A stretch of 64,000 nucleotides of DNA from Spirochaetales bacterium. GTDB taxonomy: Bacteria > Spirochaetota > Spirochaetia > UBA9216. The position numbers and the translations under genes are program-made. Where the stretch lies: contig JAEKNX010000005.1 of the NCBI GenBank assembly GCA_016839055.1, positions 124,001-188,000 of the forward strand. The letters are read 5' to 3'. The notes below the pieces were generated by a model. That model did no database searches, had not been told where the DNA came from, and saw nothing but the letters and a program-made list of their open reading frames with translations. This document shows positions 1 through 64,000 of this stretch, piece by piece. The first letter of the stretch is position 1. Every line of letters begins with the position of its first letter.

Positions 1-280
1 GTACTAATAGTTTTAGCAATGCGAATTGTCTGTCGATGGTATGCTTATTTGTAAGATCTGAAACCTTGATAACCTCTATCAGCCGGTTAAGCTGTTTTTT
101 TATCTGGTCGATGATGGTATCATCGCCCCTGCATACGAGGGTTATCCTGGTTATATCCGGATCCAGGGTTGGTCCGGATGAAAAGCTTTCAACATTATAG
201 CCGCGGCCGGAGAGTAATCCTGATATTCTGGCCAGAACCCCCGCGTTATTTTCTACAAGCAGTGATATTACATGGTTCAT
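1..280 (-). CDS. ilvH: Acetolactate synthase small (regulatory) subunit, partial
   Basis: The first 93 residues are visible; the rest lies beyond the left edge. The N-terminus begins MNHVISLLVENNAGVLARIS, the ACT-domain opening typical of IlvH/IlvN, followed by SGRGYNVESFSSGPT and the DITRITLV strand. This subunit binds valine and gives feedback control and full activity to IlvB. The start follows the ilvB stop by three bases, so the two are co-transcribed. An AGGAG-like sequence at the end of ilvB can serve as its ribosome binding site. Confidence 0.93.
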   Translation of the reverse strand, partial: MNHVISLLVENNAGVLARISGLLSGRGYNVESFSSGPTLDPDITRITLVCRGDDTIIDQIKKQLNRLIEVIKVSDLTNKHTIDRQFALLKLLV

Positions 281-283
281 AGT

Positions 284-2038
284 CTACTCCTCTTCCTTTT
301 CTATACAAAAAACCATTTCGTCAAGGCCTGCTCCGGGAGAAACCATCGGCCAGACATTGGCTTCAGGTTCAATCAAGCAGTCGATGATTATTGGTACGTC
401 AGTTAACGCAGCGGCTTTTTTTAGAGCATCTTCAAGTTCCGATTTACTCCTGACCCTGCACCCTTCGGCGCCGTAGGCATCGGCAAGCTTGACAAAATCC
501 GGACTGCCGTCCGGGCTGACTTTATCTTCTTTATCAGCCTTGATTCTGTCATTCAGATGAGTGGAGGAATACCTGCCGCCGTTAAACATCTGCTGCCATT
601 GTCTTACCATTCCGAGATATCCGTTGTTTAGAATTACTATTACTATAGGAAGCCTGCATTTTACGGCTGTAGCAAGTTCCTGAAGATTCATCTGAAAAGA
701 GCCGTCTCCGGCAATAGCAACGACTCTTCGATCTTTACATGCGATTGCAGCGCCTATTGCCGCCGGGAAACCGTATCCCATTGTACCGAGACCGCCTGAG
801 GTAATAAGTGTTCTAGGTTCTTTGAAGTTCCAGAAAAGGGCTGTCCACATCTGATTCTGTCCGACCTCGGTTGTTACAATAGCGTCTGGAAACGTTCTGT
901 TGACGGTGGAAATAACCTGATACGGCATCAAGTAGCTGCTGTCATCCTCTTTTGCATTGAAACCTTCATAAGCGTTTATGCAGATAGCCTCATCTTTCCA
1001 TTCTTTTATGGTCTTATGCCAAGCTGGCCGGTCTTTTTTATCAAGAAGAGGGTAGAGTTCTTCGAGTACAATTTTTGCATCACCAACTATCGGAATCTCA
1101 ACCGGAACATTTCTTGCTATGGCGGAAGGATCAATATCAAGATGGATTATTTTTGCGAGGGGCGCGAATTTCTCGAGATTCATCGTTACCCTGTCGTCAA
1201 ACCGGACTCCGATACCAAAGAGAAGATCACATTCGGAGACAGCCAGATTTGCCGCGTAAGTTCCGTGCATTCCTATCATCCCGAGATTAAGAGGATTTTT
1301 CGTCTCGAGAGCACCTATTCCCATCAGTGATGTTACAACTGGAATTCCTGTTTTCTCAATAATATTTCTGAATATTTTTGATGAATCCCCGACATTAATT
1401 CCTCCGCCGGCAAAGAACAAGGGTTTTTTAGCATCATTAACGGCTGTTACGGCTCTCTTTAACTGGCCCGCATGACCCTTGCCTGGGGAAGTATATCCTT
1501 GTAGATTCACGTCCTCTGGATATGTCTCTTCAAGCGGCTGGTATAGAATATCTTTTGGAATATCCACTACTACCGGGCCTGGTCTGCCGGTGGAGGCTAT
1601 ATGGAATGCCTCTCTGAGGGTTTTTCCAAGGTTCTCACGTTTGGTGACAATATAATTGTGCTTGGTGACCGGACGTGTTATGCCGACAGTATCGGCTTCC
1701 TGGAACGCGTCATTTCCAATCATGTTTCGGGGAACTTGTCCGGATATGCAGACCAGAGGAACACTGTCGAAATTCGCGGTAGCAAGACCTGTGACGGTGT
1801 TGGTTGCCCCGGGGCCGCTTGTTACAATACAGACTCCGGTTTTACCTGTCGTACGTGCATAGGCATCAGCCGCATGTACGGCAGCCTGTTCGTGTCTCGT
1901 TAGTACTACATTAATATCATCAGCATCAAAAAGGACATCGAAGATTGGAATGACAGCTCCGCCTGGATAGGCGAAAATTGTGTCAACCTTCTCTTTTCTG
2001 AGCGATTCGATGACCATCTCGGCTCCCTTAAATACCAT
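284..2038 (-). CDS. ilvB: Acetolactate synthase large subunit
   Basis: A 584-residue ThDP- and FAD-dependent enzyme that condenses two pyruvates to acetolactate (valine, leucine) or pyruvate with 2-oxobutyrate (isoleucine). The N-terminal domain has FAYPGGAVIPIFD and the catalytic-Glu segment TRHEQAAVHAADAYAR. A central FAD-binding domain follows, then the C-terminal ThDP motif GDGSFQMNLQEL...NNGYLGMVRQWQ. Length fits the family. The start at 2038 is preferred over one nine codons upstream because AGGAGG lies six bases before it. An attenuator precedes the gene and ilvH follows directly. Confidence 0.96.
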   Translation of the reverse strand: MVFKGAEMVIESLRKEKVDTIFAYPGGAVIPIFDVLFDADDINVVLTRHEQAAVHAADAYARTTGKTGVCIVTSGPGATNTVTGLATANFDSVPLVCISGQVPRNMIGNDAFQEADTVGITRPVTKHNYIVTKRENLGKTLREAFHIASTGRPGPVVVDIPKDILYQPLEETYPEDVNLQGYTSPGKGHAGQLKRAVTAVNDAKKPLFFAGGGINVGDSSKIFRNIIEKTGIPVVTSLMGIGALETKNPLNLGMIGMHGTYAANLAVSECDLLFGIGVRFDDRVTMNLEKFAPLAKIIHLDIDPSAIARNVPVEIPIVGDAKIVLEELYPLLDKKDRPAWHKTIKEWKDEAICINAYEGFNAKEDDSSYLMPYQVISTVNRTFPDAIVTTEVGQNQMWTALFWNFKEPRTLITSGGLGTMGYGFPAAIGAAIACKDRRVVAIAGDGSFQMNLQELATAVKCRLPIVIVILNNGYLGMVRQWQQMFNGGRYSSTHLNDRIKADKEDKVSPDGSPDFVKLADAYGAEGCRVRSKSELEDALKKAAALTDVPIIIDCLIEPEANVWPMVSPGAGLDEMVFCIEKEEE

Positions 2039-2066
2039 ACTTTTCCTCCTGGTTTTTATGCACATT

Positions 2067-2100
2067 AAAAAAAAACCGTTCTCCCTCGCAGGGAGAACGG
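2067..2100 (-). terminator. Transcription attenuator upstream of ilvB
   Basis: A perfect 10-bp stem (CCGTTCTCCC with GGGAGAACGG, five-base loop) is followed on the minus strand by nine T residues. It lies 28 bases upstream of the ilvB start and 23 bases after a leader ORF rich in Ile and Leu codons. This is the arrangement of a ribosome-mediated attenuator. A competing antiterminator was not folded. Confidence 0.85.
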
Positions 2101-2123
2101 TCAGAAGTCAAGCTTCCGGTAAA

Positions 2124-2213
2124 TCAATCTCCCTGCATAATCCTTTTTCTGAGTAGAATAATAATGCTTGGTAGTGAGATTATTGATTTGCCTGAAGTTG
2201 TCCTCAAATTCAT
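2124..2213 (-). CDS. ilv operon leader peptide (29 aa)
   Basis: A short ORF begins with ATG at 2213 and stops with TGA at 2124. It carries the run SIIILLRKRIM: three consecutive Ile codons followed by two Leu codons, after earlier Ile-Ile, Leu and Thr codons. The placement upstream of an intrinsic terminator and ilvB matches leader peptides of branched-chain amino acid operons, in which stalling at Ile/Leu codons prevents termination. No Shine-Dalgarno is seen; the putative promoter places transcription start at or next to the ATG, so the leader may be translated from a leaderless RNA. Confidence 0.72.
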   Translation of the reverse strand: MNLRTTSGKSIISLPSIIILLRKRIMQGD

Positions 2214-2219
2214 TATAAA

Positions 2220-2248
2220 AGGTTAATAGTGTTTGGGTTATTTGTCAA
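2220..2248 (-). promoter_or_regulatory. Promoter of the ilv leader/ilvBH operon
   Basis: TTGACA (2248-2243), 17-base spacer, then TAACCT (2225-2220) on the minus strand. The expected start of transcription is about 2213, the A of the leader ATG. A TATAAT overlaps the ATG itself but has no -35 box at a suitable distance. Confidence 0.5.
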
Positions 2249-2293
2249 GTTAAACTTCAGTAATTTTAAAGACTATGCAGTAAAATTAAAGTT

Positions 2294-2321
2294 TTGATAT
2301 TACAGTACAAACTGTTATAAT
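2294..2321 (+). promoter_or_regulatory. Promoter giving a leaderless transcript
   Basis: TTGATA (2294-2299), 16-base spacer, TATAAT (2316-2321). The ATG of the next gene is at 2328, six bases after the -10 box, with no purine-rich ribosome binding site before it. The transcript would begin at or beside the start codon. Confidence 0.65.
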
Positions 2322-2327
2322 AAAAAT

Positions 2328-2951
2328 ATGGAATTAATTATTGAGTATTTTGGTACGGCAGCGTCCGTAATTGTTGCAGTTTCGCTAACCCAGAAGAATA
2401 TAAAGAAGCTTAGGATCCTTAACGGAATTGGTGCCGTAGCTTTCGCTTTATATGGGTTTATGATTAACGCGTGGCCGGTCTTCGGTCTCAATGCCCTCAT
2501 TGCATTGATTGATCTTTACTATCTGATAGAGATGAAGCGCAGAAAAGATTTTTTCAAACTCATGAAAATTGAGCATCCAGCTGATTCTATCTATCTGAGG
2601 GGTTTTCTTGACTTTTATTTAGATGACATTCAGAAATTCATGCCGGAATTCAGCCTTGAGAAAATGGAAGATGCCTCTGCCGCCTTTGTGCTGCGTGACA
2701 TGATGCCTGTTTCCCTCGTTGTTTACTCAGAATCAGGAGACAGGGTGGAAATATTTGTTGATTACGCGCTGCCGGCCTATAGGGACGGGAAAAATTCAAG
2801 ATATTTTTTCGATAAACTGACCGAGACTATCGATAAAAAGAGAAAAACTTTTATTACTAAACCAGGAAGCGCTTTGCATAATAAATATCTAAGGACTATG
2901 GGCTTTAAGTATTCAGAAGTGGATAATCTGTATATCTTCAGCAAGAGCTAA
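2328..2951 (+). CDS. YgjV-like membrane protein with extra C-terminal domain
   Basis: 207 residues. The first 80 or so form hydrophobic segments (ASVIVAVSLTQ, IGAVAFALYGFMI, LNALIALIDLYYLIEM) resembling YgjV-family inner-membrane proteins of unknown function. Residues 85-207 are soluble; the closing segment NKYLRTMGFKYSEVDNLYIF is reminiscent of acetyltransferase-like folds, but no catalytic motif can be named. The start is fixed by the -10 box six bases upstream; there is no Shine-Dalgarno. It is divergent from the ilv operon and followed after 23 bases by the next gene. Confidence 0.75.
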   Translation: MELIIEYFGTAASVIVAVSLTQKNIKKLRILNGIGAVAFALYGFMINAWPVFGLNALIALIDLYYLIEMKRRKDFFKLMKIEHPADSIYLRGFLDFYLDDIQKFMPEFSLEKMEDASAAFVLRDMMPVSLVVYSESGDRVEIFVDYALPAYRDGKNSRYFFDKLTETIDKKRKTFITKPGSALHNKYLRTMGFKYSEVDNLYIFSKS

Positions 2952-2974
2952 ATTTGAGACAGGAAGGCTAAACA

Positions 2975-4645
2975 GTGGATGAATCAGGGACGTTTGAAAA
3001 ACTTGTAAGAGAATTAGATCCTGTGGAACGACAAGAATTGCTCAAGAAACTAACTCCGGCTGAGATCGTATCGGCGGAACCTCTAATTAGAAAAGAGCCT
3101 GAACAAGAGATCGATCTTGAGAAAGAATATTATTCGCTGGGCCTGATTAGTAGACTTGTTATATTTTTTCATGTGGTCTTCGCAGGCGAAGATAAATTCC
3201 AGCTGACTGAAGATCTGGTTCTTAAAAAGCTGGAGCGTGAATTGAAACGCGACAGCGGTGAGATAGTATCCTTGAAAAACGGGCAGCTGCTGGAAGATTT
3301 TCTTACTGAACTGGTCAAGCTTCATGAGGCGAGCCGATTTTTTTCGGGACCCATAAATGCCGTCTGGAGACATAATCGTGATGAATTTTTAAACTTTCTT
3401 GGAAGTTTTCAGATACCCATAATCCATAAACAGCTTGAGCAGATAACTGATTTCGAACTCACCGAGAAGTCTACCGGTTTCAAGAATCCGGTAGACGTAA
3501 GAAAAGAGGTCTTTTTGAATGTTGAGAGTAATCTTGCGAAAATTACCGGAGATCTACGGAAATCAATGTATCTTCATTCAAAAACAGTTTCTGTGCTCAG
3601 TGAGCTTATTGATTACGACTATAAATCGACGGAGAATCTGTTTTCAAAGAAGAATGATAAATTATGCTGCTACTTCGGTGATGCCCGGGCGCCTCTGGAC
3701 AGGTTGACCAATGTTCTGTCTTCCCTGCGGGTATCACCCGATCAGCAGCTGCTTGAAGCCATGTTTTTATTCATGCATGAGGATTTAAAGGTTAAGGATG
3801 AAAATTTCATTCAGGCTGAATTAAAAAATTTCTTTCATGAAGCAAAGGAAAACCTGAAAAAAATCCGTGAATTTAATCTGAAAGTACAACCTGCCAAACT
3901 TATGAAGCTTGTAACCGGGAATATCGGATATCATTCAAAGCCCGTCTCAGGAGGAGAGGACTGGTTTAATCTATATTCGAAATACTGGTATACTCTGGCT
4001 GAGTCCCGTTATAAAAAGTACAGCGCCGAAAAACGGAGAGAGAAAATATTTAAGGATATGCAGATGTATTTCAAGAAGGATGAAATGCCTGTACTGGAGT
4101 ACTACAAAAATGCTTTTAAATTCAGCTGCGGCTTTCTTAATGTTTTTATCCGGGACGAAATGGCTGTACGGATGAATGGTATCCTGAAAAAAATACTGGT
4201 GGACGGAAGGTTTTATAAAAAACAGAATAAGGAAGGTTTTACCGACTCTTACAGTCTTTTGATGGGGCTCTATGAGAAATTCAGGAAGTTTGATGCCAAG
4301 AGCGCGAAAGGCGGAGCATATAAAATACAGATTGATGATGCCGGCCGTGAGATGGTTTCTGAATCCCTTAGGGCAAAGAAGGTAGCCTCGGTTGTTGAAC
4401 AGGCTGATTTCGAGGCTAAAGAACTCCTTGATAAGGGACTCGAAGGACTACTGCTTCTGAAAAATATCCTATATGGAATACTTCACGGAAAGGCGGGCGG
4501 TCAGTTTGACAGCCTGTCAAATTTGAACGGTCTCGTTACAAGCGAAAGTCGTGATTTTATTATTGATCTGAACGAGACCTACACGAAGATAGATGATGCA
4601 TACCGGATTCTCGGGGACATCATTGCACTCGAAGAAGTCGGTTGA
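2975..4645 (+). CDS. Large hypothetical protein, spirochaete-type
   Basis: 556 residues, highly charged and mainly helical, without signal peptide or membrane segment. It opens FEKLVRELDPVERQELLKKL, like a helical repeat or PilZ-associated protein, and carries many Lys/Glu-rich helices. It may belong to a spirochaete-restricted family (DUF5312 is my best guess, from memory). The GTG start at 2975 has AGGAAGG eight bases upstream. It is probably co-transcribed with the YgjV-like gene. No function can be assigned. Confidence 0.8.
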   Translation: MDESGTFEKLVRELDPVERQELLKKLTPAEIVSAEPLIRKEPEQEIDLEKEYYSLGLISRLVIFFHVVFAGEDKFQLTEDLVLKKLERELKRDSGEIVSLKNGQLLEDFLTELVKLHEASRFFSGPINAVWRHNRDEFLNFLGSFQIPIIHKQLEQITDFELTEKSTGFKNPVDVRKEVFLNVESNLAKITGDLRKSMYLHSKTVSVLSELIDYDYKSTENLFSKKNDKLCCYFGDARAPLDRLTNVLSSLRVSPDQQLLEAMFLFMHEDLKVKDENFIQAELKNFFHEAKENLKKIREFNLKVQPAKLMKLVTGNIGYHSKPVSGGEDWFNLYSKYWYTLAESRYKKYSAEKRREKIFKDMQMYFKKDEMPVLEYYKNAFKFSCGFLNVFIRDEMAVRMNGILKKILVDGRFYKKQNKEGFTDSYSLLMGLYEKFRKFDAKSAKGGAYKIQIDDAGREMVSESLRAKKVASVVEQADFEAKELLDKGLEGLLLLKNILYGILHGKAGGQFDSLSNLNGLVTSESRDFIIDLNETYTKIDDAYRILGDIIALEEVG

Positions 4646-4671
4646 GCAATAACGGATAAAAACAATAAGAT

Positions 4672-5376
4672 ATGGAAAGAATCAGAAAATTATATGAAAA
4701 CAGGATTGGCGGGAAGCTTCTGATGACAACTCTATCGGCCGGAAGAATGGGAACCTCCTGGGAGACCGTTCATCCGGCAAAGCTTGCAGTCTATGATGAG
4801 CTTGGAATTGACTCAGGGAGAGTCCTTTTCGTAAAGCAGAAGCACACAAGGCACGTCGAAAGAGCCGAAGAGCTAAGAGCCCGCGGATTATCAGGACTCT
4901 GTGAGGCCGATGGGATTATTAGTTCCAATTCTGAGGATATTCTCGGGCTGACGGTAGCGGACTGTATGCCGGTGTTTCTGCATGATGAGAGAACTGGTGT
5001 CAGAGCGCTTCTTCACAGCGGCTGGAAGGGCACCGGGATAGCTCTCGAAGCAATAGAAATAATGAAGAACAAGTACGGATGCCGTGCGGGTGATATCCGT
5101 GCGGTACTCGGGCCTGCTATAGGAAGTTGCTGCTATAATGTTGAAGCCGTCAGGGCGAGGCAGTTTGAGGCGGAGTGGGGCAGGGGGAGTGTCGAAAAGC
5201 GCGGCGGTAATTTTTTTATTTCCATGAGAACTGCGAATAGGAATATGCTTGAAGATGTTGGAATTACCGGAATAGTTGACGTTGATGAATGTACATGCTG
5301 CAGCGGAAACCTAGGTTCCTTCAGGAGAGAGGGCCAGGAAGCTTTTACGCTGATGATGGTCCTCAGTATTTGCTGA
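4672..5376 (+). CDS. pgeF: Peptidoglycan editing factor / YfiH-type laccase-domain protein
   Basis: 234 residues matching the YfiH/PgeF family, a cytosolic Cu/Zn-binding enzyme implicated in removing mis-incorporated residues from peptidoglycan precursors and with purine-nucleoside hydrolase activity in homologues. Visible family motifs are LTVADCMPVFL, LLHSGWKGTG and GPAIGSCCYNV, with the metal-ligating His of HSGW and Cys of DCMP. It starts 26 bases after the preceding gene without a strong ribosome binding site. Confidence 0.88.
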   Translation: MERIRKLYENRIGGKLLMTTLSAGRMGTSWETVHPAKLAVYDELGIDSGRVLFVKQKHTRHVERAEELRARGLSGLCEADGIISSNSEDILGLTVADCMPVFLHDERTGVRALLHSGWKGTGIALEAIEIMKNKYGCRAGDIRAVLGPAIGSCCYNVEAVRARQFEAEWGRGSVEKRGGNFFISMRTANRNMLEDVGITGIVDVDECTCCSGNLGSFRREGQEAFTLMMVLSIC

Positions 5377-5420
5377 AATGCATCAGGACATCTTGAATCC
5401 GCTTGAATAATGTGTAATTA

Positions 5421-5448
5421 TTGACGCTCAACCAATAAACTTTAATAG
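5421..5448 (+). promoter_or_regulatory. Possible argS promoter
   Basis: TTGACG (5421-5426), 16-base spacer, TAATAG (5443-5448); the -10 match is weak. argS begins at 5473 behind a strong GGAGG at 5458-5462. Confidence 0.35.
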
Positions 5449-5472
5449 CTCACATCCGGAGGATAATTACTG

Positions 5473-7242
5473 ATGACTGATTTGAAGAAGAGCTGGCAGG
5501 AATATATATTTAAAGCACTGAAGACGGCAGCGGACAGAGAGAATGTGGAAGCCGGGATTGATTCCGCTGAGAACATTATCGTTAGCAGTCCTCCGAAACC
5601 GGAAATGGGAGATTTTGCGTTCGCCATGTTTCCTTTTGCCAAGGCACTCAGGACTTCCCCGCAGAATATAGCCGGAATGGTAGTGAAAGAACTTGAAAAC
5701 ATGGAAGACGCCTCAGCAGCTGGAACATTTTCAACAGCAGGCCCCTATGTAAATGTTAAAATCAACATCATGGATTCGGCGGCCGGAATAATCTCCAAAG
5801 TTCTTAATGATAAAGATGATTATGGACGGGGAAGCAGTTTGAAAGGCAGGAAAATCATGCTTGAGTTTTCCTGTCCAAACACAAATAAGCCTCTCCATCT
5901 TGGGCATCTAAGGAATGACTCAATAGGATCGGCGGTTGCGAGAATTCTCAAGGCAGCCGGAGCTGAGGTAATGAAGGTTAATCTTATCAATGACCGCGGA
6001 ATTCATATCTGTAAATCGATGCTTGCGTACCGGAAATTCGGAAACGGAGCGACTCCAGAGTCTACAGGAATGAAGAGCGACCATTTTGTAGGTAAATACT
6101 ATGTGAAATTCGATAGTTGGTCGAAGGAAGATGACGGCGCGCTTGCTGAAGCCCAGAAAATGCTTCAGGACTGGGAATCCGGCGATGAAGAGGTAACCAG
6201 TCTCTGGAAACAGATGAATAAGTGGACAATTGACGGCATTGAAGAAACATATAAGGCAACCGGAATAAGTTTTGACAAGGTATATTATGAAAGCAACACC
6301 TATTCGAGTGGTAAACAAGAGGTTCTTAACGGACTTGAAAAAGGTGTATTCTATAAAGAGGATGATGGTTCAATTTGGGCTGACCTCTCTGAAATAAAAC
6401 TTGACAAGAAGGTTTTGCTCCGGGGAGACGGCACCACCCTCTATATGACTCAGGATCTAGGTACGGCAATAGCACGACAGTCTGACTGGCCCTTTGATCA
6501 GCTTATCTACGTTGTCGGTTCGGAGCAGCAATATCATTTTCAGGTCCTCTTTCATATCCTGAAAAAACTCGGCTACATCTGGGCGGAAGATTTAAAGCAT
6601 CTGTCCTACGGCATGGTGAACCTTCCGGACGGAAAGATGAAATCGAGGGAGGGAACGGTAGTTGATGCCGATGACCTTGTGAAACAGCTTGGAGAAATGG
6701 CAAAAGAAGAAATCATAGCTAAAGAGAGGGGAGATGACGTCGGTGATATAGACGGAACGGCACATTCAATCGCTCTCGGCGCCCTGAATTATTATCTTCT
6801 TCAGGTATCTCCGTCGAAGGATATGATATTTAATCCCGCGGAGTCTCTATCATTTAATGGAAATACGGGGCCCTACCTTCAGTATATGGGAGCCAGAATT
6901 TCCAGTATGATAAGGAAATTCGAGAATCAGAAAGAAAAATTCGCGGGAATAGAGGCTTCTTCTTCAGTCTTGACTGTAGAAGAAGAAAAAGAACTAATTA
7001 AATTGCTTATTTCTTATCCCGAAGTTGTTGAACAGACTGCCAATCAGTATAATCCTTCCGCATTGACAGCCTTTCTCTATGAGCTTGCGAAAACATATTC
7101 AAGGTTCTACCATGATAATCCGGTGCTTAATAATGAAGATAAGGTAATAGCGGTAAGCAGGATGGAGCTGTCAAAGGCGGTTCTGCAGGTTTTTCGCAAC
7201 GGATTTGAATTAATAGGGATTCCATTCCTTGAAAAGATGTAA
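5473..7242 (+). CDS. argS: Arginyl-tRNA synthetase
   Basis: 589 residues; class I synthetase that charges tRNA-Arg. The N-terminal Add1 domain is followed by the HIGH-type motif in NKPLHLGHLRND, the catalytic core with LYMTQDLGTAI and YVVGSEQQYHF, the KMSKS-equivalent PDGKMKSREGTVV and an anticodon-binding DALR domain ending GIPFLEKM. Length is normal. GGAGG precedes the ATG by 10 bases. Confidence 0.97.
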   Translation: MTDLKKSWQEYIFKALKTAADRENVEAGIDSAENIIVSSPPKPEMGDFAFAMFPFAKALRTSPQNIAGMVVKELENMEDASAAGTFSTAGPYVNVKINIMDSAAGIISKVLNDKDDYGRGSSLKGRKIMLEFSCPNTNKPLHLGHLRNDSIGSAVARILKAAGAEVMKVNLINDRGIHICKSMLAYRKFGNGATPESTGMKSDHFVGKYYVKFDSWSKEDDGALAEAQKMLQDWESGDEEVTSLWKQMNKWTIDGIEETYKATGISFDKVYYESNTYSSGKQEVLNGLEKGVFYKEDDGSIWADLSEIKLDKKVLLRGDGTTLYMTQDLGTAIARQSDWPFDQLIYVVGSEQQYHFQVLFHILKKLGYIWAEDLKHLSYGMVNLPDGKMKSREGTVVDADDLVKQLGEMAKEEIIAKERGDDVGDIDGTAHSIALGALNYYLLQVSPSKDMIFNPAESLSFNGNTGPYLQYMGARISSMIRKFENQKEKFAGIEASSSVLTVEEEKELIKLLISYPEVVEQTANQYNPSALTAFLYELAKTYSRFYHDNPVLNNEDKVIAVSRMELSKAVLQVFRNGFELIGIPFLEKM

Positions 7243-7344
7243 GTTTATTTAATAAATTTGATTTTTGCTGTAATATGGCTGTGAACCGGCAGCTGCTATA
7301 AGAGCGGCGGTAGAGTTTTTGGTTATAATCAGGATTGGTGGATA

Positions 7345-7398
7345 GGAGAGGGGCTTCCTGAAATCGGTTGGTTTTGGAAATCCCTCTTCGGTATTTTT
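7345..7398 (+). terminator. Probable argS terminator
   Basis: A hairpin pairs GGAGAGGG..TTCC (7345-7358) with GGAA..CCCTCTTC (7376-7389), with one internal mismatch, and TTTTTT follows at 7393-7398. The 344-base gap 7243-7586 otherwise holds two similar AT-rich stretches (around 7409-7425 and 7444-7458) and the rplU promoter; I see no gene in it. Confidence 0.55.
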
Positions 7399-7521
7399 TG
7401 CATGAATGCATTTGTATATATATTAAAACAAATTGCAAAAAACTGCATTTATATATAGGGCAGCTCTTTTGAAAATTTTTGATTTTTGAAAGAGCCTGAG
7501 TTATGAGAAATTGATAGGGCA

Positions 7522-7553
7522 TTGACTATCAGGCACTGATTATGGTATATAAT
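7522..7553 (+). promoter_or_regulatory. rplU operon promoter
   Basis: TTGACT (7522-7527) and TATATA/TATAAT (7546-7553): the spacer is 18 to the first reading and 20 to the better hexamer. The transcript would carry a short leader before rplU, whose ribosome binding site is AAGG at 7575. Confidence 0.45.
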
Positions 7554-7586
7554 CTTCTCAGATATTTTTGTATTAAGGTTGGATAA

Positions 7587-7898
7587 ATGTACGCACTGGT
7601 TGAAATTAAAGGTAAACAGTACAAAGCGGAAAAGGGCGGCCTGCTTAGGGTTGATAAAATAGAAGGCGAAAACGGCGATAAGCTGGAATTCGACTCTGTA
7701 TTAATGCTGAGCGGAGACGATGTTAAAGTCGGAACTCCCTATGTGGACGGAGCAAAAGTAACGGTCACACTTGAAGATCAGATTAAAGGAAAAAAGGTCA
7801 AAATCTTCAAGTTTAAAAAAAGAAAGAACTACAGTCTCACACAGGGTCACAGACAGAAGTATACTACTGTACGTGTAGATGATATAATCGAAGCTTAA
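7587..7898 (+). CDS. rplU: 50S ribosomal protein L21
   Basis: 103 residues, the usual length. It opens YALVEIKGKQYKAEKG and ends with the basic KFKKRKNYSLTQGHRQKYT segment that binds 23S rRNA. It heads the classic rplU-prp-rpmA-obg cluster, and the next ORF starts one base after its stop. Confidence 0.97.
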   Translation: MYALVEIKGKQYKAEKGGLLRVDKIEGENGDKLEFDSVLMLSGDDVKVGTPYVDGAKVTVTLEDQIKGKKVKIFKFKKRKNYSLTQGHRQKYTTVRVDDIIEA

Positions 7899-7899
7899 T

Positions 7900-8241
7900 T
7901 TGATTAATATCAGGATTGCCATTGATAACAAGGGCAATCTAGGCACATTGAGGGCCGAAGGTCATGCAATGAATGCCGAAAAGGGTTCGAATATTGTCTG
8001 TGCTGCGGTATCTGCGCAGCTCAGGGCGGTTGTAAGAGCTCTTCAAGCAAAAGCCGGAATAGAAGCCGTAATTTCTGCGGATGAGCCCGGTTTTCTTGAG
8101 CTGATTGTAAAATCCGGTTTAGGCAATTCTGAATGGCTTGAAGGGGCTACTGATGTCCTTCTTGCCGGACTGCTTGAGACGGAACGGGATTTTCCCGATG
8201 AATGCAGTATTAAACTGTTTAAAAATGATTTAAGGAGCTAG
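7900..8241 (+). CDS. prp: Ribosomal-processing cysteine protease Prp (YsxB family)
   Basis: 113 residues from a TTG at 7900, one base after the rplU stop and two bases before rpmA. The family dyad is present: His22 in EGHA and Cys34 in NIVCAAVSA. In Firmicutes and some other phyla Prp removes an N-terminal extension from L27. The L27 encoded next door has no such extension, so this Prp either has another substrate or a non-proteolytic role. Confidence 0.9.
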
Positions 8242-8243
8242 TA

Positions 8244-8498
8244 ATGGCACATAAGAAGGGCGGCGGAAGCAGTAAAAACGGAAGAGATTCTAATGCACAA
8301 CGACTCGGCGTTAAAAAATTCGGCGGTGAGGTTGTTAAAGCTGGTGAAATACTTGTCAGACAGAGAGGTACTAAAATCCATCCCGGAATTAATGTAGGCA
8401 AGGGCAAGGATGACACCCTTTTTGCTAAGAGCCAGGGATCAGTCGAATTCAATAATAGGATGGGCAGGAAATTCGTTTCTATTGTTCCTGGTGAATAA
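8244..8498 (+). CDS. rpmA: 50S ribosomal protein L27
   Basis: 84 residues with the hallmark start [16 protein letters not shown] and [10 protein letters not shown]. The mature N-terminus, which reaches the peptidyl-transferase centre, is encoded directly: an in-frame TGA at 8226-8228 and the absence of upstream start codons rule out a cleavable pre-sequence. AAGGAG lies seven bases before the ATG. Confidence 0.97.
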
Positions 8499-9488
<990 letters not shown>

Positions 9489-9490
9489 TT

Positions 9491-10081
9491 ATGCATGAAA
9501 AAATTGAAACGATTATTATCGGAGGAACGTTTAATCCGATACATATTGGCCATATGCATCTTGCAGAGGAAGCTTCAAGGACATTCTGTGCCAAACGGAT
9601 TTTGATTGTTCCATCCTTTATTCCAGCACATAAAGACAGTAAAAATATTCTTGCTCCAGAACACCGGATCGCAATGCTTGAGATAGCCTGCCGTAATACT
9701 AATTTTGAAATTGAAACCTGTGAGATAGAGCGGGGTGGTGTTTCGTACAGTATAGATACAATAAGATATATCAGAAAAAAGTATAATTTAAATGACAGGC
9801 CCGGCCTGCTTATAGGCGATGATTTGTCTGTCGGTTTTTCGAGCTGGAGAAATCCGGACGCGATAGCCGCCGAAGCGAAGATAATAATAGCATTTCGTGA
9901 TAGTTCTGAAAACAACGGATTTCCGTATGAATACAGAAGACTCGAGAATCTGATGCTGAACGTATCTTCGAGTGAAATAAGACAGCGGATGAAAGACGGC
10001 AGAGCGTGCCGGTATCTGATGCCGGGCGGTGTGTACGAATATATTGTAGAGAATAAATTATACGGGGAAGTTAATGCCTGA
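9491..10081 (+). CDS. nadD: Nicotinate-nucleotide adenylyltransferase
   Basis: 196 residues. The nucleotidyltransferase signature GGTFNPIHIGHMHLAEEA opens the protein and SSSEIRQRM, the second family motif, lies near the C-terminus. It makes nicotinate adenine dinucleotide from NaMN and ATP. It starts two bases after the obg stop and overlaps yqeK by eight bases, so translation is coupled. Confidence 0.95.
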   Translation: MHEKIETIIIGGTFNPIHIGHMHLAEEASRTFCAKRILIVPSFIPAHKDSKNILAPEHRIAMLEIACRNTNFEIETCEIERGGVSYSIDTIRYIRKKYNLNDRPGLLIGDDLSVGFSSWRNPDAIAAEAKIIIAFRDSSENNGFPYEYRRLENLMLNVSSSEIRQRMKDGRACRYLMPGGVYEYIVENKLYGEVNA

Positions 10082-10643
10082 TGATAAGGATATTCAATTA
10101 TATCTTAGAAGTAATTTGAGCGAGAAAAGATGTCTTCACTCCAGAAGAACTGCCGAGACGGCAGAGAAACTTTGTATGCTCTACGGCTATGATACTAAAA
10201 AGGGCCGGACAGCCGGCCTGCTACATGATATAGCACGTGAACTTTCAAATTCAGAGATATTTGAACTGGTTGAGAGAGACGGCATGGGAATTAGCAGCAT
10301 AGAAAAAGAATATCCAGTACTTCTCCATGGCAGAGCTGGAGCCGTCCTTGCCGTTGAAAAGCTCGGAATGACCGACGAGAAGATTCTTGATGCGGTAAGA
10401 TGGCACACAACGGGGAAACCGAATATGGAGGGGCTCACTGCTGTTCTTTATGTTGCCGATTATATTGAGCCGGGAAGAAAGCATATTGACAATGAATTCA
10501 GGCTTCGAATTAAGGAGATGAACCTTAACCATCTGGTCATGGAAGTTGTAAGAAGCAGTATCGCCTATTGCAGGATGAAGGGGTACTCAGTTGCCGAACA
10601 GACTTTTATGCTATATCATGATCTTGAAAAGAAGGTGAGTTAG
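10074..10643 (+). CDS. yqeK: YqeK-type HD-domain Ap4A hydrolase
   Basis: 189 residues with HD-domain metal ligands: His in CLHSRRTAETA, the HD pair in GLLHDIAREL and later HGRAGA and RWHTTG. YqeK proteins hydrolyse diadenosine tetraphosphate symmetrically. The nadD-yqeK-LCP-rsfS order is conserved in many bacteria. Confidence 0.92.
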   Translation: MPDDKDIQLYLRSNLSEKRCLHSRRTAETAEKLCMLYGYDTKKGRTAGLLHDIARELSNSEIFELVERDGMGISSIEKEYPVLLHGRAGAVLAVEKLGMTDEKILDAVRWHTTGKPNMEGLTAVLYVADYIEPGRKHIDNEFRLRIKEMNLNHLVMEVVRSSIAYCRMKGYSVAEQTFMLYHDLEKKVS

Positions 10644-10785
10644 TCCGGACATTATTAATAGCTTCAGCTTTCAGACTGCTTCGGAATTTCTGATTGTAGG
10701 AGATTGGCCTGCCTGTAGTTGGAAGGAATCTTTAATTTCCTTAATAAGGATGTTTTTGGTCAATTTCATGGCTTTGGAGTATAAA

Positions 10786-11997
10786 TTGAAATCAAGAGTT
10801 GAATTTGATAAAAGTATTATTATTCTTATTATAATTGCAGCGGTGATAGCCGTTACCGTATTTATAATCATGAGAAATACCCGTACTGATCAGATTACTG
10901 AGATGATTGAAAATAATAAGGGTATAAACGCTGTTTTTCTTGTTCATGATGGTGACCAGCTTCTGTTTACTGAGATTTTCTTTTATAATCCTGAAACGGG
11001 GAAGGGGGCATTGCTCGATGTTCCCGGTGAAACAGGGGTCATAATTAAAAAACTTGGTCGTATTGACAGAATCGACAGGTTGTACTCAAGCCGTGAGCCG
11101 GATGAATATATTTCTGCGGTTGAGGAAATGGTTGAACAGGAGATTCATTTCTATATAGAGATAGAGTTGGAAAAACTGTCTGCTATGGTCGATATTGTCG
11201 AAGGCCTGGAGATGTTTGTTGCGAATCCGATTGAAATAATAGATAATGAGCAGATAGTACTGCTACCTTCCGGCAGTATCATTCTGGACGGTGATAAAGC
11301 CATGTCGTTTGTGACTTACAAGCATTCGGAAGAAACTGAAATTGATGAAAGCGGAAGGCGTGAGAAAGTTATTCAGTCCCTCCTTAAAGCTTTTCAGCAG
11401 CAGGGCCAGATGCTGACTTCAGATAAGTTGTTTCCGCATTTCAGGAAGACAATAAAGACGAATGCCGAAAGCACATCGGTGAAATCGTTCATACGAGAGA
11501 TGGAGAATCTTGATACTAGTAGAATGGTCTTTCAGCGGATCCTGGGAGTCAGGAGGACGGTAGATGATCAGATACTGTTGTTCAGCCATTATGACGGTAA
11601 TCTCCTTAGGGAGACTGTAAGGCAGACAATAACATCTCTTGCAAATATTGAGGTTGTAAGTGATGAAGAGCTGAATATTTCTATAGAGATTCTGAACGGG
11701 ACAGGGGTGAATGGGCTTGCCTCCCGGACCTCTCAGGTTTTTCAGAGTTTCGGCTATGATGTCGCACACATTGGAAATCATGAGAGCGCCGAAATTGAAA
11801 AAACAAAAATTATAGACAGACGTGGAGATATTGCGCAGGCTCAGCGGGTTGCGAGTATCATTAAATGTTCTAATGTTGAGTCTGCGGCCGATAATGCCGT
11901 GACTGATGATGAAAATTATACTAATATACTAACTGAAAATATAGATTTGGTGATATTACTGGGAAAGGATTTTGATGGAAGATACTGTAAAGATTGA
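10786..11997 (+). CDS. LytR-CpsA-Psr-like membrane protein with LytR_C domain
   Basis: About 404 residues. A single N-terminal membrane anchor (IIILIIIAAVIAVTVFIIM) is followed by a divergent LCP-like extracytoplasmic domain (GKGALLDVPGETGV, IILDGDKAMSFVTY) and a C-terminal LytR_C domain (ILNGTGVNGLA). LCP enzymes attach polymers to the cell wall, but the usual arginine-rich active-site pattern is poorly kept, so activity is doubtful. I prefer the TTG at 10786 with TGGAG six bases upstream; ATGs at 10768 and 10750 are alternatives. It overlaps rsfS. Confidence 0.75.
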   Translation: MKSRVEFDKSIIILIIIAAVIAVTVFIIMRNTRTDQITEMIENNKGINAVFLVHDGDQLLFTEIFFYNPETGKGALLDVPGETGVIIKKLGRIDRIDRLYSSREPDEYISAVEEMVEQEIHFYIEIELEKLSAMVDIVEGLEMFVANPIEIIDNEQIVLLPSGSIILDGDKAMSFVTYKHSEETEIDESGRREKVIQSLLKAFQQQGQMLTSDKLFPHFRKTIKTNAESTSVKSFIREMENLDTSRMVFQRILGVRRTVDDQILLFSHYDGNLLRETVRQTITSLANIEVVSDEELNISIEILNGTGVNGLASRTSQVFQSFGYDVAHIGNHESAEIEKTKIIDRRGDIAQAQRVASIIKCSNVESAADNAVTDDENYTNILTENIDLVILLGKDFDGRYCKD

Positions 11998-12337
11998 ATT
12001 AGTTAAGAATACGGCCCTTGAGATTGAAGAACACAAGGCGCAGAATGTAATTGCAATAGACTTAAAGGAACAAAACAGCTGGACGGATTATTTTATAATT
12101 GCGACAGTTAACAGCCAGGGTCATATGAGGGGACTCCTCCGGAATCTCCGTGCGTTTTTAAATGAAAACAATATTGAGTTCAAGAATAAATATAAAAATG
12201 TTGATGATTATTCCTGGCTCTTCGTCGATTGCGGTTTTATGGTCATCCACCTGATGAACGAAGAAACCAGAGAATTTTACGATCTCGAAAAATTGTGGTT
12301 CAACGGGAAGACGGTTTATTCGTCGAAATCTTCGTAA
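11975..12337 (+). CDS. rsfS: Ribosome silencing factor RsfS
   Basis: 120 residues of the RsfS/Iojap family, which binds L14 and blocks subunit joining during starvation. Family features are the A-KA-NV-AIDL opening, SWTDYFIIATVNSQGH and DYSWLFVDCGFMVIHLM, then REFYDLEKLW. The ATG at 11975 has GGGAAAGGA upstream. Its last 22 bases overlap the convergent acidic gene. Confidence 0.94.
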   Translation: MEDTVKIELVKNTALEIEEHKAQNVIAIDLKEQNSWTDYFIIATVNSQGHMRGLLRNLRAFLNENNIEFKNKYKNVDDYSWLFVDCGFMVIHLMNEETREFYDLEKLWFNGKTVYSSKSS

Positions 12338-12633
12338 TCAAGACCGCTGTCGTAATCGAGGTCCTCATCCTCTGAGTATTCATTAAAGCCCTCGTCTGCT
12401 TCGTTGAAACTTTCGTTCAGTTCATCCTCATCGAAGCTTTCGTCATCTTCCTCATCCTCATCCTCATCCTCATCCTCATCCTCTGAGTCATCGGTTTCGT
12501 CGATTTCGTCATACTCTTCATCATATTCAGAATCGTAATTATCAAAGTTATCTTCATAGAAGTCGTCATCATCATGATAAAGATCGTCAAAATCTTCGTC
12601 GCCGGTGTAAGAATAACCTTTTCCTCCTGACAT
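12316..12633 (-). CDS. Highly acidic low-complexity protein
   Basis: 105 residues, more than half Asp or Glu, with a short N-terminal MSGGKGYSY and scattered Tyr/Phe (YEDNFDNYDSEYDEEYDE). No domain is recognised; it is probably disordered and could act as an ion- or nucleic-acid-mimic protein. Support for a real gene: GGAGAGG four bases before the ATG at 12633 and a good promoter 38 bases farther upstream. A hexanucleotide tandem repeat lies inside. The 3' end overlaps rsfS by 22 bases on the opposite strand. Confidence 0.65.
   Translation of the reverse strand: MSGGKGYSYTGDEDFDDLYHDDDDFYEDNFDNYDSEYDEEYDEIDETDDSEDEDEDEDEDEEDDESFDEDELNESFNEADEGFNEYSEDEDLDYDSGLDYEDFDE
12451..12480. repeat. (CTCATC)5 tandem repeat inside the acidic gene
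   Basis: Five perfect copies of a 6-base unit. On the coding strand they encode alternating Asp-Glu. Gain or loss of a unit keeps the reading frame, so length could vary between strains without inactivation. Confidence 0.9.
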
Positions 12634-12670
12634 TGTCCTCTCCATTAATTTTGTTTGTTCTTCATAAGCA

Positions 12671-12699
12671 ATCTAAAGGGAAGAATTACCTGATGTCAA
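12671..12699 (-). promoter_or_regulatory. Promoter of the acidic gene
   Basis: TTGACA (12699-12694), 17-base spacer, TTAGAT (12676-12671) on the minus strand, leading into a leader of about 30 bases with a GGAGAGG ribosome binding site. Confidence 0.55.
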
Positions 12700-12721
12700 C
12701 AGTTTTCAACAAATATATCGA

Positions 12722-13189
12722 TTAATTTGTTAATCCAATAAATAAACCAATATTGCCGAAATTACCAGATATTTTGACTATAGCAGTGGAAGAATAAAAA
12801 CTGGTATTTATATATATATTATCGCCCTTTAGGATTGTAGGCGGGGTAATGTCGGCATCAAAGCCGTTCTCTGACAGCTTTATAGTACTTCTTCCGCCGA
12901 GTTGATTTAATAATTCGGCAAAAGTCTCTTTAAACATCTGATCTTTGTGTGAAATTTTCTCTTCTATTCCCATATTTCGGAAAAGCTCTTCTACCAGAGC
13001 TTCCGCGGTATCAAGCGCTGAGTAGAGCATTAAATGCCCTCTGACGTCTCCTGCAAGGCCTATGGTTGCGGTAATATTAGTTACATCAAATAGAACTCCG
13101 GTTGAATCTATTTCAATATCGCTTAATCCGTTCTCAATGAAGATCTCTTCGCATGCTTTACTTATCAGTATAAGGCTGTTATTACTCAT
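12722..13189 (-). CDS. CheX-like chemotaxis phosphatase domain protein
   Basis: 155 residues resembling CheX/CheC, which dephosphorylate CheY-P. The family's Glu-x-x-Asn pattern is visible as E92-L-L-N95 in FAELLNQLGG; the second half holds the ADITPPTIL and IKISGNFGNIGLF-like strands. No chemotaxis genes are near, so the partner is encoded elsewhere. The gene has no Shine-Dalgarno: its ATG is seven bases after a TATACT box, implying a leaderless mRNA. Confidence 0.78.
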   Translation of the reverse strand: MSNNSLILISKACEEIFIENGLSDIEIDSTGVLFDVTNITATIGLAGDVRGHLMLYSALDTAEALVEELFRNMGIEEKISHKDQMFKETFAELLNQLGGRSTIKLSENGFDADITPPTILKGDNIYINTSFYSSTAIVKISGNFGNIGLFIGLTN

Positions 13190-13196
13190 AAGCAGA

Positions 13197-13226
13197 AGTA
13201 TAGAGAATTATATGGGAGGATGTCAA
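13197..13226 (-). promoter_or_regulatory. Promoter of the CheX-like gene (leaderless)
   Basis: TTGACA (13226-13221), 18-base spacer, TATACT (13202-13197) on the minus strand; seven bases separate the -10 box from the ATG at 13189. Confidence 0.7.
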
Positions 13227-13415
13227 ATTCTTTTATATAAACAGGTTGTTACGAAAATAATTCACCTTTTTTAAAATCAGAATCGGTTTACGAGTGAGCA
13301 TTAAGTATAAATTCTTGTCTGTTAATTAATTAGATCCGCGCAGAAGGCGGGGGAGGGTGAGGCGGTTTTGCAGACGAATCGTGATGGAATTATATCTTGT
13401 GAAAGTTATCTCTAA

Positions 13416-13443
13416 TTGACAGTATCAGTTATTTAAGTATAAT
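13416..13443 (+). promoter_or_regulatory. ispE promoter (near-leaderless)
   Basis: TTGACA (13416-13421), 16-base spacer, TATAAT (13438-13443). The ispE ATG at 13455 is 11 bases after the -10 box, leaving an untranslated leader of about four bases and no room for a Shine-Dalgarno. Confidence 0.7.
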
Positions 13444-13454
13444 AGTCTGACATT

Positions 13455-14336
13455 ATGAAACAGCGGTGTATATTGAAGGCTCCTGCAAAGATTAATCTGC
13501 ATTTGCAGATTGCTCGAATTAGACAGGACGGATTCCACGATATTAAATCACTTTTTGTAATGGTTGATCTGTATGATCAGATCACTATAAGTTCTTTGAA
13601 AACAGGTAATCGATGTGAGATTAACGGAAGTTTTGACTGCGCGATTGAAGATAATCTCATCTTCAGAGCGTGGAAGATTTTCTGTGAAAATACAGGGACA
13701 GAACATGGAGTTGTTTTTGATATCAAAAAGATGATTCCAAGCTGTGCCGGTATGGGCGGAGGTTCATCAGATGCCGCATGCGTTCTAACCGGGCTGAACT
13801 TATTGTTCGAGACTGGTTTCACCGTGAATCAGTTGTGTTCAATGGGGGAAAAGCTAGGGAGTGATATTCCGTTTTTCCTGACGGGGCCGGCAGCGGTGGT
13901 AAAGGGACGAGGCGAAGATGTGTCTGAGATATTGAATCCAAGAGTGCTGCATTTTGTGGTAATTAATCCTGAGATAAGGGTCTCTACTCCAGAGGCTTAC
14001 AGTTGGGTTGACCAATCGGCTGAAGACGAAACCGTCTTCCTTGACGATGAGCAGATGAGCCGGATTTATAATGCTGATTTAGAACAGTTTGCGGGTTTTC
14101 AAAATGATTTCGCACCTGTTTTAGCCGGAAGATATCCGGTTTTCGGCAGGGTTATTGATGAATTGGAGGCTGCCGGTGCTGTGTACAGTAATGTTACAGG
14201 AAGCGGCTCAGTTGTTTTCGGACTGTTTACAGGGCGAAAATCAGCCGGAAAGGCCTATGAAACTCTAAAAACCAAATATAAATACGTCCAAAAAATAAAA
14301 TCGCTTGATAGAATTCCATATGCCATATTAGAATAA
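13455..14336 (+). CDS. ispE: 4-diphosphocytidyl-2-C-methyl-D-erythritol kinase
   Basis: 293 residues; GHMP kinase of the MEP isoprenoid pathway. The ATP-binding motif [11 protein letters not shown] is at about 98-108, the N-terminal [11 protein letters not shown] strand and the C-terminal [12 protein letters not shown] motif are present. Together with spoVG downstream it forms the common ispE-spoVG pair. Initiation appears near-leaderless. Confidence 0.95.
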
Positions 14337-14371
14337 TATGCCTGATAATATGTACAAGCAAGGAGAAGTAT

Positions 14372-14662
14372 ATGGACATTACAGATATCCGCATTCGAAG
14401 GGTCAGTGCTGATGGGAAGTTGAGAGCTTATGTTACCGTTACTTTTGAGGACTGTTTTGTTGTTCACAATGTAAAGGTCATTGAAGGCAAGAACGGGGCG
14501 TTTATTGCAATGCCCAGCAGAAAGACAAAAACCGGAGAATATAAAGATGTTGCACATCCAATAAATTCCGACTTTCGCGGACTTCTCCAGCAGAAGATAC
14601 TTGAAGAGTATGAAAAAGCTCTGAAAGATGACTCTACAATGATGATAGAATCTGAAACCTAA
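14372..14662 (+). CDS. spoVG: SpoVG-family RNA/DNA-binding regulator
   Basis: 96 residues starting [11 protein letters not shown] with [21 protein letters not shown], the conserved SpoVG core. In spirochaetes such as Borrelia, SpoVG is a site-specific nucleic-acid-binding regulator. AAGGAGA lies eight bases before the ATG, unlike the leaderless gene upstream. Confidence 0.95.
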
Positions 14663-14735
14663 GCGAAGTTTATTTTTATAAAAAAAGTTTTTTCTCACAT
14701 GACAGGCTTTTCTGTTAGTATTACCTGATAGAGAT

Positions 14736-14808
14736 TGGGACGTCGGCAAGCGGTTAAGCCTCCGGTTTTTGGAGCCGGCATACGCAGGTTCGAATCCTGC
14801 CGTCCCAG
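14736..14808 (+). tRNA. tRNA-Gln (anticodon TTG)
   Basis: Cloverleaf read by eye: acceptor TGGGACG with CGTCCCA, anticodon stem CCGGT/GCCGG with loop TTTTGGA giving anticodon TTG at 34-36, and T-arm GCAGG-TTCGAAT-CCTGC. The discriminator is G. CCA is not encoded. The spoVG-tRNA-Gln-rplY order is typical of spirochaetes and Firmicutes. Confidence 0.93.
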
Positions 14809-14850
14809 TAAATATAAAGAAAATAATAGATGGGAAAAGGAGTGCCAGAA

Positions 14851-15468
14851 ATGGACTACAAGACAATAAACGCTGAAATAAGAACTGAGTTAAGAAAAAG
14901 CGCAGCAAAAAAAATGAGAACTGAAGGTAGAATTCCTGCTGTTATTTATGGGCATAATGATCCAATGAATATATCCGTAGATGCGAAGGAATTTTCAAAG
15001 AAATTTGAGAAGATTTCTGAAAATACAATAATTACAATAGCAATCGGTAAAGATAGTTATAGTGTTCTTGTGAAGGATTTTCAGGATGATATCCTTACTT
15101 CAAAGATTCAGCATATCGATTTCTTTGAGATTGAGAAAGGCAAGACACTTAAAACAAATGTTCCTATACATATCGAAGGTTCAGCTAAGGGTGTTCGTGA
15201 AGGTGGTGTTCTCGAGCAGAGACTTCATGAGCTTGAGGTTGAATGTCTTCCAACGGATATTCCTGAGATAATTACAATTGATGTATCCCATCTTGAGGCA
15301 GGCGACGCTATTCATGTTGCTGATATAGAAATTCCCAAGGGAGTTAAAGTTCTCAATATGCTTGAGCAGACAGTTGTCTCGGTAACTCTCGTGAGAGAAG
15401 AAGTTGAAGAGGATATCGAAGAAGAACTATCAGAAGGTGAAGTTGCTGGAGAAGTCAGCGAAAAATAA
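14851..15468 (+). CDS. rplY: 50S ribosomal protein L25 (general stress protein CTC type)
   Basis: 205 residues: an N-terminal 5S-rRNA-binding L25 domain (RKSAAKKMRTEGRIPAVIYG) and a C-terminal TL5/CTC beta domain (DIPEIITIDVSHLEAGDAIH), ending in an acidic tail. The ATG at 14851 is chosen over one 21 bases upstream because AAAGGAG precedes it. The 3' end overlaps pth. Confidence 0.95.
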   Translation: MDYKTINAEIRTELRKSAAKKMRTEGRIPAVIYGHNDPMNISVDAKEFSKKFEKISENTIITIAIGKDSYSVLVKDFQDDILTSKIQHIDFFEIEKGKTLKTNVPIHIEGSAKGVREGGVLEQRLHELEVECLPTDIPEIITIDVSHLEAGDAIHVADIEIPKGVKVLNMLEQTVVSVTLVREEVEEDIEEELSEGEVAGEVSEK

Positions 15469-16045
15469 ACCAGTTCTACTATTCATCGGTTTAGGAAATC
15501 CGGATTATAAATATCGCAAAACCAGGCATAATGCCGGTTTTGCGGTAATTGATTCTCTATCTGAAGCCTGCGGAGCAAAATTAAAAAAATCTTTTTTAAA
15601 ACCCTGCCTTATCGCGACTGTTTGCCTTGAAGATTATACTTTATATCTGGTTGAACCTCTTACCTACATGAATAGATCCGGTGATGTCCTGAATTATGTT
15701 TTTCGCAAGACCGGTGTCGGCGTAGATGAAATGATAATTATATGTGACAATATGGATCTCAAACCGGGGATGATAAGGCTTAAGAGTAAAGGCTCGAGCG
15801 CCGGACATAACGGTATAAAATCCGTGATAGATAATCTTGGAAGAGCGGATTTTAAAAGGTTGTATATTGGTGTCGGACGGCCGGCCGATGGAATGACAGT
15901 CATAGAGCATGTGCTCGGAGAGTTTGAACAGGAAGAAGAAACCGAGTTTCTCGGCTCTGTAGAAAAGGCGGCCGGTGCCTTGATGAGCTTAACGAAGAAC
16001 CCGCTTCATCTGGTAATGAATGAAATCAACAAGAAAAATAATTGA
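15443..16045 (+). CDS. pth: Peptidyl-tRNA hydrolase
   Basis: About 200 residues. Pth motifs are FIGLGNPDYKYRKTRHNAGF (including the catalytic His region), PLTYMNRSG, and CDNMDLKPGMIRLK with KSSAGHNGIKS. It recycles tRNA from stalled peptidyl-tRNA. The start is probably TTG at 15443, with GAAGG just upstream and 26 bases inside rplY; no ATG fits. Confidence 0.93.
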   Translation: MLEKSAKNKPVLLFIGLGNPDYKYRKTRHNAGFAVIDSLSEACGAKLKKSFLKPCLIATVCLEDYTLYLVEPLTYMNRSGDVLNYVFRKTGVGVDEMIIICDNMDLKPGMIRLKSKGSSAGHNGIKSVIDNLGRADFKRLYIGVGRPADGMTVIEHVLGEFEQEEETEFLGSVEKAAGALMSLTKNPLHLVMNEINKKNN

Positions 16046-17420
16046 AGAAGCAGTAAATAACTATCTTATAGAATATCAAATCCAAGAGAAAGCCGTTATC
16101 ATAGCCGCGTTCTCAGGCGGATCTGACTCCACAGCTCTTGTATCCATACTATCGGGTATGAAGGGGGCGAAACTCAAAATAATCTGTGCATATTATAACC
16201 ACAATCTCAGGAATGGATCTAAGCTTGAGTGCGAGCTTGAAATAGTCAGGAAATTCGCTGATGCAAACGGTTTAATATTGAAAACAGGTTGTGCGGGGGC
16301 TGGAGTCATCGAAGACTATGCCTCGAAGCATAATCAGAGTATCGAGGAAGCCGCCCGAAATAAACGTTACGAATTCCTTGAAAAGGTCAGATTGGAGTGC
16401 TGCGCTGATTATATAGCGACAGGACATCACCTGGATGACAATGCCGAGACTGTTCTCATGAGGTTTCTTCAGAACTCCGGGGTGGCCGGATTGTCGGGGA
16501 TACCCAGGCAAAGAGATAAAATAATCAGGCCGCTAATAGAAGTGCCAAAGAAGCTTCTGGATGATTTAATTAAAGAAGAAGGAATGAGCTGCAGCAGGGA
16601 CGAGACAAATGATCAGCAGATCTTCCTCAGGAACAGGCTGAGGCATGTTCTAATTCCCTCAATCAGGGAGATTTTCCCTGAATTCGATCATAATATGTCA
16701 GGCTTGTCGGAAAAAGTACGGATGTATAATTCTTTTATTAATGAAGAAGCAGAAAAAAGGCTGAACTGGACTGAAATAGACGGAGGCTGGAAGCTAAGCA
16801 GTAAAAAACTGTTTGAGCAGCATCTGCTGCTCAGAATCCATTCTGTTTACGGAAGGATAAACAGGCTTCAGAATGAAAAGCAGAGAATAAAATTCCATGC
16901 ACTCGAGCGAGCGCTCAGCGGAGACGGCGTACAGAACGGCAAGGTTCTGTTTAAGACCGGAAAATTTGAAGTTATCAGCAGGAATGACTGTATTTTGGTT
17001 CGTAGTCTTGTAAATCACACTAAAAAAAGTTATCTTTTATCCTTACAACCTGATATTAAATATAAGGTTCATGGTCAGATTTTTCAGATTTTTTACGAAT
17101 CTGGGGAAGTCCAGCCCGGAGGAGAGCAGGTTTCAATTGCTGTTATAAGCCCTTTGATAGCCCGGTCCTTCCGTGAGGGTGATTGGATAAGAATGAAAGA
17201 CGGCAGCAAGAGTGTTAAGAAACTGCTGAGCGAATGGAAAGTTTGCACAGATGACAGACAGCTGATACCGATTGTAGAGGATACTGATGGTATAGCAGCG
17301 GTGATAGGTAGTCATCTGGGCTATGAAGATAAGACTGCCTACGGCAGAAATATAACCGGAAAAAAACAGAAAAGAGTGCTGTTGAGGTTTAATACGGTGA
17401 CGGAGACAACAAGTGAGTGA
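16020..17420 (+). CDS. tilS: tRNA(Ile)-lysidine synthase
   Basis: 466 residues. The N-terminal PP-loop AAFSGGSDSTALV binds ATP, ATGHHLDDNAETVLMRFLQ is the family motif, and C-terminal TilS domains with SFREGDWIRMKDG follow. It converts C34 of the CAU-anticodon tRNA-Ile to lysidine. It overlaps both pth and ftsH by a few bases. The pth-tilS-ftsH order is widely conserved. Confidence 0.94.
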   Translation: MKSTRKIIEEAVNNYLIEYQIQEKAVIIAAFSGGSDSTALVSILSGMKGAKLKIICAYYNHNLRNGSKLECELEIVRKFADANGLILKTGCAGAGVIEDYASKHNQSIEEAARNKRYEFLEKVRLECCADYIATGHHLDDNAETVLMRFLQNSGVAGLSGIPRQRDKIIRPLIEVPKKLLDDLIKEEGMSCSRDETNDQQIFLRNRLRHVLIPSIREIFPEFDHNMSGLSEKVRMYNSFINEEAEKRLNWTEIDGGWKLSSKKLFEQHLLLRIHSVYGRINRLQNEKQRIKFHALERALSGDGVQNGKVLFKTGKFEVISRNDCILVRSLVNHTKKSYLLSLQPDIKYKVHGQIFQIFYESGEVQPGGEQVSIAVISPLIARSFREGDWIRMKDGSKSVKKLLSEWKVCTDDRQLIPIVEDTDGIAAVIGSHLGYEDKTAYGRNITGKKQKRVLLRFNTVTETTSE

Positions 17421-19290
17421 TCAAAACAATAATAAAAAACCAGAGAAAGACTCTAAAGGTAATTCAGGATTTGACCTGAACAACAACAATAAATTCGCAT
17501 TATTTTTTCTTCTTGCGCTTATTGTAATGTTTTTTGTTCTTTTTTTAGCTAATGATAATAATGATGTCATGGAAATCCCGTATTCGACATTCCTGAATTA
17601 TCTTGAAAACGAACAGGTTACTGCGGTAAAGATAATCGATAACAAGACGGTACAGGGAACTATGCGCGGAACGTCGGGACAGAGCACTGTCTTTGAAACT
17701 GCTATTCCTTATTTTGATGATTTTCTTATGAAGAAGCTCAGGGAAAATAATGTAATTATCGAAGGTGCGGAACGCAGTACGTCAGCGGCGGCAATTTTTA
17801 TCCAGATTATTCCCTGGGTTATCGGATTCGCGTTTATCTGGTTCATGCTCAGGCAGATGCAGGGCGGCGGGAATAAGGCTTTTTCCTTCGGCAAGAGCAA
17901 GGCGAAAAGGTATACGCAGAGCGACAAGCATATAACCTTTGATGATGTCGCAGGCCAGGCTGAGGCGAAGTATGAACTTCAAGAAGTAGTAGACTTTCTG
18001 AAGAACCCGGAGAAATTTCAAAAGCTCGGAGCGCGAGTTCCGAAGGGCGTGCTGCTTGTTGGTATGCCGGGAACCGGAAAGACTCTACTTGCCAAGGCTG
18101 CAGCTGGTGAAGCTGGTGTTAACTTTTTTCATATGTCCGGTTCGGACTTTGTTGAGATGTTTGTCGGTGTCGGTGCCAGCAGGGTTCGTGATCTCTTCGA
18201 GCAGGGCCGTAAAAATGCGCCGTGCATACTTTTTATAGATGAGCTTGATGCGGTTGGCCGAACCCGAGGCGCCGGTTACGGCGGTGGCCATGATGAGCGT
18301 GAACAGACTCTTAACCAGATGCTGGTAGAGATGGATGGTTTCGATACGAAGGACGGAGTAATTCTTCTGGCTGCTACAAACCGACCTGATGTCCTTGACC
18401 CCGCGCTGCTTCGGCCCGGCAGATTCGATCGTCAAGTAGTAGTCGATATGCCTGATAATAATGAACGGAAGGCCATCCTTGAAATACATGCCCAGAAGGT
18501 TCAGCTGGAGGATGATGTTGATCTTGAAAGAATTGCAAGAGCGACGCCAGGAACCTCTGGAGCGGATCTTGCGAACCTCGTAAACGAAGCCGCACTATTT
18601 GCAGGCAGGCAAGGCAGAGACAAGGTTTCAGGCCAGAATTTCGAGGAAGCAAGAGACAAGCTTCTGCTTGGAGTAGCCCGAAAATCAAGATTAATCTCAC
18701 CTGAAGAGAAAGAGGCGACAGCCTATCATGAAGCCGGTCACGCGCTGCTTCATTATCATCTTGATGATGCTGATCCTCTGCATAAGGTTACTGTTATTCC
18801 ACACGGTCAGGCTCTCGGCCTTGCCATATCACTTCCTGAGAAAGATTCATACTCAAAACGGAAAGGCTGGCTTAAGGCTAGAATAATAATTGCAATGGGC
18901 GGCTATGTTGCCGAAAAATTAAAATACGGTGAAACAACCACAGGTACAAAAAACGACATCGAGCAGGCCACAGGCCTTGCCCGGAAAATGGTAATGGAAT
19001 GGGGCATGTCTGAGGCATTAGGATTCATTTCTTTCGGGTCTGAAGACGAACCGATTTTTCTTGGAAAGGAAATTTCTCAGCATAAAGATTATTCTGAAGA
19101 TACTGCAATGCGGATTGATAATGAAATTACTAATATCATGAGAGAATGTCTTGATGTGACTGAGAAAATTCTGATTGAGAACCGTGAACAGCTGACTATT
19201 ATTGCTGAAGCCCTCATCGAAGAGGAAACTCTCGATGATGACAGGATACGAGTACTCCTTGATCTTCCCCCGGCTGTCAGAAACTACTGA
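17413..19290 (+). CDS. ftsH: ATP-dependent zinc metalloprotease FtsH
   Basis: 625 residues, GTG start inside the tilS end. Two membrane segments (about 28-46 and 126-146) enclose the periplasmic loop. The AAA domain has Walker A GMPGTGKT (217-224), Walker [11 protein letters not shown] (271-280) and the second-region-of-homology arginines in LRPGRFDR. The zinc site is HEAGH (439-443). It degrades membrane and regulatory proteins. Confidence 0.97.
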
Positions 19291-19343
19291 TAATCCGTAT
19301 TATAAATAGTTAATCTTTATCAGCAAACATGATACAGAAATAG

Positions 19344-19374
19344 CCCCCTTTGAACCGATAATCTTTGAGGGGGG
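19344..19374 (+). promoter_or_regulatory. Hairpin that can sequester a ribosome binding site
   Basis: CCCCCTT (19344-19350) can pair with GAGGGGG within 19367-19374, the G-rich Shine-Dalgarno located three bases before the ATG at 19378. The loop is about 16 bases. Pairing would hide the ribosome binding site, so translation may be conditional. Confidence 0.4.
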
Positions 19375-19377
19375 TAT

Positions 19378-21051
19378 ATGAGAAATAAAATACGGCTTGT
19401 ACTGATCATATGTGCCCTGTTTGTTTTTGTTTCAGATATATTTTCAAGTGAAACAGTTGACAGACAGATAGGCATAATCTATATAAAAAATGCTGTCGCA
19501 AAATACCTTCTCGGTGAATACAATGACTCAGTCGATCTTCTTGATAAGGCTGAAGAGTTCTATTCTACTTCTTCCGATTTCTCATATTTGAACGGCTTAA
19601 TTAGGCTTGAACGTGATAATAATATAAATACCGCTTCGAAATATTTCAAGGAAGCGCTTGATTCCGATGACTGGCTTCTGCTTGAACGTAGGAAGTGTCT
19701 CTCAGATCTTGCCTTGTTATTGTTCAGGAAAAAAGAGTATGAGCAGATTATTTCAATGATAGATACAGGCTCCTTTCCTGATTACAGAGAAAATGATTTA
19801 ATGTATCTGTATCTGCTGAGTTTGAAATATACCGGTAATAATGATGTGTACCAGAATAATCTGAGACGGAGTATTAAAAGATACGCGGAAGATTATCGTT
19901 TTGCCGCATTGTATCTAAAGGTAAGCGGTCAGTATAAGCGGGAAATACTCGAGCGAATTCATTCATTTAAAAACAGCGCCGGGGCGCTTGATGTTTTTCT
20001 AAAAGCTGTTCTGACCCTCGAGGACGGTCCGGGTAAAATCCGGAAACTTGAAGAGTACTTTAATGATAACGGGAAGGAAATAGAAGCTTTTATCGAATAT
20101 TATCGTCTGACAGGCACTATAACGGAAGGGGAGCTGAAAAGACTGTTTTCGGAAGGAGTTTTCGAAAATCCGCAGCTCGGGAAAAAACTTGGTGAGATAC
20201 TCCCTACCGAAGCTCTGAGGAGCTTATACAGGGAAGCTGTTGAAATGTATACCGGCAATGTTTATTATGATTTAAATGATGACGGATATTTTGAAGAACT
20301 TCATCTATATGATAACGGCAAACCAGCCGGAATAAGTATAGATTCCAATCAGGATGGAGTTCTCGAAAAAATGATATTTTTTGAGAACGGGATTCCGAAA
20401 GAGTTGATAATAACAGAAGAAACCTTTATGCGAATAAATTTCCGAAAATATCCTTTTGTCGATGAAGTAAGCAATGCCCTTAGCGATAAGATGAATGTTT
20501 ACACCTTTCTGATAAACTCAGTAGCGCTGGATTTTTACCACGACGTCGGCGGGGGCGAGAGGGCCGTCATTGATGATGCCCGGATAAAAGATTTTGTTTC
20601 AGGAATTGATGAACAACGGGATAATGTTTTAAAAATTGCTTCATATACCGGCGGTGACCGGAAAGACAGCTTCACCTTTCTTGAAGAGGAATGGGAAAGA
20701 CAGGATGAATACAGTTCCATTCTGAGAATTTATAATAAACTCAAGGGTAATTTTGTATATCTTAATAGATTTGAGATGAGGATAGCAGGCTTCGGAGATA
20801 TTGATTATGACCGCCTTGTCGATATAAAAGAAGCTTATTCAAATGGTATCCTCATATCAATAGAAGCTGATGAGAATAAGAACGGAATATATGATTATAA
20901 GCTCAGTCTCGAGAATAGCGAGAGCGTATCGCTCTGGGATTTTAATGAAGATGGTATTTATGACTGCAAGCAATATATAAAAGATGGTATAATTACTACT
21001 GAATACTCATCAGCTTTGGACGGTGTGTTTAATATAATTGAGAGGAATTGA
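19378..21051 (+). CDS. Secreted TPR protein with Ca-loop-like repeats
   Basis: 557 residues. A signal peptide (IRLVLIICALFVFVSDIFSSE) is followed by about 250 residues of TPR-like helices (YLLGEYNDSVDLLDKAEEFY). Then come acidic loops resembling dockerin/EF-hand calcium loops: DLNDDGYFEE, DSNQDGVLEK, DENKNGIYDY and DFNEDGIYDC. The pattern fits an exported scaffold. It is separated by three bases from the HtrA-like lipoprotein gene and so may work with it. Confidence 0.75.
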   Translation: MRNKIRLVLIICALFVFVSDIFSSETVDRQIGIIYIKNAVAKYLLGEYNDSVDLLDKAEEFYSTSSDFSYLNGLIRLERDNNINTASKYFKEALDSDDWLLLERRKCLSDLALLLFRKKEYEQIISMIDTGSFPDYRENDLMYLYLLSLKYTGNNDVYQNNLRRSIKRYAEDYRFAALYLKVSGQYKREILERIHSFKNSAGALDVFLKAVLTLEDGPGKIRKLEEYFNDNGKEIEAFIEYYRLTGTITEGELKRLFSEGVFENPQLGKKLGEILPTEALRSLYREAVEMYTGNVYYDLNDDGYFEELHLYDNGKPAGISIDSNQDGVLEKMIFFENGIPKELIITEETFMRINFRKYPFVDEVSNALSDKMNVYTFLINSVALDFYHDVGGGERAVIDDARIKDFVSGIDEQRDNVLKIASYTGGDRKDSFTFLEEEWERQDEYSSILRIYNKLKGNFVYLNRFEMRIAGFGDIDYDRLVDIKEAYSNGILISIEADENKNGIYDYKLSLENSESVSLWDFNEDGIYDCKQYIKDGIITTEYSSALDGVFNIIERN

Positions 21052-21054
21052 TTC

Positions 21055-22854
21055 ATGAGCAGGAAAATTTTACCTTATCTCATTATTGGATTATTATTGT
21101 GCTGTATTATCTCATGTGAGAGCGTAAGTGAAGTCGAACCTTATACGCCGGAATACAATGATGTGGTTTTTCTAAAGATAGAGCAGTTAATGAATCAAAA
21201 TGATCCTGAAAGAGTTCTTCATATCATCAACAGCCTGAGTCTCTACGCGGAAAATGACGGTTTATATATGGAAAAAATAAAAAGTATAAGGCAGCCCGCA
21301 ACAGAAAAATTGATTGAGAAGCTTGATGAGGCAATAGGTCTTAAGGAGTATCTCGAAGCCGCAGAAATTGTGAAATCAATTATGGCGGCAGGTTTGAGTA
21401 CTGATTATAAGCTTGAGACAATGTATTTAAAATACGTAATTAAGAACATTGCCGATGGAAATATAACCCCGGCTCTGGCGGAATTTCAGGATAGAATAAT
21501 TACCAGTGAGTCCGGATTAAACTTGACTGATGAAGAGGCTGAATTAATATTTGATGCCGCGGTCGTCAGTAGGAATAGGGCTGTCCTCTCGTATCTGAAG
21601 CGGAACAGCCAGTGGCTTAATGGCGAGCGGAAAGAAATTATTGATAATATTATTGATGAAAAGATAAGTACTAATTTAATGATAAGTGGAACTGTTACTG
21701 TTCATGTGAACAGGGGCATTAAACTTGAGCGGGGCATGGGGTATCCTGACCGCGTAATCGGCAGCGGTTTCTACATAGACCAACGCGGATATATTCTAAC
21801 CAATTACCATGTAATTTCGAGTGAAGTTGATCCCGAATACGAAGGTTTTTCCAGACTGTATGTTAAATTTGACGAGGATGATTCAAAAATTCCGGCCGAG
21901 GTGGTGGGTTGGGATGCTTCTCTGGATATAGCGCTTTTAAAAGTTGAATATCAGCCTGAGTTTATATACGGCTTTCCTTTAGACCGTGAATATATTCCAG
22001 GCGAAGAAATATATGCCATAGGTTCTCCGGGCGGACTCGCGAAAACTATAACATCAGGGATAATCTCAGCTTCGGCAGACAGGAGGCTTCTGCCCCTTGG
22101 CGATACTATCCAGGTTGACGTGCCAATAAACAGCGGAAACAGCGGCGGACCTGTTATTGACAAGAGCGGAAATCTAATAGGTGTTGTGTTTGCCGGCATC
22201 GAACAGTTTGAAGGAGTTAATTTTATAATTCCTGCGAAATGGATTCGTCACAGCATCTCTGAGCTGTATAAACCGGGAAAGAACAGGCAGTCATGGCTGG
22301 GGCTGACGGTTCATGAGAGTCGCGAGGGGCTTGAGGTCTTATATGTGATGCCAGATACCTCCTGTTATAAGGCCGGAATTCGTCAAGGTGACAAGATCTT
22401 GAGTATCGATGGACAAGCTGTTCTGATGATCGAAGAGGCTCAGGAAATCGTCCTTAGGAAAAGACCAGGAACTCTTCTGCAGATGGTTGTTAACAGTGAC
22501 AGCGTGGAATATTCCCATCTTCTGGTTGTCGAGGAGAGGGCAGATCTGCCGATGAAGAAAGCTCTTGAGATTGATAGCAGGAAAAATCTGCTGCCGTCCT
22601 TCTTCGGTATGAGGGTTGAGACGGGTGAGCAAACGTTTTTTAATCAGGACTATATTATAACCGAAATTTATCAGGGAATGAGCGCGGATGAAATAGGGCT
22701 CTCAGTAAATGATCCATTCACCCTTGTTAACTGGCAGATTGATAAAGAGCAGGAAATAATTATTGCCAGGCTCAGAATAAAAAAACGGAAAGCAGGTTTT
22801 CTGAAATCCGAAATACAGATGGGGAATAAAATAGATATAACAAATACAATATGA
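21055..22854 (+). CDS. HtrA/DegP-like lipoprotein serine protease
   Basis: 599 residues. A lipoprotein signal ends at Cys21 (CCIISC). A helical domain (about 35-205) precedes a trypsin-like domain with His252 (TNYHVIS), Asp291 (SLDIALLK) and Ser363 (GNSGGPV). A PDZ domain follows (WLGLTV...AGIRQGDKILSIDG), then a degenerate second PDZ-like part. All three catalytic residues are present. Its stop overlaps the kinase start (ATGA), suggesting an envelope-sensing role. Confidence 0.88.
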   Translation: MSRKILPYLIIGLLLCCIISCESVSEVEPYTPEYNDVVFLKIEQLMNQNDPERVLHIINSLSLYAENDGLYMEKIKSIRQPATEKLIEKLDEAIGLKEYLEAAEIVKSIMAAGLSTDYKLETMYLKYVIKNIADGNITPALAEFQDRIITSESGLNLTDEEAELIFDAAVVSRNRAVLSYLKRNSQWLNGERKEIIDNIIDEKISTNLMISGTVTVHVNRGIKLERGMGYPDRVIGSGFYIDQRGYILTNYHVISSEVDPEYEGFSRLYVKFDEDDSKIPAEVVGWDASLDIALLKVEYQPEFIYGFPLDREYIPGEEIYAIGSPGGLAKTITSGIISASADRRLLPLGDTIQVDVPINSGNSGGPVIDKSGNLIGVVFAGIEQFEGVNFIIPAKWIRHSISELYKPGKNRQSWLGLTVHESREGLEVLYVMPDTSCYKAGIRQGDKILSIDGQAVLMIEEAQEIVLRKRPGTLLQMVVNSDSVEYSHLLVVEERADLPMKKALEIDSRKNLLPSFFGMRVETGEQTFFNQDYIITEIYQGMSADEIGLSVNDPFTLVNWQIDKEQEIIIARLRIKKRKAGFLKSEIQMGNKIDITNTI

Positions 22855-24623
22855 AAAAAATAAAAGTATTAATTGTTGAAGATGAAAGTATACTCTCAAT
22901 GGATATGACTCAGAGTCTTGAGACTATGGGGTATGAGGTAATAGACGCGGTTCCCTCCGGTGAGGAAGCAATAATGCTTCTCAAGGAAGAAGAAACTGAT
23001 CTCATCCTGATGGACGTACAACTCGCCGGAGTGCTGGATGGTATACAGGCTGCGGAATTGATAAATAAAGACCATAATATACCAATAATCTACATATCCG
23101 GCCATACCGATGAGCTGACTCTGTCCAGAGCGAAAATTACAGGACCCTACGGATACATCACGAAATCATTCAACTATGATGAGTTGAATACCACAATGGA
23201 AATGGTCGTTTACAAGAATGAACTGCAGCGGAAAGTGGCGGAAAATGAATACCTTCTTGATGCCACCCTTGATAATATCGAAGATGCGGTGATCACCGTA
23301 GATACTGAGGGATATATCATGTATTTGAACTCTTCCGCGGCAAGAATGATGAGAATAAACAAGGCAGACGCATCAAATATCAAAATCGACAGAATTGGAA
23401 TAATTTGGAAAAATGAGAGTGGAAAAGAATTTGTCCATCCATATAAGACGCAGAGAAAAAAAAGACTAAAAACTACTGAATATGTCATGATAAACAAGGC
23501 TGCCGGGACATCACTTGTGGTCGAGTGTACAGTAAACATTCTATACGGTGACAAAAACAAAATCAGGGGCTATGTTTACCTGATTAAAAACATCGAAGAG
23601 AGAAAGAAAATTGCGGCCATTCAGTCAAGACTCGCGTCAATTGTTGAATCATCTCAAGATGCTATAGTCGGAATAGACACAGGAGGAATTATCAACAGCT
23701 GGAACAGCGGCGCTGAAAAAATTCTAGGTTATAACTCTACCGAAGTCATAGGCTACAATATAAGCATGCTTACGCCGTCAAATTATCCAAATGAACTTCC
23801 TGAAAAGATAGATCAGCTTAAGAAAGGGCTGTCGGCGTCACATTATGAGAGTATCAGGCAGAAGAAAAACGGAGAAATGATAGAAATGTCAATTTTAACA
23901 TCTCCGATAATCGACAGAAAGGGAAACATGACGGGAGTCTCCTTTATCGCTCGTGATATAACTGAAAAGAAAAAGCTTGAGAAAGAAATAATAGAAATTG
24001 GTGAGAAGGAAAGAGAAAGGATCGGGCAGGATCTCCATGATAGTCTAGGGCAGCAGCTTACGGGCGTTCTTCTCAATGTAAAGTCCCTTGAAAATGAAGT
24101 CCGGGAACAATGCCCGACGCTGCTCGTAGATATGGTTATTAAAACCAAAGATCTCATAAAAGATGCTATCGCGCAGACAAGACAGCTTGCTAAGAACCTC
24201 GTGCCTATCATGCTGCAGACAGAAGGTCTGCAGCATGCACTAATCGATCTGGCAAATTATGCAGAAACTGTCTATAAAAAAGAAGTAGAGATGATTATTG
24301 ATCATGAAATCACAGATATAAATACAATTACCGAGACTCAGCTTTATCATATAGCCCAGGAAGCGGTGAATAATGCCGTAAAGCATGCTGATGGCAGCAA
24401 GATATATATTTCTCTAAAAAATGTCCAGTCTGAACTTGTGCTGTCAATTAAGGATAACGGTAAGGGGATCTCTAAAAATCATGTCGAAGGCCTTGGTATG
24501 AGAATTATGAATTACAGGGCTAATCTGATAAACGGATCTATTTATATTCATACTGAAGAGAACGAGGGGACTCTTGTACTGTGCAGGGTTCCTATGAAGA
24601 CGGCGGAGATGGATACTTTATGA
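22851..24623 (+). CDS. Hybrid sensor histidine kinase (REC-PAS-PAS-HisKA_3)
   Basis: 590 residues without membrane segments. An N-terminal receiver domain has phospho-acceptor Asp55 (LILMDVQLAG). Two PAS domains lie near 130-250 and 258-375 (GWNSGAEKILGY-type motif). A HisKA_3 dimerisation helix carries His396 in GQDLHDSLGQQL, and an HATPase domain has EAVNNAVKHA and DNGKG. It is NarX/DegS-like and most likely phosphorylates the regulator encoded next. It overlaps both neighbours by ATGA junctions. Confidence 0.93.
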   Translation: MKKIKVLIVEDESILSMDMTQSLETMGYEVIDAVPSGEEAIMLLKEEETDLILMDVQLAGVLDGIQAAELINKDHNIPIIYISGHTDELTLSRAKITGPYGYITKSFNYDELNTTMEMVVYKNELQRKVAENEYLLDATLDNIEDAVITVDTEGYIMYLNSSAARMMRINKADASNIKIDRIGIIWKNESGKEFVHPYKTQRKKRLKTTEYVMINKAAGTSLVVECTVNILYGDKNKIRGYVYLIKNIEERKKIAAIQSRLASIVESSQDAIVGIDTGGIINSWNSGAEKILGYNSTEVIGYNISMLTPSNYPNELPEKIDQLKKGLSASHYESIRQKKNGEMIEMSILTSPIIDRKGNMTGVSFIARDITEKKKLEKEIIEIGEKERERIGQDLHDSLGQQLTGVLLNVKSLENEVREQCPTLLVDMVIKTKDLIKDAIAQTRQLAKNLVPIMLQTEGLQHALIDLANYAETVYKKEVEMIIDHEITDINTITETQLYHIAQEAVNNAVKHADGSKIYISLKNVQSELVLSIKDNGKGISKNHVEGLGMRIMNYRANLINGSIYIHTEENEGTLVLCRVPMKTAEMDTL

Positions 24624-25270
24624 AAAGAATTGTCATAGTTGATGATCATCCTATAGTGAGAGAAGGCTTTGCGAAGCTGATAAATTCCGAGCATGATTTT
24701 GAGGTGGTTGGTACTGCCGAAGATGCGAATGAGGCTATAGAGATTATTCAGAAAGAAAAACCTGATATTGCGATGGTTGACCTGTCGCTTCGGGACAGCA
24801 GCGGAATAGAGCTTGTTAAGGATCTACAGGGATTATGTCCGAATGTTAAGGTTCTCGTAGTTTCCCTTCATGATGAAGAACTCTATGCTGAGAGGGTTCT
24901 CAGGGCAGGCGCGAGGGGCTTTATTATGAAGGCGGAAGCTGTCGATGACATTATAACGGCGGTTAAGAAGGTGGCCAGGGGTGAGATCTATCTAAGCGAC
25001 CGAATGCAATCCAAAATGATTGAGATGATGGCATCAGGCAGGCGTAAAGAAAGTATTAACCTCCTCGATATTCTGAGTGACCGTGAACTTGAGGTCTTTC
25101 AGCTTGTCGGAAACGGAATGAAAACGAAAAATATAGCAGACCAGCTTAATTTAAGCATAAAAACTATTGAAACCTACAAGTCGCATCTTAAAATAAAACT
25201 CCAGCTGAAAGACGGGATTGAATTGATTCAGAGGGCTGTTGAATGGAATATGAAACAAAACCTCAGGTGA
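24620..25270 (+). CDS. NarL/FixJ-type response regulator
   Basis: 216 residues: receiver domain with acidic pair DDH and Asp54 (AMVDLSLRD), and a C-terminal LuxR-type helix-turn-helix (LSDRELEVFQLVGNG...NLSIKTIETYKSHLK). The ATG at 24620 overlaps the kinase stop. It is the output of the four-gene operon; its targets are unknown. Confidence 0.94.
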   Translation: MKRIVIVDDHPIVREGFAKLINSEHDFEVVGTAEDANEAIEIIQKEKPDIAMVDLSLRDSSGIELVKDLQGLCPNVKVLVVSLHDEELYAERVLRAGARGFIMKAEAVDDIITAVKKVARGEIYLSDRMQSKMIEMMASGRRKESINLLDILSDRELEVFQLVGNGMKTKNIADQLNLSIKTIETYKSHLKIKLQLKDGIELIQRAVEWNMKQNLR

Positions 25271-25291
25271 GCTGGATTAGGCTGCTTGTGC

Positions 25292-25319
25292 TTGATTTTA
25301 GTCTTTAAATAATTATAAT
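25292..25319 (+). promoter_or_regulatory. lepA promoter
   Basis: TTGATT (25292-25297), 16-base spacer, TATAAT (25314-25319), then a leader of about 45 bases with AAGGAG before the lepA ATG. Confidence 0.6.
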
Positions 25320-25372
25320 ATTACATTACCAACCTTAATATAGAGCAGAACATACCCAAGGAGTTCTCGTAG

Positions 25373-27175
25373 ATGAGTAAAGCCAAGAATATAAGAAATT
25401 TTTGTATAATCGCACATATTGACCACGGAAAGTCTACACTTGCCGACAGATTCATCGAGAAAGCCATGATAATATCGGAGAGAGATTACAAAGATCAGAT
25501 TCTTGATAGTATGGATATTGAACGTGAAAGAGGCATCACTATTAAGTCACAGGCTGTTACTATACCCTATACTGGAAAAGACGGCACCGTATATGAGCTG
25601 AATCTTGTTGATACTCCGGGCCATGTGGATTTCTCATATGAAGTCTCCCGGGCAATATCATCATGTGAAGGAGCTCTGCTGCTCATAGATGCCAGCCAGG
25701 GGGTTGAAGCCCAGACTCTGGCCAATTTATATATGGCACTCGAGCAGGATCTTGAAATCATCCCTGTTATAAATAAGATTGATCTTCCGAGCGCGGATAT
25801 CCCTCTGGTAAAGCATCAGATTGATAACGAGCTGGGCCTTGATTCTGATATGGTAAGCCTCGTGTCAGCAAAGACCGGCGAAGGTGTTTCCGAATTGTTC
25901 GAAGCGATTGTTAAGTATATACCGGCTCCGGTCGGCAAGCCGGATGCTCCTCTTAAGGCTCTGATATTTGATTCTCACTATGATCCTTACCGGGGTGTTA
26001 TTGTTCATATCAGAGTCTTTGAAGGAACCCTCAAGAGCGGTGATATTATAAAGCTGTTTGCGAATAATACGTCCTACAAGGTAGAGGAAACAGGAATTTT
26101 CAGAGTTGTACTTGAAAAAACAGGGAAACTTTCAGCAGGCGATGTCGGATATTTCATTGCCGGGATAAAGACTATTTCGGATATCCGGGTAGGTGATACT
26201 GTTACGACCGAGAAAAACCCCAGCAAGGAAGCGCTGGCAGGGTACAGGGAAGTAAAACCTGTTGTCTTTTCCTCAATATATCCCGTTGATTCAAATGATT
26301 ATAATGAGCTTCTTACAGCGATTGAAAAACTGAAACTAAACGACGCCTCCCTCATCTATGAAAAAGATGCATCGGCCGCCCTCGGTTTCGGGTTCAGATG
26401 CGGCTTCCTCGGAATGCTGCACCTTGAGGTGGTTCAGGAGAGACTCGAAAGAGAATTTGATCTGTCTATAGTGCTTACGGCCCCGTCGGTAGCATATAAT
26501 CTCGTAATGACAACAGGGGAGAAGGTTGTTCTGGATAATCCGTCCGAATACCCGGAGCCGATGAAAATAACCTCAACATTTGAGCCCTATATCAAGGCTG
26601 AAATAATCTGTCCGCAGAATTTTATCGGCCCGATAATCAATCTCTGTCTTGAAAAACGAGGCGTTCAGAAGTCTCTTACTTACCTCGATGAAAAGAGGGT
26701 AGAGCTTGTTTATGAAATGCCGCTCGCGGAGGTCCTTTTTGAGTTCTATGACAGGCTCAAGTCAATCAGCAAAGGTTATGCTTCCTTTGATTATAATATG
26801 ATAGATTATCGTGCCACAGATCTCGTGAAACTTGAAATAATGATTAATGGTGAGAGGGTTGATGCTCTTGCCCAGCTTGTTTTCCGGGATAATGCCGCCT
26901 CACGAGGCAAGAATGCCTGTAGGAGACTAAAAGAAGAAATACCGCGTCATCAGTTTAAGATTGCCATCCAGGGTTCAATAGGGTCAAATATTATTGCAAG
27001 AGAGACAATCTCTGCGCTTCGGAAAGATGTTACCGCGAAATGTTACGGCGGAGACATCTCGCGAAAGAGAAAACTTCTCGAAAAGCAGAAGGAAGGAAAG
27101 AAGCGCCTCAAGATGGTTGGAAATGTAGAACTGCCGCAGAAGGCTTTTTTATCGGTACTGAAAACAGATAACTAA
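25373..27175 (+). CDS. lepA: Elongation factor 4 (back-translocase)
   Basis: 600 residues. G1 AHIDHGKSTLADRF, G2 RERGITIKSQAV, G3 DTPGHVDFSYEV and G4 NKIDLPSA are present, followed by the EF-G-like domains and the LepA-specific C-terminus with GKNACRRLKEEIPRHQFKIA and GGDISRKRKLLEKQKEGKK. Single-gene unit that converges with the DUF115 gene ten bases downstream. Confidence 0.97.
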   Translation: MSKAKNIRNFCIIAHIDHGKSTLADRFIEKAMIISERDYKDQILDSMDIERERGITIKSQAVTIPYTGKDGTVYELNLVDTPGHVDFSYEVSRAISSCEGALLLIDASQGVEAQTLANLYMALEQDLEIIPVINKIDLPSADIPLVKHQIDNELGLDSDMVSLVSAKTGEGVSELFEAIVKYIPAPVGKPDAPLKALIFDSHYDPYRGVIVHIRVFEGTLKSGDIIKLFANNTSYKVEETGIFRVVLEKTGKLSAGDVGYFIAGIKTISDIRVGDTVTTEKNPSKEALAGYREVKPVVFSSIYPVDSNDYNELLTAIEKLKLNDASLIYEKDASAALGFGFRCGFLGMLHLEVVQERLEREFDLSIVLTAPSVAYNLVMTTGEKVVLDNPSEYPEPMKITSTFEPYIKAEIICPQNFIGPIINLCLEKRGVQKSLTYLDEKRVELVYEMPLAEVLFEFYDRLKSISKGYASFDYNMIDYRATDLVKLEIMINGERVDALAQLVFRDNAASRGKNACRRLKEEIPRHQFKIAIQGSIGSNIIARETISALRKDVTAKCYGGDISRKRKLLEKQKEGKKRLKMVGNVELPQKAFLSVLKTDN

Positions 27176-27185
27176 GTAAGTTGTC

Positions 27186-28838
27186 TTAATTTAATCCGGT
27201 GATGGCCTGCTGAATTATTTTCTTAAACCATGACGCGGAAAAAAGCAGCCTTTTCAGAAAGCTTACATCCGCAGCCGGATTGTAATAATCAGGAAAGAAC
27301 AGATGGGTGTAGTCTATCTGTTTTATCTGGGTCTTAAGCTCTTCAGGGAGCTTGAGACCGCTTTTGTCCTCGTTTGCGCTGTTTAGGTATGCTATTACCG
27401 CCGTTATTACTTTTTCAATTTTTATAATTTCTTTATCAAGAAATACGGCTGTCTTATCCTGGTTCTTAAATAAAGTTGTCCCATCAAGCCGGAAAATATT
27501 ATCAGCCTCATTCACATGGATTTTATCTGCAGAACAGAAGGTCTCGACAAGCTCTAAAATTGCATCAGGCTCGGTAAGACGTTTCTCGGTAGATTTAATT
27601 CCATATTCGGCGATATCAACAAGCCTGGAGGAAAGACGTCCTAGCTCACCAAGCTGCCCGGCATAGGAGAGCATGATGAGATCGGTAAATACCGTTCTTC
27701 CGCTCTTTCCTGTTCTCGTGACGCGGTTACCGTTGAATGCGGAACTGAAAAATCCGGCTTTGTTGGTTCGGGTTTCCTTCATCATCGAGATGATATGGCT
27801 CGGGGAGCCTGATGAGTGGTATTTGTCGGGGATGAATGAAAAATCAAGACCACAATGCAGGACAATGTTATTGCTGATGCAAAGCGCTATATAGACCGCG
27901 GCGATGCCTACGGATCCAAGCGGAGGAATAAGCGGGGGCAGGAGTCCTTCATTCTTTAAGGATGTAAGGAACTGAGTCCTGTCAAATTCGGAGATGAAAA
28001 AATATTTTTTGCCCTGATGTTTTCGAATTACCTCGGGAGAGGATGTTAAATCGAAGGCGGCCGGGATTCTTAAGGCTTCAGGATCATAAAAATCATAAAG
28101 GTTCGCGTGCTGCGCTTCGAGAACAATCAGAAGATCAGGAGTAATGCCGTTATTGAGAAGGGTCGATACGGCCGTGTCGGCAGCGGCCAGGAAGAAGGTG
28201 TTGCGGTTAGCCTTTATGAACGAGATACAACCGTCCAGAGATTCGCCCGCACCGATGGCAATAACAGGTTTATCCGTATGAAGCTCTGACAGTGAGCGGG
28301 TAAGGCCGAGCAAGGGCAGGTTTAGAAAGATGTTTCTACACCAGAGCCTGCCCATGTGGATGGTCGTTATCCTGTTTTTCCAAAAAGACTGAAGAAAGTT
28401 TTCGGCGGCTGAAGCAAATGAATTATAGAAGCCGCGGTTCAGCATATAACCGCCGTTGAGCTTTACTGTGACAACCCGCCTGAATCTTGAAGGGTTCATC
28501 GCTCTGATTATATTCGATGGCGAGGAATTATTGCCAGTATATAAATAGCTGATACTGCGGTTATTTAGAGGTGTAAAAAATTCTTCGGTAAGCTTATATA
28601 TATCAGGATTTTTCTCGATAGCAAGGACGAATGAATCAGGACTTATCCGCTCAAGAAGTGTTTCTACCCCTGTAAACAATAATGGCGATAAGACCAGATA
28701 AAGCGTCTGAGAAGCCGCTGCTGCTTGCTCAGCGCGCTTTATCGGATTATTGGAGGCAGAATACAGTACTCTTCCGTTAAGGCTTATATTCGGCCCCTCA
28801 GGGCCGTTAATAAGTTCGGGAAGAGCTCTGGAAACCAT
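27186..28838 (-). CDS. DUF115 / MptE-like protein
   Basis: 550 residues. The central part has VIAIGAGESLDGCISFIK, FFLAADTAVSTLLNNGITPDL and the PPLGSVGIAAVYIALCISNN segment characteristic of the PF01973 (MptE-like, DUF115) family. In bacteria such proteins often belong to Maf-type flagellin glycosylation systems; no flagellin genes are nearby. The parvulin gene lies two bases upstream, so both are co-transcribed. The role is inferred from family only. Confidence 0.8.
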   Translation of the reverse strand: MVSRALPELINGPEGPNISLNGRVLYSASNNPIKRAEQAAAASQTLYLVLSPLLFTGVETLLERISPDSFVLAIEKNPDIYKLTEEFFTPLNNRSISYLYTGNNSSPSNIIRAMNPSRFRRVVTVKLNGGYMLNRGFYNSFASAAENFLQSFWKNRITTIHMGRLWCRNIFLNLPLLGLTRSLSELHTDKPVIAIGAGESLDGCISFIKANRNTFFLAAADTAVSTLLNNGITPDLLIVLEAQHANLYDFYDPEALRIPAAFDLTSSPEVIRKHQGKKYFFISEFDRTQFLTSLKNEGLLPPLIPPLGSVGIAAVYIALCISNNIVLHCGLDFSFIPDKYHSSGSPSHIISMMKETRTNKAGFFSSAFNGNRVTRTGKSGRTVFTDLIMLSYAGQLGELGRLSSRLVDIAEYGIKSTEKRLTEPDAILELVETFCSADKIHVNEADNIFRLDGTTLFKNQDKTAVFLDKEIIKIEKVITAVIAYLNSANEDKSGLKLPEELKTQIKQIDYTHLFFPDYYNPAADVSFLKRLLFSASWFKKIIQQAITGLN

Positions 28839-28840
28839 CT

Positions 28841-30394
28841 TTAGTTAGAGATGAAGATTCTCGCGAATGCCGCACCGAAATTATCATTAAATTTATCGGA
28901 CTGGAAGATGAACTCTTTAAGCTGATTTCCCTGCCAGTTCTGTGAGGCATAACTGATAAGGGGAGCTACTGAAGAAAGCTCTTCAGTATTTTTTTCGGTA
29001 GTCTCTATCAGCTGAATAACAACAACGTTATCATTAATGATAATAGGTTCTGAAACCTCATTTTCTGCTAAGGCATTTATCGATTTAAGGAAAAACTCAT
29101 TGGTATTAACTCCGGAGAGGCTTGTGTCCTCGTCGGCTGAACTAACCTGGGTGTATACAGAGATGCTTTGCCCATAATAGTTGACTGAAGGGTTACCATA
29201 GACGATAGGAAAGGAAATAGTGTCGTGAATACTGACATCAGAATCAGCTGATGCGCTGAGGAAGCCCTCTGTTTTCGCGAATTCTGCGAAATTACCGGCC
29301 TGCTTGACTAGATAATCTTCAATGACGCCTTTTTCGAATCTTTCCATATATTCTTTAACAACTTGAATATCTGCATCTATGGACATATCGGAGTATTCCG
29401 CCTTTTTGTCGCAGCGATAGATAACCCAAGTTCCGTCATCTTCGATGATGCTGCTGATTTCACCAGTGTCTAGCGCGAATATCTCATCCAGAGCTGTACC
29501 ATTATTGATGAAGTTTTTAAGTTCATAATAGTATCTAGAACCCATTTCTCCGCCCTTATCAGCATAAGGATCTGAGGACTGTGTTTTTGCCATTTCTGTA
29601 AACACTGCAGGATCCTGTTCGAGTTTTGACAGAATCTGTTCCGCATCTTTTTTGTCGGACTTAACGGTAATCTTGCTTATAATAATCTTCCTGAAAAGAT
29701 CGGCATTATGACTACCGAAGGAAGCTATATTGTCAGAGGGAAAGTCGGAGAAGGGGAATACCGCATAGCGGAATTTTTTCTCTGTTGATGCTAAATTCTG
29801 AAAGAACTTTTCCTCATTCTTATTTATCTTGTATGAATTGGAATCAATGAGGAACTGATTGTAGTAAAGTTCTTCCTCAAATTTCTTTCTCGTACTTTTC
29901 TTTTCAATATTGGAGCTCTGTGAATAAAGGTTTTCACTGAATTCGCCATTTTCCATGTAGGGGCCGTAAGTCACAATTGCCTTGTCGACTGCAGTGCCGG
30001 GGATGTGTACACCGCTGTTCCGGAGTTCTTTTATTACCGCCGTACGGAATACTGTATTGTCAAACGCGGTACGCCAGACTTGATACTGGATGAACTGCGC
30101 ATTCTGATCGGTTATGGAATCTCTGTAATCTTCAGCTATCGCGTTAACCTGATCCGAGAAAAAGGATCCCTCAGTATATACAATTTCTTCGCCGTCATAT
30201 GAGCCGAATGCAGTATTGCCCGTTGAGCCGATTTTTCCTGCAACTGGAGCACCGACAAAGGTCACAACAATAACAACAAGGATAATTAGACTGACTGTCC
30301 ACATTACTGGTCTGTTCGATTTACGCTTCTCTGCTGCTTCTACATTTTCAATCTTAACTTTCTGATTTTTACGTCTCTGATCTCTGGATGCCAT
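28841..30394 (-). CDS. Membrane-anchored parvulin-type peptidyl-prolyl isomerase
   Basis: 517 residues. A basic cytoplasmic N-terminus and one membrane segment (VSLIILVVIVVTFVGAPVAG) are followed by a SurA/PpiD-like helical region, then a PpiC domain: FTEMAKTQSSDPYADKGGEMG and LDTGEISSIIEDDGTWVIYR. It probably assists folding of exported proteins. AAGGA lies before the ATG. Confidence 0.85.
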   Translation of the reverse strand: MASRDQRRKNQKVKIENVEAAEKRKSNRPVMWTVSLIILVVIVVTFVGAPVAGKIGSTGNTAFGSYDGEEIVYTEGSFFSDQVNAIAEDYRDSITDQNAQFIQYQVWRTAFDNTVFRTAVIKELRNSGVHIPGTAVDKAIVTYGPYMENGEFSENLYSQSSNIEKKSTRKKFEEELYYNQFLIDSNSYKINKNEEKFFQNLASTEKKFRYAVFPFSDFPSDNIASFGSHNADLFRKIIISKITVKSDKKDAEQILSKLEQDPAVFTEMAKTQSSDPYADKGGEMGSRYYYELKNFINNGTALDEIFALDTGEISSIIEDDGTWVIYRCDKKAEYSDMSIDADIQVVKEYMERFEKGVIEDYLVKQAGNFAEFAKTEGFLSASADSDVSIHDTISFPIVYGNPSVNYYGQSISVYTQVSSADEDTSLSGVNTNEFFLKSINALAENEVSEPIIINDNVVVIQLIETTEKNTEELSSVAPLISYASQNWQGNQLKEFIFQSDKFNDNFGAAFARIFISN

Positions 30395-30433
30395 CTCGAA
30401 TTCCTTAAGTTAGTGGTTAAATTCTGACAGCAA

Positions 30434-30462
30434 ACAATATCACGTGCTAAAACTTGTGTCAA
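30434..30462 (-). promoter_or_regulatory. Promoter of the parvulin-DUF115 operon
   Basis: TTGACA (30462-30457), 17-base spacer, TATTGT (30439-30434) on the minus strand, with a leader of about 35 bases. Confidence 0.6.
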
Positions 30463-30549
30463 TCTGAATATTATTTATACAAATTTCTCTCGGCGGGATT
30501 CATGTCTGATCGCAGTGTAATGACGATTTTCTACGGCCTGACTCGGTTG

Positions 30550-30621
30550 TTCAAATCCACTAAGCCAAAAAAAAACTATTCCGGAAAAACCCGAAATAGT
30601 TTTTCTATCGGGCTTGAGTGG
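30550..30621. repeat. tRNA-3'-end palindromic unit 1
   Basis: Left arm TTCAAATCCACTAAGCC, inner hairpin AAAAACTATT..AATAGTTTTT with T-runs, right arm GGGCTTGAGTGG. The arms match the T-arm and acceptor end of the nearby tRNA-Pro in inverted orientation. No cloverleaf accompanies them. The stretch to unit 2 (30622-30703) holds only a small hairpin (GGAGTTTGT/ACAAACTCC) and no gene. Confidence 0.8.
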
Positions 30622-30703
30622 GGAGGAATTCTCGGCTTCTGCGAAGTCTCGGATTCCTCTGGAGTTTGTCTGCAACAAACTCCGCCTCTGGGGTGAATAA
30701 TCG

Positions 30704-30779
30704 TTCAAATCCACTAAGCCAAAAAAAAACTATTCCGGAAAAATCCGAAATAGTTTTTCTATCGGGCTGAGTGGATTTG
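30704..30779. repeat. tRNA-3'-end palindromic unit 2
   Basis: Nearly identical to unit 1 over about 70 bases; the right arm GGGCTGAGTGGATTTG equals the 3' end of tRNA-Pro (minus strand). The inner hairpin is followed by nine T residues on the minus strand, so it could terminate transcription. The GC-richer stretch 30780-30882 has a strong hairpin (GCATGGCA/TGCCATGC) and no gene. Confidence 0.8.
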
Positions 30780-30882
30780 GTCTCTGGTCACCGAATCGTT
30801 CGGCTCCCGACGACCCGTCTCAGTCGCTGGCGCATGGCATCCCTGCCATGCTTGCCTTCGCATTCGCTCGGCGCTCCTTCAA

Positions 30883-30965
30883 TTCAAATCCACTCATTCA
30901 GCGGAAAAAAAAAGACTGCTCTGATAAATCAAAGCAGTCTTTTTTTCGGGCTGAGTGGATTTGAA
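30883..30965. repeat. tRNA-3'-end palindromic unit 3 (overlaps tRNA-Pro)
   Basis: Left arm TTCAAATCCACTCA at 30883, a different inner hairpin, and the true 3' end of tRNA-Pro as right arm. It has the same plan as units 1 and 2 but includes the live tRNA gene. Confidence 0.7.
30905..30940 (-). terminator. Terminator after tRNA-Pro
   Basis: Stem AGACTGCT/AGCAGTCT followed on the minus strand by nine T residues, six bases after the tRNA-Pro 3' end. Confidence 0.85.
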
Positions 30966-31017
30966 CCACCGGCCTCGCCGTCCCGAACGGCGCGCGCTCC
31001 CCCTGCGCCACAGCCCG
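30946..31017 (-). tRNA. tRNA-Pro (anticodon CGG)
   Basis: Minus strand: acceptor CGGGCTG/CAGCCCG, D-stem GCGC/GCGC, anticodon stem CGCCG/CGGCG with loop TTCGGGA (anticodon CGG), T-arm GGTGG-TTCAAAT-CCACT, discriminator A. CCA is not encoded. It sits downstream of the terminator that follows tRNA-Asp and has no obvious promoter of its own. Confidence 0.9.
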
Positions 31018-31024
31018 TAATAAT

Positions 31025-31060
31025 AAAAAAAGAGCCCTCGAAGTAAACTCCGAGGGCTCT
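31025..31060 (-). terminator. Terminator between tRNA-Asp and tRNA-Pro
   Basis: Perfect 10-bp stem AGAGCCCTCG/CGAGGGCTCT with 10-base loop, followed on the minus strand by seven T residues. It would separate the two tRNA genes transcriptionally. Confidence 0.85.
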
Positions 31061-31063
31061 TAA

Positions 31064-31137
31064 CGAGAGCGACGGGGATTGAACCCGTGATCTCCGGCTT
31101 GACAGGCCGGCGCGATAACCAGCTTCGCCACGCCCCC
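31064..31137 (-). tRNA. tRNA-Asp (anticodon GTC)
   Basis: Minus strand: acceptor GGGGGCG with CGCTCTC (two G-U pairs), D-stem GCGA/TCGC, anticodon stem CCGGC/GCCGG with loop CTGTCAA (anticodon GTC), T-arm ACGGG-TTCAATC-CCCGT, discriminator G. CCA is not encoded. A consensus promoter lies 13 bases upstream. Confidence 0.93.
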
Positions 31138-31150
31138 TTAAGGTAGGTGT

Positions 31151-31179
31151 AATATAGCTAACTAATAAAAAACTGTCAA
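31151..31179 (-). promoter_or_regulatory. tRNA-Asp promoter
   Basis: TTGACA (31179-31174), 17-base spacer, TATATT (31156-31151) on the minus strand, 13 bases before the mature 5' end of tRNA-Asp. Confidence 0.75.
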
Positions 31180-31243
31180 TAAGGTATTTAAAATCTTTTT
31201 AACTTTTTAGTTTAAAAGCCGGATCGCCGAATATGAAGATACG

Positions 31244-32062
31244 ATGAAAAAGACGCCGATGTTTGTGATAATAGCAGCTTTGTGTTTCAGCGGTCATATT
31301 TATGCTGAAAACAGTACATACGTGATTCAAAAAGGTGATACTCTTTACGGATTATGTAAAAAGTACGATATCTCAATAGATATCCTGAAGAAATATAATG
31401 AAATATCTGATCCTTCAAAAATCTTTCCGGGTATGACTATAAATATCCCGGGCGGATATACAGTTGTAAAGGGTGATACTCTTTACGGAATTTCGCGACG
31501 TTATCATCTCTCTATGGATGAGCTCGCAGAGCGGAATAACATGAAGACGACAGACGTCCTGTATCCCGGTCAGCTGCTCTCTGTTTTCGCTGAACTTGCT
31601 GACGCATTAGACGGGGCGGAAGACGATGGGGCAGCTGTAGTGAAGCCTTTTACGCCATCTGAGAAAGAAAATGGTGAGGATGGTAGAGTTGTTGCAGAGA
31701 ACGGCGGAGAGCAGGTTCCTGATAATTACTGGCCTCATTACGGGAGTAGGACGGAGCTGACTGGCAAGCTCCGTGGCATACAGATTAATGGCAAGAGCGG
31801 AGATGAAGTCTTCGCTGTGTCAGGAGGAACTGTTGTTTGGGCTTCTGAATACGGTATCTATAAGAAGCTCATCCTTGTTGAAGGTGGAAACGGAATAGTC
31901 TACGGATACGGCGGGAACGATAGATCTACTGTGAATGTGGGTGACTCAGTACGCGTAGGCTCAGTAATAGGTTTATTAGGTGGTGAAGACGGAACTGATG
32001 CGTATTTTTTTGTGTATAAAGACGGTAAGCCTCTAGACCCTGAAAAGGCTCCAAGAGTCTAA
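31244..32062 (+). CDS. Exported LysM protein with degenerate M23 (LytM-like) domain
   Basis: 272 residues: signal peptide (FVIIAALCFSGHIYA), two LysM domains beginning YVIQKGDTLYGLCKKY and YTVVKGDTLYGISRRY, an acidic linker and a C-terminal M23-like fold (SGGTVVWASEY, VNVGDSVRVGSVIG). The zinc ligands expected in HxxxxD and HxH are missing: the first is replaced in GIQINGKSGD and the last in DAYFFVYKDGKP. It is therefore probably an inactive peptidoglycan-binding activator like EnvC or NlpD. Confidence 0.87.
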   Translation: MKKTPMFVIIAALCFSGHIYAENSTYVIQKGDTLYGLCKKYDISIDILKKYNEISDPSKIFPGMTINIPGGYTVVKGDTLYGISRRYHLSMDELAERNNMKTTDVLYPGQLLSVFAELADALDGAEDDGAAVVKPFTPSEKENGEDGRVVAENGGEQVPDNYWPHYGSRTELTGKLRGIQINGKSGDEVFAVSGGTVVWASEYGIYKKLILVEGGNGIVYGYGGNDRSTVNVGDSVRVGSVIGLLGGEDGTDAYFFVYKDGKPLDPEKAPRV

Positions 32063-32104
32063 CTTGTAAGAAAACAATTTGTAAATTAAGTTATCCTTTC
32101 CTAT

Positions 32105-32139
32105 AAAAAAAAGCCCTGCTTGAACGCAGGGCTTTTTTT
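32105..32139. terminator. Bidirectional terminator
   Basis: AAGCCCTGC/GCAGGGCTT stem with six-base loop, flanked by A-run and T-run, between the convergent LysM gene and the decarboxylase operon. Confidence 0.9.
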
Positions 32140-32155
32140 GTATAGATCTGAAGAT

Positions 32156-33322
32156 TTAGTTCAGTGAAAGCAGTACTCCGGCCGCGATTGCAGAACCGAT
32201 AACACCGGCAACATTGGGACCCATTGCATTCATGAGAAGGAAATTGCCCGGATCTTCTTTCTGGCCGAGCTTCTGAACGACACGGGCAGCCATTGGGACT
32301 GCAGAAACTCCCGCAGCGCCAATCATCGGATTGATTTTGCCTCCGCTGAGCTTACACATCAGTTTTCCAAGCATAACTCCACCACCTGTACCGATACCGA
32401 AAGCTATACAACCGAGAACAATGATGAAAATTGTCTGGAAATTGATAAAGTGTTCAGCCGACATTTTGGAACCTACTGATATTCCGAGGAATATAGTAAC
32501 AATGTTGATCAGCTCATTCTGTGCAGTCTTTGACAGACGTTCAGTAACACCGCTTTCTTTTAAAAGGTTTCCGAACATCAGCATTCCAACAAGCGGCGCG
32601 GATGCGGGGATTATAAACGCTGTAACGATTGTAGTAATAATCGGAAACAGAATCTTCGTCCTCTTGGAAACGGGTTTAGGATCTGCCATCCTGATCAGTC
32701 TCTCTTCCTTAGTTGTCAGAGCCTTGATAATAGGAGGCTGAATGATGGGGACGAGAGCCATATAGGTGTATGCCGCTACCGCAATAGGACCAAGAAGGTG
32801 TGGCGCTAGTTTTGACGTCAGATAAATAGCCGTCGGACCGTCCGCACCTCCAATTATGGCGATAGAACATGCCTCGGCAAAATCAAATCCGAGGTTGTGG
32901 GCTGCGAGAAACGGAATTGCTCCGAGGGCTTTAGCACCAAGCAGGGTAGCAAATATACCTAGCTGAGCCGCCGCACCAAGGAGGAAGGTCTGGGGTTTTC
33001 CGAGGAGAGGGCCGAAGTCAGTCATCGCTCCTATTCCCAGGAATATGATTGGCGGAAAGAGTCCGATTTCTACACCCTGGAAGAAATAATAAAGCAGTCC
33101 TCCGGCTTCACCTGCTGCTGGTGCAAACAGTAGTCCGGTCAGCGGAAGATTCACGAGAATCGCGCCGAAACCAATCGGGATGAGCAGAAGCGGTTCATAC
33201 TGCTTCGCAATAGCAAGGTAGATCAGCAGGCCGCCGACTCCAATCATCAAAAGGTTTTGCCAGGTGATAGATTGAAAAGCGGTACTGTCTACGAATTTTA
33301 AAAATAGATCGATAAAACTCAT
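32156..33322 (-). CDS. Na+-translocating decarboxylase beta subunit
   Basis: 388 residues, strongly hydrophobic, of the OadB/GcdB/MmdB family: the membrane channel that couples decarboxylation of carboxybiotin to Na+ export. Signature segments are [20 protein letters not shown] (with the catalytic Asp) and [16 protein letters not shown]. Last gene of a four-gene minus-strand operon alpha-delta-biotin carrier-beta. Confidence 0.95.
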
Positions 33323-33334
33323 TAAAAGCCTCCG

Positions 33335-33790
33335 TTAACCGATGTCCAGAAGCGGCTGGCCTTCAGTAACATTGACGCCTGCTGTGACATGGATGGCGGT
33401 GATTGTTCCGGATTTGGTGGCGAAAACCTCAATATCCATTTTCATCGCTTCCATGATGATGAGAAGATCCCCGGGCTTAACCGCGGTTCCCTGGGCAACT
33501 TTAATTTCTTTAATTGTTCCGGTAATGGCTGCTTTTTCGGAAGATGCTCCTCCGGCTGCCGCCGCTGCTGGAGCAGGGGAGGCGGCCTGCGCCGCCGGTG
33601 CAGGCGCAGCAGCAGCTGCTGCTGCAGGTTGAGCGGATTTCGGTGCCTTAGGCGCAGCAGAGGAAACCTCTTTCGCGAGGCTTACCAGATAGCTTTTACC
33701 TTCGTTCTCAACAGTCAGAACGTTACCGTTTCGTTCAACCTGGATATCATACAGTTTGCCGTCAAACTGGAATTTAATATTTTTACTCAT
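33335..33790 (-). CDS. Biotin carboxyl carrier subunit of the Na+ pump
   Basis: 151 residues. A short N-terminal domain (IKFQFDGKLYDIQVERNG) is joined through an Ala/Pro-rich linker (about 45-85) to a biotinyl domain with the acceptor Lys117 in EAMKMDI. It carries CO2 from the carboxyltransferase to the beta subunit. The linker coding sequence is GC-rich and produces spurious overlapping frames on the other strand. Confidence 0.94.
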   Translation of the reverse strand: MSKNIKFQFDGKLYDIQVERNGNVLTVENEGKSYLVSLAKEVSSAAPKAPKSAQPAAAAAAAPAPAAQAASPAPAAAAAGGASSEKAAITGTIKEIKVAQGTAVKPGDLLIIMEAMKMDIEVFATKSGTITAIHVTAGVNVTEGQPLLDIG

Positions 33791-33795
33791 AACTA

Positions 33796-34152
33796 CTATA
33801 CTCCTGATACGGTTTTGGATAATTTATTCGTATTGACCCAAGGGTCGTATTTTTCCGACACGGATGGGGACCAGCTCGACGCCTGGGGAACAACCAGATC
33901 CTCGTCCTCGACAGCAATGAAGGCTGCAACAGCTGCAATTATCCATTCATTATCTGCCTTGGCAACCGTAACCGGTGCAGCCTGTAAAGGCGCTGGTGCC
34001 GGTGCTGAAGCCGGCTGCTTATTTTTGCTGCCGTTATCATCTGAAAATTTTCTGATGACTATCATCAGGACGCTCAATAGGACCAATATTAAAAATACTA
34101 TCAGTATACCGAGCCCTGAAGCCATTAAACTATAACTGAAATGTTCTTGCAT
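33796..34152 (-). CDS. Na+-pump decarboxylase delta/gamma subunit (OadG-like)
   Basis: 118 residues: one N-terminal membrane helix (GILIVFLILVLLSVLMIVI) and a soluble part with Ala/Pro-rich linker, ending AAVAAFIAVED, like MmdD/OadG, which organise the complex. The start at 34152 has GGAG six bases upstream; the ATG at 34164 lacks one. Confidence 0.85.
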   Translation of the reverse strand: MQEHFSYSLMASGLGILIVFLILVLLSVLMIVIRKFSDDNGSKNKQPASAPAPAPLQAAPVTVAKADNEWIIAAVAAFIAVEDEDLVVPQASSWSPSVSEKYDPWVNTNKLSKTVSGV

Positions 34153-34170
34153 AATCTGCTCCATTTCCCG

Positions 34171-35721
34171 TTAAAGGGGTATATTCCCGTGCTTCTTAGC
34201 AGGTCTGTCTTCTTTCTTTCTTATGTTGAGTTCGAGAGCGCGGATGAGTTCGATTCTTGTATATTCAGGATCGATAATGTCGTCAACTAGACCGTATCCT
34301 GCTGCAACGTAAGGATTCATGAACTGCTGTTTGAACTCGTTAATTTTTTCAGTTCTCTTTGCATCCGGATTGTCAGCATTATTAATCTCGGCTCTGGAAA
34401 TTACGTTTGCTGCGCCTTCTGCGCCCATTACGGCAATCTCTGCTGTAGGGTAGGCAATAACTCTATCATAACCGAGTGATTTTGAAGACATTGCTATCAT
34501 CGAACCGCCGTATGATTTTCTCATTATAAGGGCAATCTTAGGGACTGTTGCCTCGGCGATTGCATACAGAAGCTTGGCGCCGTGTCTTATGATTCCGCCA
34601 TGTTCCTGGGAAATGCCGGGAAGATATCCAGGAACGTCAACAAGTGATATTACCGGAATATTGAAGGCGTCACAGAATCTGATAAACCTTGCGCCCTTAT
34701 CTGAAGAATTAATGTCGAGTGATGCGGCCATGTGTTTGGGCTGGTTAGCAAACAAACCTACAGTTCTTCCGTTCAGCTTTGCAAATCCAACTACTACCGA
34801 CTGCGCAAAATCTTTATGTACTTCAAGGAACGACTCAGGGTCAAAAACTTCACTTATGATATCTCTGACATCATAAGGCTTTTTAGGTTCATCCGGAATG
34901 ATGGACATAATTGCAGGATTCTTTCTCTCGGCAGAATCGCCTGCGTCAACAACAGGAGGCTGTTCCATATTGTTAGATGGAAGATAACCCATTAATTTCC
35001 TAATGAAATCAAAACATTCTATCTCTGATCCGAATCTGAAGTGGGCAACACCGCTTTTAGCACAGTGGGCAATCGAGCCGCCTAGATCTTCATGCGAAAT
35101 TATCTCGCCTGTTACTGCTTTAATAACATCGGGTCCGGTAATATACATATGACTGGTATTGTCAATCATGAAAACGAAGTCGGTGATGGCCGGAGAATAT
35201 ACGGCGCCGCCGGCACAAGGCCCGAGAATTACCGAAAACTGAGGAATAACACCTGAAGACAGGGTGTTATTTCGGAAAATTTTCGCATATCCGTTTAGTG
35301 CAAGGATGCCTTCCTGTATTCGAGCTCCGCCTGAATCATTTACCTGAATAAACGGAGTGCCATTTTTCAATGCCAGACTCTGTGCTTCAGCAATTTTTTC
35401 AGCGTGCATCTCACCAAGTGAGCCGCCGAGTACTGTAAAATCCTGTGAAGAGAGAAAGACCTGTTTGCCGTTGATTTTTCCGCTTCCGGTTACAACACCA
35501 TCTCCGGGAAATCTTTTTTTATCCATGCCGAATTCGGTTGTTCGTCCCTGAATATAGGCCTGACTCTCAATAAAAGAGCCTTCATCCATAAGGCCTGTAA
35601 TACGCTCTCTTGCTGTAAGCTTACCCTTGTCGTGTTGAGCTTTTATACGGTCTTCACCGCCGCCCTTAAGCATTTTAGCTCTAACTTCTTTAAACTCTTG
35701 TAACTTTTCGTTGTTACTCAT
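34171..35721 (-). CDS. Biotin-dependent acyl-CoA carboxyltransferase (decarboxylase alpha subunit)
   Basis: 516 residues of the MmdA/PccB family. Carboxyltransferase motifs include SGGARIQEGI, GPCAGGAVYSPA and MIAMSSKSLGYD. With the three downstream subunits it makes a Na+-translocating acyl-CoA decarboxylase. Methylmalonyl-CoA is the usual substrate of this arrangement and malonyl-CoA is an alternative; sequence alone does not decide. GGAGG precedes the start. Confidence 0.93.
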   Translation of the reverse strand: MSNNEKLQEFKEVRAKMLKGGGEDRIKAQHDKGKLTARERITGLMDEGSFIESQAYIQGRTTEFGMDKKRFPGDGVVTGSGKINGKQVFLSSQDFTVLGGSLGEMHAEKIAEAQSLALKNGTPFIQVNDSGGARIQEGILALNGYAKIFRNNTLSSGVIPQFSVILGPCAGGAVYSPAITDFVFMIDNTSHMYITGPDVIKAVTGEIISHEDLGGSIAHCAKSGVAHFRFGSEIECFDFIRKLMGYLPSNNMEQPPVVDAGDSAERKNPAIMSIIPDEPKKPYDVRDIISEVFDPESFLEVHKDFAQSVVVGFAKLNGRTVGLFANQPKHMAASLDINSSDKGARFIRFCDAFNIPVISLVDVPGYLPGISQEHGGIIRHGAKLLYAIAEATVPKIALIMRKSYGGSMIAMSSKSLGYDRVIAYPTAEIAVMGAEGAANVISRAEINNADNPDAKRTEKINEFKQQFMNPYVAAGYGLVDDIIDPEYTRIELIRALELNIRKKEDRPAKKHGNIPL

Positions 35722-35790
35722 TTTAACCTCCGCAAAGAAGATATGAAATATGTTTCATTGTCAAAAGAAACTATATTATTCTAACTATAA

Positions 35791-35818
35791 AAACTACTTA
35801 TATAAATACAATTGTCAA
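35791..35818 (-). promoter_or_regulatory. Promoter of the decarboxylase operon
   Basis: TTGACA (35818-35813), 16-base spacer, TAGTTT (35796-35791) on the minus strand. A second TTGACA lies nearer the gene around 35758-35763 without a clear -10 box. Confidence 0.4.
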
Positions 35819-35903
35819 CCCTGGATTTGTTTAAACCCTAAAAAAGGAAATTTAATACAAACATCATAACAGTTGAATGTGGTTGCGTAAACATTTTTCT
35901 TCT

Positions 35904-35938
35904 AAAACTGGTGTAGTTTTTATTACTGCACCAGTTTT
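35904..35938 (-). terminator. Terminator of the two-gene membrane-protein operon
   Basis: AAAACTGGTGCAG pairs with CTACACCAGTTTT (13 positions, one G-U), directly after the stop at 35943 in minus-strand orientation. Confidence 0.65.
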
Positions 35939-35942
35939 TAGG

Positions 35943-36389
35943 TTAGTTTGTAAGAAGTGTTTTCTTTAGGAGTACAATCCATTTTGCCGGGGCGGGGATC
36001 CTGAATGCCATGCGGTCAAGTTTTCCTTCTTCATTTTTAAATGAGATCTGTACTACAGTATCATTTAGTGCCTTGTCACAGAAAAAATCAGTTGTACCGA
36101 TGGTCTTGATGCTGTCTTTCTGAATGAACGCTTCAATGCCGCCGAATCTTGAATAGTAGAAAATACCATCCTTGACAAGAGCGATTGCACCTGTTTTTCG
36201 TATAGGTTTTTCGAGTTTGCTCTCCTGGCCGAAATATGTGACGCCAAAAGAGGCGAGTAGGATCTCTTCAGCCGGATATCGGCTGGAAAGATGCCTTGTT
36301 TCGATATACCGTATCAGAGCCATGAGGAGAACTATTCCGAATATTATTACCCCGAGCATGACTGGGGAAAGATTTACTACTGAATCCAT
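35943..36389 (-). CDS. Small membrane-anchored protein of unknown function
   Basis: 148 residues. One N-terminal membrane helix (VMLGVIIFGIVLLMALIRYI) and a beta-rich soluble part (IRKTGAIALVKDGIFYYSRFGG) that resembles a PH-like fold. The start overlaps the preceding stop by one base. No function can be assigned. Confidence 0.7.
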   Translation of the reverse strand: MDSVVNLSPVMLGVIIFGIVLLMALIRYIETRHLSSRYPAEEILLASFGVTYFGQESKLEKPIRKTGAIALVKDGIFYYSRFGGIEAFIQKDSIKTIGTTDFFCDKALNDTVVQISFKNEEGKLDRMAFRIPAPAKWIVLLKKTLLTN

Positions 36390-36769
36390 TATATCCTCTT
36401 TAAGTATTTTAATGCTTTACGGTAGGCAATTTTTTTTACAAAACTATTTTCTTTCAATTTGTTTGTAAAAGACGCCGCAATATCTTCGTCTGATTTTCCT
36501 TTTGATCTGAGTTTGTCAATATAACTCTTGTTGTCAATTAATGTTAGATAGACCGGATCATCAATTCTTTTATTGAAACTATTCATTATTATGACAGTCA
36601 GTACTATCAGCAGTGAAATAACCGCAGTAATAAAGAAATCCCAACCGGGATCAGGTACGATATTCCTGATGATCGAATTTGGGTTGCCGGCATTGAATAT
36701 TGAATAAATATCAAGAATCATCAAAACGAAAAGAGTGATGTAGAAGATTAGGTGTTTTCTGATTTTCAA
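36389..36769 (-). CDS. Small two-helix membrane protein of unknown function
   Basis: 126 residues from a TTG at 36769 with GGAG six bases upstream. Two hydrophobic segments (LIFYITLFVLMILDIYSIF and FFITAVISLLIVLTVIIM) precede a charged C-terminal tail. Translationally coupled to the next gene. Confidence 0.68.
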   Translation of the reverse strand: MKIRKHLIFYITLFVLMILDIYSIFNAGNPNSIIRNIVPDPGWDFFITAVISLLIVLTVIIMNSFNKRIDDPVYLTLIDNKSYIDKLRSKGKSDEDIAASFTNKLKENSFVKKIAYRKALKYLKRI

Positions 36770-36802
36770 TTATTTCTCCAAAAAATTTTCAGGTAAAATG
36801 AA

Positions 36803-36827
36803 GGGCCGTCCAGGAAGTGGACAGCCC
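36803..36827 (-). terminator. Possible terminator of the permease gene
   Basis: GGGC.GTCC pairs with GGAC.GCCC with one mismatch, 27 bases after the permease stop. The T-tract is imperfect. Confidence 0.45.
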
Positions 36828-36853
36828 ATTAAAAAATGTGTTAAAAAAACAAG

Positions 36854-38377
36854 TTATTTTAAACCGTGCCAGTTAGCCTGGCCTTCAGGAATTGCTGCCC
36901 ATTCGGCTTCAGCTTTTTCCCATGCTTCGTCAGTGGCTTCGGCTTCCCAAACAGTGAGGCCTCTTTCTTCTCTGGTTGCACCAGGAAGAGTGTTGTCAAG
37001 GAGCATTGTAATGAATGCAGTAACAGCCATACCTGTTGTGAAAATGGTCTGCAGGATGTTAGTTATAACATAGGCTGCTGAACCAGGGTCTCCGGTTACC
37101 ATTGAAGTTGCACCAAAGTGTGCAGGAAGTGTAAGACCGGCAAAGAAACCTACACCGATGATGAACAGGTTTCTTGCGTTGTTAAGGTTAGTAAACTGCA
37201 GGTTGGAAAGACCAGTTGCAGCAATTAATCCGAACATAGTAAAGAAAAGAGCACCAACGATAGGCTGAGGCATTGTGGCGAGAACCATTCCGAACTTACC
37301 GAAGAAGGGCAGTATTAGGAGGATTATGCCTGCGCAGCGAATTACGCGGCGGCTTGCAACCCTTGTCAGACCAATTGATCCGATGTTTTCTGAGTAGGAA
37401 GTTGTACCATTACATGTCTGGAAAATTGATGCAACTAAACAACCAATACCTTCAGCGCCGATACCCTTGGAAATTATCTTTGATGTAGGAACCGGTGCTT
37501 CTGAAATTCTGGCACATGAGTAGTAGTCACCAACTGATTCAATCATTGAACCAACATAACCTGCGAGCATACCAAGCGCTCCGGCAACTGTGATTGCGTT
37601 AAATGAGGGGAATCCCCATTTGAAAGGAATAATTGGTTTAATCCAGAAAATAGGAGCAGCGCCGATGAGTTCCATGCCTCCCTTAAGGTTTGCAGGGTTT
37701 CCTTCGGGAATCAATCCTGTTACTGTTCCAATCCAAGCCATAATCCATCCAAGAATAACAGCAAGAAGAAGGGGGAAAAGTGCGAACACTTTTGATTTTC
37801 TTGAGAATACCTGGGAAAAGAGTACAATAGCTACGAATGTGGAAAGTGAGATTATCCAGTTGCCGGCCATCCATGGAGCACCCACACCGTAAAGTGCAAG
37901 ACCAATCATGGCAATTGTAGGTCCTATAACAATCGGGCTAAATGCCTTCTTGATCAGTCCCATTAGACCGGTGTAACCAATTATGATTTCAAACAGTGAT
38001 GCAATCATTACTGCTGCACAAACCTGCTGAATCATAATCTTATAGCCGAATCCTTCTGCCGCGCACATGCCTACTATAGCAAACATGGGTCCGAGGAAGG
38101 AGAAAGTACCACCCTGTAGAATCGGCAGTCTGTTACCAATTGGTGACTGCTGAATCAGGGTTGTAATTCCGGCGCAGAAGAACATTGTTGAAATAAGAAG
38201 TGCGAGTTCTTCTACAGGCAGTCCCATTGCTCCACCGATAATAATCGGAATAATTACCGTAGAACCGAACTGTGTCAGGAACTGCTGGGCTCCCAGAAGG
38301 AAGGAAAGTCCCCATTTCGGTTTAGAACCGATAGGGTAAATAACCCATCCTTCACTTTTTTTTGCTTCGTCGCTCAT
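36854..38377 (-). CDS. NCS2/NAT-family nucleobase permease
   Basis: 507 residues with 12 or more hydrophobic segments. The NAT signature is present as ENIGSIGLTR, and LPILQGGTFSFLGP matches the substrate-site helix. Family members import uracil, xanthine or related bases with H+ or Na+. The neighbouring preTA genes favour a pyrimidine. Expression probably starts about 210 bases upstream, so it has a long untranslated leader. Confidence 0.9.
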   Translation of the reverse strand: MSDEAKKSEGWVIYPIGSKPKWGLSFLLGAQQFLTQFGSTVIIPIIIGGAMGLPVEELALLISTMFFCAGITTLIQQSPIGNRLPILQGGTFSFLGPMFAIVGMCAAEGFGYKIMIQQVCAAVMIASLFEIIIGYTGLMGLIKKAFSPIVIGPTIAMIGLALYGVGAPWMAGNWIISLSTFVAIVLFSQVFSRKSKVFALFPLLLAVILGWIMAWIGTVTGLIPEGNPANLKGGMELIGAAPIFWIKPIIPFKWGFPSFNAITVAGALGMLAGYVGSMIESVGDYYSCARISEAPVPTSKIISKGIGAEGIGCLVASIFQTCNGTTSYSENIGSIGLTRVASRRVIRCAGIILLILPFFGKFGMVLATMPQPIVGALFFTMFGLIAATGLSNLQFTNLNNARNLFIIGVGFFAGLTLPAHFGATSMVTGDPGSAAYVITNILQTIFTTGMAVTAFITMLLDNTLPGATREERGLTVWEAEATDEAWEKAEAEWAAIPEGQANWHGLK

Positions 38378-38595
38378 AAATCCTCCAAAAAAAATATTTT
38401 AAGAACAGAATTATTGAATTCTGTAGCTTTCAGAAAAAAAAGGAATCCTTTTTTTTATGTCCAAGTAGATTGTGTGTATGTGGTGTTTGAAAGATGTTAA
38501 ACCCTCAGGTTTTATCATATACTGTATAATATCCTTTTTAAAAAAGCATCCTGAAAAGTCAATGATTAATCAGCCTTAGCTCAGATGCTAGATAG
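38378..38595 (-). other. Long untranslated leader of the permease gene
   Basis: No gene is seen. The stretch contains a palindrome of A8GG..CCT8 (around 38436-38458) and ACAGAATT/AATTCTGT (around 38405-38423) close to the ribosome binding site GGAGGA. I looked for the conserved core of the purine riboswitch and did not find it. Confidence 0.4.
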
Positions 38596-38625
38596 ATTCT
38601 ATGGCATAGATCAAAGGTTCGTCAA
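38596..38625 (-). promoter_or_regulatory. Promoter of the permease gene
   Basis: TTGACG (38625-38620), 18-base spacer, TAGAAT (38601-38596) on the minus strand. Confidence 0.45.
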
Positions 38626-38685
38626 GTTAAATTTGTTATAATAATGTTTGCGCTAAAAAAAATACATAATTCTCAATATATTGCC

Positions 38686-38729
38686 TTGACCTGAGACTTA
38701 AACCGGACTATTGTGTTCCTATGATCCGG
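38686..38729 (+). promoter_or_regulatory. Promoter and possible operator of the aldehyde dehydrogenase gene
   Basis: TTGACC (38686-38691), 17-base spacer, TATTGT (38709-38714). Inverted CCGGA (38703-38707) and TCCGG (38725-38729) flank the -10 box and expected start, so a repressor could bind here. GGAGG precedes the ATG. Confidence 0.5.
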
Positions 38730-38770
38730 TATGGTCATTTTCTCACTAAAAGAAGTGGAGGAACGCTAAT

Positions 38771-40168
38771 ATGGCAGATCCTAAAGAAGCTGCTGCATAT
38801 ATTGCAGGTTTGGTAGAAAGGGCACGTGTTGCTCAGAAAAAAGTTGAATTCGCCACACAGGAACAGGTTGATGACATGTGCGTCAGAGTTGCCTGGGCTG
38901 GGTGTAATCCAGAATTCGCTAAGAAACTCGGTAATTTTGCCGCTGAAGAATCAGGAATGGGATTCGGACCTGATAAAGTGGGTAAAATTTATGCTAAGGT
39001 CAAAGGAACTCTCAGAGACATGAGAGGGGAGCAGTCTGTCGGCTGTGTTGAGATCGATGATGAACTCGGACTAATGAAATTCGCTAAGCCTGTAGGTGTT
39101 GTAGGTGCGCTGGTGCCTTGTACAAATCCTGAGGCTACTCCATTCGTGAAAGCACTCTGTGCTATCAAGACAAGAAACGCGATCATTCTTGCACCGCACC
39201 CAAGAACCCGCGGTACAAATAAAATGGCTGTTGACGCAATCAGAGCTACGTTAAAAGCAAACGGTATGCCCGAAGATCTTGTTATCGGTCTTGATGAGAT
39301 TTCAGTAGAAGCAAGCAATGAGCTGATGAAGCAGACTGACCTTGTTCTCGCAACCGGGGGGGCAGGCATGGTTCACGCTGCTTACTCAAGCGGAACTCCA
39401 GCTTACGGAGTAGGTGCGGGAAATGCGGTAAGTATCATCGCCGATGACGCTGACCTTGAAGATGCTGCAAACAAGATAAAGAGATCAAAGATTTTTGATC
39501 ACGCAACAAGCTGCTCAACCGAAAACTCAGTCCTTATTCAGGAAGACATGTATGACGCCATGGTAAAAGCACTCGAAGCCGAGGGCGGATACCTAGCAAA
39601 AGGCGCAGAAAAGACTGCACTTCAGAATGTTATGTGGGAAGATGGGCATACTCTTTCAAGAAACATTGTTGCTCAGCCTGCTCAGAAGATTGGCAAACTC
39701 GCCGGTCTTAAAATGGGCGCTGATAAATGCTTCATTATGGTTTCGGAAGATAAGATTGGAAAAGATGCACCCTTCTCAGGAGAAAAGTTATCACCTGTAA
39801 CGACTCTTTATAAATACAAGACTTTTGATGATGCTGTTCAGCTTGTGAATGACATCACTGATTACTCAGGTGCCGGACACTCTTGCGGTATTCATACCTT
39901 CGACGACAGAAAAGTTAAAGAACTTGGCAGACGTGTTAAGGTTTCCAGAATTATGGTAAACCAGCCGCAGTGTCTTGCTAACTCAGGCGCATGGACGAAC
40001 GGTATGCCGATGTCAATGACTCTCGGCTGCGGAACATGGGGAGGAAACATTTCTTCCGAGAATATTACATGGAAGAACCTTCTCAACTATACCTGGGTTT
40101 CTTATGAAATCGAGAATACAATGCCATCAGATGAAGAGCTCTTCGGCACAATAATGTACGAAGGCTAA
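38771..40168 (+). CDS. CoA-acylating aldehyde dehydrogenase
   Basis: 465 residues of the acylating (EutE/AdhE/SauS) branch. The nucleotide-binding GVGAGNAVSIIADDADL and catalytic Cys248 in HATSCSTENSVL are visible; the latter resembles sulfoacetaldehyde dehydrogenase (SauS). It should oxidise a short acidic or neutral aldehyde to an acyl-CoA with NAD(P)+. Near an omega-aminotransferase and preTA, malonate semialdehyde (from beta-alanine) is a good candidate; sulfoacetaldehyde (from taurine) is the main alternative. Confidence 0.88.
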   Translation: MADPKEAAAYIAGLVERARVAQKKVEFATQEQVDDMCVRVAWAGCNPEFAKKLGNFAAEESGMGFGPDKVGKIYAKVKGTLRDMRGEQSVGCVEIDDELGLMKFAKPVGVVGALVPCTNPEATPFVKALCAIKTRNAIILAPHPRTRGTNKMAVDAIRATLKANGMPEDLVIGLDEISVEASNELMKQTDLVLATGGAGMVHAAYSSGTPAYGVGAGNAVSIIADDADLEDAANKIKRSKIFDHATSCSTENSVLIQEDMYDAMVKALEAEGGYLAKGAEKTALQNVMWEDGHTLSRNIVAQPAQKIGKLAGLKMGADKCFIMVSEDKIGKDAPFSGEKLSPVTTLYKYKTFDDAVQLVNDITDYSGAGHSCGIHTFDDRKVKELGRRVKVSRIMVNQPQCLANSGAWTNGMPMSMTLGCGTWGGNISSENITWKNLLNYTWVSYEIENTMPSDEELFGTIMYEG

Positions 40169-40173
40169 TCTAG

Positions 40174-40368
40174 TTAAGCATGATTTTTAGGCGGCGGGGA
40201 AAGCTTTCCGTCGCTTTTTTCAAATGGACCGGGGCAGTTTGTTTCAGGCCGATATCCGTCGGTACGGTAGCAGACTGAAAAGTAGAGGGGTTCGAGCTTT
40301 ATGCCGAGGCTGCATCTATCCCCACATAATTCCATGCAGTTGTCGCAGGTAATATCTATCTGTTTCAT
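40174..40368 (-). CDS. Small Cys-rich protein
   Basis: 64 residues with C8, C11, C15, C19, C33 and C45, in the pattern CDNCMELCGDRC, suggesting a metal site. No family is recognised. A TATAAT box ends seven bases before the ATG, so it would be read from a leaderless mRNA, and it diverges from the aminotransferase across a shared palindrome. The 3' end overlaps the terminator of the dehydrogenase gene. Confidence 0.55.
   Translation of the reverse strand: MKQIDITCDNCMELCGDRCSLGIKLEPLYFSVCYRTDGYRPETNCPGPFEKSDGKLSPPPKNHA
40191..40220 (+). terminator. Terminator of the aldehyde dehydrogenase gene
   Basis: GCGGCGGGGAAA pairs imperfectly with TTTCCGTCGC and is followed by six T residues. Confidence 0.65.
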
Positions 40369-40375
40369 GTATGGA

Positions 40376-40427
40376 ATTATAAAATAATGAGTACACTTTG
40401 ACTATTGTGTACAAAGGCAATTATTTT
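40376..40427. promoter_or_regulatory. Divergent promoter region with palindromic operator
   Basis: GTACAC (40391-40396), ten bases, GTGTAC (40407-40412). TTGACT on the plus strand (40398-40403) lies between the arms and leads toward an AT-rich -10 near 40420-40427 for the aminotransferase. On the minus strand TATAAT (40381-40376) serves the Cys-rich gene. One bound dimer could control both directions. Confidence 0.5.
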
Positions 40428-40492
40428 AATTGTTTACAAACCGGTAGATAATACAGGTTTAAATCATTATAGAATGGCTATGGAGGTTTAAC

Positions 40493-41815
40493 ATGGCTGG
40501 TGAAGAGATCAGGGCATTAGATAAAAAATACAATCTGCACTCCTGGAGTGCTCAGAAAACCCTCAATCCTATTGTTGTAGATAGAGCAGAAGGAATATTC
40601 TTCTGGGACGCAGACGGCAAAAAATATTATGACATGTCAGCTCAGCTGGTTAATATGAACGTTGGACATGGAAATCAGAAGATCATTGATGCAATCAAGG
40701 ATCAGGCACAGAAGATGCCTTTCATGGGACCCGCTTACGCAGTTGACGTCAGATCAGAACTGGCAAGAAAGTTGATTGAAGAGATTGTGCCAGAGATGGG
40801 CAAGGTGTTTTTTACTAATGCTGGTGCCGAGGCAAATGAAAATGCAATCAAGATTGCAAGAATGGTTACAGGAAAACAGAAAATCTTCAGTGGTTACAGA
40901 TCCTATCATGGTGCAACCTACGGAGCTGCAAATCTCACAGGTGAGCCAAGAAGGTTTCCTTCAGAACCTGGAATCCCCGGTTTTGTAAAGTTCTTTAACC
41001 CGTACATCGAAAGAGAACCTGTTATCAAGTTTGAGAGTGAAGAACAGTATGGTGAATACTGTCTTGCAAAGCTTGAAGAGCAGATTATCTGGGAAGGTCA
41101 GGATAATGTAGCTGCACTCTTCCTCGAGACGGTTGTAGGTTCGAACGGTGTTCTTATTCCGCCTCCAGGATATCTTGAGGGAGTAAGAGCTCTCTGTACC
41201 AAATACGGAATCATGATGGTTTGTGATGAAGTTATGGCAGGATGGGGAAGAACCGGAGAATGGTTCGCCTTTATGAACTGGGACGTTCTGCCTGATATGA
41301 TTACTTTTGCCAAGGGTTTAACCTGCGGTTATGCGCCTATTGGCGGCGTAATTGTCTCAAAGGCAATTGCTGAACATTTTGAAGAAAATGTTCTCTACTG
41401 TGGTCTTACCTACAGTGCACATCTCCTTGGTTGTGCAGCAGGTATAGCTACAATTGAGGTTTACAAAGAACTCGGTCTTATTAAACGCTCTAAAGAAATG
41501 GGAAAAGTTCTTGCAAAAATGATGGCAGACCTCAAGGCTAAACACCCAAGTGTCGGTCCATGCAGAAATATCGGCCTTTTTGGTATGGTCGAGTTTGTAA
41601 ACAAAGAAAATGGTCCGCTTGTACCATATGCAAAAGATCCTAAGGGCCTGATGAAACAGATTGTCGGAAAACTCAGAGAAAATGGTTTTACAACTTATTC
41701 ACATGAGAATATGGTTGCAGTGTCTCCTCCGCTTATAATAACAGAGCAGGAGCTTAAGGAAGCCTTTGATATTCTTGACAAGGTTTGTACTTGGGTAGAT
41801 GAAAATCTGCTCTAA
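40493..41815 (+). CDS. Class III omega-aminotransferase
   Basis: 440 residues, PLP-dependent. Key segments are TNAGAEANENAIKIAR, the cofactor Asp245 in CDEVMAGWGRTG and the Schiff-base Lys274 in FAKGLTCGYAPIGG. The opening LHSWSAQ and overall look resemble taurine:2-oxoglutarate and beta-alanine aminotransferases. Next to a CoA-acylating dehydrogenase it probably makes the aldehyde used by that enzyme. GGAGG precedes the start. It is followed by its own terminator. Confidence 0.9.
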   Translation: MAGEEIRALDKKYNLHSWSAQKTLNPIVVDRAEGIFFWDADGKKYYDMSAQLVNMNVGHGNQKIIDAIKDQAQKMPFMGPAYAVDVRSELARKLIEEIVPEMGKVFFTNAGAEANENAIKIARMVTGKQKIFSGYRSYHGATYGAANLTGEPRRFPSEPGIPGFVKFFNPYIEREPVIKFESEEQYGEYCLAKLEEQIIWEGQDNVAALFLETVVGSNGVLIPPPGYLEGVRALCTKYGIMMVCDEVMAGWGRTGEWFAFMNWDVLPDMITFAKGLTCGYAPIGGVIVSKAIAEHFEENVLYCGLTYSAHLLGCAAGIATIEVYKELGLIKRSKEMGKVLAKMMADLKAKHPSVGPCRNIGLFGMVEFVNKENGPLVPYAKDPKGLMKQIVGKLRENGFTTYSHENMVAVSPPLIITEQELKEAFDILDKVCTWVDENLL

Positions 41816-41835
41816 GAAATAGTTTAAATAATTAC

Positions 41836-41867
41836 AGGCTGTATCCGAATGGGTACAGCCTTTTTTT
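41836..41867 (+). terminator. Terminator of the aminotransferase gene
   Basis: AGGCTGTATCC/GGGTACAGCCT stem with a four-base loop, followed by seven T residues. Confidence 0.9.
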
Positions 41868-41881
41868 ATTGTGAGGATTAG

Positions 41882-42661
41882 TTAAAGATAAGATTCTATG
41901 AGGTTGATTCTGCTTTGAAAGTATTCGCGTCGTCTTCGATTGAATTCTCCAGGATCTCCTGAGATGGCGACAGCCGCCGGTTTGAGATTTTTTAGTTTAT
42001 CCTGAAGTGCTGTCCTGAGATCCTGCCAGCTCATGTCGGAATGGATGCTCGACTTTGGTGAGTATCCCATAATTTTTTGATAATCGCTGCCGGAGTTTTT
42101 CCTGATTAAAGCAAGCATTATTAAGTCCTGAGGACTCATTTCTTCAAGAATTTTTTCAAAATCGCCGTCGTCACTATAGAGTTCACGGTAGAAAGACTCA
42201 AACTCTTCTTCCGCTTTAGAGAAATTGCCTTGTTCGAAATATAATTCGGGCAGGAGGGTAATCCCTTTCTTTATCATATATTTTCTGCATTCCGGGCTGT
42301 CTAGGAGGGCCGCAGCCTCTGAGTATTTACCATGCTCAAGATAGGTTGAGCCTATGAAAAATCCCAGGATTACATCATTTGTTCTTTTATAACCGTTGGA
42401 GATTACTTCGAATCGTTTTTTTAAATTCTCTGATTCACTGTAATTTAAAAAATACTCAAGGTAAACTTCAGGCCGATCGGGATATTTTAATAATGCTTTA
42501 TTAATTAATGCATCAGATTTTGCAGTTTCTTCGCGGCTTCTGTGGTACAAGGCACTGTCTATCAGTCTTTTCCACGGAGCAGTTGAAATGAAAGGAATAA
42601 CAACACGAAAAAATATAACAAGTAGAAAAATGGCGCCGGGAAGGAATAGTAATTTAAGCAT
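41882..42661 (-). CDS. Membrane-anchored TPR-like protein
   Basis: 259 residues. One N-terminal membrane helix (LPGAIFLLVIFFRVVIPFI) and helical repeats of TPR character (ALLKYPDRPEVYLEYFLNY, YFEQGNFSKAEEEFESFYREL). The start at 42661 follows AAAGGAG. Function unknown; it lies in the catabolic region but nothing ties it to metabolism. Confidence 0.72.
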   Translation of the reverse strand: MLKLLFLPGAIFLLVIFFRVVIPFISTAPWKRLIDSALYHRSREETAKSDALINKALLKYPDRPEVYLEYFLNYSESENLKKRFEVISNGYKRTNDVILGFFIGSTYLEHGKYSEAAALLDSPECRKYMIKKGITLLPELYFEQGNFSKAEEEFESFYRELYSDDGDFEKILEEMSPQDLIMLALIRKNSGSDYQKIMGYSPKSSIHSDMSWQDLRTALQDKLKNLKPAAVAISGDPGEFNRRRREYFQSRINLIESYL

Positions 42662-42679
42662 CAATGCTCCTTTAAAAAT

Positions 42680-42793
42680 TTCACCATGAACTGCAAAGCA
42701 GCACCGAAGGTATGGTGAAGTGTATAGATGAAGTTTTGAAAGCTTTGCTTTTGAAACTTCAAATGATAAAATTATATGGAAGTAATTTTATCA
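42680..42793. repeat. Three successive inverted repeats
   Basis: TTCACCAT (42680-42687) with ATGGTGAA (42712-42719); an imperfect 14-base pair 42730-42743 with 42747-42760; and TGATAAAATTA (42764-42774) with TAATTTTATCA (42783-42793). The last is the best candidate for ending transcription of the gene at 42800. Confidence 0.6.
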
Positions 42794-42799
42794 TTCTTC

Positions 42800-43318
42800 C
42801 TATAGAACTTGAAATTTGCCAGTAACGGCATCAACGATTACCTTGAAACTATGTCTGTCACGGTTAGTACATTTTACAATCCAAAAGGGCTTGTAGACAA
42901 TACTTTGTTTAAGAATTTCTGAGTCCGGAGCAAAAAGAACCTTCATATTGTGAATAGAAGCGTGGGTCAGATAAGTTCTTGCGGTTTTAATCGCCTGCTC
43001 CTCGGTATAATCATGCTCGAGAACATTATCTTTAATTACCTGAGTTTCTGCAAATTCGAATTTATCTGTAGTAGCTGCTTGATTGTTTATCAGATCGACA
43101 AGACAGGAAGCCTTGGTGCTACGGCTTCTTCCAAAAAGTGTTTTGACTGTATAGGAAAATAGTACCCAGTAATACGGGTAGTAAATTTTTTTCTGAACCT
43201 GAACCGAATGCTGTTCTGAATATTTTAATACAATACTCATAGCTTCATTCTGTTCAATTTCAGAGGGTATTGCATTGATTAAAATCTTTACGGTATCTAT
43301 TTCAGCTTCATTTGACAT
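42800..43318 (-). CDS. Protein of unknown function downstream of the Na+ symporter
   Basis: 172 residues from ATG at 43318 (GGAG nine bases upstream). It is soluble, with IYYPYYWVLFSYTVKTLFG in the middle and a C-terminal IVYKPFWIVKCTNRDRHSFKVIVDAVTGKFQVL-like ending that recalls PepSY or membrane-associated beta sheets. No family is recognised. Its position after the symporter suggests an accessory role. Confidence 0.68.
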   Translation of the reverse strand: MSNEAEIDTVKILINAIPSEIEQNEAMSIVLKYSEQHSVQVQKKIYYPYYWVLFSYTVKTLFGRSRSTKASCLVDLINNQAATTDKFEFAETQVIKDNVLEHDYTEEQAIKTARTYLTHASIHNMKVLFAPDSEILKQSIVYKPFWIVKCTNRDRHSFKVIVDAVTGKFQVL

Positions 43319-43336
43319 CTTCATTAACTCCAAAAG

Positions 43337-43358
43337 GACCCGCCCAAAAGTGGGCGGG
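43337..43358 (-). promoter_or_regulatory. Intercistronic stem-loop
   Basis: ACCCGCCCA (43337-43345) pairs with TGGGCGGGT (43350-43358); four-base loop. It lies between the symporter stop and the downstream gene and lacks a clean T-tract, so it may set relative expression or mRNA stability. Confidence 0.6.
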
Positions 43359-43381
43359 TTTGATTGCTTTGCGACGAGCAA

Positions 43382-44929
43382 TTATTTATCGATTTTTTTA
43401 TTTATTCCATTTGCTTCCTGGGCCAGGTTGAAATCTGACTTTGCAAGCATATCTTTAGGTATAGGACCAAGCTTGATAGCTTCATCCATCGCCTTGATAA
43501 TATGGTCGGCAACAGGATGAGATTTCTGTGTTGCATGGCTGACAATAATCATTAAAGCCCATGATACGACAAGGCCTCCGAGCATAGGATTAATAGTGAA
43601 TCCTAGTTTCTCAAGCAGGAAGGCGGTTATTGCGCCGCCGATTATTGAGGCAAGAGCACCCGGAGTGTTCGCTTTTTTCCACCATACAGCGCAGACATAT
43701 GCTGGCATGAATGCACTACCGAGTACTGATGTTGTGAATATGGTAACAGCAAAGACTCCCGGCGGATTGAAAATAGCAATAATGAGTCCAACAATACCCA
43801 CAACCGCAACAAGAATTCTTGACACCCAAACCATCTGCTTATCAGTTGCTTTAGGATGAAAAAATCGTTGATAAAGGTCTCTGGAAGCTATTGTTCCAAC
43901 CTGAAGCAAAATTGAGTCGGCAGTTGACATTATGGCAGCCATTATAGCAGCCATAACAATACCGGTAACGGCAGCAGGCAGAAGTTCTTCTGCAAGGGTG
44001 AAAATAGCCATTTCAGGATCTGCAAGATTAGGAAGGACGATAATTGCAAAGATTCCCAGAAGGTAAGGAGCTGTTACAAAGAAAAGATTCCATATTGTTG
44101 AGTAAACAGCAGCAAGACGTGCTGTCTTGGGGCTAGCCATAGCCATATGTCTTGTTACAACATGGGGCCACCCCATGTATCCTACAGAAAAGATTAATAC
44201 AGCACCCAGGAGATCACTCCATGCAAACCGGTTTGCAAGATCTTTACCCCAGATTGAAAGATAAGTAGGGTCAATGTTTCCAATTGCTTCATTTACAGCG
44301 GTAAAGCCGCCGACATGAATCAGTGTGGCAGTGAAAATCCAGATCATGCCTAAAACCATTACCATACTCTGGAAAAAGTCTGTATAAGCTACCGCAAAGT
44401 ATCCGCCCATGAATGTGTAGAGCATGATTATGCCTACGGCTATCGCCAGAGCAGCTCCATAAGGCAGACCGGTTACAAGAGCCATGCCTTTACCGCCGGC
44501 AATAAACTGAGCTAGAACGTAGAAGAACAGGAGGAAAACTGATAACCCACCGCTGATTAAACGAGTTGCGGCATGAGGGTATCTATGTTCAAGATATTCG
44601 ATTGATGTTAATGATCCAAGAATTTTGGATAATTTTCTCATCCTTCTACCGAGAATTGAGAGGTTTACAACACCCCCGCCAATATCACCTACGGCATACC
44701 AGATGGACCAGTAACCAGTTGTATAACCAGCCGATCCACCCCCAAGAAACATGTAGCCGCTCATAGATGTGGATTGCAGGGTCATTGCGGTTACAAGAGG
44801 ACCAACTTTACGTCCTCCGAGGAGGTAACCTTCTAAATCTTTAGCGCCGCCTTTCTTTATTGCCCAGAAACCGATGGCAACGACAACCACATAATAAAAA
44901 ACCAGAAAAATCAGAACAATTGGATTCAT
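43382..44929 (-). CDS. Sodium:solute symporter (SSS family, PanF/PutP-like)
   Basis: 515 residues, about 13 membrane segments. SSS features are GYLLGGRKVGPLVTAMTLQ, the Gly-rich GSLTSIEYLEHRYPH and AIMAAIMSTADSILLQVGT, which contains Na+-site residues. Substrate is unknown: related proteins carry proline, pantothenate or short carboxylates; beta-alanine would fit the neighbourhood. The start overlaps the stop of a tiny membrane gene (TAATG), a common pair. Confidence 0.93.
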   Translation of the reverse strand: MNPIVLIFLVFYYVVVVAIGFWAIKKGGAKDLEGYLLGGRKVGPLVTAMTLQSTSMSGYMFLGGGSAGYTTGYWSIWYAVGDIGGGVVNLSILGRRMRKLSKILGSLTSIEYLEHRYPHAATRLISGGLSVFLLFFYVLAQFIAGGKGMALVTGLPYGAALAIAVGIIMLYTFMGGYFAVAYTDFFQSMVMVLGMIWIFTATLIHVGGFTAVNEAIGNIDPTYLSIWGKDLANRFAWSDLLGAVLIFSVGYMGWPHVVTRHMAMASPKTARLAAVYSTIWNLFFVTAPYLLGIFAIIVLPNLADPEMAIFTLAEELLPAAVTGIVMAAIMAAIMSTADSILLQVGTIASRDLYQRFFHPKATDKQMVWVSRILVAVVGIVGLIIAIFNPPGVFAVTIFTTSVLGSAFMPAYVCAVWWKKANTPGALASIIGGAITAFLLEKLGFTINPMLGGLVVSWALMIIVSHATQKSHPVADHIIKAMDEAIKLGPIPKDMLAKSDFNLAQEANGINKKIDK

Positions 44930-45063
44930 TAGTTCTTTCCTCCATTGTCTTCACCATCTTCTATCCAGTTACGGGATTTTATAAAGAAAATTAGCGTATA
45001 GACGATCCAGAAGAGCGGGAATCCAAATAATACTGTTACAGTAAGCATGGGTAATCCAAACAT
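44929..45063 (-). CDS. Small accessory membrane protein of the symporter
   Basis: 44 residues: one hydrophobic segment (MLTVTVLFGFPLFWIVYTL) and a short charged tail ending EDGEDNGGKN. AGGAGGA precedes the ATG at 45063. Its TAA overlaps the symporter ATG. Small proteins of this size and position accompany many SSS symporters. Confidence 0.8.
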   Translation of the reverse strand: MFGLPMLTVTVLFGFPLFWIVYTLIFFIKSRNWIEDGEDNGGKN

Positions 45064-45086
45064 ACTTCCTCCTAAACTTTATTATA

Positions 45087-45139
45087 TGAGTAAAACTTAC
45101 TCAGGTTTCAGGGTATATGTGATTGAAATTAACTGTCAA
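45087..45139 (-). promoter_or_regulatory. Symporter promoter with palindromic operator at +1
   Basis: TTGACA (45139-45134), 18-base spacer, TACCCT (45115-45110). The palindrome TGAGTAA-AAC-TTACTCA (45087-45103) covers the expected start of transcription, where a repressor would block initiation. Confidence 0.55.
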
Positions 45140-45213
45140 GTATAATAATAGATAGACTTATCCACTTTAGTCCCATTATTGTAAAAATATATTATATAAG
45201 GTAAACTTGATTT

Positions 45214-46107
45214 ATGGTAACTCACACAGAGCCTGAAACAGATAAATTATTTTTCGAAAAACTTATTTCTATCAAGTGGGGTGATGGATACCGTTGTCCT
45301 CGTTGTGGCGGCTTAAAATATTGGTTAAAGGCAGAACGGCGGATTATGATATGTAAAGGCTGCAGGAGAGAGATTTCTCCAATGGCTGATACGATGTTTT
45401 CGCGAAGTCATCTTTCACTCAAGCAGTGGTCTGATATAGTTAAACTTGTGACAAGCTCTCCTGACAGGGTTGTAACTGCTTCCTTTGTAGCCAGGGAAAT
45501 TGGTATAGGATCATACAGAACAGCATGGGAAGCTCTTAGGAAGATTAGGTTTGCAATCAGTACCAATGAACCGCGAAAGAAGCTTGATGGGAATGTGGAA
45601 TTCGATGAGCTCGTAATATCTGGCCAGGGTAGTGATTACAGTAAGCTGAGTATCCTCGGCGCACTTGAAGTTGCCGGTGAGAAAAGACTGTCCCTTCAGA
45701 TGATAAAGAATCCGGATGAGATGAATATAAAAGATTATCTCCGGAAAAGATTCAGCAGGAATACTACGATTATAATTGATCCGGAAAAACTATATATCAG
45801 AAATTGGCTTGAATTGAACCGAATAAAGCAGACCAGCGCAAAAAGAATTTACGGCAGTAATTTTATGAATTTGCACGTAATTCTTGAAGATATAAAATAC
45901 GGTCTGCGCAACGGTCATCATGGTGTATCTGAAAAGTTTCTACAAGAAAACCTTGATGAATATGTTTTTATTTTTAATCATAATGATGATCGCGAAAAGG
46001 CATGTGAAATACTTCTTGAGTACATGGTCAATACTTCTATAAGGAAATACCGACTCGCTGGGAAGAAGAATAGAACATTTCTATCAATATTATGGGGTAA
46101 TAATTAA
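45214..46107 (+). CDS. IS1595/ISXO2-like transposase-derived protein
   Basis: 297 residues. An N-terminal zinc ribbon (C28, C31, C47, C50) and a helix-turn-helix-like segment (GIGSYRTAWEALRKIRFA) precede a DDE-type domain: D131 in VEFDELVISG and D189 in TIIIDPEKLY. The usual third acidic residue after the HxN motif appears displaced; NLHVILEDIK aligns poorly with the canonical pattern. No terminal inverted repeats or target duplications were found, and the gene lies between two metabolic operons. It may be a domesticated transposase. Confidence 0.75.
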   Translation: MVTHTEPETDKLFFEKLISIKWGDGYRCPRCGGLKYWLKAERRIMICKGCRREISPMADTMFSRSHLSLKQWSDIVKLVTSSPDRVVTASFVAREIGIGSYRTAWEALRKIRFAISTNEPRKKLDGNVEFDELVISGQGSDYSKLSILGALEVAGEKRLSLQMIKNPDEMNIKDYLRKRFSRNTTIIIDPEKLYIRNWLELNRIKQTSAKRIYGSNFMNLHVILEDIKYGLRNGHHGVSEKFLQENLDEYVFIFNHNDDREKACEILLEYMVNTSIRKYRLAGKKNRTFLSILWGNN

Positions 46108-46132
46108 AAACCGCCGGAGTTTTTCCGGCGGT
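46106..46132 (-). terminator. Terminator of the eamA-preT-preA operon
   Basis: ACCGCCGGA/TCCGGCGGT stem, followed on the minus strand by five T residues; it overlaps the last bases of the convergent transposase-like gene. Confidence 0.8.
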
Positions 46133-46162
46133 CAAAGTCCTTAATTAAAATAAAGCTGAATC

Positions 46163-47470
46163 TTACTCGTCGTACTGGCCGACTGTGATATTTCTATCAC
46201 CACTGCGGGCTTCGACGTATTTTGCCTCACTTCCTAGACCGAATTGATCTTTGGGTTTGAAGACAACCTTTCCAGGAGTGATGCAGTTTGCAACAGGACA
46301 AACATGGAGACAGAGCTGACAACCGACACATTTGTCTTCGTCAATTTCTACCTTTCTGTTTTCAACATCCCAGGTAATAGCCTGATGTGCGCCGTCGAAA
46401 CATGAAATGTAACATCTGCCGCAGCTGACGCATTTATCGTAATCAATTTTCGGATAAACCTTGAAGTCACGCTCGAGGTTATCGGCAGGAACTATGTTTG
46501 CCAGGGCCTTTCCGCAGAAATCATCAATGGATTTATAGCCTTTCTCTTCCATCCAGATGGACAGACCGCTAATCATATCTTCAACAATCCTGTAACCGTA
46601 CTGCATTACTGAAGTTGTAAACTGAAGGTTTTTGCAGCCGAGGGAAATGAACTCAGCACAGTCTTCCCAAGTCTCAATTCCGCCCATGCCGCTTATGGGA
46701 ATGTCTTTGAGGTAGTCATCCTGCTTCATGTTGGCAATAAACCTGAGTGCAATTGGCTTTGCTGCCGCTCCGGAGTACCCCGAAATCGAAGACTTGCCGT
46801 TTACAACAGGAAGTGCTGTCATCAGATCGAGATCAATGTGTGTAATTGCTTTGATTGTGTTGATAGCAGCAATTGCGTGACCGCCTGCCTTGATGGCTGC
46901 GGTCGCCGGAACTTCCATCTTTTCGATATTAGGTGTCATCTTCAGCATTACCGGGATGTTTGTTCCCTTGAGGGTGGCCTTTGTGAATGCATCAATGAGG
47001 TCAACACTTGCCCCAACATCTGATCCCATGTTTTCCTGAGTCATCTGAGGACATGAGAAGTTACATTCGATGATGTCCGCTCCTGCTTCGGTAACGTCTT
47101 TAGCGAGTCTTGTCCAGTCTTCTTCATTCGAACCCATGATTGAAACAATCAGACACTTTGTCGGATAATCTTCTTTAAGTTTTTTGAGGTAGTAAAGGTT
47201 TTCTTTATATGGATGATCGGAGATCTGCTCCATGTTCTTGAACCCCAGGAATGGCTGACCCTCTTTTCTGACATGGTCAAAACGGGGAGAGCACTCATCC
47301 GGAATATAAGTACCGATGGTTTTAAATACAACTCCGCCGCCTCCGGCTTCGAGAAACTTTGAACACATCTCATAAGTTGCCGCAACTGGTGATGAAGAGA
47401 GGAAAAACGGGTTTTCACATTTAAAACCAAGGAAGTCTACTGATAAATCTGCATGTTTTCTTTTGTTCAT
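46163..47470 (-). CDS. preA: NAD-dependent dihydropyrimidine dehydrogenase, catalytic subunit
   Basis: 435 residues. An FMN-binding TIM barrel related to dihydroorotate dehydrogenase (NPFFLSSSPVAATYEM, CNFSCPQM, SGMGGIETWEDC) is followed by a ferredoxin domain with two [4Fe-4S] motifs, CVSCGRCYISC and CVGCQLCLHVC. PreA reduces uracil and thymine to dihydropyrimidines. It starts two bases after preT. Confidence 0.94.
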   Translation of the reverse strand: MNKRKHADLSVDFLGFKCENPFFLSSSPVAATYEMCSKFLEAGGGGVVFKTIGTYIPDECSPRFDHVRKEGQPFLGFKNMEQISDHPYKENLYYLKKLKEDYPTKCLIVSIMGSNEEDWTRLAKDVTEAGADIIECNFSCPQMTQENMGSDVGASVDLIDAFTKATLKGTNIPVMLKMTPNIEKMEVPATAAIKAGGHAIAAINTIKAITHIDLDLMTALPVVNGKSSISGYSGAAAKPIALRFIANMKQDDYLKDIPISGMGGIETWEDCAEFISLGCKNLQFTTSVMQYGYRIVEDMISGLSIWMEEKGYKSIDDFCGKALANIVPADNLERDFKVYPKIDYDKCVSCGRCYISCFDGAHQAITWDVENRKVEIDEDKCVGCQLCLHVCPVANCITPGKVVFKPKDQFGLGSEAKYVEARSGDRNITVGQYDE

Positions 47471-47472
47471 GA

Positions 47473-48771
47473 TTATTTCGCCTCCTTGCTGATATAAGTG
47501 TCGATGCTGTCTGCCGCTCTTTTTCCTACTGCAACAGCCTGAACAACTGTCTTGCCGCCGCTTACAACGTCTCCGCCTGCAAAGATGTAGGGAATGTCGG
47601 TCCTGCAGTCTGTCTCTTCATCCGCTATGATTGTGTTTTTAGGGCTGATAGATACATCGGAGATATCCTTAACGGATGCATCCGGCATCTGGCCGATAGC
47701 AAATACAACCTTGTCACATTCGAGGTGGATTGTTGAGCCGTCACGGAAACCTGTGCCCTTGATGCCTGTTACCTTTCCGTTTGTACCTACAATTTCGGCT
47801 GGTGTGAAACCGTAGTGGAAATGAACACCGAGTGACTCGACATAGTTCATTTCAATCTTGTGTGCAGGAGCTTCTTCGCGGGTTCTTCTGTAGAGAATCA
47901 TTACCTTCTCGGAGCCTAGAAGTCTAGCTGTAGTCGCGCAATCCATCGCAACGTCACCGCCGCCGATTACAACAACCTTTGAACCAGGTTCGATGTCACC
48001 ATTGGACGGTTTTGCCGATCCAAGGTATTCTACCGCGTTAGTAACGCCGTCTAGATCTGTTCCGGGAATGTCGAGAATCTTCGGAGCCTGTATTCCGGCG
48101 CCTATGAAGAAAGCCTTGTATCCTTCTGCTTTAAGATCTTTAATTGTTTTATCTTTTCCAATTTTTGTATTGAGTACAATTTCAACGCCAAGGTCTTTGA
48201 TGAGAGCAACTTCTTCGTCCACAATATACTGTGGAAGTCTTGCAGGTACAACTCCGTAAGAGAGAACACCGCCTGCCTTCGCTTTTTCTTCAAAAATGGT
48301 TACTTTATAACCTTTCTGAGCGAGTTCGGCTGCGCAGGTGAGAGATGCGGGGCCTGAGCCTATCATCGCAATCTTTTCTTTTGTGGCTTCAACTTTTTTA
48401 AGCGGCTTGAAACCTGACGCTTTTTCATAGTCGGTTGCAAAACGCTGAAGTCTTCCGATTTGGATTGGTTTATCTATACCAGTTCTGGAACAGCCTTTTT
48501 CGCAGAGAACTTCGTAAGGGCAAACCCTTGCGCAAATTCCACCGAGAACATTGTTTGTACGAATTATTTCAGCCGCACCCTTAAAATTACGAAACCGAAT
48601 CGCGCGAATGAAATCGCCCGGGTTGGTTCCTGCCGGACAGTCCTGACTACATGGTGCGTCAAGACAGAGAAGACATCGTGAAGCCTCTTCCATTGCGGTT
48701 GCAATGGTGAATGGAGGAACTTCTTCACAAAGGTAATTCTGTTTAGCATCCTGTTTAACATTATTGGACAT
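47473..48771 (-). CDS. preT: NAD-dependent dihydropyrimidine dehydrogenase, flavin subunit
   Basis: 432 residues. N-terminal Fe-S ligands (CLLCLDAPCSQDCPAG, ICARVCPYEVLCEKGC), FAD motif MIGSGPASLTCAAEL and NAD(P) motif VIGGGDVAMDCATTA, as in the GltD/PreT family. It passes electrons from NAD(P)H to PreA. GGAGG precedes the ATG; eamA lies 35 bases upstream. Confidence 0.93.
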   Translation of the reverse strand: MSNNVKQDAKQNYLCEEVPPFTIATAMEEASRCLLCLDAPCSQDCPAGTNPGDFIRAIRFRNFKGAAEIIRTNNVLGGICARVCPYEVLCEKGCSRTGIDKPIQIGRLQRFATDYEKASGFKPLKKVEATKEKIAMIGSGPASLTCAAELAQKGYKVTIFEEKAKAGGVLSYGVVPARLPQYIVDEEVALIKDLGVEIVLNTKIGKDKTIKDLKAEGYKAFFIGAGIQAPKILDIPGTDLDGVTNAVEYLGSAKPSNGDIEPGSKVVVIGGGDVAMDCATTARLLGSEKVMILYRRTREEAPAHKIEMNYVESLGVHFHYGFTPAEIVGTNGKVTGIKGTGFRDGSTIHLECDKVVFAIGQMPDASVKDISDVSISPKNTIIADEETDCRTDIPYIFAGGDVVSGGKTVVQAVAVGKRAADSIDTYISKEAK

Positions 48772-48806
48772 TATTTACCCTCCTAAATTATGTTCAGACA
48801 ATAAGC

Positions 48807-49724
48807 CTATTTTTTTACGAGACCTCTTTTTGAGGAACTCTGAATAAAGAAAACCGAAATAAAAACTAAAAGAATACCGCCGTAGACAAATAGAGACGGT
48901 CTTTCTTTCAGGAAAATTATCGATAAACCGACACCTGATACCGGAATCAGAAACTTGAAACCGGAAGCTTTGATTACATCGATGTATCTTAGAGAATTAT
49001 TGAAAAGAATGTAGGCGAAGGCCGTCGAAATACATCCAAGATAGACTATGAGAAGTAAATCCGAGGGTCTTGCAAGCACCTTCAAATCTGAAATAAATCC
49101 TTCCGAAAAAATATTGATTAGTAATAGCAGGGCAGTACCGGCTGCCATACTAAGGAAGGTGGGAATCATGCCGCCGAATTTCCTGATAGAGCTCTTCAGG
49201 AATATGCTGTAGATACTCATAGAAACAGCCGCACAGGCTAACAGCAGATTGCCTGTAAGAACAGAGCTGCCAATTGACAGATTGTTGAAGTTTCCTCCTG
49301 TTACAACTAGCAGCATTCCTATAAATCCGATAATAAGGCCTAAAATTTGAAATTTATTTATTCGTTCATGAATGAGTAAGGGAGCCAGCAGAGCAGTGAA
49401 AAGCGGTTGAGTATTAGCTATGATAGAACCGTTTGAAGCGGTCGAGAGCTTGATTCCGTAAAAGAGAAATATTGCAAAAATTGTTATTCCTAAAAATCCT
49501 GTTAAAGCAAACACTAAATAGTCTTTTGCTTTGATTTGATCGGATTTTTTTTGTATTTCAACTATAAAAAAAGGAGTTAAAGCGATTATACCGAAAAAAT
49601 ATCTTAAAAAAGACAGGGTTAACGGGTTTAGTTCCGTCATAATGTATTTCGAAACCGGGTATAGAGAGCCCCATGCGATCATCGCAGTAATAAGAAGTAA
49701 GATAGATCCTGTTTTTCTATCCAT
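48807..49724 (-). CDS. EamA-family transporter
   Basis: 305 residues with ten hydrophobic segments and two EamA repeats (AMIAWGSLYPVSKYIM, AFTGFLGITIFAIFL; CISTAFAYILFNNSLRYIDV). Members of this DMT family mostly export or import metabolites. It is the first gene of the eamA-preT-preA unit, so it may move a pyrimidine product. The start at 49724 is eight bases from the -10 box and lacks a Shine-Dalgarno. Confidence 0.86.
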   Translation of the reverse strand: MDRKTGSILLLITAMIAWGSLYPVSKYIMTELNPLTLSFLRYFFGIIALTPFFIVEIQKKSDQIKAKDYLVFALTGFLGITIFAIFLFYGIKLSTASNGSIIANTQPLFTALLAPLLIHERINKFQILGLIIGFIGMLLVVTGGNFNNLSIGSSVLTGNLLLACAAVSMSIYSIFLKSSIRKFGGMIPTFLSMAAGTALLLLINIFSEGFISDLKVLARPSDLLLIVYLGCISTAFAYILFNNSLRYIDVIKASGFKFLIPVSGVGLSIIFLKERPSLFVYGGILLVFISVFFIQSSSKRGLVKK

Positions 49725-50144
49725 AGACGGTAAGTATAAATGTTTTTTATTAAAAACGCAACATTTAATTGTCGAAAATGTTTGCCTAAACATGAACTTC
49801 ACAGGAAAGCAGTGATTCTTCAGATTTTTCTAATAATTATGCCACTTTTTGCAGCCATGGCAGCCGGTTTTGACTCTCAAGTCTTTTTACCATAGAATAG
49901 AACAGTCAGACAAGAGCTCTGACTTGTTTTTTCATGACGTTGCTGATATTTTTTATTTACATATTTTTGGAGAAACCCCGAGGCTGCCTCATGAAGCCGG
50001 TGCAGGATTGATTTCAAAGACCGGGCTGTTAATAAGGCTTGCGGGCGGCTTTCTGCCGCCCCGCATGATGTTGATACCGGGATTGCAGGTCAGATGGTTT
50101 TTCTCTCTACAATTAACAGGCCTTGTTACCATACTTCCTATTTT
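49725..50144. other. Gap without a convincing gene
   Basis: Apart from the eamA promoter it holds two hairpins: AGTCAGA/TCTGACT followed by a T-run (around 49910-49935, plus direction) and a GC-rich GCGGGCGGC/GCCGCCCCGC (around 50040-50066). A plus-strand frame of 105 residues (49849-50166) with hydrophobic ending exists but lacks a ribosome binding site and runs into the convergent gene. Confidence 0.4.
49733..49761 (-). promoter_or_regulatory. Promoter of the eamA-preT-preA operon (leaderless)
   Basis: TTGCGT (49761-49756), 17-base spacer, TATACT (49738-49733) on the minus strand; eight bases to the ATG. Confidence 0.6.
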
Positions 50145-50924
50145 CTATCTGGTCTCGATACTCTGAGAATTATTTTTTTCCCAGCGGGATCTTGCAAGGC
50201 AGTTGACGGCCTGCGTGCCGGTCTCATTAACCGAGTGGGAAATCTCTATACAGGCGCCGCAGTCTTTTATCTCATGTTTAACGAAGGCATTCCCTCCTGG
50301 AAGAATTTCCTGTTTGTAATTGAGTTCTAGTGATTTAAGCCTGCTTGCTTCAAGAAAATCAACTGACAAGGCGTCAAACATCCAGTCGACATAAACGGGA
50401 GCTGTAACATGGCGGTTAAGATCGAGGGTTGAATAAGAAGCCTTGAACCCGTTATAGACCTCATCTCCGGATGGTTCTTTGAGTTTGTCCTTGAAGTCGT
50501 CTATTAATATGCGTTCAGCCTCTATCGGATCAGGATGGATGGATAGTATCTCCTTCGGAAGCCTGACGACCCTTCGTTTTTCGAGGTTAATTGTAAGCCA
50601 TGCGCTGGTCGCCTTCACAAGCTGTTCACCGGATTCATTTTCTACTATAAAATCCCTGAATGAAAAAAGTCCCCTGGCTCCGGTAGGCCAGGTTTTAACC
50701 GAGACAGCTTCCGCATATACAGGAAGACGCTTGATTTCAATATGTATTCGCGAGAGCATCCAGGTAAGACCTATGTTCTGTAGATCGTTGACTGTAATAT
50801 TATGTTCAATGCAGTGATTGCCGGCGGCTTCATAAAGGAAGTTGCACAGACTCTTAATAGTAATAGTTCCGTCGGGTCCGGTCTGGAAGCCCGCTATTTT
50901 AAAGTTTTCGATGTATGGTTTCAT
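50145..50924 (-). CDS. Acyl-ACP thioesterase
   Basis: 259 residues resembling bacterial FatA/FatB-type thioesterases (PF01643): double hot-dog with NFKIAGFQTGPDGTITIKSL, GLTWMLSRIHIEIKRLPVYAE, FSFRDFIVENESGE and the second repeat DLNRHVTAPVYVDWMFDA containing the catalytic Asn-His pair. It releases fatty acids from ACP. Start at 50924 with GAGGA upstream. Confidence 0.88.
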   Translation of the reverse strand: MKPYIENFKIAGFQTGPDGTITIKSLCNFLYEAAGNHCIEHNITVNDLQNIGLTWMLSRIHIEIKRLPVYAEAVSVKTWPTGARGLFSFRDFIVENESGEQLVKATSAWLTINLEKRRVVRLPKEILSIHPDPIEAERILIDDFKDKLKEPSGDEVYNGFKASYSTLDLNRHVTAPVYVDWMFDALSVDFLEASRLKSLELNYKQEILPGGNAFVKHEIKDCGACIEISHSVNETGTQAVNCLARSRWEKNNSQSIETR

Positions 50925-50940
50925 AGGTAATCCTCGCAGA

Positions 50941-50969
50941 ATAGTATAAGCAACCGAATAATGTGTCAA
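50941..50969 (-). promoter_or_regulatory. Thioesterase promoter
   Basis: TTGACA (50969-50964), 17-base spacer, TACTAT (50946-50941) on the minus strand. Confidence 0.65.
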
Positions 50970-51048
50970 TAAACAAATAATTACTGAAAAATCAAGAAAA
51001 TACCCCTATAATTATATTGTGATTCATTAAAATTATACGGAGAATTGT

Positions 51049-52017
51049 ATGTTAATTAGAAAAATTATCTGCATTGCCGTCGTATTGTTAGTCACCGTGC
51101 TTTTACCCATTAGCGGGCAGTCAAAAGCAACCCTTGCCGTACTGGATTTTACAACCGAAGCTGTATCAAAAACCGAAATGACCGCTATTGTCGAATTTCT
51201 TTCGGCAGAATTATTCAATACAGACAAATTCATCGTCATCGATGTCAGTCAGCGTCAAAACATACTCAGTGAAATGGAATTCTCAATGCAGGGCTGTTCC
51301 GATGAGACCTGCGCACTTGAGATTGGAAAGATGCTATCCGCAGAAATGATCGTTGTCGGAAATCTATCAAAAGTAGGTAGCCGGTACCTCATGTCAGTTA
51401 AGATGCTTGAGACCGAAACCTCTAAGACGGTGGGGACGGCAAATGGGAAATTCCGGGATCTTGATGAACTCATCGACGGACTCGAATCAATCGCAATAGA
51501 ACTTGCGGGAGGCAGGCCCTCTGCTGTAGTAATAGTTGAAGAACCGGCCGCTGAACCTGAGCCTGTAGAGGTGAAGCCGATCGACACTGAAAAGGATGAG
51601 CCGAGACCCAAAGATGAGACTGTTAAACCGCGGGACACCACACCATCCCCGGACGGCGAGTTTAATATCGCCGCAGTTGTATGCACGGCAACAGGGGTAG
51701 TCGGGTTAGGCGCAGGCGGATACTTTCTGTTTAAATTGTTTACAAATACTCTGCCGGCCTATAATGCCGCGGCTTCGGCCTATACTGACTCGCCCTTCGG
51801 ATCTGATTTCACGACTCTGTTCGACGCAAGACAATCAGCTTATGATACCGCGTTTGCCGATTTAATAATCGGCGCTTCCGCGGCAGGCGCAGGTCTCATC
51901 CTGACGACAATAGGCATAATCCTCTTCATGCCTCCTGCCGAGGATGCTGATTCCCTGGTCAGCGTGGTGCCTATAATTTCAGATAAGCCCGGAATAGTCG
52001 TCCGGGTAAGCTATTAG
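51049..52017 (+). CDS. Exported CsgG/TolB-N-like protein with C-terminal membrane segments
   Basis: 322 residues: signal peptide (IICIAVVLLVTVLLPISG), a CsgG/LpoB-like domain (LAVLDFTTEAVSKTEM, IDVSQRQNILSEMEFSMQGC, LSAEMIVVGNLSKVG), a Pro/Glu-rich linker, then two hydrophobic segments. The globular domain is clearly paralogous to the lipoprotein encoded at 54398-55087, including the SMxGCSxE(S/T)C motif. Confidence 0.8.
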   Translation: MLIRKIICIAVVLLVTVLLPISGQSKATLAVLDFTTEAVSKTEMTAIVEFLSAELFNTDKFIVIDVSQRQNILSEMEFSMQGCSDETCALEIGKMLSAEMIVVGNLSKVGSRYLMSVKMLETETSKTVGTANGKFRDLDELIDGLESIAIELAGGRPSAVVIVEEPAAEPEPVEVKPIDTEKDEPRPKDETVKPRDTTPSPDGEFNIAAVVCTATGVVGLGAGGYFLFKLFTNTLPAYNAAASAYTDSPFGSDFTTLFDARQSAYDTAFADLIIGASAAGAGLILTTIGIILFMPPAEDADSLVSVVPIISDKPGIVVRVSY

Positions 52018-52026
52018 GAGGTGGAT

Positions 52027-53532
52027 ATGAATAATTTTAAGAGTATATCAATACTGATAATTATAGCGCTCATCCTGTCCATCTTCGCCTGCAGTCTTTT
52101 TACGGCGCCGTCGAGAGACAACCCGAATGATCCTGAATATGATGGAGACTTGACTTTGCCGGGATTGGTTGAAGGACTGAGGCTCTCGCCGGGAGCAGAT
52201 TCTCTCACCGTAAACTGGGACAAGACCATCGACGGCATAGATAAATGCATAATCTACTGGGATACTGCGGCTGAATTGACAGATACAGCCGAGAGTGCTG
52301 AAGTGGATGCCGCAACTGAAACAAATTATATTATATCTGGTCTTCATTACGGAACAGCCTACAATGTCTGGATGAGATTGGTTGATGAGCAGGACGGGAC
52401 AGAGATATATTCTCAGGAGACCGTGACGGTCTCGGCCGTTGTAGAGCCCGGTGGAATTGTCGATACCTCTTTCAGTGAAGATGGACTTGCAGTTGCTACC
52501 GAGCCTGAGTCTACATTAACGGATGTTATTTCAGCAGGTAATGGAGAATTTTATGCTGGTGGTGATAAATATTTTACCCCAGGTCCACCGCAATTATATA
52601 CACATATTATTAAGAAAATGAACTCTTCAGGGAGTTTGGTGACAACTTTTGCTACTTCAGGAACTTTTAACGGCAGTGATATAGCTATGCCAATTCCATA
52701 TTTGAGTTTTGTTTTGAAAGATAGTGAATTAGTTGCTTTCTTAGTGAACTTCGGAACAGATGTATCTTATTATAATAATTTTTCCGTCAGTACTTTTAAT
52801 AATTCTACAGGTGGTTTTACACTTAAAAAGGCCATGACGTCATCCGATGGGGATGTCTTCATCTGCGGAGATATTACAAGTCAACTTGCAATACGCAATT
52901 TATCCGGAAATCTCAGTGGAACGGATTATTCAATCATGCTGAATACGGCAACAGAGTTTCCAGGAATGGCCAACAGTTATGCGACCTCGATGGTGATTTC
53001 AAATAACCACCTTTATTCCGCGGGATATGTTAATAATGGTGCCGCTCCGAACTATGTATATCTCGGAAGCTACAACCCTGCTAATCTTGCACTGGAATTT
53101 CATTTCAATGTTGAGGCGGCAACATGGCAGGATCATGGAACTGATATTTTAGTAACTGCCGCACCAGAGGGAGGGGCTGTCTATATTGCTGCTTATAACC
53201 TGCTTGGAAAATTTGATGTCACTTCAAAGAATAAAGTAGACGGCTTTGGGACAAGCGGACTTGCAAATGGAATTGATTCTTTATTCGTAGCCTCAGATAT
53301 AATGGTACAGCCAAACGGAAAGATTCTTCTTGCTGGAACTTCAGACAATACTAATGGAATTCTTTATCGATTTAATGCAGATGGAATACTTGATGCAGGT
53401 TTTGCCAATAACGGGGCATTCATTCGAGATAATTATATTTTCAATGCTGTAGATGTTCTTACCAACGGCCGTATAGTAATAGGCGGGAGAGAAACAGCGT
53501 ACAATAAAGGAGCCGTCTGGATGTTGAAATAG
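52027..53532 (+). CDS. Lipoprotein with fibronectin-III-like and delta-60-type repeats
   Basis: 501 residues. Lipobox ILSIFAC, then a domain with FnIII look (GLRLSPGADSLTVNWDKTIDG), and a C-terminal beta-propeller-like region with delta-60 type repeats (MVQPNGKILLAGTSDN, NADGILDAGFANNGAF). The C-terminal two thirds is more AT-rich than the neighbours. TAGGAGG precedes the ATG at 52027; it follows the previous gene by nine bases. Confidence 0.75.
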   Translation: MNNFKSISILIIIALILSIFACSLFTAPSRDNPNDPEYDGDLTLPGLVEGLRLSPGADSLTVNWDKTIDGIDKCIIYWDTAAELTDTAESAEVDAATETNYIISGLHYGTAYNVWMRLVDEQDGTEIYSQETVTVSAVVEPGGIVDTSFSEDGLAVATEPESTLTDVISAGNGEFYAGGDKYFTPGPPQLYTHIIKKMNSSGSLVTTFATSGTFNGSDIAMPIPYLSFVLKDSELVAFLVNFGTDVSYYNNFSVSTFNNSTGGFTLKKAMTSSDGDVFICGDITSQLAIRNLSGNLSGTDYSIMLNTATEFPGMANSYATSMVISNNHLYSAGYVNNGAAPNYVYLGSYNPANLALEFHFNVEAATWQDHGTDILVTAAPEGGAVYIAAYNLLGKFDVTSKNKVDGFGTSGLANGIDSLFVASDIMVQPNGKILLAGTSDNTNGILYRFNADGILDAGFANNGAFIRDNYIFNAVDVLTNGRIVIGGRETAYNKGAVWMLK

Positions 53533-53552
53533 CCCACTCTCAATGAACTCAT

Positions 53553-53583
53553 GGCCTTCGTTTCTGCGAAGGCCTTCTTTGTA
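53553..53583 (+). terminator. Terminator of the CsgG-like/FnIII lipoprotein pair
   Basis: GGCCTTCG/CGAAGGCC stem followed by TTCTTTG. Confidence 0.7.
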
Positions 53584-53638
53584 TTCTGATGTAGAAATTA
53601 TCAGAACTTTTAAGTAGAATGAAATCGGAGTTGTATAG

Positions 53639-54337
53639 ATGGAACATCACAATAAAACGCCTGATTACAGAGGGCGTCTCTGGAACAGCAAGTTTATCAA
53701 AAAAGGCGATGTAATATTCGCCTTCTTTCTGAGGGCTCTTTTTATCATCTCGATTATAATCAGCATTATCACCGGTGAGTACAAGCTTGTGCCGGTATCA
53801 GGCGTATCTCTTTTACTGACCTTTATCCCGTCGATTCTTGAGCGAAGCATAAAGGTCAGCCTGCCGGTATCATTTCAGGTAGTGCTTTTAATATTTATCT
53901 TTTCCGCTCAGTTCCTGGGTGAAATATTTAATTATTATGAGCGGTTCTGGTGGTGGGACATTCTCCTGCACAGCTGGTCGGGTGTACTTCTGGGGACTAT
54001 AGGTTTTCTTCTCGTTTATATTCTCAATACCGCCTCAGGGGTGGATGTAATTATGTCGCCGTTTTTTATCGCGTTTTTCGCCCTCTGTTTTGCCGTAACC
54101 TGCGGAGTAGTATGGGAGGTATTTGAGTTTACTATGGATGTTGTCTTCTCAACTAATATGCAGAAATCAGGGCTGACTGATACGATGGGTGATTTGATAG
54201 TTGATGCCGGAGGCGGGTTGATAGTATCTGTAACCGGTTATCTGACTTTAAAGGCCCGGAGGAAAAATCTGCTGTCCAGAGCTATTACAAATTTTATGAT
54301 TAAAAATCCAAATATGGCGGATAAGATAGGAAATTAA
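53639..54337 (+). CDS. DUF2238/YjdF-like membrane protein
   Basis: 232 residues with seven hydrophobic segments and family-like motifs YYERFWWWDILLHSWSGVL, WEVFEFTMD and DTMGDLIVDAGG. The acidic/His residues in the membrane suggest a transport or enzyme role, not established. CGGAG precedes the ATG. Confidence 0.8.
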   Translation: MEHHNKTPDYRGRLWNSKFIKKGDVIFAFFLRALFIISIIISIITGEYKLVPVSGVSLLLTFIPSILERSIKVSLPVSFQVVLLIFIFSAQFLGEIFNYYERFWWWDILLHSWSGVLLGTIGFLLVYILNTASGVDVIMSPFFIAFFALCFAVTCGVVWEVFEFTMDVVFSTNMQKSGLTDTMGDLIVDAGGGLIVSVTGYLTLKARRKNLLSRAITNFMIKNPNMADKIGN

Positions 54338-54397
54338 GCGGTTATCAGTAACAAGAGATCAGGTGAGAAAAACGGAGCTTCAGGTAAAACAAGAAGG

Positions 54398-55087
54398 TCA
54401 GTTATCCAGCAGAAAGCCTTCAGTAAGGTTTACAGCTATAAATCTGCTGTCGTCTATAAGTTCATCCATGCTGTTGTATATTTTGTTTGATACTGACACG
54501 GTTTCACCGCTTGATACGTCTATCATCCGAACGTCCATTATGAACCTCGAGCTGATCTTTCCGAGATTGCCTACAACAATTTTATCGGCGGACAGCAGCC
54601 TTCCCATTTCAAGCTGACAGGATTCCTCAGAACATCCGGACATCGAGAAAGACAGCTCCTGAAGAAGAGTCTCACGTTGATTGCGGTCAATAATCCTAAA
54701 AGCCTTGGTGTTGTAAAGGGCACTCGAGAGATAATCACTAATGAATTGAGCGTCCAGGGCCGACAGACCCTGAGAGTTGAAATTCATTACCGTGGCTATG
54801 GGAGGAGCCGTGAAATTTTTGCGGTCATACAGATATTTTAGATCACGGAGTCTCTGATTATAGAGCTCATCATCTGCAGACTGGCCGGCCCTTGTCGCGG
54901 GCTGGGCGGAACCTCCGGCTCGCTGATTATTTTGAGCTGCCGATGAATCGGAAGTCCGTCCGGGTCCTGAATAATCGGGGTCTTTCTGCATGTAGACTGT
55001 CTGCATGCTGGGGGATGAAGCGCAGGAAGCAAGGATAATAACCGCGGAAATTATGAATATTATTTGTTTTTTCATTAATATCAGCAT
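54398..55087 (-). CDS. CsgG/LpoB-like lipoprotein
   Basis: 229 residues. Lipobox VIILASC, a low-complexity Ser/Gln linker (about 25-75), then a CsgG-like domain (IATVMNFNSQGLSALDAQ, RIIDRNQRETLLQELSFSMSGC, LLSADKIVVGNLGKIS). It is a paralogue of the 51049 gene product. AGGA lies seven bases before the ATG at 55087; the internal ATG at 55075 is an alternative. It is downstream of the PEGA gene. Confidence 0.82.
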   Translation of the reverse strand: MLILMKKQIIFIISAVIILASCASSPSMQTVYMQKDPDYSGPGRTSDSSAAQNNQRAGGSAQPATRAGQSADDELYNQRLRDLKYLYDRKNFTAPPIATVMNFNSQGLSALDAQFISDYLSSALYNTKAFRIIDRNQRETLLQELSFSMSGCSEESCQLEMGRLLSADKIVVGNLGKISSRFIMDVRMIDVSSGETVSVSNKIYNSMDELIDDSRFIAVNLTEGFLLDN

Positions 55088-55096
55088 TTTAATATC

Positions 55097-55552
55097 CTAT
55101 TGTAATAAGATTTGAACGGTTTCAGGATAGTCATAGATTTTATCGCTGAAAAGGTCGACACCCGAGATTGTTAATAGCAGAAGACCCGGAAGTCCGGTGT
55201 AGTAGAGGTATTCAAAATCAAAAAGACCTACTCCAAGCATTAGTCCGCCGAGAACGGCACTTGTGATGCCAGTGACTCCCCAGCCGTTCATGCTGCGCTC
55301 AAGCATGATATTTTTTGTTGAATAGCCTTCAGCCTCTACCCTTATCATATGTCCGGGAGCCCTTGATATTTCCATGTTAAGCGGAGTTTCACCCATGTAG
55401 ATGCCGTCAAGATAAATCTTTACCCCCGGCGCGTTGCACTCTACCTTTACGGTATCCTTTACCGGAACAAAGAGGGTAGCACAGCTGATAACTGCGACAC
55501 AGAGCGTAGTAATAATCAGAATCAGGATTGAAGTTGTTCGTTTTCTGGTCAT
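55097..55552 (-). CDS. PEGA-domain lipoprotein
   Basis: 151 residues. Lipobox VAVISC, a PEGA domain (VECNAPGVKIYLDGIYMGETPLN then RVEAEGY) and two C-terminal hydrophobic segments. PEGA domains are extracellular beta modules often found in envelope proteins. Nine bases from the CsgG-like gene; the two form an operon. Confidence 0.82.
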   Translation of the reverse strand: MTRKRTTSILILIITTLCVAVISCATLFVPVKDTVKVECNAPGVKIYLDGIYMGETPLNMEISRAPGHMIRVEAEGYSTKNIMLERSMNGWGVTGITSAVLGGLMLGVGLFDFEYLYYTGLPGLLLLTISGVDLFSDKIYDYPETVQILLQ

Positions 55553-55570
55553 TCAAAATTCCTTTTATGA

Positions 55571-55600
55571 TTGACAAAAAAAGAAGCACAACACTATAGT
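55571..55600 (+). promoter_or_regulatory. Promoter of the arylsulfotransferase-like gene (leaderless)
   Basis: TTGACA (55571-55576), 18-base spacer, TATAGT (55595-55600). The ATG at 55609 follows eight bases later without a Shine-Dalgarno. Confidence 0.7.
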
Positions 55601-55608
55601 TAATAACT

Positions 55609-57504
55609 ATGAAATCTTATCTATCTACTATTATAGTATGTTTCCTGTTATTATCAACATTTTCTTGTTCCGGCAGGAAGGATTTTAGTAAAAATGATAC
55701 TGATTCAGTAACATTTCATTCCGCTGATTTAGTGATGAATCCATCCGGATATGCGCCTCTGACCGCGGGAATTCCCGTGACAGCCGGTCAATTACTTATT
55801 GTGACAGTTAGAATTGAGAGTGCTTATGAGGGACAGGAGGATCTTGTTTCCGAATTTCAGGTAGAGCCTTCGCCTGAGAGGCAGTGGATACCGGTTATCG
55901 GACTTTATCCTGACTATAAAAATATCGTCCACCTGTCAATTAAAAGTTCTGATGGAACAGAAATACTGGAGGCAAGGCGGACTCTTACAACAAGACCGTC
56001 TTTCGAGGAGCTTCCATCTAAGGCGGAGACAGACGGTCTCTATCCTGAATCTGGTGAGATGATATTCGTAAGTTGTTCACTGCGGGGACTTTTTAATCTT
56101 CAGCAGGCTGTCGCCTTCGACAGATACGGAAACCTGAGATGGTATAGTCAGTTTCCTCATGGATATCACCCTATAGAGATAATCGACGGAAATGTTGTGG
56201 CCGGAGATCACACTTACAAAAACATGGTTCACAGGATAAACATGCTTGGATTTACCGAAAGAAGCAGTAAGTTCGGAACCGAAGAGAATGGATACATCTA
56301 TATTCACCATGATCTCGTTCACATTGGAGGCCAGCATTATCTGCTTACCGTGAACAATACGAAGCAGAACAGCCGTGAGAACATGATAATCGAGTTTGAT
56401 TTCAATGAAGAACGCGTGGTGAAAAGTTGGGATCTTGAAGAGATACTGCCGAATGTCGATGATCTCTATGCTGATCTTCCTAATACCTATTATATGGATA
56501 AGGCCGGGAAGACTATCAAGGATACGCTTCATATAAACGCTCTGGATTTTAATCCTGAAACACGGGAAATTCTCGTTACCTCTCAGCGTTTCGGCGCGGC
56601 TCTTATTTCATATGATGGTGAGCTGCTCTGGATAATGGCTCCGCATAATCTTCGGCGGAGAAACACAGAACCGGGTTATGATCCTCAGCAGTTCTCCTCG
56701 AGGAAAGAAAATATCAACATGCCGTCCTGGCCTCCGGTGCATGACGGAACCATGCTTCCAGGCCTGCCCGCCTATAGTTTTCTTGCTGAATTTTCGTCAG
56801 AAGATCCAAAAACATGGCGTCAGCCTGTTTCAGGCAGAATTCCAGCCTTTGTTCCGGAAGGAGAGGACTGGAATTACGATGAGTTTCTTCTCGACCCAGT
56901 AATACCCGGTGCCGAAAAGCTGCTGCCGGAAAGGCTGCTTGAATCAGGACAGGATATTATTGTCGGCGGGCAAACTCTTTTTGCCTGGCCGTTCCGTCCT
57001 CATACCGCGCGATTTCTAAGTAACGGCGATATTGTCATCTTCGATAACGGTTTCTCCAGGAATTTCATTCCTTTTGTTACAAAGAAGAGTTTTTCAAGAG
57101 CGGTAATTTACAGGCTTGAAAGGTCTCTCGACGGTTACGGAGGAAGGGTGAGGCAAATATGGGAATACAAACTTGAAGATAACTGGAAGGGCTTCAGCCT
57201 TTTTTTGGGAGAAACCGAAGAGCTTGAGAACGGGAATATTCTTATAGACTTCGGAGGGCTTGGAAAGGCCGATAATGTTTTGAAGTATTTTAATCCCGAC
57301 ATAGATCCGTCGATCCTGATAAATGATTTTCCATCTTATTTAACGGATGTAGAAGAGAATGTCGTAATTGTAGAGGTAGAACCCCGGCCTGACGGCAGTA
57401 CTAAAGAAATCTTCAGGCTATCATTCAAGGCCAGTGAGAAGGGGACAGTGGGATCATACCGGGCATCAAAGTTTAATCTCTATGATGCCTGGATGAAGGA
57501 CTAA
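55609..57504 (+). CDS. Arylsulfotransferase (ASST)-family lipoprotein
   Basis: 631 residues. Lipobox STFSC, an N-terminal beta domain, then a beta-propeller with ASST motifs: AVAFDRYGNLRWYSQFP, HDLVHIGGQHYLLTVNN, DTLHINALDFNPE, LISYDGELLWIMAPH and PFRPHTARFLSNGDIVIFDNG, carrying the several His and Arg expected of PAPS-independent aryl-sulfate transfer. The true substrate is unknown. It converges on the next gene with a 4-base overlap. Confidence 0.84.
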   Translation: MKSYLSTIIVCFLLLSTFSCSGRKDFSKNDTDSVTFHSADLVMNPSGYAPLTAGIPVTAGQLLIVTVRIESAYEGQEDLVSEFQVEPSPERQWIPVIGLYPDYKNIVHLSIKSSDGTEILEARRTLTTRPSFEELPSKAETDGLYPESGEMIFVSCSLRGLFNLQQAVAFDRYGNLRWYSQFPHGYHPIEIIDGNVVAGDHTYKNMVHRINMLGFTERSSKFGTEENGYIYIHHDLVHIGGQHYLLTVNNTKQNSRENMIIEFDFNEERVVKSWDLEEILPNVDDLYADLPNTYYMDKAGKTIKDTLHINALDFNPETREILVTSQRFGAALISYDGELLWIMAPHNLRRRNTEPGYDPQQFSSRKENINMPSWPPVHDGTMLPGLPAYSFLAEFSSEDPKTWRQPVSGRIPAFVPEGEDWNYDEFLLDPVIPGAEKLLPERLLESGQDIIVGGQTLFAWPFRPHTARFLSNGDIVIFDNGFSRNFIPFVTKKSFSRAVIYRLERSLDGYGGRVRQIWEYKLEDNWKGFSLFLGETEELENGNILIDFGGLGKADNVLKYFNPDIDPSILINDFPSYLTDVEENVVIVEVEPRPDGSTKEIFRLSFKASEKGTVGSYRASKFNLYDAWMKD

Positions 57505-58400
57505 CCAGCCAGCGATACTCCCGCGAGTATAGACAGATATTTAATCCTGTCACTGTCTGAGCGGGATGTCAGAATGATTGGTGCAGAGGCTCCAATAATG
57601 AGACCTGCCATCGGGTAATCTGTAAGGTAGGCTATTGATTTATAAAAAACATTGGCAGCTTCGATGTCCGGAAAAAGCAGTACGTCGGCGTCTCCTCCTA
57701 CTTCGGTCTTTATCCCCTTTATCTCGCAGCTCTTTTTTGATATTGCGTTGTCCAGGGCAAAGGGCCCGTCAATAAGACAGTTTTTAATCTGACCTCTGTC
57801 TGCCATCTTGGACAGGAGGGCGGCATCGAGGGTCGATGGCATTGCAGGGTTAACCTTCTCAACGGCACAAACAACTGCTACCTTTGGCTTTTCAATTCCG
57901 AGTTTACGGGAAACCGAAAGCGCATTCTCGAGAATCGATATTTTTTCCTTGAACTCAGGTGCAATATTCAAGGCTGAATCGGTCATTATAAGAAGCTTGT
58001 GGTATGTAGGCGGATTGAGGATTGCTATATGAGAAAGCATACCGGAACTTCGGAGGCCTTTTTCTTTATTAAGAACAGCCTTCATTATGGTTGCCGTTGC
58101 CGTTTTTCCCTTCATCAGGCAATCAGCCTTACCGCTTTTAATTAGTTCAACGGCCTTTGATGCGGAATCCCCTTCGCCGTCGGCTTCTACTATTTCAAAT
58201 CCATCAATATTAAGAGAAGATTCTTCGGCAGTTCTGCGTATTGCCTCGCTGTTTCCAACAAGAATCGGTATGGCAATTCCTGCCGCCGCGGCTTCGGTAA
58301 CCGCCTTGAGGGCATCAGCCTCTTCAGCCATTGCCAGGGCAATTCGCTTGGCGGGGTTTTTAAGGGCCAATTCTTCAAGATCATTAAAACTGGTTATCAT
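57501..58400 (-). CDS. Phosphate butyryl/acetyltransferase-like enzyme
   Basis: 299 residues of the Pta/Ptb family: KADCLMKGKTATATIMKAVL, SGMLSHIAIL, LIMTDSALNIAP and the C-terminal ADVLLFPDIEAANVFYKSI and GLIIGASAPIILTSRSDS. Homologues exchange an acyl group between CoA and phosphate. No kinase gene is adjacent. GGAG precedes the ATG. Confidence 0.9.
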   Translation of the reverse strand: MITSFNDLEELALKNPAKRIALAMAEEADALKAVTEAAAAGIAIPILVGNSEAIRRTAEESSLNIDGFEIVEADGEGDSASKAVELIKSGKADCLMKGKTATATIMKAVLNKEKGLRSSGMLSHIAILNPPTYHKLLIMTDSALNIAPEFKEKISILENALSVSRKLGIEKPKVAVVCAVEKVNPAMPSTLDAALLSKMADRGQIKNCLIDGPFALDNAISKKSCEIKGIKTEVGGDADVLLFPDIEAANVFYKSIAYLTDYPMAGLIIGASAPIILTSRSDSDRIKYLSILAGVSLAG

Positions 58401-58606
58401 TCTTCAACTCCTGTTGTCATTGGGGTGGTTAATTTATAGTGGAATAATATTTTATGTCGGCAGATTAATCTATCCTAAATAGGCTGCTGTTTTTGTTATA
58501 AAATCTTCAAAAAATATATTTAAAAGTCTGATGTGTATATTTGTTTTTTATGCTATTAATGAGTAGGGAATATGGACATCTGTTCAGAGAAAAGTTCGAC
58601 TTTTCC

Positions 58607-58635
58607 TTGACTTTATATATAACCCAATCTAAACT
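58607..58635 (+). promoter_or_regulatory. Promoter of the ABC transporter operon
   Basis: TTGACT (58607-58612), 17-base spacer, TAAACT (58630-58635). The 305-base gap 58401-58705 holds otherwise nothing that I can recognise. Confidence 0.6.
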
Positions 58636-58705
58636 CATAACGTAATATTTAAAATCGTTTTCAATAATTATAAAGTAAAAAGATTAACCAAATAAGGATA
58701 CGTTG

Positions 58706-59461
58706 ATGCTGTCAATTAAAGGTGTAAGCAAACATTTTGGCGGTCTAAAGGCATTGAAGGACGTTAGTTTTAATATCGAAGACGGACGAATTCATGGCAT
58801 TATAGGACCAAACGGCTCGGGTAAAACGACAATGTTCAATTGTATTACCGGGCTGCTTGAGGTTACTGCTGGTAACATTTATCTTGATGATAAAGAGATT
58901 ACAGGTAAACCCGCACACGAAATTTCTAATTTGGGAATAAGAAGGACTTTCCAGCAGGGAAAGCTTGTTCCATCGATGACGGTTGTAGAGAATGTTATGA
59001 GCGGAATATTTGATTTTAAAATCCGCGACATCCCCGACACATTTTTTAGAAAACCTTTTGCAGATTCAAAAATTGAATCAAAATTAAGAGAAGACTCGCT
59101 TGAAATACTCGCGATGCTCGGTCTCGAAAAATCAGCCGATAGATGGGCCTCTGATCTCGTCTGGGCTGAAAGACAGTTTGTACAGATAGCCAGAGCGGTT
59201 GTTTCAAAACCCAAGATTCTGCTTCTTGATGAACCCGCCGCCGGAATGGGTCCTATTGAAACCCAGGAAGTGGGGGAGCTGATAAAGAAGATTAAGGAAA
59301 TGGGTATAAGTCCGGTAGTCGTCAGCCATGATATGAAGATGCTGATGAATATCGCCGAGACGGTGACTGTATTGAACTTCGGCGATAATATCTTCGAAGG
59401 GACTCCTGAAGAGGTTCAAAAAGATCCGAGGGTACTGGAGGCATATCTTGGCGCAGAATGA
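58706..59461 (+). CDS. livG: Branched-chain-type ABC transporter ATP-binding protein (LivG-like)
   Basis: 251 residues. Walker A GPNGSGKTT, Walker B ILLLDEPAAGM and the LivG-style ISNLGIRRTFQQGKLVP. The ABC signature is unusual: LVWAERQFVQIARAV rather than the canonical LSGGQ. First gene of a five-gene operon; ATG at 58706 with AAGGA upstream. It overlaps livF. Confidence 0.9.
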   Translation: MLSIKGVSKHFGGLKALKDVSFNIEDGRIHGIIGPNGSGKTTMFNCITGLLEVTAGNIYLDDKEITGKPAHEISNLGIRRTFQQGKLVPSMTVVENVMSGIFDFKIRDIPDTFFRKPFADSKIESKLREDSLEILAMLGLEKSADRWASDLVWAERQFVQIARAVVSKPKILLLDEPAAGMGPIETQEVGELIKKIKEMGISPVVVSHDMKMLMNIAETVTVLNFGDNIFEGTPEEVQKDPRVLEAYLGAE

Positions 59462-60164
59462 TCCAATATTAAAAATAAAAAATCTATCGGTAGCTTATGG
59501 TCAAGTCAAGGCTTTAACAGATATAAGCATAGAAGTCTTGAAAGGTGAGATAGTTGTATTAGTCGGAGCCAATGGCGCCGGCAAGACGAGCATAATGGAA
59601 ACCGTGCTTGGGGCAAACGTACCGGTTTCCGGCACGATCGAGTTCAAGGGGAAGTCTATTGGTGGCGTTCCCGTTGATAAGAACGTTAGAAACGGAATGT
59701 ATCTCGTCCCCGAAGGACGCGGAGTATTCTCTTCAATGACTGTTATGGATAACCTCCTTCTGGGAGCTCATCACAATCTCAAAAACGCTGACTCGAAACT
59801 TGAGCTTGTTTTTGATTCTTTTCCGGTTCTTGGCAACCGAAAGAGTCAGGTTGCAGGAACCCTTTCCGGCGGAGAGCGGCAGATGCTTGCAATTGGGAGG
59901 GCACTCATGTCATCTCCTGAGATGATACTTGTAGATGAGCCCTCTATCGGACTCGCTCCGATAATCGTCAATGATATTTTTGAAATCCTTGTTAACCTGA
60001 ATAAGGAAGGATATTCGATTCTGCTTTCTGAGCAGAATGTGTATAAGGCACTCAAGATTGCCCATCGGGGTTACATTCTTGAGACCGGAAAAATGACCAA
60101 ACACGGAACCGCTGATGAACTCTTAAATGATCCAGCCGTTCGTGAAGCTTATCTTGGAGCATAG
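59448..60164 (+). CDS. livF: Branched-chain-type ABC transporter ATP-binding protein (LivF-like)
   Basis: 238 residues from a TTG at 59448 inside livG. Walker A GANGAGKTS, intact signature LSGGERQML, Walker B MILVDEPSIGLAP and RNGMYLVPEGRGVF, a LivF hallmark. Confidence 0.93.
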   Translation: MAQNDPILKIKNLSVAYGQVKALTDISIEVLKGEIVVLVGANGAGKTSIMETVLGANVPVSGTIEFKGKSIGGVPVDKNVRNGMYLVPEGRGVFSSMTVMDNLLLGAHHNLKNADSKLELVFDSFPVLGNRKSQVAGTLSGGERQMLAIGRALMSSPEMILVDEPSIGLAPIIVNDIFEILVNLNKEGYSILLSEQNVYKALKIAHRGYILETGKMTKHGTADELLNDPAVREAYLGA

Positions 60165-60167
60165 CCG

Positions 60168-61055
60168 ATGGAAGTATTAATAGCACAAATATTTAACGGA
60201 TTATCATTAGGCAGTATCTACGTGCTTCTTGTTACGGGATTTAATCTTCTGCTTCTAGTTGCGATGATAATTCACTTTTCTTTTCCAGTAGTAGTTGTTT
60301 TTTCAATGTATGTCTCATGGGCGGTCATGACTGCAACAGGAATGGTCCCTCTGGGAATACTCGCCGGTATACTCTCGGCAATAGCGGTAAATGTAGTCAC
60401 CGCGCCGATGTTCCAGCATATAATGAAGAAAAGAGGCTCGGTCGATATAAACGCGACAATGGTAATATCGATGGGAATGGGGATGATAATCACTGATATT
60501 CTCTCTCATACTTTTAATCAGGGATTTCCAATTGCCTTTCCTGATGCGCTTACCGGTAACGACAAGGGAGCGCTGATAAGTACCAGGCTTATAAGCATTT
60601 CACGCGGACAGGTTCTTACACTTATAATTGGAGTAATCTTTGTATTATTTCTGTTCTGGTTGCTTTATAAGACCAGAGCCGGACGCGCGTTCAGGGCAAT
60701 AGCCGAAGATCCAAACGGAGCAAAGCTTGTAGGTATTCCGCTGCTTAAGACCGGTCTCCAGTCTTATGCTCTTACCGGAATATTAGGCGGTGTTACGGCT
60801 GTTCTAATGGCAGTACTGCTTGGTTCGGCATCAGCCGGCCTTGGAGACCAGCTTGGGCATAAGGTTCTTGCCGTTTCGATTATAGCCGGTCTTGGAAATC
60901 TGAAAGGCGGTCTGATAATAGGACTACTTCTCGGAGTGCTCGAAGCAGTTATTCAGGGCTATCTTGCCGGTTCATGGTCTAACGCCATAGCCTTCATTAT
61001 TATGCTAATCGTCATTCTCGCGAAACCCAAAGGGGTTTTCGGTTCGTCACTTTAA
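60168..61055 (+). CDS. livH: Branched-chain-type ABC transporter permease (LivH-like)
   Basis: 295 residues, about eight membrane segments, with the conserved RAIAEDPNGAKLVGIP cytoplasmic loop and GILGGVTAVLMAVLLG. Starts three bases after livF. Confidence 0.93.
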   Translation: MEVLIAQIFNGLSLGSIYVLLVTGFNLLLLVAMIIHFSFPVVVVFSMYVSWAVMTATGMVPLGILAGILSAIAVNVVTAPMFQHIMKKRGSVDINATMVISMGMGMIITDILSHTFNQGFPIAFPDALTGNDKGALISTRLISISRGQVLTLIIGVIFVLFLFWLLYKTRAGRAFRAIAEDPNGAKLVGIPLLKTGLQSYALTGILGGVTAVLMAVLLGSASAGLGDQLGHKVLAVSIIAGLGNLKGGLIIGLLLGVLEAVIQGYLAGSWSNAIAFIIMLIVILAKPKGVFGSSL

Positions 61056-61070
61056 GATAAGGAGGAAATT

Positions 61071-61952
61071 GTGTCTTTACCCTTGTATTATTTTCTGGCG
61101 ATTGCCGCCATTTATATACTTATGAGCTGGTCCATTTACATCCCTTACAGGGTTGGACAGCTTCACTTCATGACAGTAGCAAATATGGCAATATCAGCAT
61201 ACTTTGCTGCTCTGATGGCTATTAACTTCTCATGGCCTTTCTGGCTGGTTTTAATAGCAGGAACCCTGCTTGGAGCATTAATAGGATTTCTTGTGTCCCT
61301 GGCAATAGGAGATGCTCCTTGTTTTGCGGTAGTAATAGTTGGATTTACCTTCATTTATCTCACAAAGACGATAATTGAGAATGTTGAGGCTTTCGGCGGA
61401 CCGCTGGGAATATTCAGCATTCCCAAGGTTATGCAGACTTCTTCTTCAAACAGAGTATTTTTGTTGATAACAGCTTACGCGCTGGTTCTTCTTACCGGAT
61501 ATCTTATTAAGCGTTTTGACCGCTCAAGGCTTGGTCGCGCGGCATCGGCGATCTTTATCGACCGTGATCTCGCAGTCTCTTTTGGGGTTGACGTAAAGAA
61601 GATGGGAATGTTCCTGCAGAGCTGGGCAAGTGCGGTAGGTGGAATGTCGGGTGTTCTCTATGCATTCATAATGCAGAGTATCTCACCGAATCACTTTACC
61701 TTCCATATTGTCGGAATATGCATGACCATGCTTTTTGTCGGCGGATATTCGACCATCTGGGGAGCTCTTCTGGCCGCGCCGATTCTCTGGGGATTTCCGC
61801 TTATTCTGCCTGAAGTGCTTCAGTCCTGGAACATTGTTATCTACGGTGTTCTTTTAATTGTCGTGCTTGTAATTAAACCAGAGGGGATAATTACAAGACC
61901 GATGATAAAAAAACTGGAGAGTATACTGTTGCGAAAGAAAAAATTAGTATAA
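61071..61952 (+). CDS. livM: Branched-chain-type ABC transporter permease (LivM-like)
   Basis: 293 residues from GTG at 61071 (AAGGAGGA upstream). About nine membrane segments, a loop SRLGRAASAIFIDRDLAVSFGV and GGYSTIWGALLAAPILW. It forms the second transmembrane half of the transporter. Confidence 0.92.
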   Translation: MSLPLYYFLAIAAIYILMSWSIYIPYRVGQLHFMTVANMAISAYFAALMAINFSWPFWLVLIAGTLLGALIGFLVSLAIGDAPCFAVVIVGFTFIYLTKTIIENVEAFGGPLGIFSIPKVMQTSSSNRVFLLITAYALVLLTGYLIKRFDRSRLGRAASAIFIDRDLAVSFGVDVKKMGMFLQSWASAVGGMSGVLYAFIMQSISPNHFTFHIVGICMTMLFVGGYSTIWGALLAAPILWGFPLILPEVLQSWNIVIYGVLLIVVLVIKPEGIITRPMIKKLESILLRKKKLV

Positions 61953-62002
61953 AATAGAAAAGAAAGTGTTGTATACGCTTTTAAAAATAAATGGAGGAAA
62001 AA

Positions 62003-63193
62003 ATGAAGAAACTTTTAACCATCATGTTTGTGTTGCTGCTTACTGTCTCTTTTGCATGGGCAAAAGGAGATCAGGAAGTTTCTGACACTGAAAGCACCGG
62101 CGTTGTTGCTACTGAATGGGAAATTCCATTCCTTAACTGTCTTACCGGTCCTATCGCAAGTATCGGCGAGTACCTGCAGTGGGGAGCAGAATACGCAGCT
62201 GAGCAGATCAATGCTGCTGGTGGAATTTCAGGTGTACCTGTTAAGATAGTAAGAGTTGACACCGGAATGAGTCCTGAAAAGGGTACTGTCGAGATGTCAA
62301 AGCTCGTTGCCGATGCTTTGGTAGTTATGGGTCCGGTTCCCGAACCTGTAATCATGGCAGCGGTTCCCATCGCTGTTGATGAGGGTCTCTACAGTTTTAC
62401 TGCTACTACCTCCTTTGAGTATGCAGCAGAATACTTTCCATGGGCCATCTCTTGGTTCTCACCAACTGACGAAAAACTTCCGCCGATTGTAACCGCATGG
62501 GCAGAGAAAGTTGAAGCCAAGAAAGTTGTACAGTTTGTAGAAAATTACGGCGCATGGCCCGGAATGGCTAGAGCCCACGTAATCGGCCTCGAAAAAGCTG
62601 GTGTTACCGTCCTTGAAGACGTAGAAGTACCTACAGACGCTGTATCTCTCGGACCTCTTATTGTAAAAGCACTTGCTCAGAATCCTGATGCAATAGTTTT
62701 TTCATGTAATGCCGAGAAAGTTGCCAAGATCATCATTGAGCTTAAGAACAGAGGCTGGGAAGACATGAACAAGATGCTTGTTTTCTCAAGTGCTGATGAC
62801 GCGGCTCTTTACACAACCGGCGGCGACAAGATCAATGGTGTTATGATTTATAACTACAATGATCCTAACCTTGATACTGACAGGTGGAATGATTTTCGCC
62901 AGGCTTTCAAGGATGATCATGAAGGCATCGAACCCTTCAGTCTTTCACCTAACTATTATGACGCAGTTTACATGATCAAACGAGCGATAGAAGAAACCGG
63001 TGTAACCGGTGATCCTAAAAAGCTTGCTGAAGAAAGAATTCTTATCAGAGATTTTTGTAACGACGTTAAAAACTTTGAAGGTCTCCAGTATGACTGGAGC
63101 AACAAGGGCGGATATCCTGCCGATAAACCTCTCTTCCTCTTTGAAATCCAGGGCGGAGAAAAGGTTCTTATAGCAAAGATTATTCCCGAATAG
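62003..63193 (+). CDS. Periplasmic substrate-binding protein (LivK-like)
   Basis: 396 residues. Signal peptide (LLTIMFVLLLTVSFAWA) and a type 1 periplasmic-binding fold: FLNCLTGPIASIGEYLQWGAE, ISGVPVKIVRVDTGMSPEKG and NPDAIVFSCNAEKVAKII. The ligand is not evident: branched-chain amino acids, amides and other small compounds are possible. Start at 62003 with GGAGGA upstream. The operon ends at a terminator. Confidence 0.9.
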   Translation: MKKLLTIMFVLLLTVSFAWAKGDQEVSDTESTGVVATEWEIPFLNCLTGPIASIGEYLQWGAEYAAEQINAAGGISGVPVKIVRVDTGMSPEKGTVEMSKLVADALVVMGPVPEPVIMAAVPIAVDEGLYSFTATTSFEYAAEYFPWAISWFSPTDEKLPPIVTAWAEKVEAKKVVQFVENYGAWPGMARAHVIGLEKAGVTVLEDVEVPTDAVSLGPLIVKALAQNPDAIVFSCNAEKVAKIIIELKNRGWEDMNKMLVFSSADDAALYTTGGDKINGVMIYNYNDPNLDTDRWNDFRQAFKDDHEGIEPFSLSPNYYDAVYMIKRAIEETGVTGDPKKLAEERILIRDFCNDVKNFEGLQYDWSNKGGYPADKPLFLFEIQGGEKVLIAKIIPE

Positions 63194-63255
63194 GAATCGA
63201 CCATAAATGTAATGATGGTCAATCAGTGGGGCTCTGCCCCGCTGTTAATATATTG

Positions 63256-63292
63256 AGCCGCTGAAGGGGAACCCCGACAGCGGCTTTTTTTT
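63256..63292 (+). terminator. Terminator of the ABC transporter operon
   Basis: AGCCGCTG/CAGCGGCT stem followed by eight T residues; a second GC-rich hairpin (CAG.GGGGC/GCCCC.CTG) lies just before it at 63223-63243. Confidence 0.9.
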
Positions 63293-63296
63293 AATA

Positions 63297-63428
63297 TTAC
63301 CAGCCGCGGGGGGGCATGGCAGGGCAGCGTTTTAAGAGGATTTTAGAAAAACGTTTGCGAAGTTCCGGATTTATTTCTTCCTCTCCGAATATCTTCATAG
63401 TCTGTACATCTGTGAACCGCATCTTCAT
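63297..63428 (-). CDS. Possible small protein (43 aa)
   Basis: A minus-strand frame from ATG at 63428, ending TAA at 63297, coding-like in composition (MRFTDVQTMKIFGEEEINPE, RKRFSKILLKRC) and ending with Pro-Pro-Arg-Gly-Trp. No ribosome binding site is seen and no family is recognised. It could equally be the tail of a decayed gene. Confidence 0.35.
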   Translation of the reverse strand: MKMRFTDVQTMKIFGEEEINPELRKRFSKILLKRCPAMPPRGW

Positions 63429-63491
63429 CAGTTTGAATTTTGATTCTGCTTATAATGACAACACAACGAACGATATTATGCACGCTCTATT

Positions 63492-63749
63492 TTAAAGGTT
63501 TTTAGTAATTATAAAAAAAAAGCTCTCCCGCCCGGGGAGAACTTCTTTAATCTGAGGCTTAATTTCAAATTCTTTCTTAATCCAGGCTGCAATAAAAACC
63601 GCCGCATCTTTCTCATTGCCTCCGGTTTTAAGTCGGATGACCGAATTTATCTGTACGATCTTCTAAGTAAGAGCTGTCAGCTCATCCTTGTCGGCAGGAG
63701 ATAGAAGTTTTTCTTTACTATCGCTTAGTATTCTTTCTTGCCAGGTCAA
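63492..63749 (-). pseudogene. Coding-like frame interrupted by an in-frame TAG
   Basis: A frame overlapping the end of the ketopantoate-reductase-like gene runs from TTG at 63749 (opening MTWQERILSDSKEKLLSPAD) to TAG at 63663-63665, and continues for 56 more codons in the same frame to TAA at 63492 with coding-like content (VIRLKTGGNEKDAAVFIAAW, IKKEFEIKPQIKEVL). Single nonsense change, sequencing error or true read-through are possible. No family is recognised. Confidence 0.45.
63513..63542 (-). terminator. Terminator
   Basis: GTTCTCCCCG/CGGGAGAGC hairpin followed on the minus strand by nine T residues; it falls within the tail of the interrupted frame. Confidence 0.75.
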
Positions 63750-64000
63750 TTGTTTTTACAAGGGCCGCAATGGTTTTATTTATGGGGACTGCAACACCGA
63801 GTCTATCGGCTTCCCGGACGATGGCGTTGTTTATAAAGTCTATCTCGGTAATGCTGCCGCGGTCGAAGTCTTGAAGCATGGAGGAACGGTTGAGGCCTGT
63901 TTTCTCTGCTACCGAATAAACAACTGAGAGAGGATCATCATAGGTTAGTTTTATACCACCCTTATCACAGACAGCGACAGCTTCGGCCACCAGGTCTTTC
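63718..64000 (-). CDS. Ketopantoate reductase-like protein, C-terminal part
   Basis: The last 93 or so residues of a gene entering from the right edge. The helical C-terminal domain of the PanE/ApbA family is suggested by TGLNRSSMLQDFDRGSITEID, AIVREADRLGVAVPINKT and the closing ALVKTIDLA. The NADPH-binding half lies outside the window, so substrate cannot be judged. Confidence 0.82.
   Translation of the reverse strand, partial: KDLVAEAVAVCDKGGIKLTYDDPLSVVYSVAEKTGLNRSSMLQDFDRGSITEIDFINNAIVREADRLGVAVPINKTIAALVKTIDLARKNTKR

Follow-up and report, generated by a model that had tools for sequence, protein, structure and literature searches.

A conserved TPR-HtrA gene pair followed by a slot of changing signalling genes in a Spirochaetales bacterium and its relatives

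We analysed a window of 64,000 nucleotides (the whole stretch of DNA under study) from a Spirochaetales bacterium. It includes a run of four genes for a TPR protein, an HtrA-type protease, a hybrid histidine kinase and a NarL-type response regulator. We think it rather probable that two units are joined here: a conserved periplasmic proteostasis pair and exchangeable signalling genes downstream of it. Behind the pair, relatives present an empty slot, Che-type genes or the kinase and regulator. The four genes thus seem to have been put together later rather than to be one old machine. It means that a supposed four-gene system becomes an assembly with a history, in which an old protease-partner pair precedes a slot whose cargo changed between families.

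All these genes lie on the forward strand. The upstream neighbour is ftsH (17413..19290; Peptidase_M41, AAA and FtsH_ext). It is followed by the gene of the TPR protein (19378..21051), predicted to be secreted and with putative calcium-loop motifs in its C-terminal half, and by that of the HtrA-type serine protease (21055..22854). Then come the soluble hybrid kinase REC-PAS-PAS-HisKA_3-HATPase_c (22851..24623) and the NarL/FixJ-type regulator (24620..25270), which starts with ATG. A longer GTG ORF of the regulator, from 24581, has no support; the longest ORF in L031, L052, L042 and L044 has 216 amino acids and matches the ATG start. The right border of the variable slot is lepA (25373..27175; TIGR01393, 991 bits vs a cut-off of 533.9). 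The gene contents and the coupling proposed in the sequence-only reading were confirmed on the coordinates: a 3-base gap between TPR and HtrA, and ATGA overlaps at the HtrA/kinase and kinase/regulator junctions. Short spacing is ordinary in the window, where 19 of 37 same-strand neighbours are at most 10 bases apart (by longest-ORF ends). Positions 15000-29000 gave no Rfam match. PADLOC gave protease-domain matches alone for the window, each covering its model partly.

The comparison set consisted of 73 TPR loci, the window and 72 fetched ones. We picked them from the genomes with a match (154, plus five more), mostly one or a few per genus, and at most three candidates were scored per genome in the profile searches. 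HtrA is present in 61 of these loci. In the other 12 it was not detected (in L056, solely since the contig ends), so the pair is not obligatory. Outside the class, seven loci were examined from the 22 genomes with a match there, and TPR is followed by HtrA in six of these chosen loci; the HtrA of L148 in this comparison is a fragment at the end of a contig, with a match of 22 bits. The nearest annotated neighbour upstream of TPR is ftsH in 57 of the 73 loci and tilS in 11, and five have none. A TPR-HtrA fusion was considered for L041 and L064, which show a long HtrA ORF. It was rejected: the TPR match falls in a separate ORF and no ORF carries both labels. Judged by sequence comparison, TPR and HtrA form an old, predicted periplasmic pair, usually behind ftsH.

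The TPR protein has a single hydrophobic stretch, at the N-terminus (by hydropathy). The only Pfam match of the window protein is TPR-like (ARM_TT21_N) and below cut-off. TPR_14 was matched by 8 of 18 family members, and in a profile comparison the family profile matches TPR structures. The window protein presents four D-x-[DN]-x-[DN]-G loops, at residues 298, 322, 498 and 521. The calcium-loop-like repeats first noticed in this protein are a trait of the whole family: there are 230 such loops over 73/73 TPR proteins (18 of them used to build the TPR profile A1), vs a mean of 2.3 and a maximum of 7 in 200 shuffles. The 61 HtrA proteins, as a control, have none. EF-hand_5 and Dockerin_1 were each matched by one of the 18 members (E up to 0.01), and the family profile matches lanmodulin at E 2.4e-4. 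We regard this protein as a conserved, predicted periplasmic partner beside HtrA, nameless in curated libraries, and this would hold even if the pair feeds no slot kinase. With calcium as a stabiliser, it would probably be an adaptor of HtrA or hold substrates for it.

In the window HtrA, Pfam gives PF13365 (Trypsin_2, 100 bits) and one PDZ stretch (PF00595, 44.5 bits, residues 410-479). A trypsin-like domain with a His-Asp-Ser triad and at least one PDZ behind the protease domain characterize it as HtrA-type. The triad, described earlier as intact, is conserved in all 61 HtrA proteins (H252, D291, S363). An N-terminal hydrophobic stretch (hydropathy 2.14 from residue 5) precedes a lipobox cysteine, as in lipoproteins. 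This Cys21 is kept in 58/61, and the protease is probably lipid-anchored. TIGR02037 (DegP/HtrA/Do) was matched by 15/15 HtrA members; the window protein reaches 166.8 bits vs a cut-off of 416.2, so we call it HtrA-type and do not file it as DegP, DegQ or DegS. It shares Trypsin_2 and PDZ with those proteases. However, it differs from them in its helical N-terminal part, its one PDZ stretch and its probable lipoprotein nature. Two single-sequence structure models were poor (mean pLDDT 42.6 and 41.2), and in the poor HtrA model the N-terminal helical part alone reaches about 56-80.

The content of the slot between htrA and lepA varies. The sequence-only reading had taken the four genes for one signalling unit, against which their separation in relatives would count. 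They do separate in most relatives. Of the 73 loci, 8 have the kinase and regulator in the fetched stretch, all of them in the sister families f1 (that of the window), f15 and f20; among the 65 loci without them, L053, L056 and L058 stop where HtrA would begin or within it and cannot tell. The first-fetched stretch extends to lepA in 36 loci; 25 of these have no signalling gene before lepA, and family f3 (20/73 loci) supplies about half of the loci without one. The remaining 37 of the 73 stretches stop before lepA, so the slot is seen there only in part. Occupied slots contain a STAS-CheA-CheR-CheB cluster, a different hybrid kinase or the kinase-regulator pair, and CheA occurs in 16 of the 73 loci. 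The f20 row is STAS-CheA-CheR-CheB-HK-RR-RecHK2-RecX-lepA, with STAS, CheA, CheR and CheB assigned by Pfam. In G392 (f1), a RecX-type kinase is retained behind HK-RR. RecX, RecX2, RecX3 and RecHK2 are our labels for reference hybrid kinases, and Pfam was run on seven of these slot kinases. Within f1 and f15 the order of the proposed unit holds: TPR-HtrA-kinase-regulator is kept in 5/5 scoreable f1 loci (six were fetched; L053 stops inside HtrA, hence unscored) and in the one f15 locus. In two of the eight kinase-regulator loci, four Che-type genes separate HtrA from the kinase.

This variability might suggest that the slot is merely a tolerant insertion point before lepA, where the kinase and regulator share only transcription with the pair. 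The slot is often empty, its arrangements are many, tight spacing is commonplace in the window, and unrecognised ORFs are also found there (orf442 in L060, orf487 in L106). However, a CheA lineage was kept in the slot over several families, and the kinase-regulator pair in all scoreable f1, f15 and f20 loci. So, we consider mere hitch-hiking unlikely.

We built a tree from ftsH, tilS, rplY and lepA for 33 of the 73 rows, which we chose. The families f1, f15 and f20 form one clade (SH-aLRT 98). HK-RR changes once on this tree and Che five times, counts that do not separate gain from loss, and some deep forks are open. Four f1 genomes have a Che cluster outside the slot, and their CheA groups with the slot CheA of f20 (SH-aLRT 95). 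In three genomes searched within the clade or close to it (G393, G256 and G329), the CheA matches are only partial. Since Che and the kinase-regulator pair are together in f20, and related Che genes are elsewhere in four f1 genomes, the direct contact between HtrA and the kinase probably came after the departure of the Che block. For a proteostasis pair with exchangeable cargo, the reading we prefer, the kinase-regulator pair would have arrived in the slot a single time, next to a Che-type cluster, in an ancestor shared by f1, f15 and f20. Later, in f1, this cluster would have moved to another place in the genome, leaving HtrA and the kinase adjoining and translationally coupled. As an alternative, a duplication of the Che cluster may have preceded its loss from the slot.

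The kinase contains Response_reg, two PAS stretches, HisKA_3 (PF07730, 46.2 bits) and HATPase_c (PF02518, 56.6 bits). It has the DHp with a phospho-acceptor histidine and the HATPase of HisKA_3 histidine kinases. Among the 25 NCBIfam models shown of 128, TIGR00229 (PAS) is its sole match above cut-off. The regulator consists of Response_reg and GerE, with the phospho-acceptor aspartate and GerE HTH of the NarL/FixJ type. Residues H396, D397, Q401 and D55 are invariant in 8/8 kinases (two of them near copies), and D54 and K104 are kept in 7/7 regulators. The best match of the window kinase is the slot kinase in 8/8 searched genomes of the clade. Five genomes that score best with the kinase profile A3 are themselves part of it, which accounts in part for their high scores. 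Most likely, the kinase would autophosphorylate on H396 and pass the phosphate to D54 of the regulator. The PAS domains and the N-terminal receiver, with D55 charged by another kinase, may tune it.

By hydropathy, the kinase lacks a membrane segment, since none of its 19-residue windows exceeds 1.6, and the regulator has no hydrophobic stretch. Pfam and hydropathy revealed no periplasmic sensor domain in the kinase. Consequently, the suggestion that the locus reports envelope or calcium status is left with no shown path. A single unit, in which TPR and HtrA sense the envelope or calcium and the kinase-regulator pair reports it, would have to use a putative membrane go-between. The order kept in f1 and f15, the signalling nature of the recognised slot contents in several arrangements, the strongly conserved calcium loops and the known stress arrangement of HtrA beside a two-component system (PMC3062566, from the available part of that source) are in its favour. 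Nevertheless, the soluble kinase, the 65 loci in which the kinase-regulator pair was not seen (three of which stop too soon to tell) and the frequent lack of signalling genes before lepA make such a unit quite improbable. We give as little weight to a broader version, in which TPR/HtrA would be a general calcium-gated periplasmic input and lineages attached a CheA-type array, a RecX-type hybrid kinase or the REC-PAS-PAS-HisKA_3/NarL pair in one slot, exchanging outputs over time. If the pair does feed any slot kinase, there would be a link between proteolysis in the periplasm and signalling of the chemotaxis type. With two joined units, as we prefer, the coupling would give shared dosage and is not proof that the kinase senses the periplasm.

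Another possibility is that the kinase-regulator pair governs the locus, or the ftsH-htrA proteostasis genes, in response to a cytosolic cue. The translational coupling and the predicted DNA binding of a NarL-type regulator are consistent with such feedback. A terminator-like hairpin (19343..19375, forward strand) ends two bases before the ATG of TPR, and its G-rich 3' arm covers the likely ribosome-binding site. It is found at the TPR start in 4/5 genus members, which hints at control apart from ftsH. Nevertheless, the hairpin has no tie to the regulator, the RNA fold of the window copy is a weak one (z -1.63, compared with -3.1 to -3.4 for three relatives), and the fifth member, G396, lacks the 5' arm. 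Feedback control therefore seems doubtful to us.

The hairpin loop holds a candidate -10 core of sigma-28. A sigma-28 promoter there was rejected by eye, with an unfit -35 and spacing. CCGATAA precedes TPR in 9 of 73 stretches, five of them outside the genus, an uncontrolled count, and over the whole window CCGATAAT is more frequent than expected (9 vs 2.65), so the letters of the loop prove little. The pattern of loop and 3' arm occurs twice in its own genome and in 0/6 relatives, which says little because the arms of the relatives differ in spacing; the alignment of the hairpin is shifted over its 3' arm.

The sequence-only reading knew of no described system with this composition. Our literature search gave no paper on this locus, which does not prove that none exists. 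On the other hand, an HtrA-like protease beside a two-component system is described. In mycobacteria, PepD (HtrA-like) is encoded immediately downstream of mprAB, and MprAB directly regulates it in envelope stress (PMC3062566, available part). The window shares the adjacency of an HtrA-like envelope protease and two-component genes. However, MprB is a cell-membrane marker in that part of the source; the window kinase has no membrane segment, so we do not file the locus as an MprAB-PepD-type envelope-stress system. The receiver-first kinase, the GerE regulator, the TPR/calcium-loop partner and ftsH are further differences from what is available on MprAB-PepD. According to the accessible part of its description, CssRS of secretion stress is likewise tied to HtrA proteases (HtrA/HtrB). 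So, as far as these partial sources go, the locus is a variant of a known HtrA-beside-two-component arrangement, set apart by a soluble receiver-first kinase and a TPR partner.

The kinase itself resembles its NCBIfam neighbours of the NarX, NarQ, UhpB and LiaS kind in its HisKA_3 and NarL-type partner, but differs in having the receiver first, two PAS and no membrane segment. The accessible part of the report on EupR, from Chromohalobacter salexigens, presents a NarL-type regulator with a proposed hybrid PAS kinase, as here. In contrast, that kinase has a C-terminal receiver and twelve predicted membrane helices, and its gene is three genes away (PMC2964678).

The four genes follow one another closely: that for the secreted TPR protein comes first (19378-21051), followed after a 3-base gap by that for HtrA (21055-22854), and then by those for the hybrid kinase (22851-24623) and the NarL-type regulator (24620-25270), each joined to its predecessor by an ATGA overlap. 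They are preceded by ftsH and by ispE, rplY, pth and tilS, each of these four exceeding its curated NCBIfam cut-off, and flanked downstream by lepA (NCBIfam). HtrA contains Trypsin_2 and PDZ domains. The kinase has a receiver, two PAS stretches, HisKA_3 and HATPase, and the regulator a receiver and GerE. The sequence-only reading had described this arrangement and these domains correctly. Such tight spacing is unremarkable for this window, because 19 of its 37 same-strand neighbour pairs are separated by at most 10 bases.

The window's TPR protein, used as query, found relatives in 87 of 392 genomes of the phylum (E 1e-3) and in 7/7 genomes of its family; the TPR family profile matched 154/392 (E 1e-8). 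We picked 72 loci by hand, making 73 with the window, and mapped their gene content by BLAST and profiles. The nearest annotated gene upstream of TPR is ftsH in 57 loci and tilS in 11, with none in 5. HtrA was detected in 61. Among the 12 loci without a detected HtrA, L056 stops at a contig end; the TPR gene also stands without it in L039, L047, L050, L057, L061, L063, L066, L069, L070, L088 and L093.

Seven loci represent other classes (L085, counted in the 73, and L146-L151). HtrA lies immediately behind TPR in six, the L148 copy being a contig-end piece, and was not found in L151. As far as this seven-locus sample shows, the pair predates the class. In four of the seven (L085, L146, L148, L149), the pair is preceded by ftsH and then by a protein 446-449 residues long; the single one scanned, from L149, is a phosphoglucomutase/phosphomannomutase (Pfam).

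The HtrA catalytic triad, said to be intact in the window, is so in 61/61 proteins, and 58/61 have the lipobox cysteine. The calcium-loop-like repeats claimed for TPR also held up: D-x-[DN]-x-[DN]-G loops occur in 73/73 TPR proteins, 230 in total, against a mean of 2.3 and a maximum of 7 in 200 shuffles, and 0 across the 61 HtrA proteins. By itself, the window's TPR protein gives a sole TPR-like match, under the cut-off; TPR_14 is matched by 8/18 family members. The first half of the family profile matches TPR structures, and a stretch near the profile's end weakly matches EF-hand proteins. Hydropathy gives one N-terminal hydrophobic stretch each in TPR and HtrA and none in the kinase or regulator. 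The pair may act in periplasmic proteostasis, and the kinase may serve as a cytosolic sensor.

The four genes had been proposed as one signalling unit reporting envelope or calcium status, an interpretation that the comparison supports only in part. The gene set is real, but it is not conserved as a whole: the conserved unit is TPR-HtrA, and the kinase-regulator pair is seen in 8/73 loci (window, L031, L036, L042, L044, L052, L054 and L055). It adjoins HtrA in six of them and follows STAS-CheA-CheR-CheB (the Che cluster) in L036 and L044. CheA is found in 16/73 loci, and L038 has a solitary hybrid kinase. The slot between htrA and lepA is complete in the 36 loci whose first-fetched stretch reaches lepA; 25 of these lack a recognised signalling gene there and 11 have one. 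Among the 37 ending earlier, 16 have one, counting L062 (a weak 55-bit receiver match). The kinase-regulator pair is one among several slot contents. After lepA, an MptE-like protein (PF01973) and its neighbour lie in opposite orientation in many loci (window 27186-30394, minus strand); the neighbour has no NCBIfam match at 1e-10.

When genomes were searched with the window's kinase, the kinase in the slot ranked first in 8/8. With the kinase profile, 41/392 genomes pass 1e-60; the top five, at 448-936 bits, are slot copies (G000, G374, G370, G376, G256) that were themselves built into the profile, and the next scores 323 bits. Kinase H396, D397, Q401 and receiver D55 are invariant (8/8), and regulator D54 and K104 are conserved (7/7). 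Gene order and the kind of protein suggest phosphotransfer from kinase to regulator. A phosphorylation-mimicking MprA of C. glutamicum is reported to bind the htrA promoter (PMC12113857). The literature collection searched listed no paper on this locus.

A tree of ftsH, tilS, rplY and lepA, taking in 33/73 rows, places f1 (the window's family), f15 and f20 in a single clade (SH-aLRT 98), which FastTree with 68/73 rows also recovers, though its output printed no support value for it. It needs one change for kinase-regulator and five for Che, counts that do not by themselves separate gain from loss. In f20, the Che and kinase-regulator blocks stand together in one row as far as lepA. With the f20 slot CheA as query, the top full-length match in four f1 genomes (G000, G374, G392, G394) falls away from the slot, is 48-53 percent identical and is accompanied by STAS, CheR, CheB and CheY. 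These CheA proteins cluster with the f20 slot CheA (SH-aLRT 95); CheA matches in G393, G256 and G329 are partial only. Kinase-regulator is likely to have entered, on a single occasion, a slot that already held Che, with Che later departing from it in f1. In the window's genome, this second-site cluster (L141:2029-15101, contig C17) includes CheD and an MCP; next to it lie an ECF sigma factor and a VWA/YfbK-type protein.

Between ftsH and TPR, a terminator-like C-rich/G-rich hairpin (19343-19375 in the window) folds in 4/5 genus members, its 3' arm containing the likely TPR ribosome-binding site; G396 lacks the 5' arm. Three relatives have a T run from the hairpin to the TPR start codon and z-scores of -3.1 to -3.4; the window has no such run and a z-score of -1.63. 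The hairpin hints that the TPR unit is regulated separately from ftsH within this genus. By raw count, 9/73 loci have CCGATAA no more than 75 bases upstream of their matched TPR start (window, L031, L035, L047, L052, L053, L054, L081 and L094).
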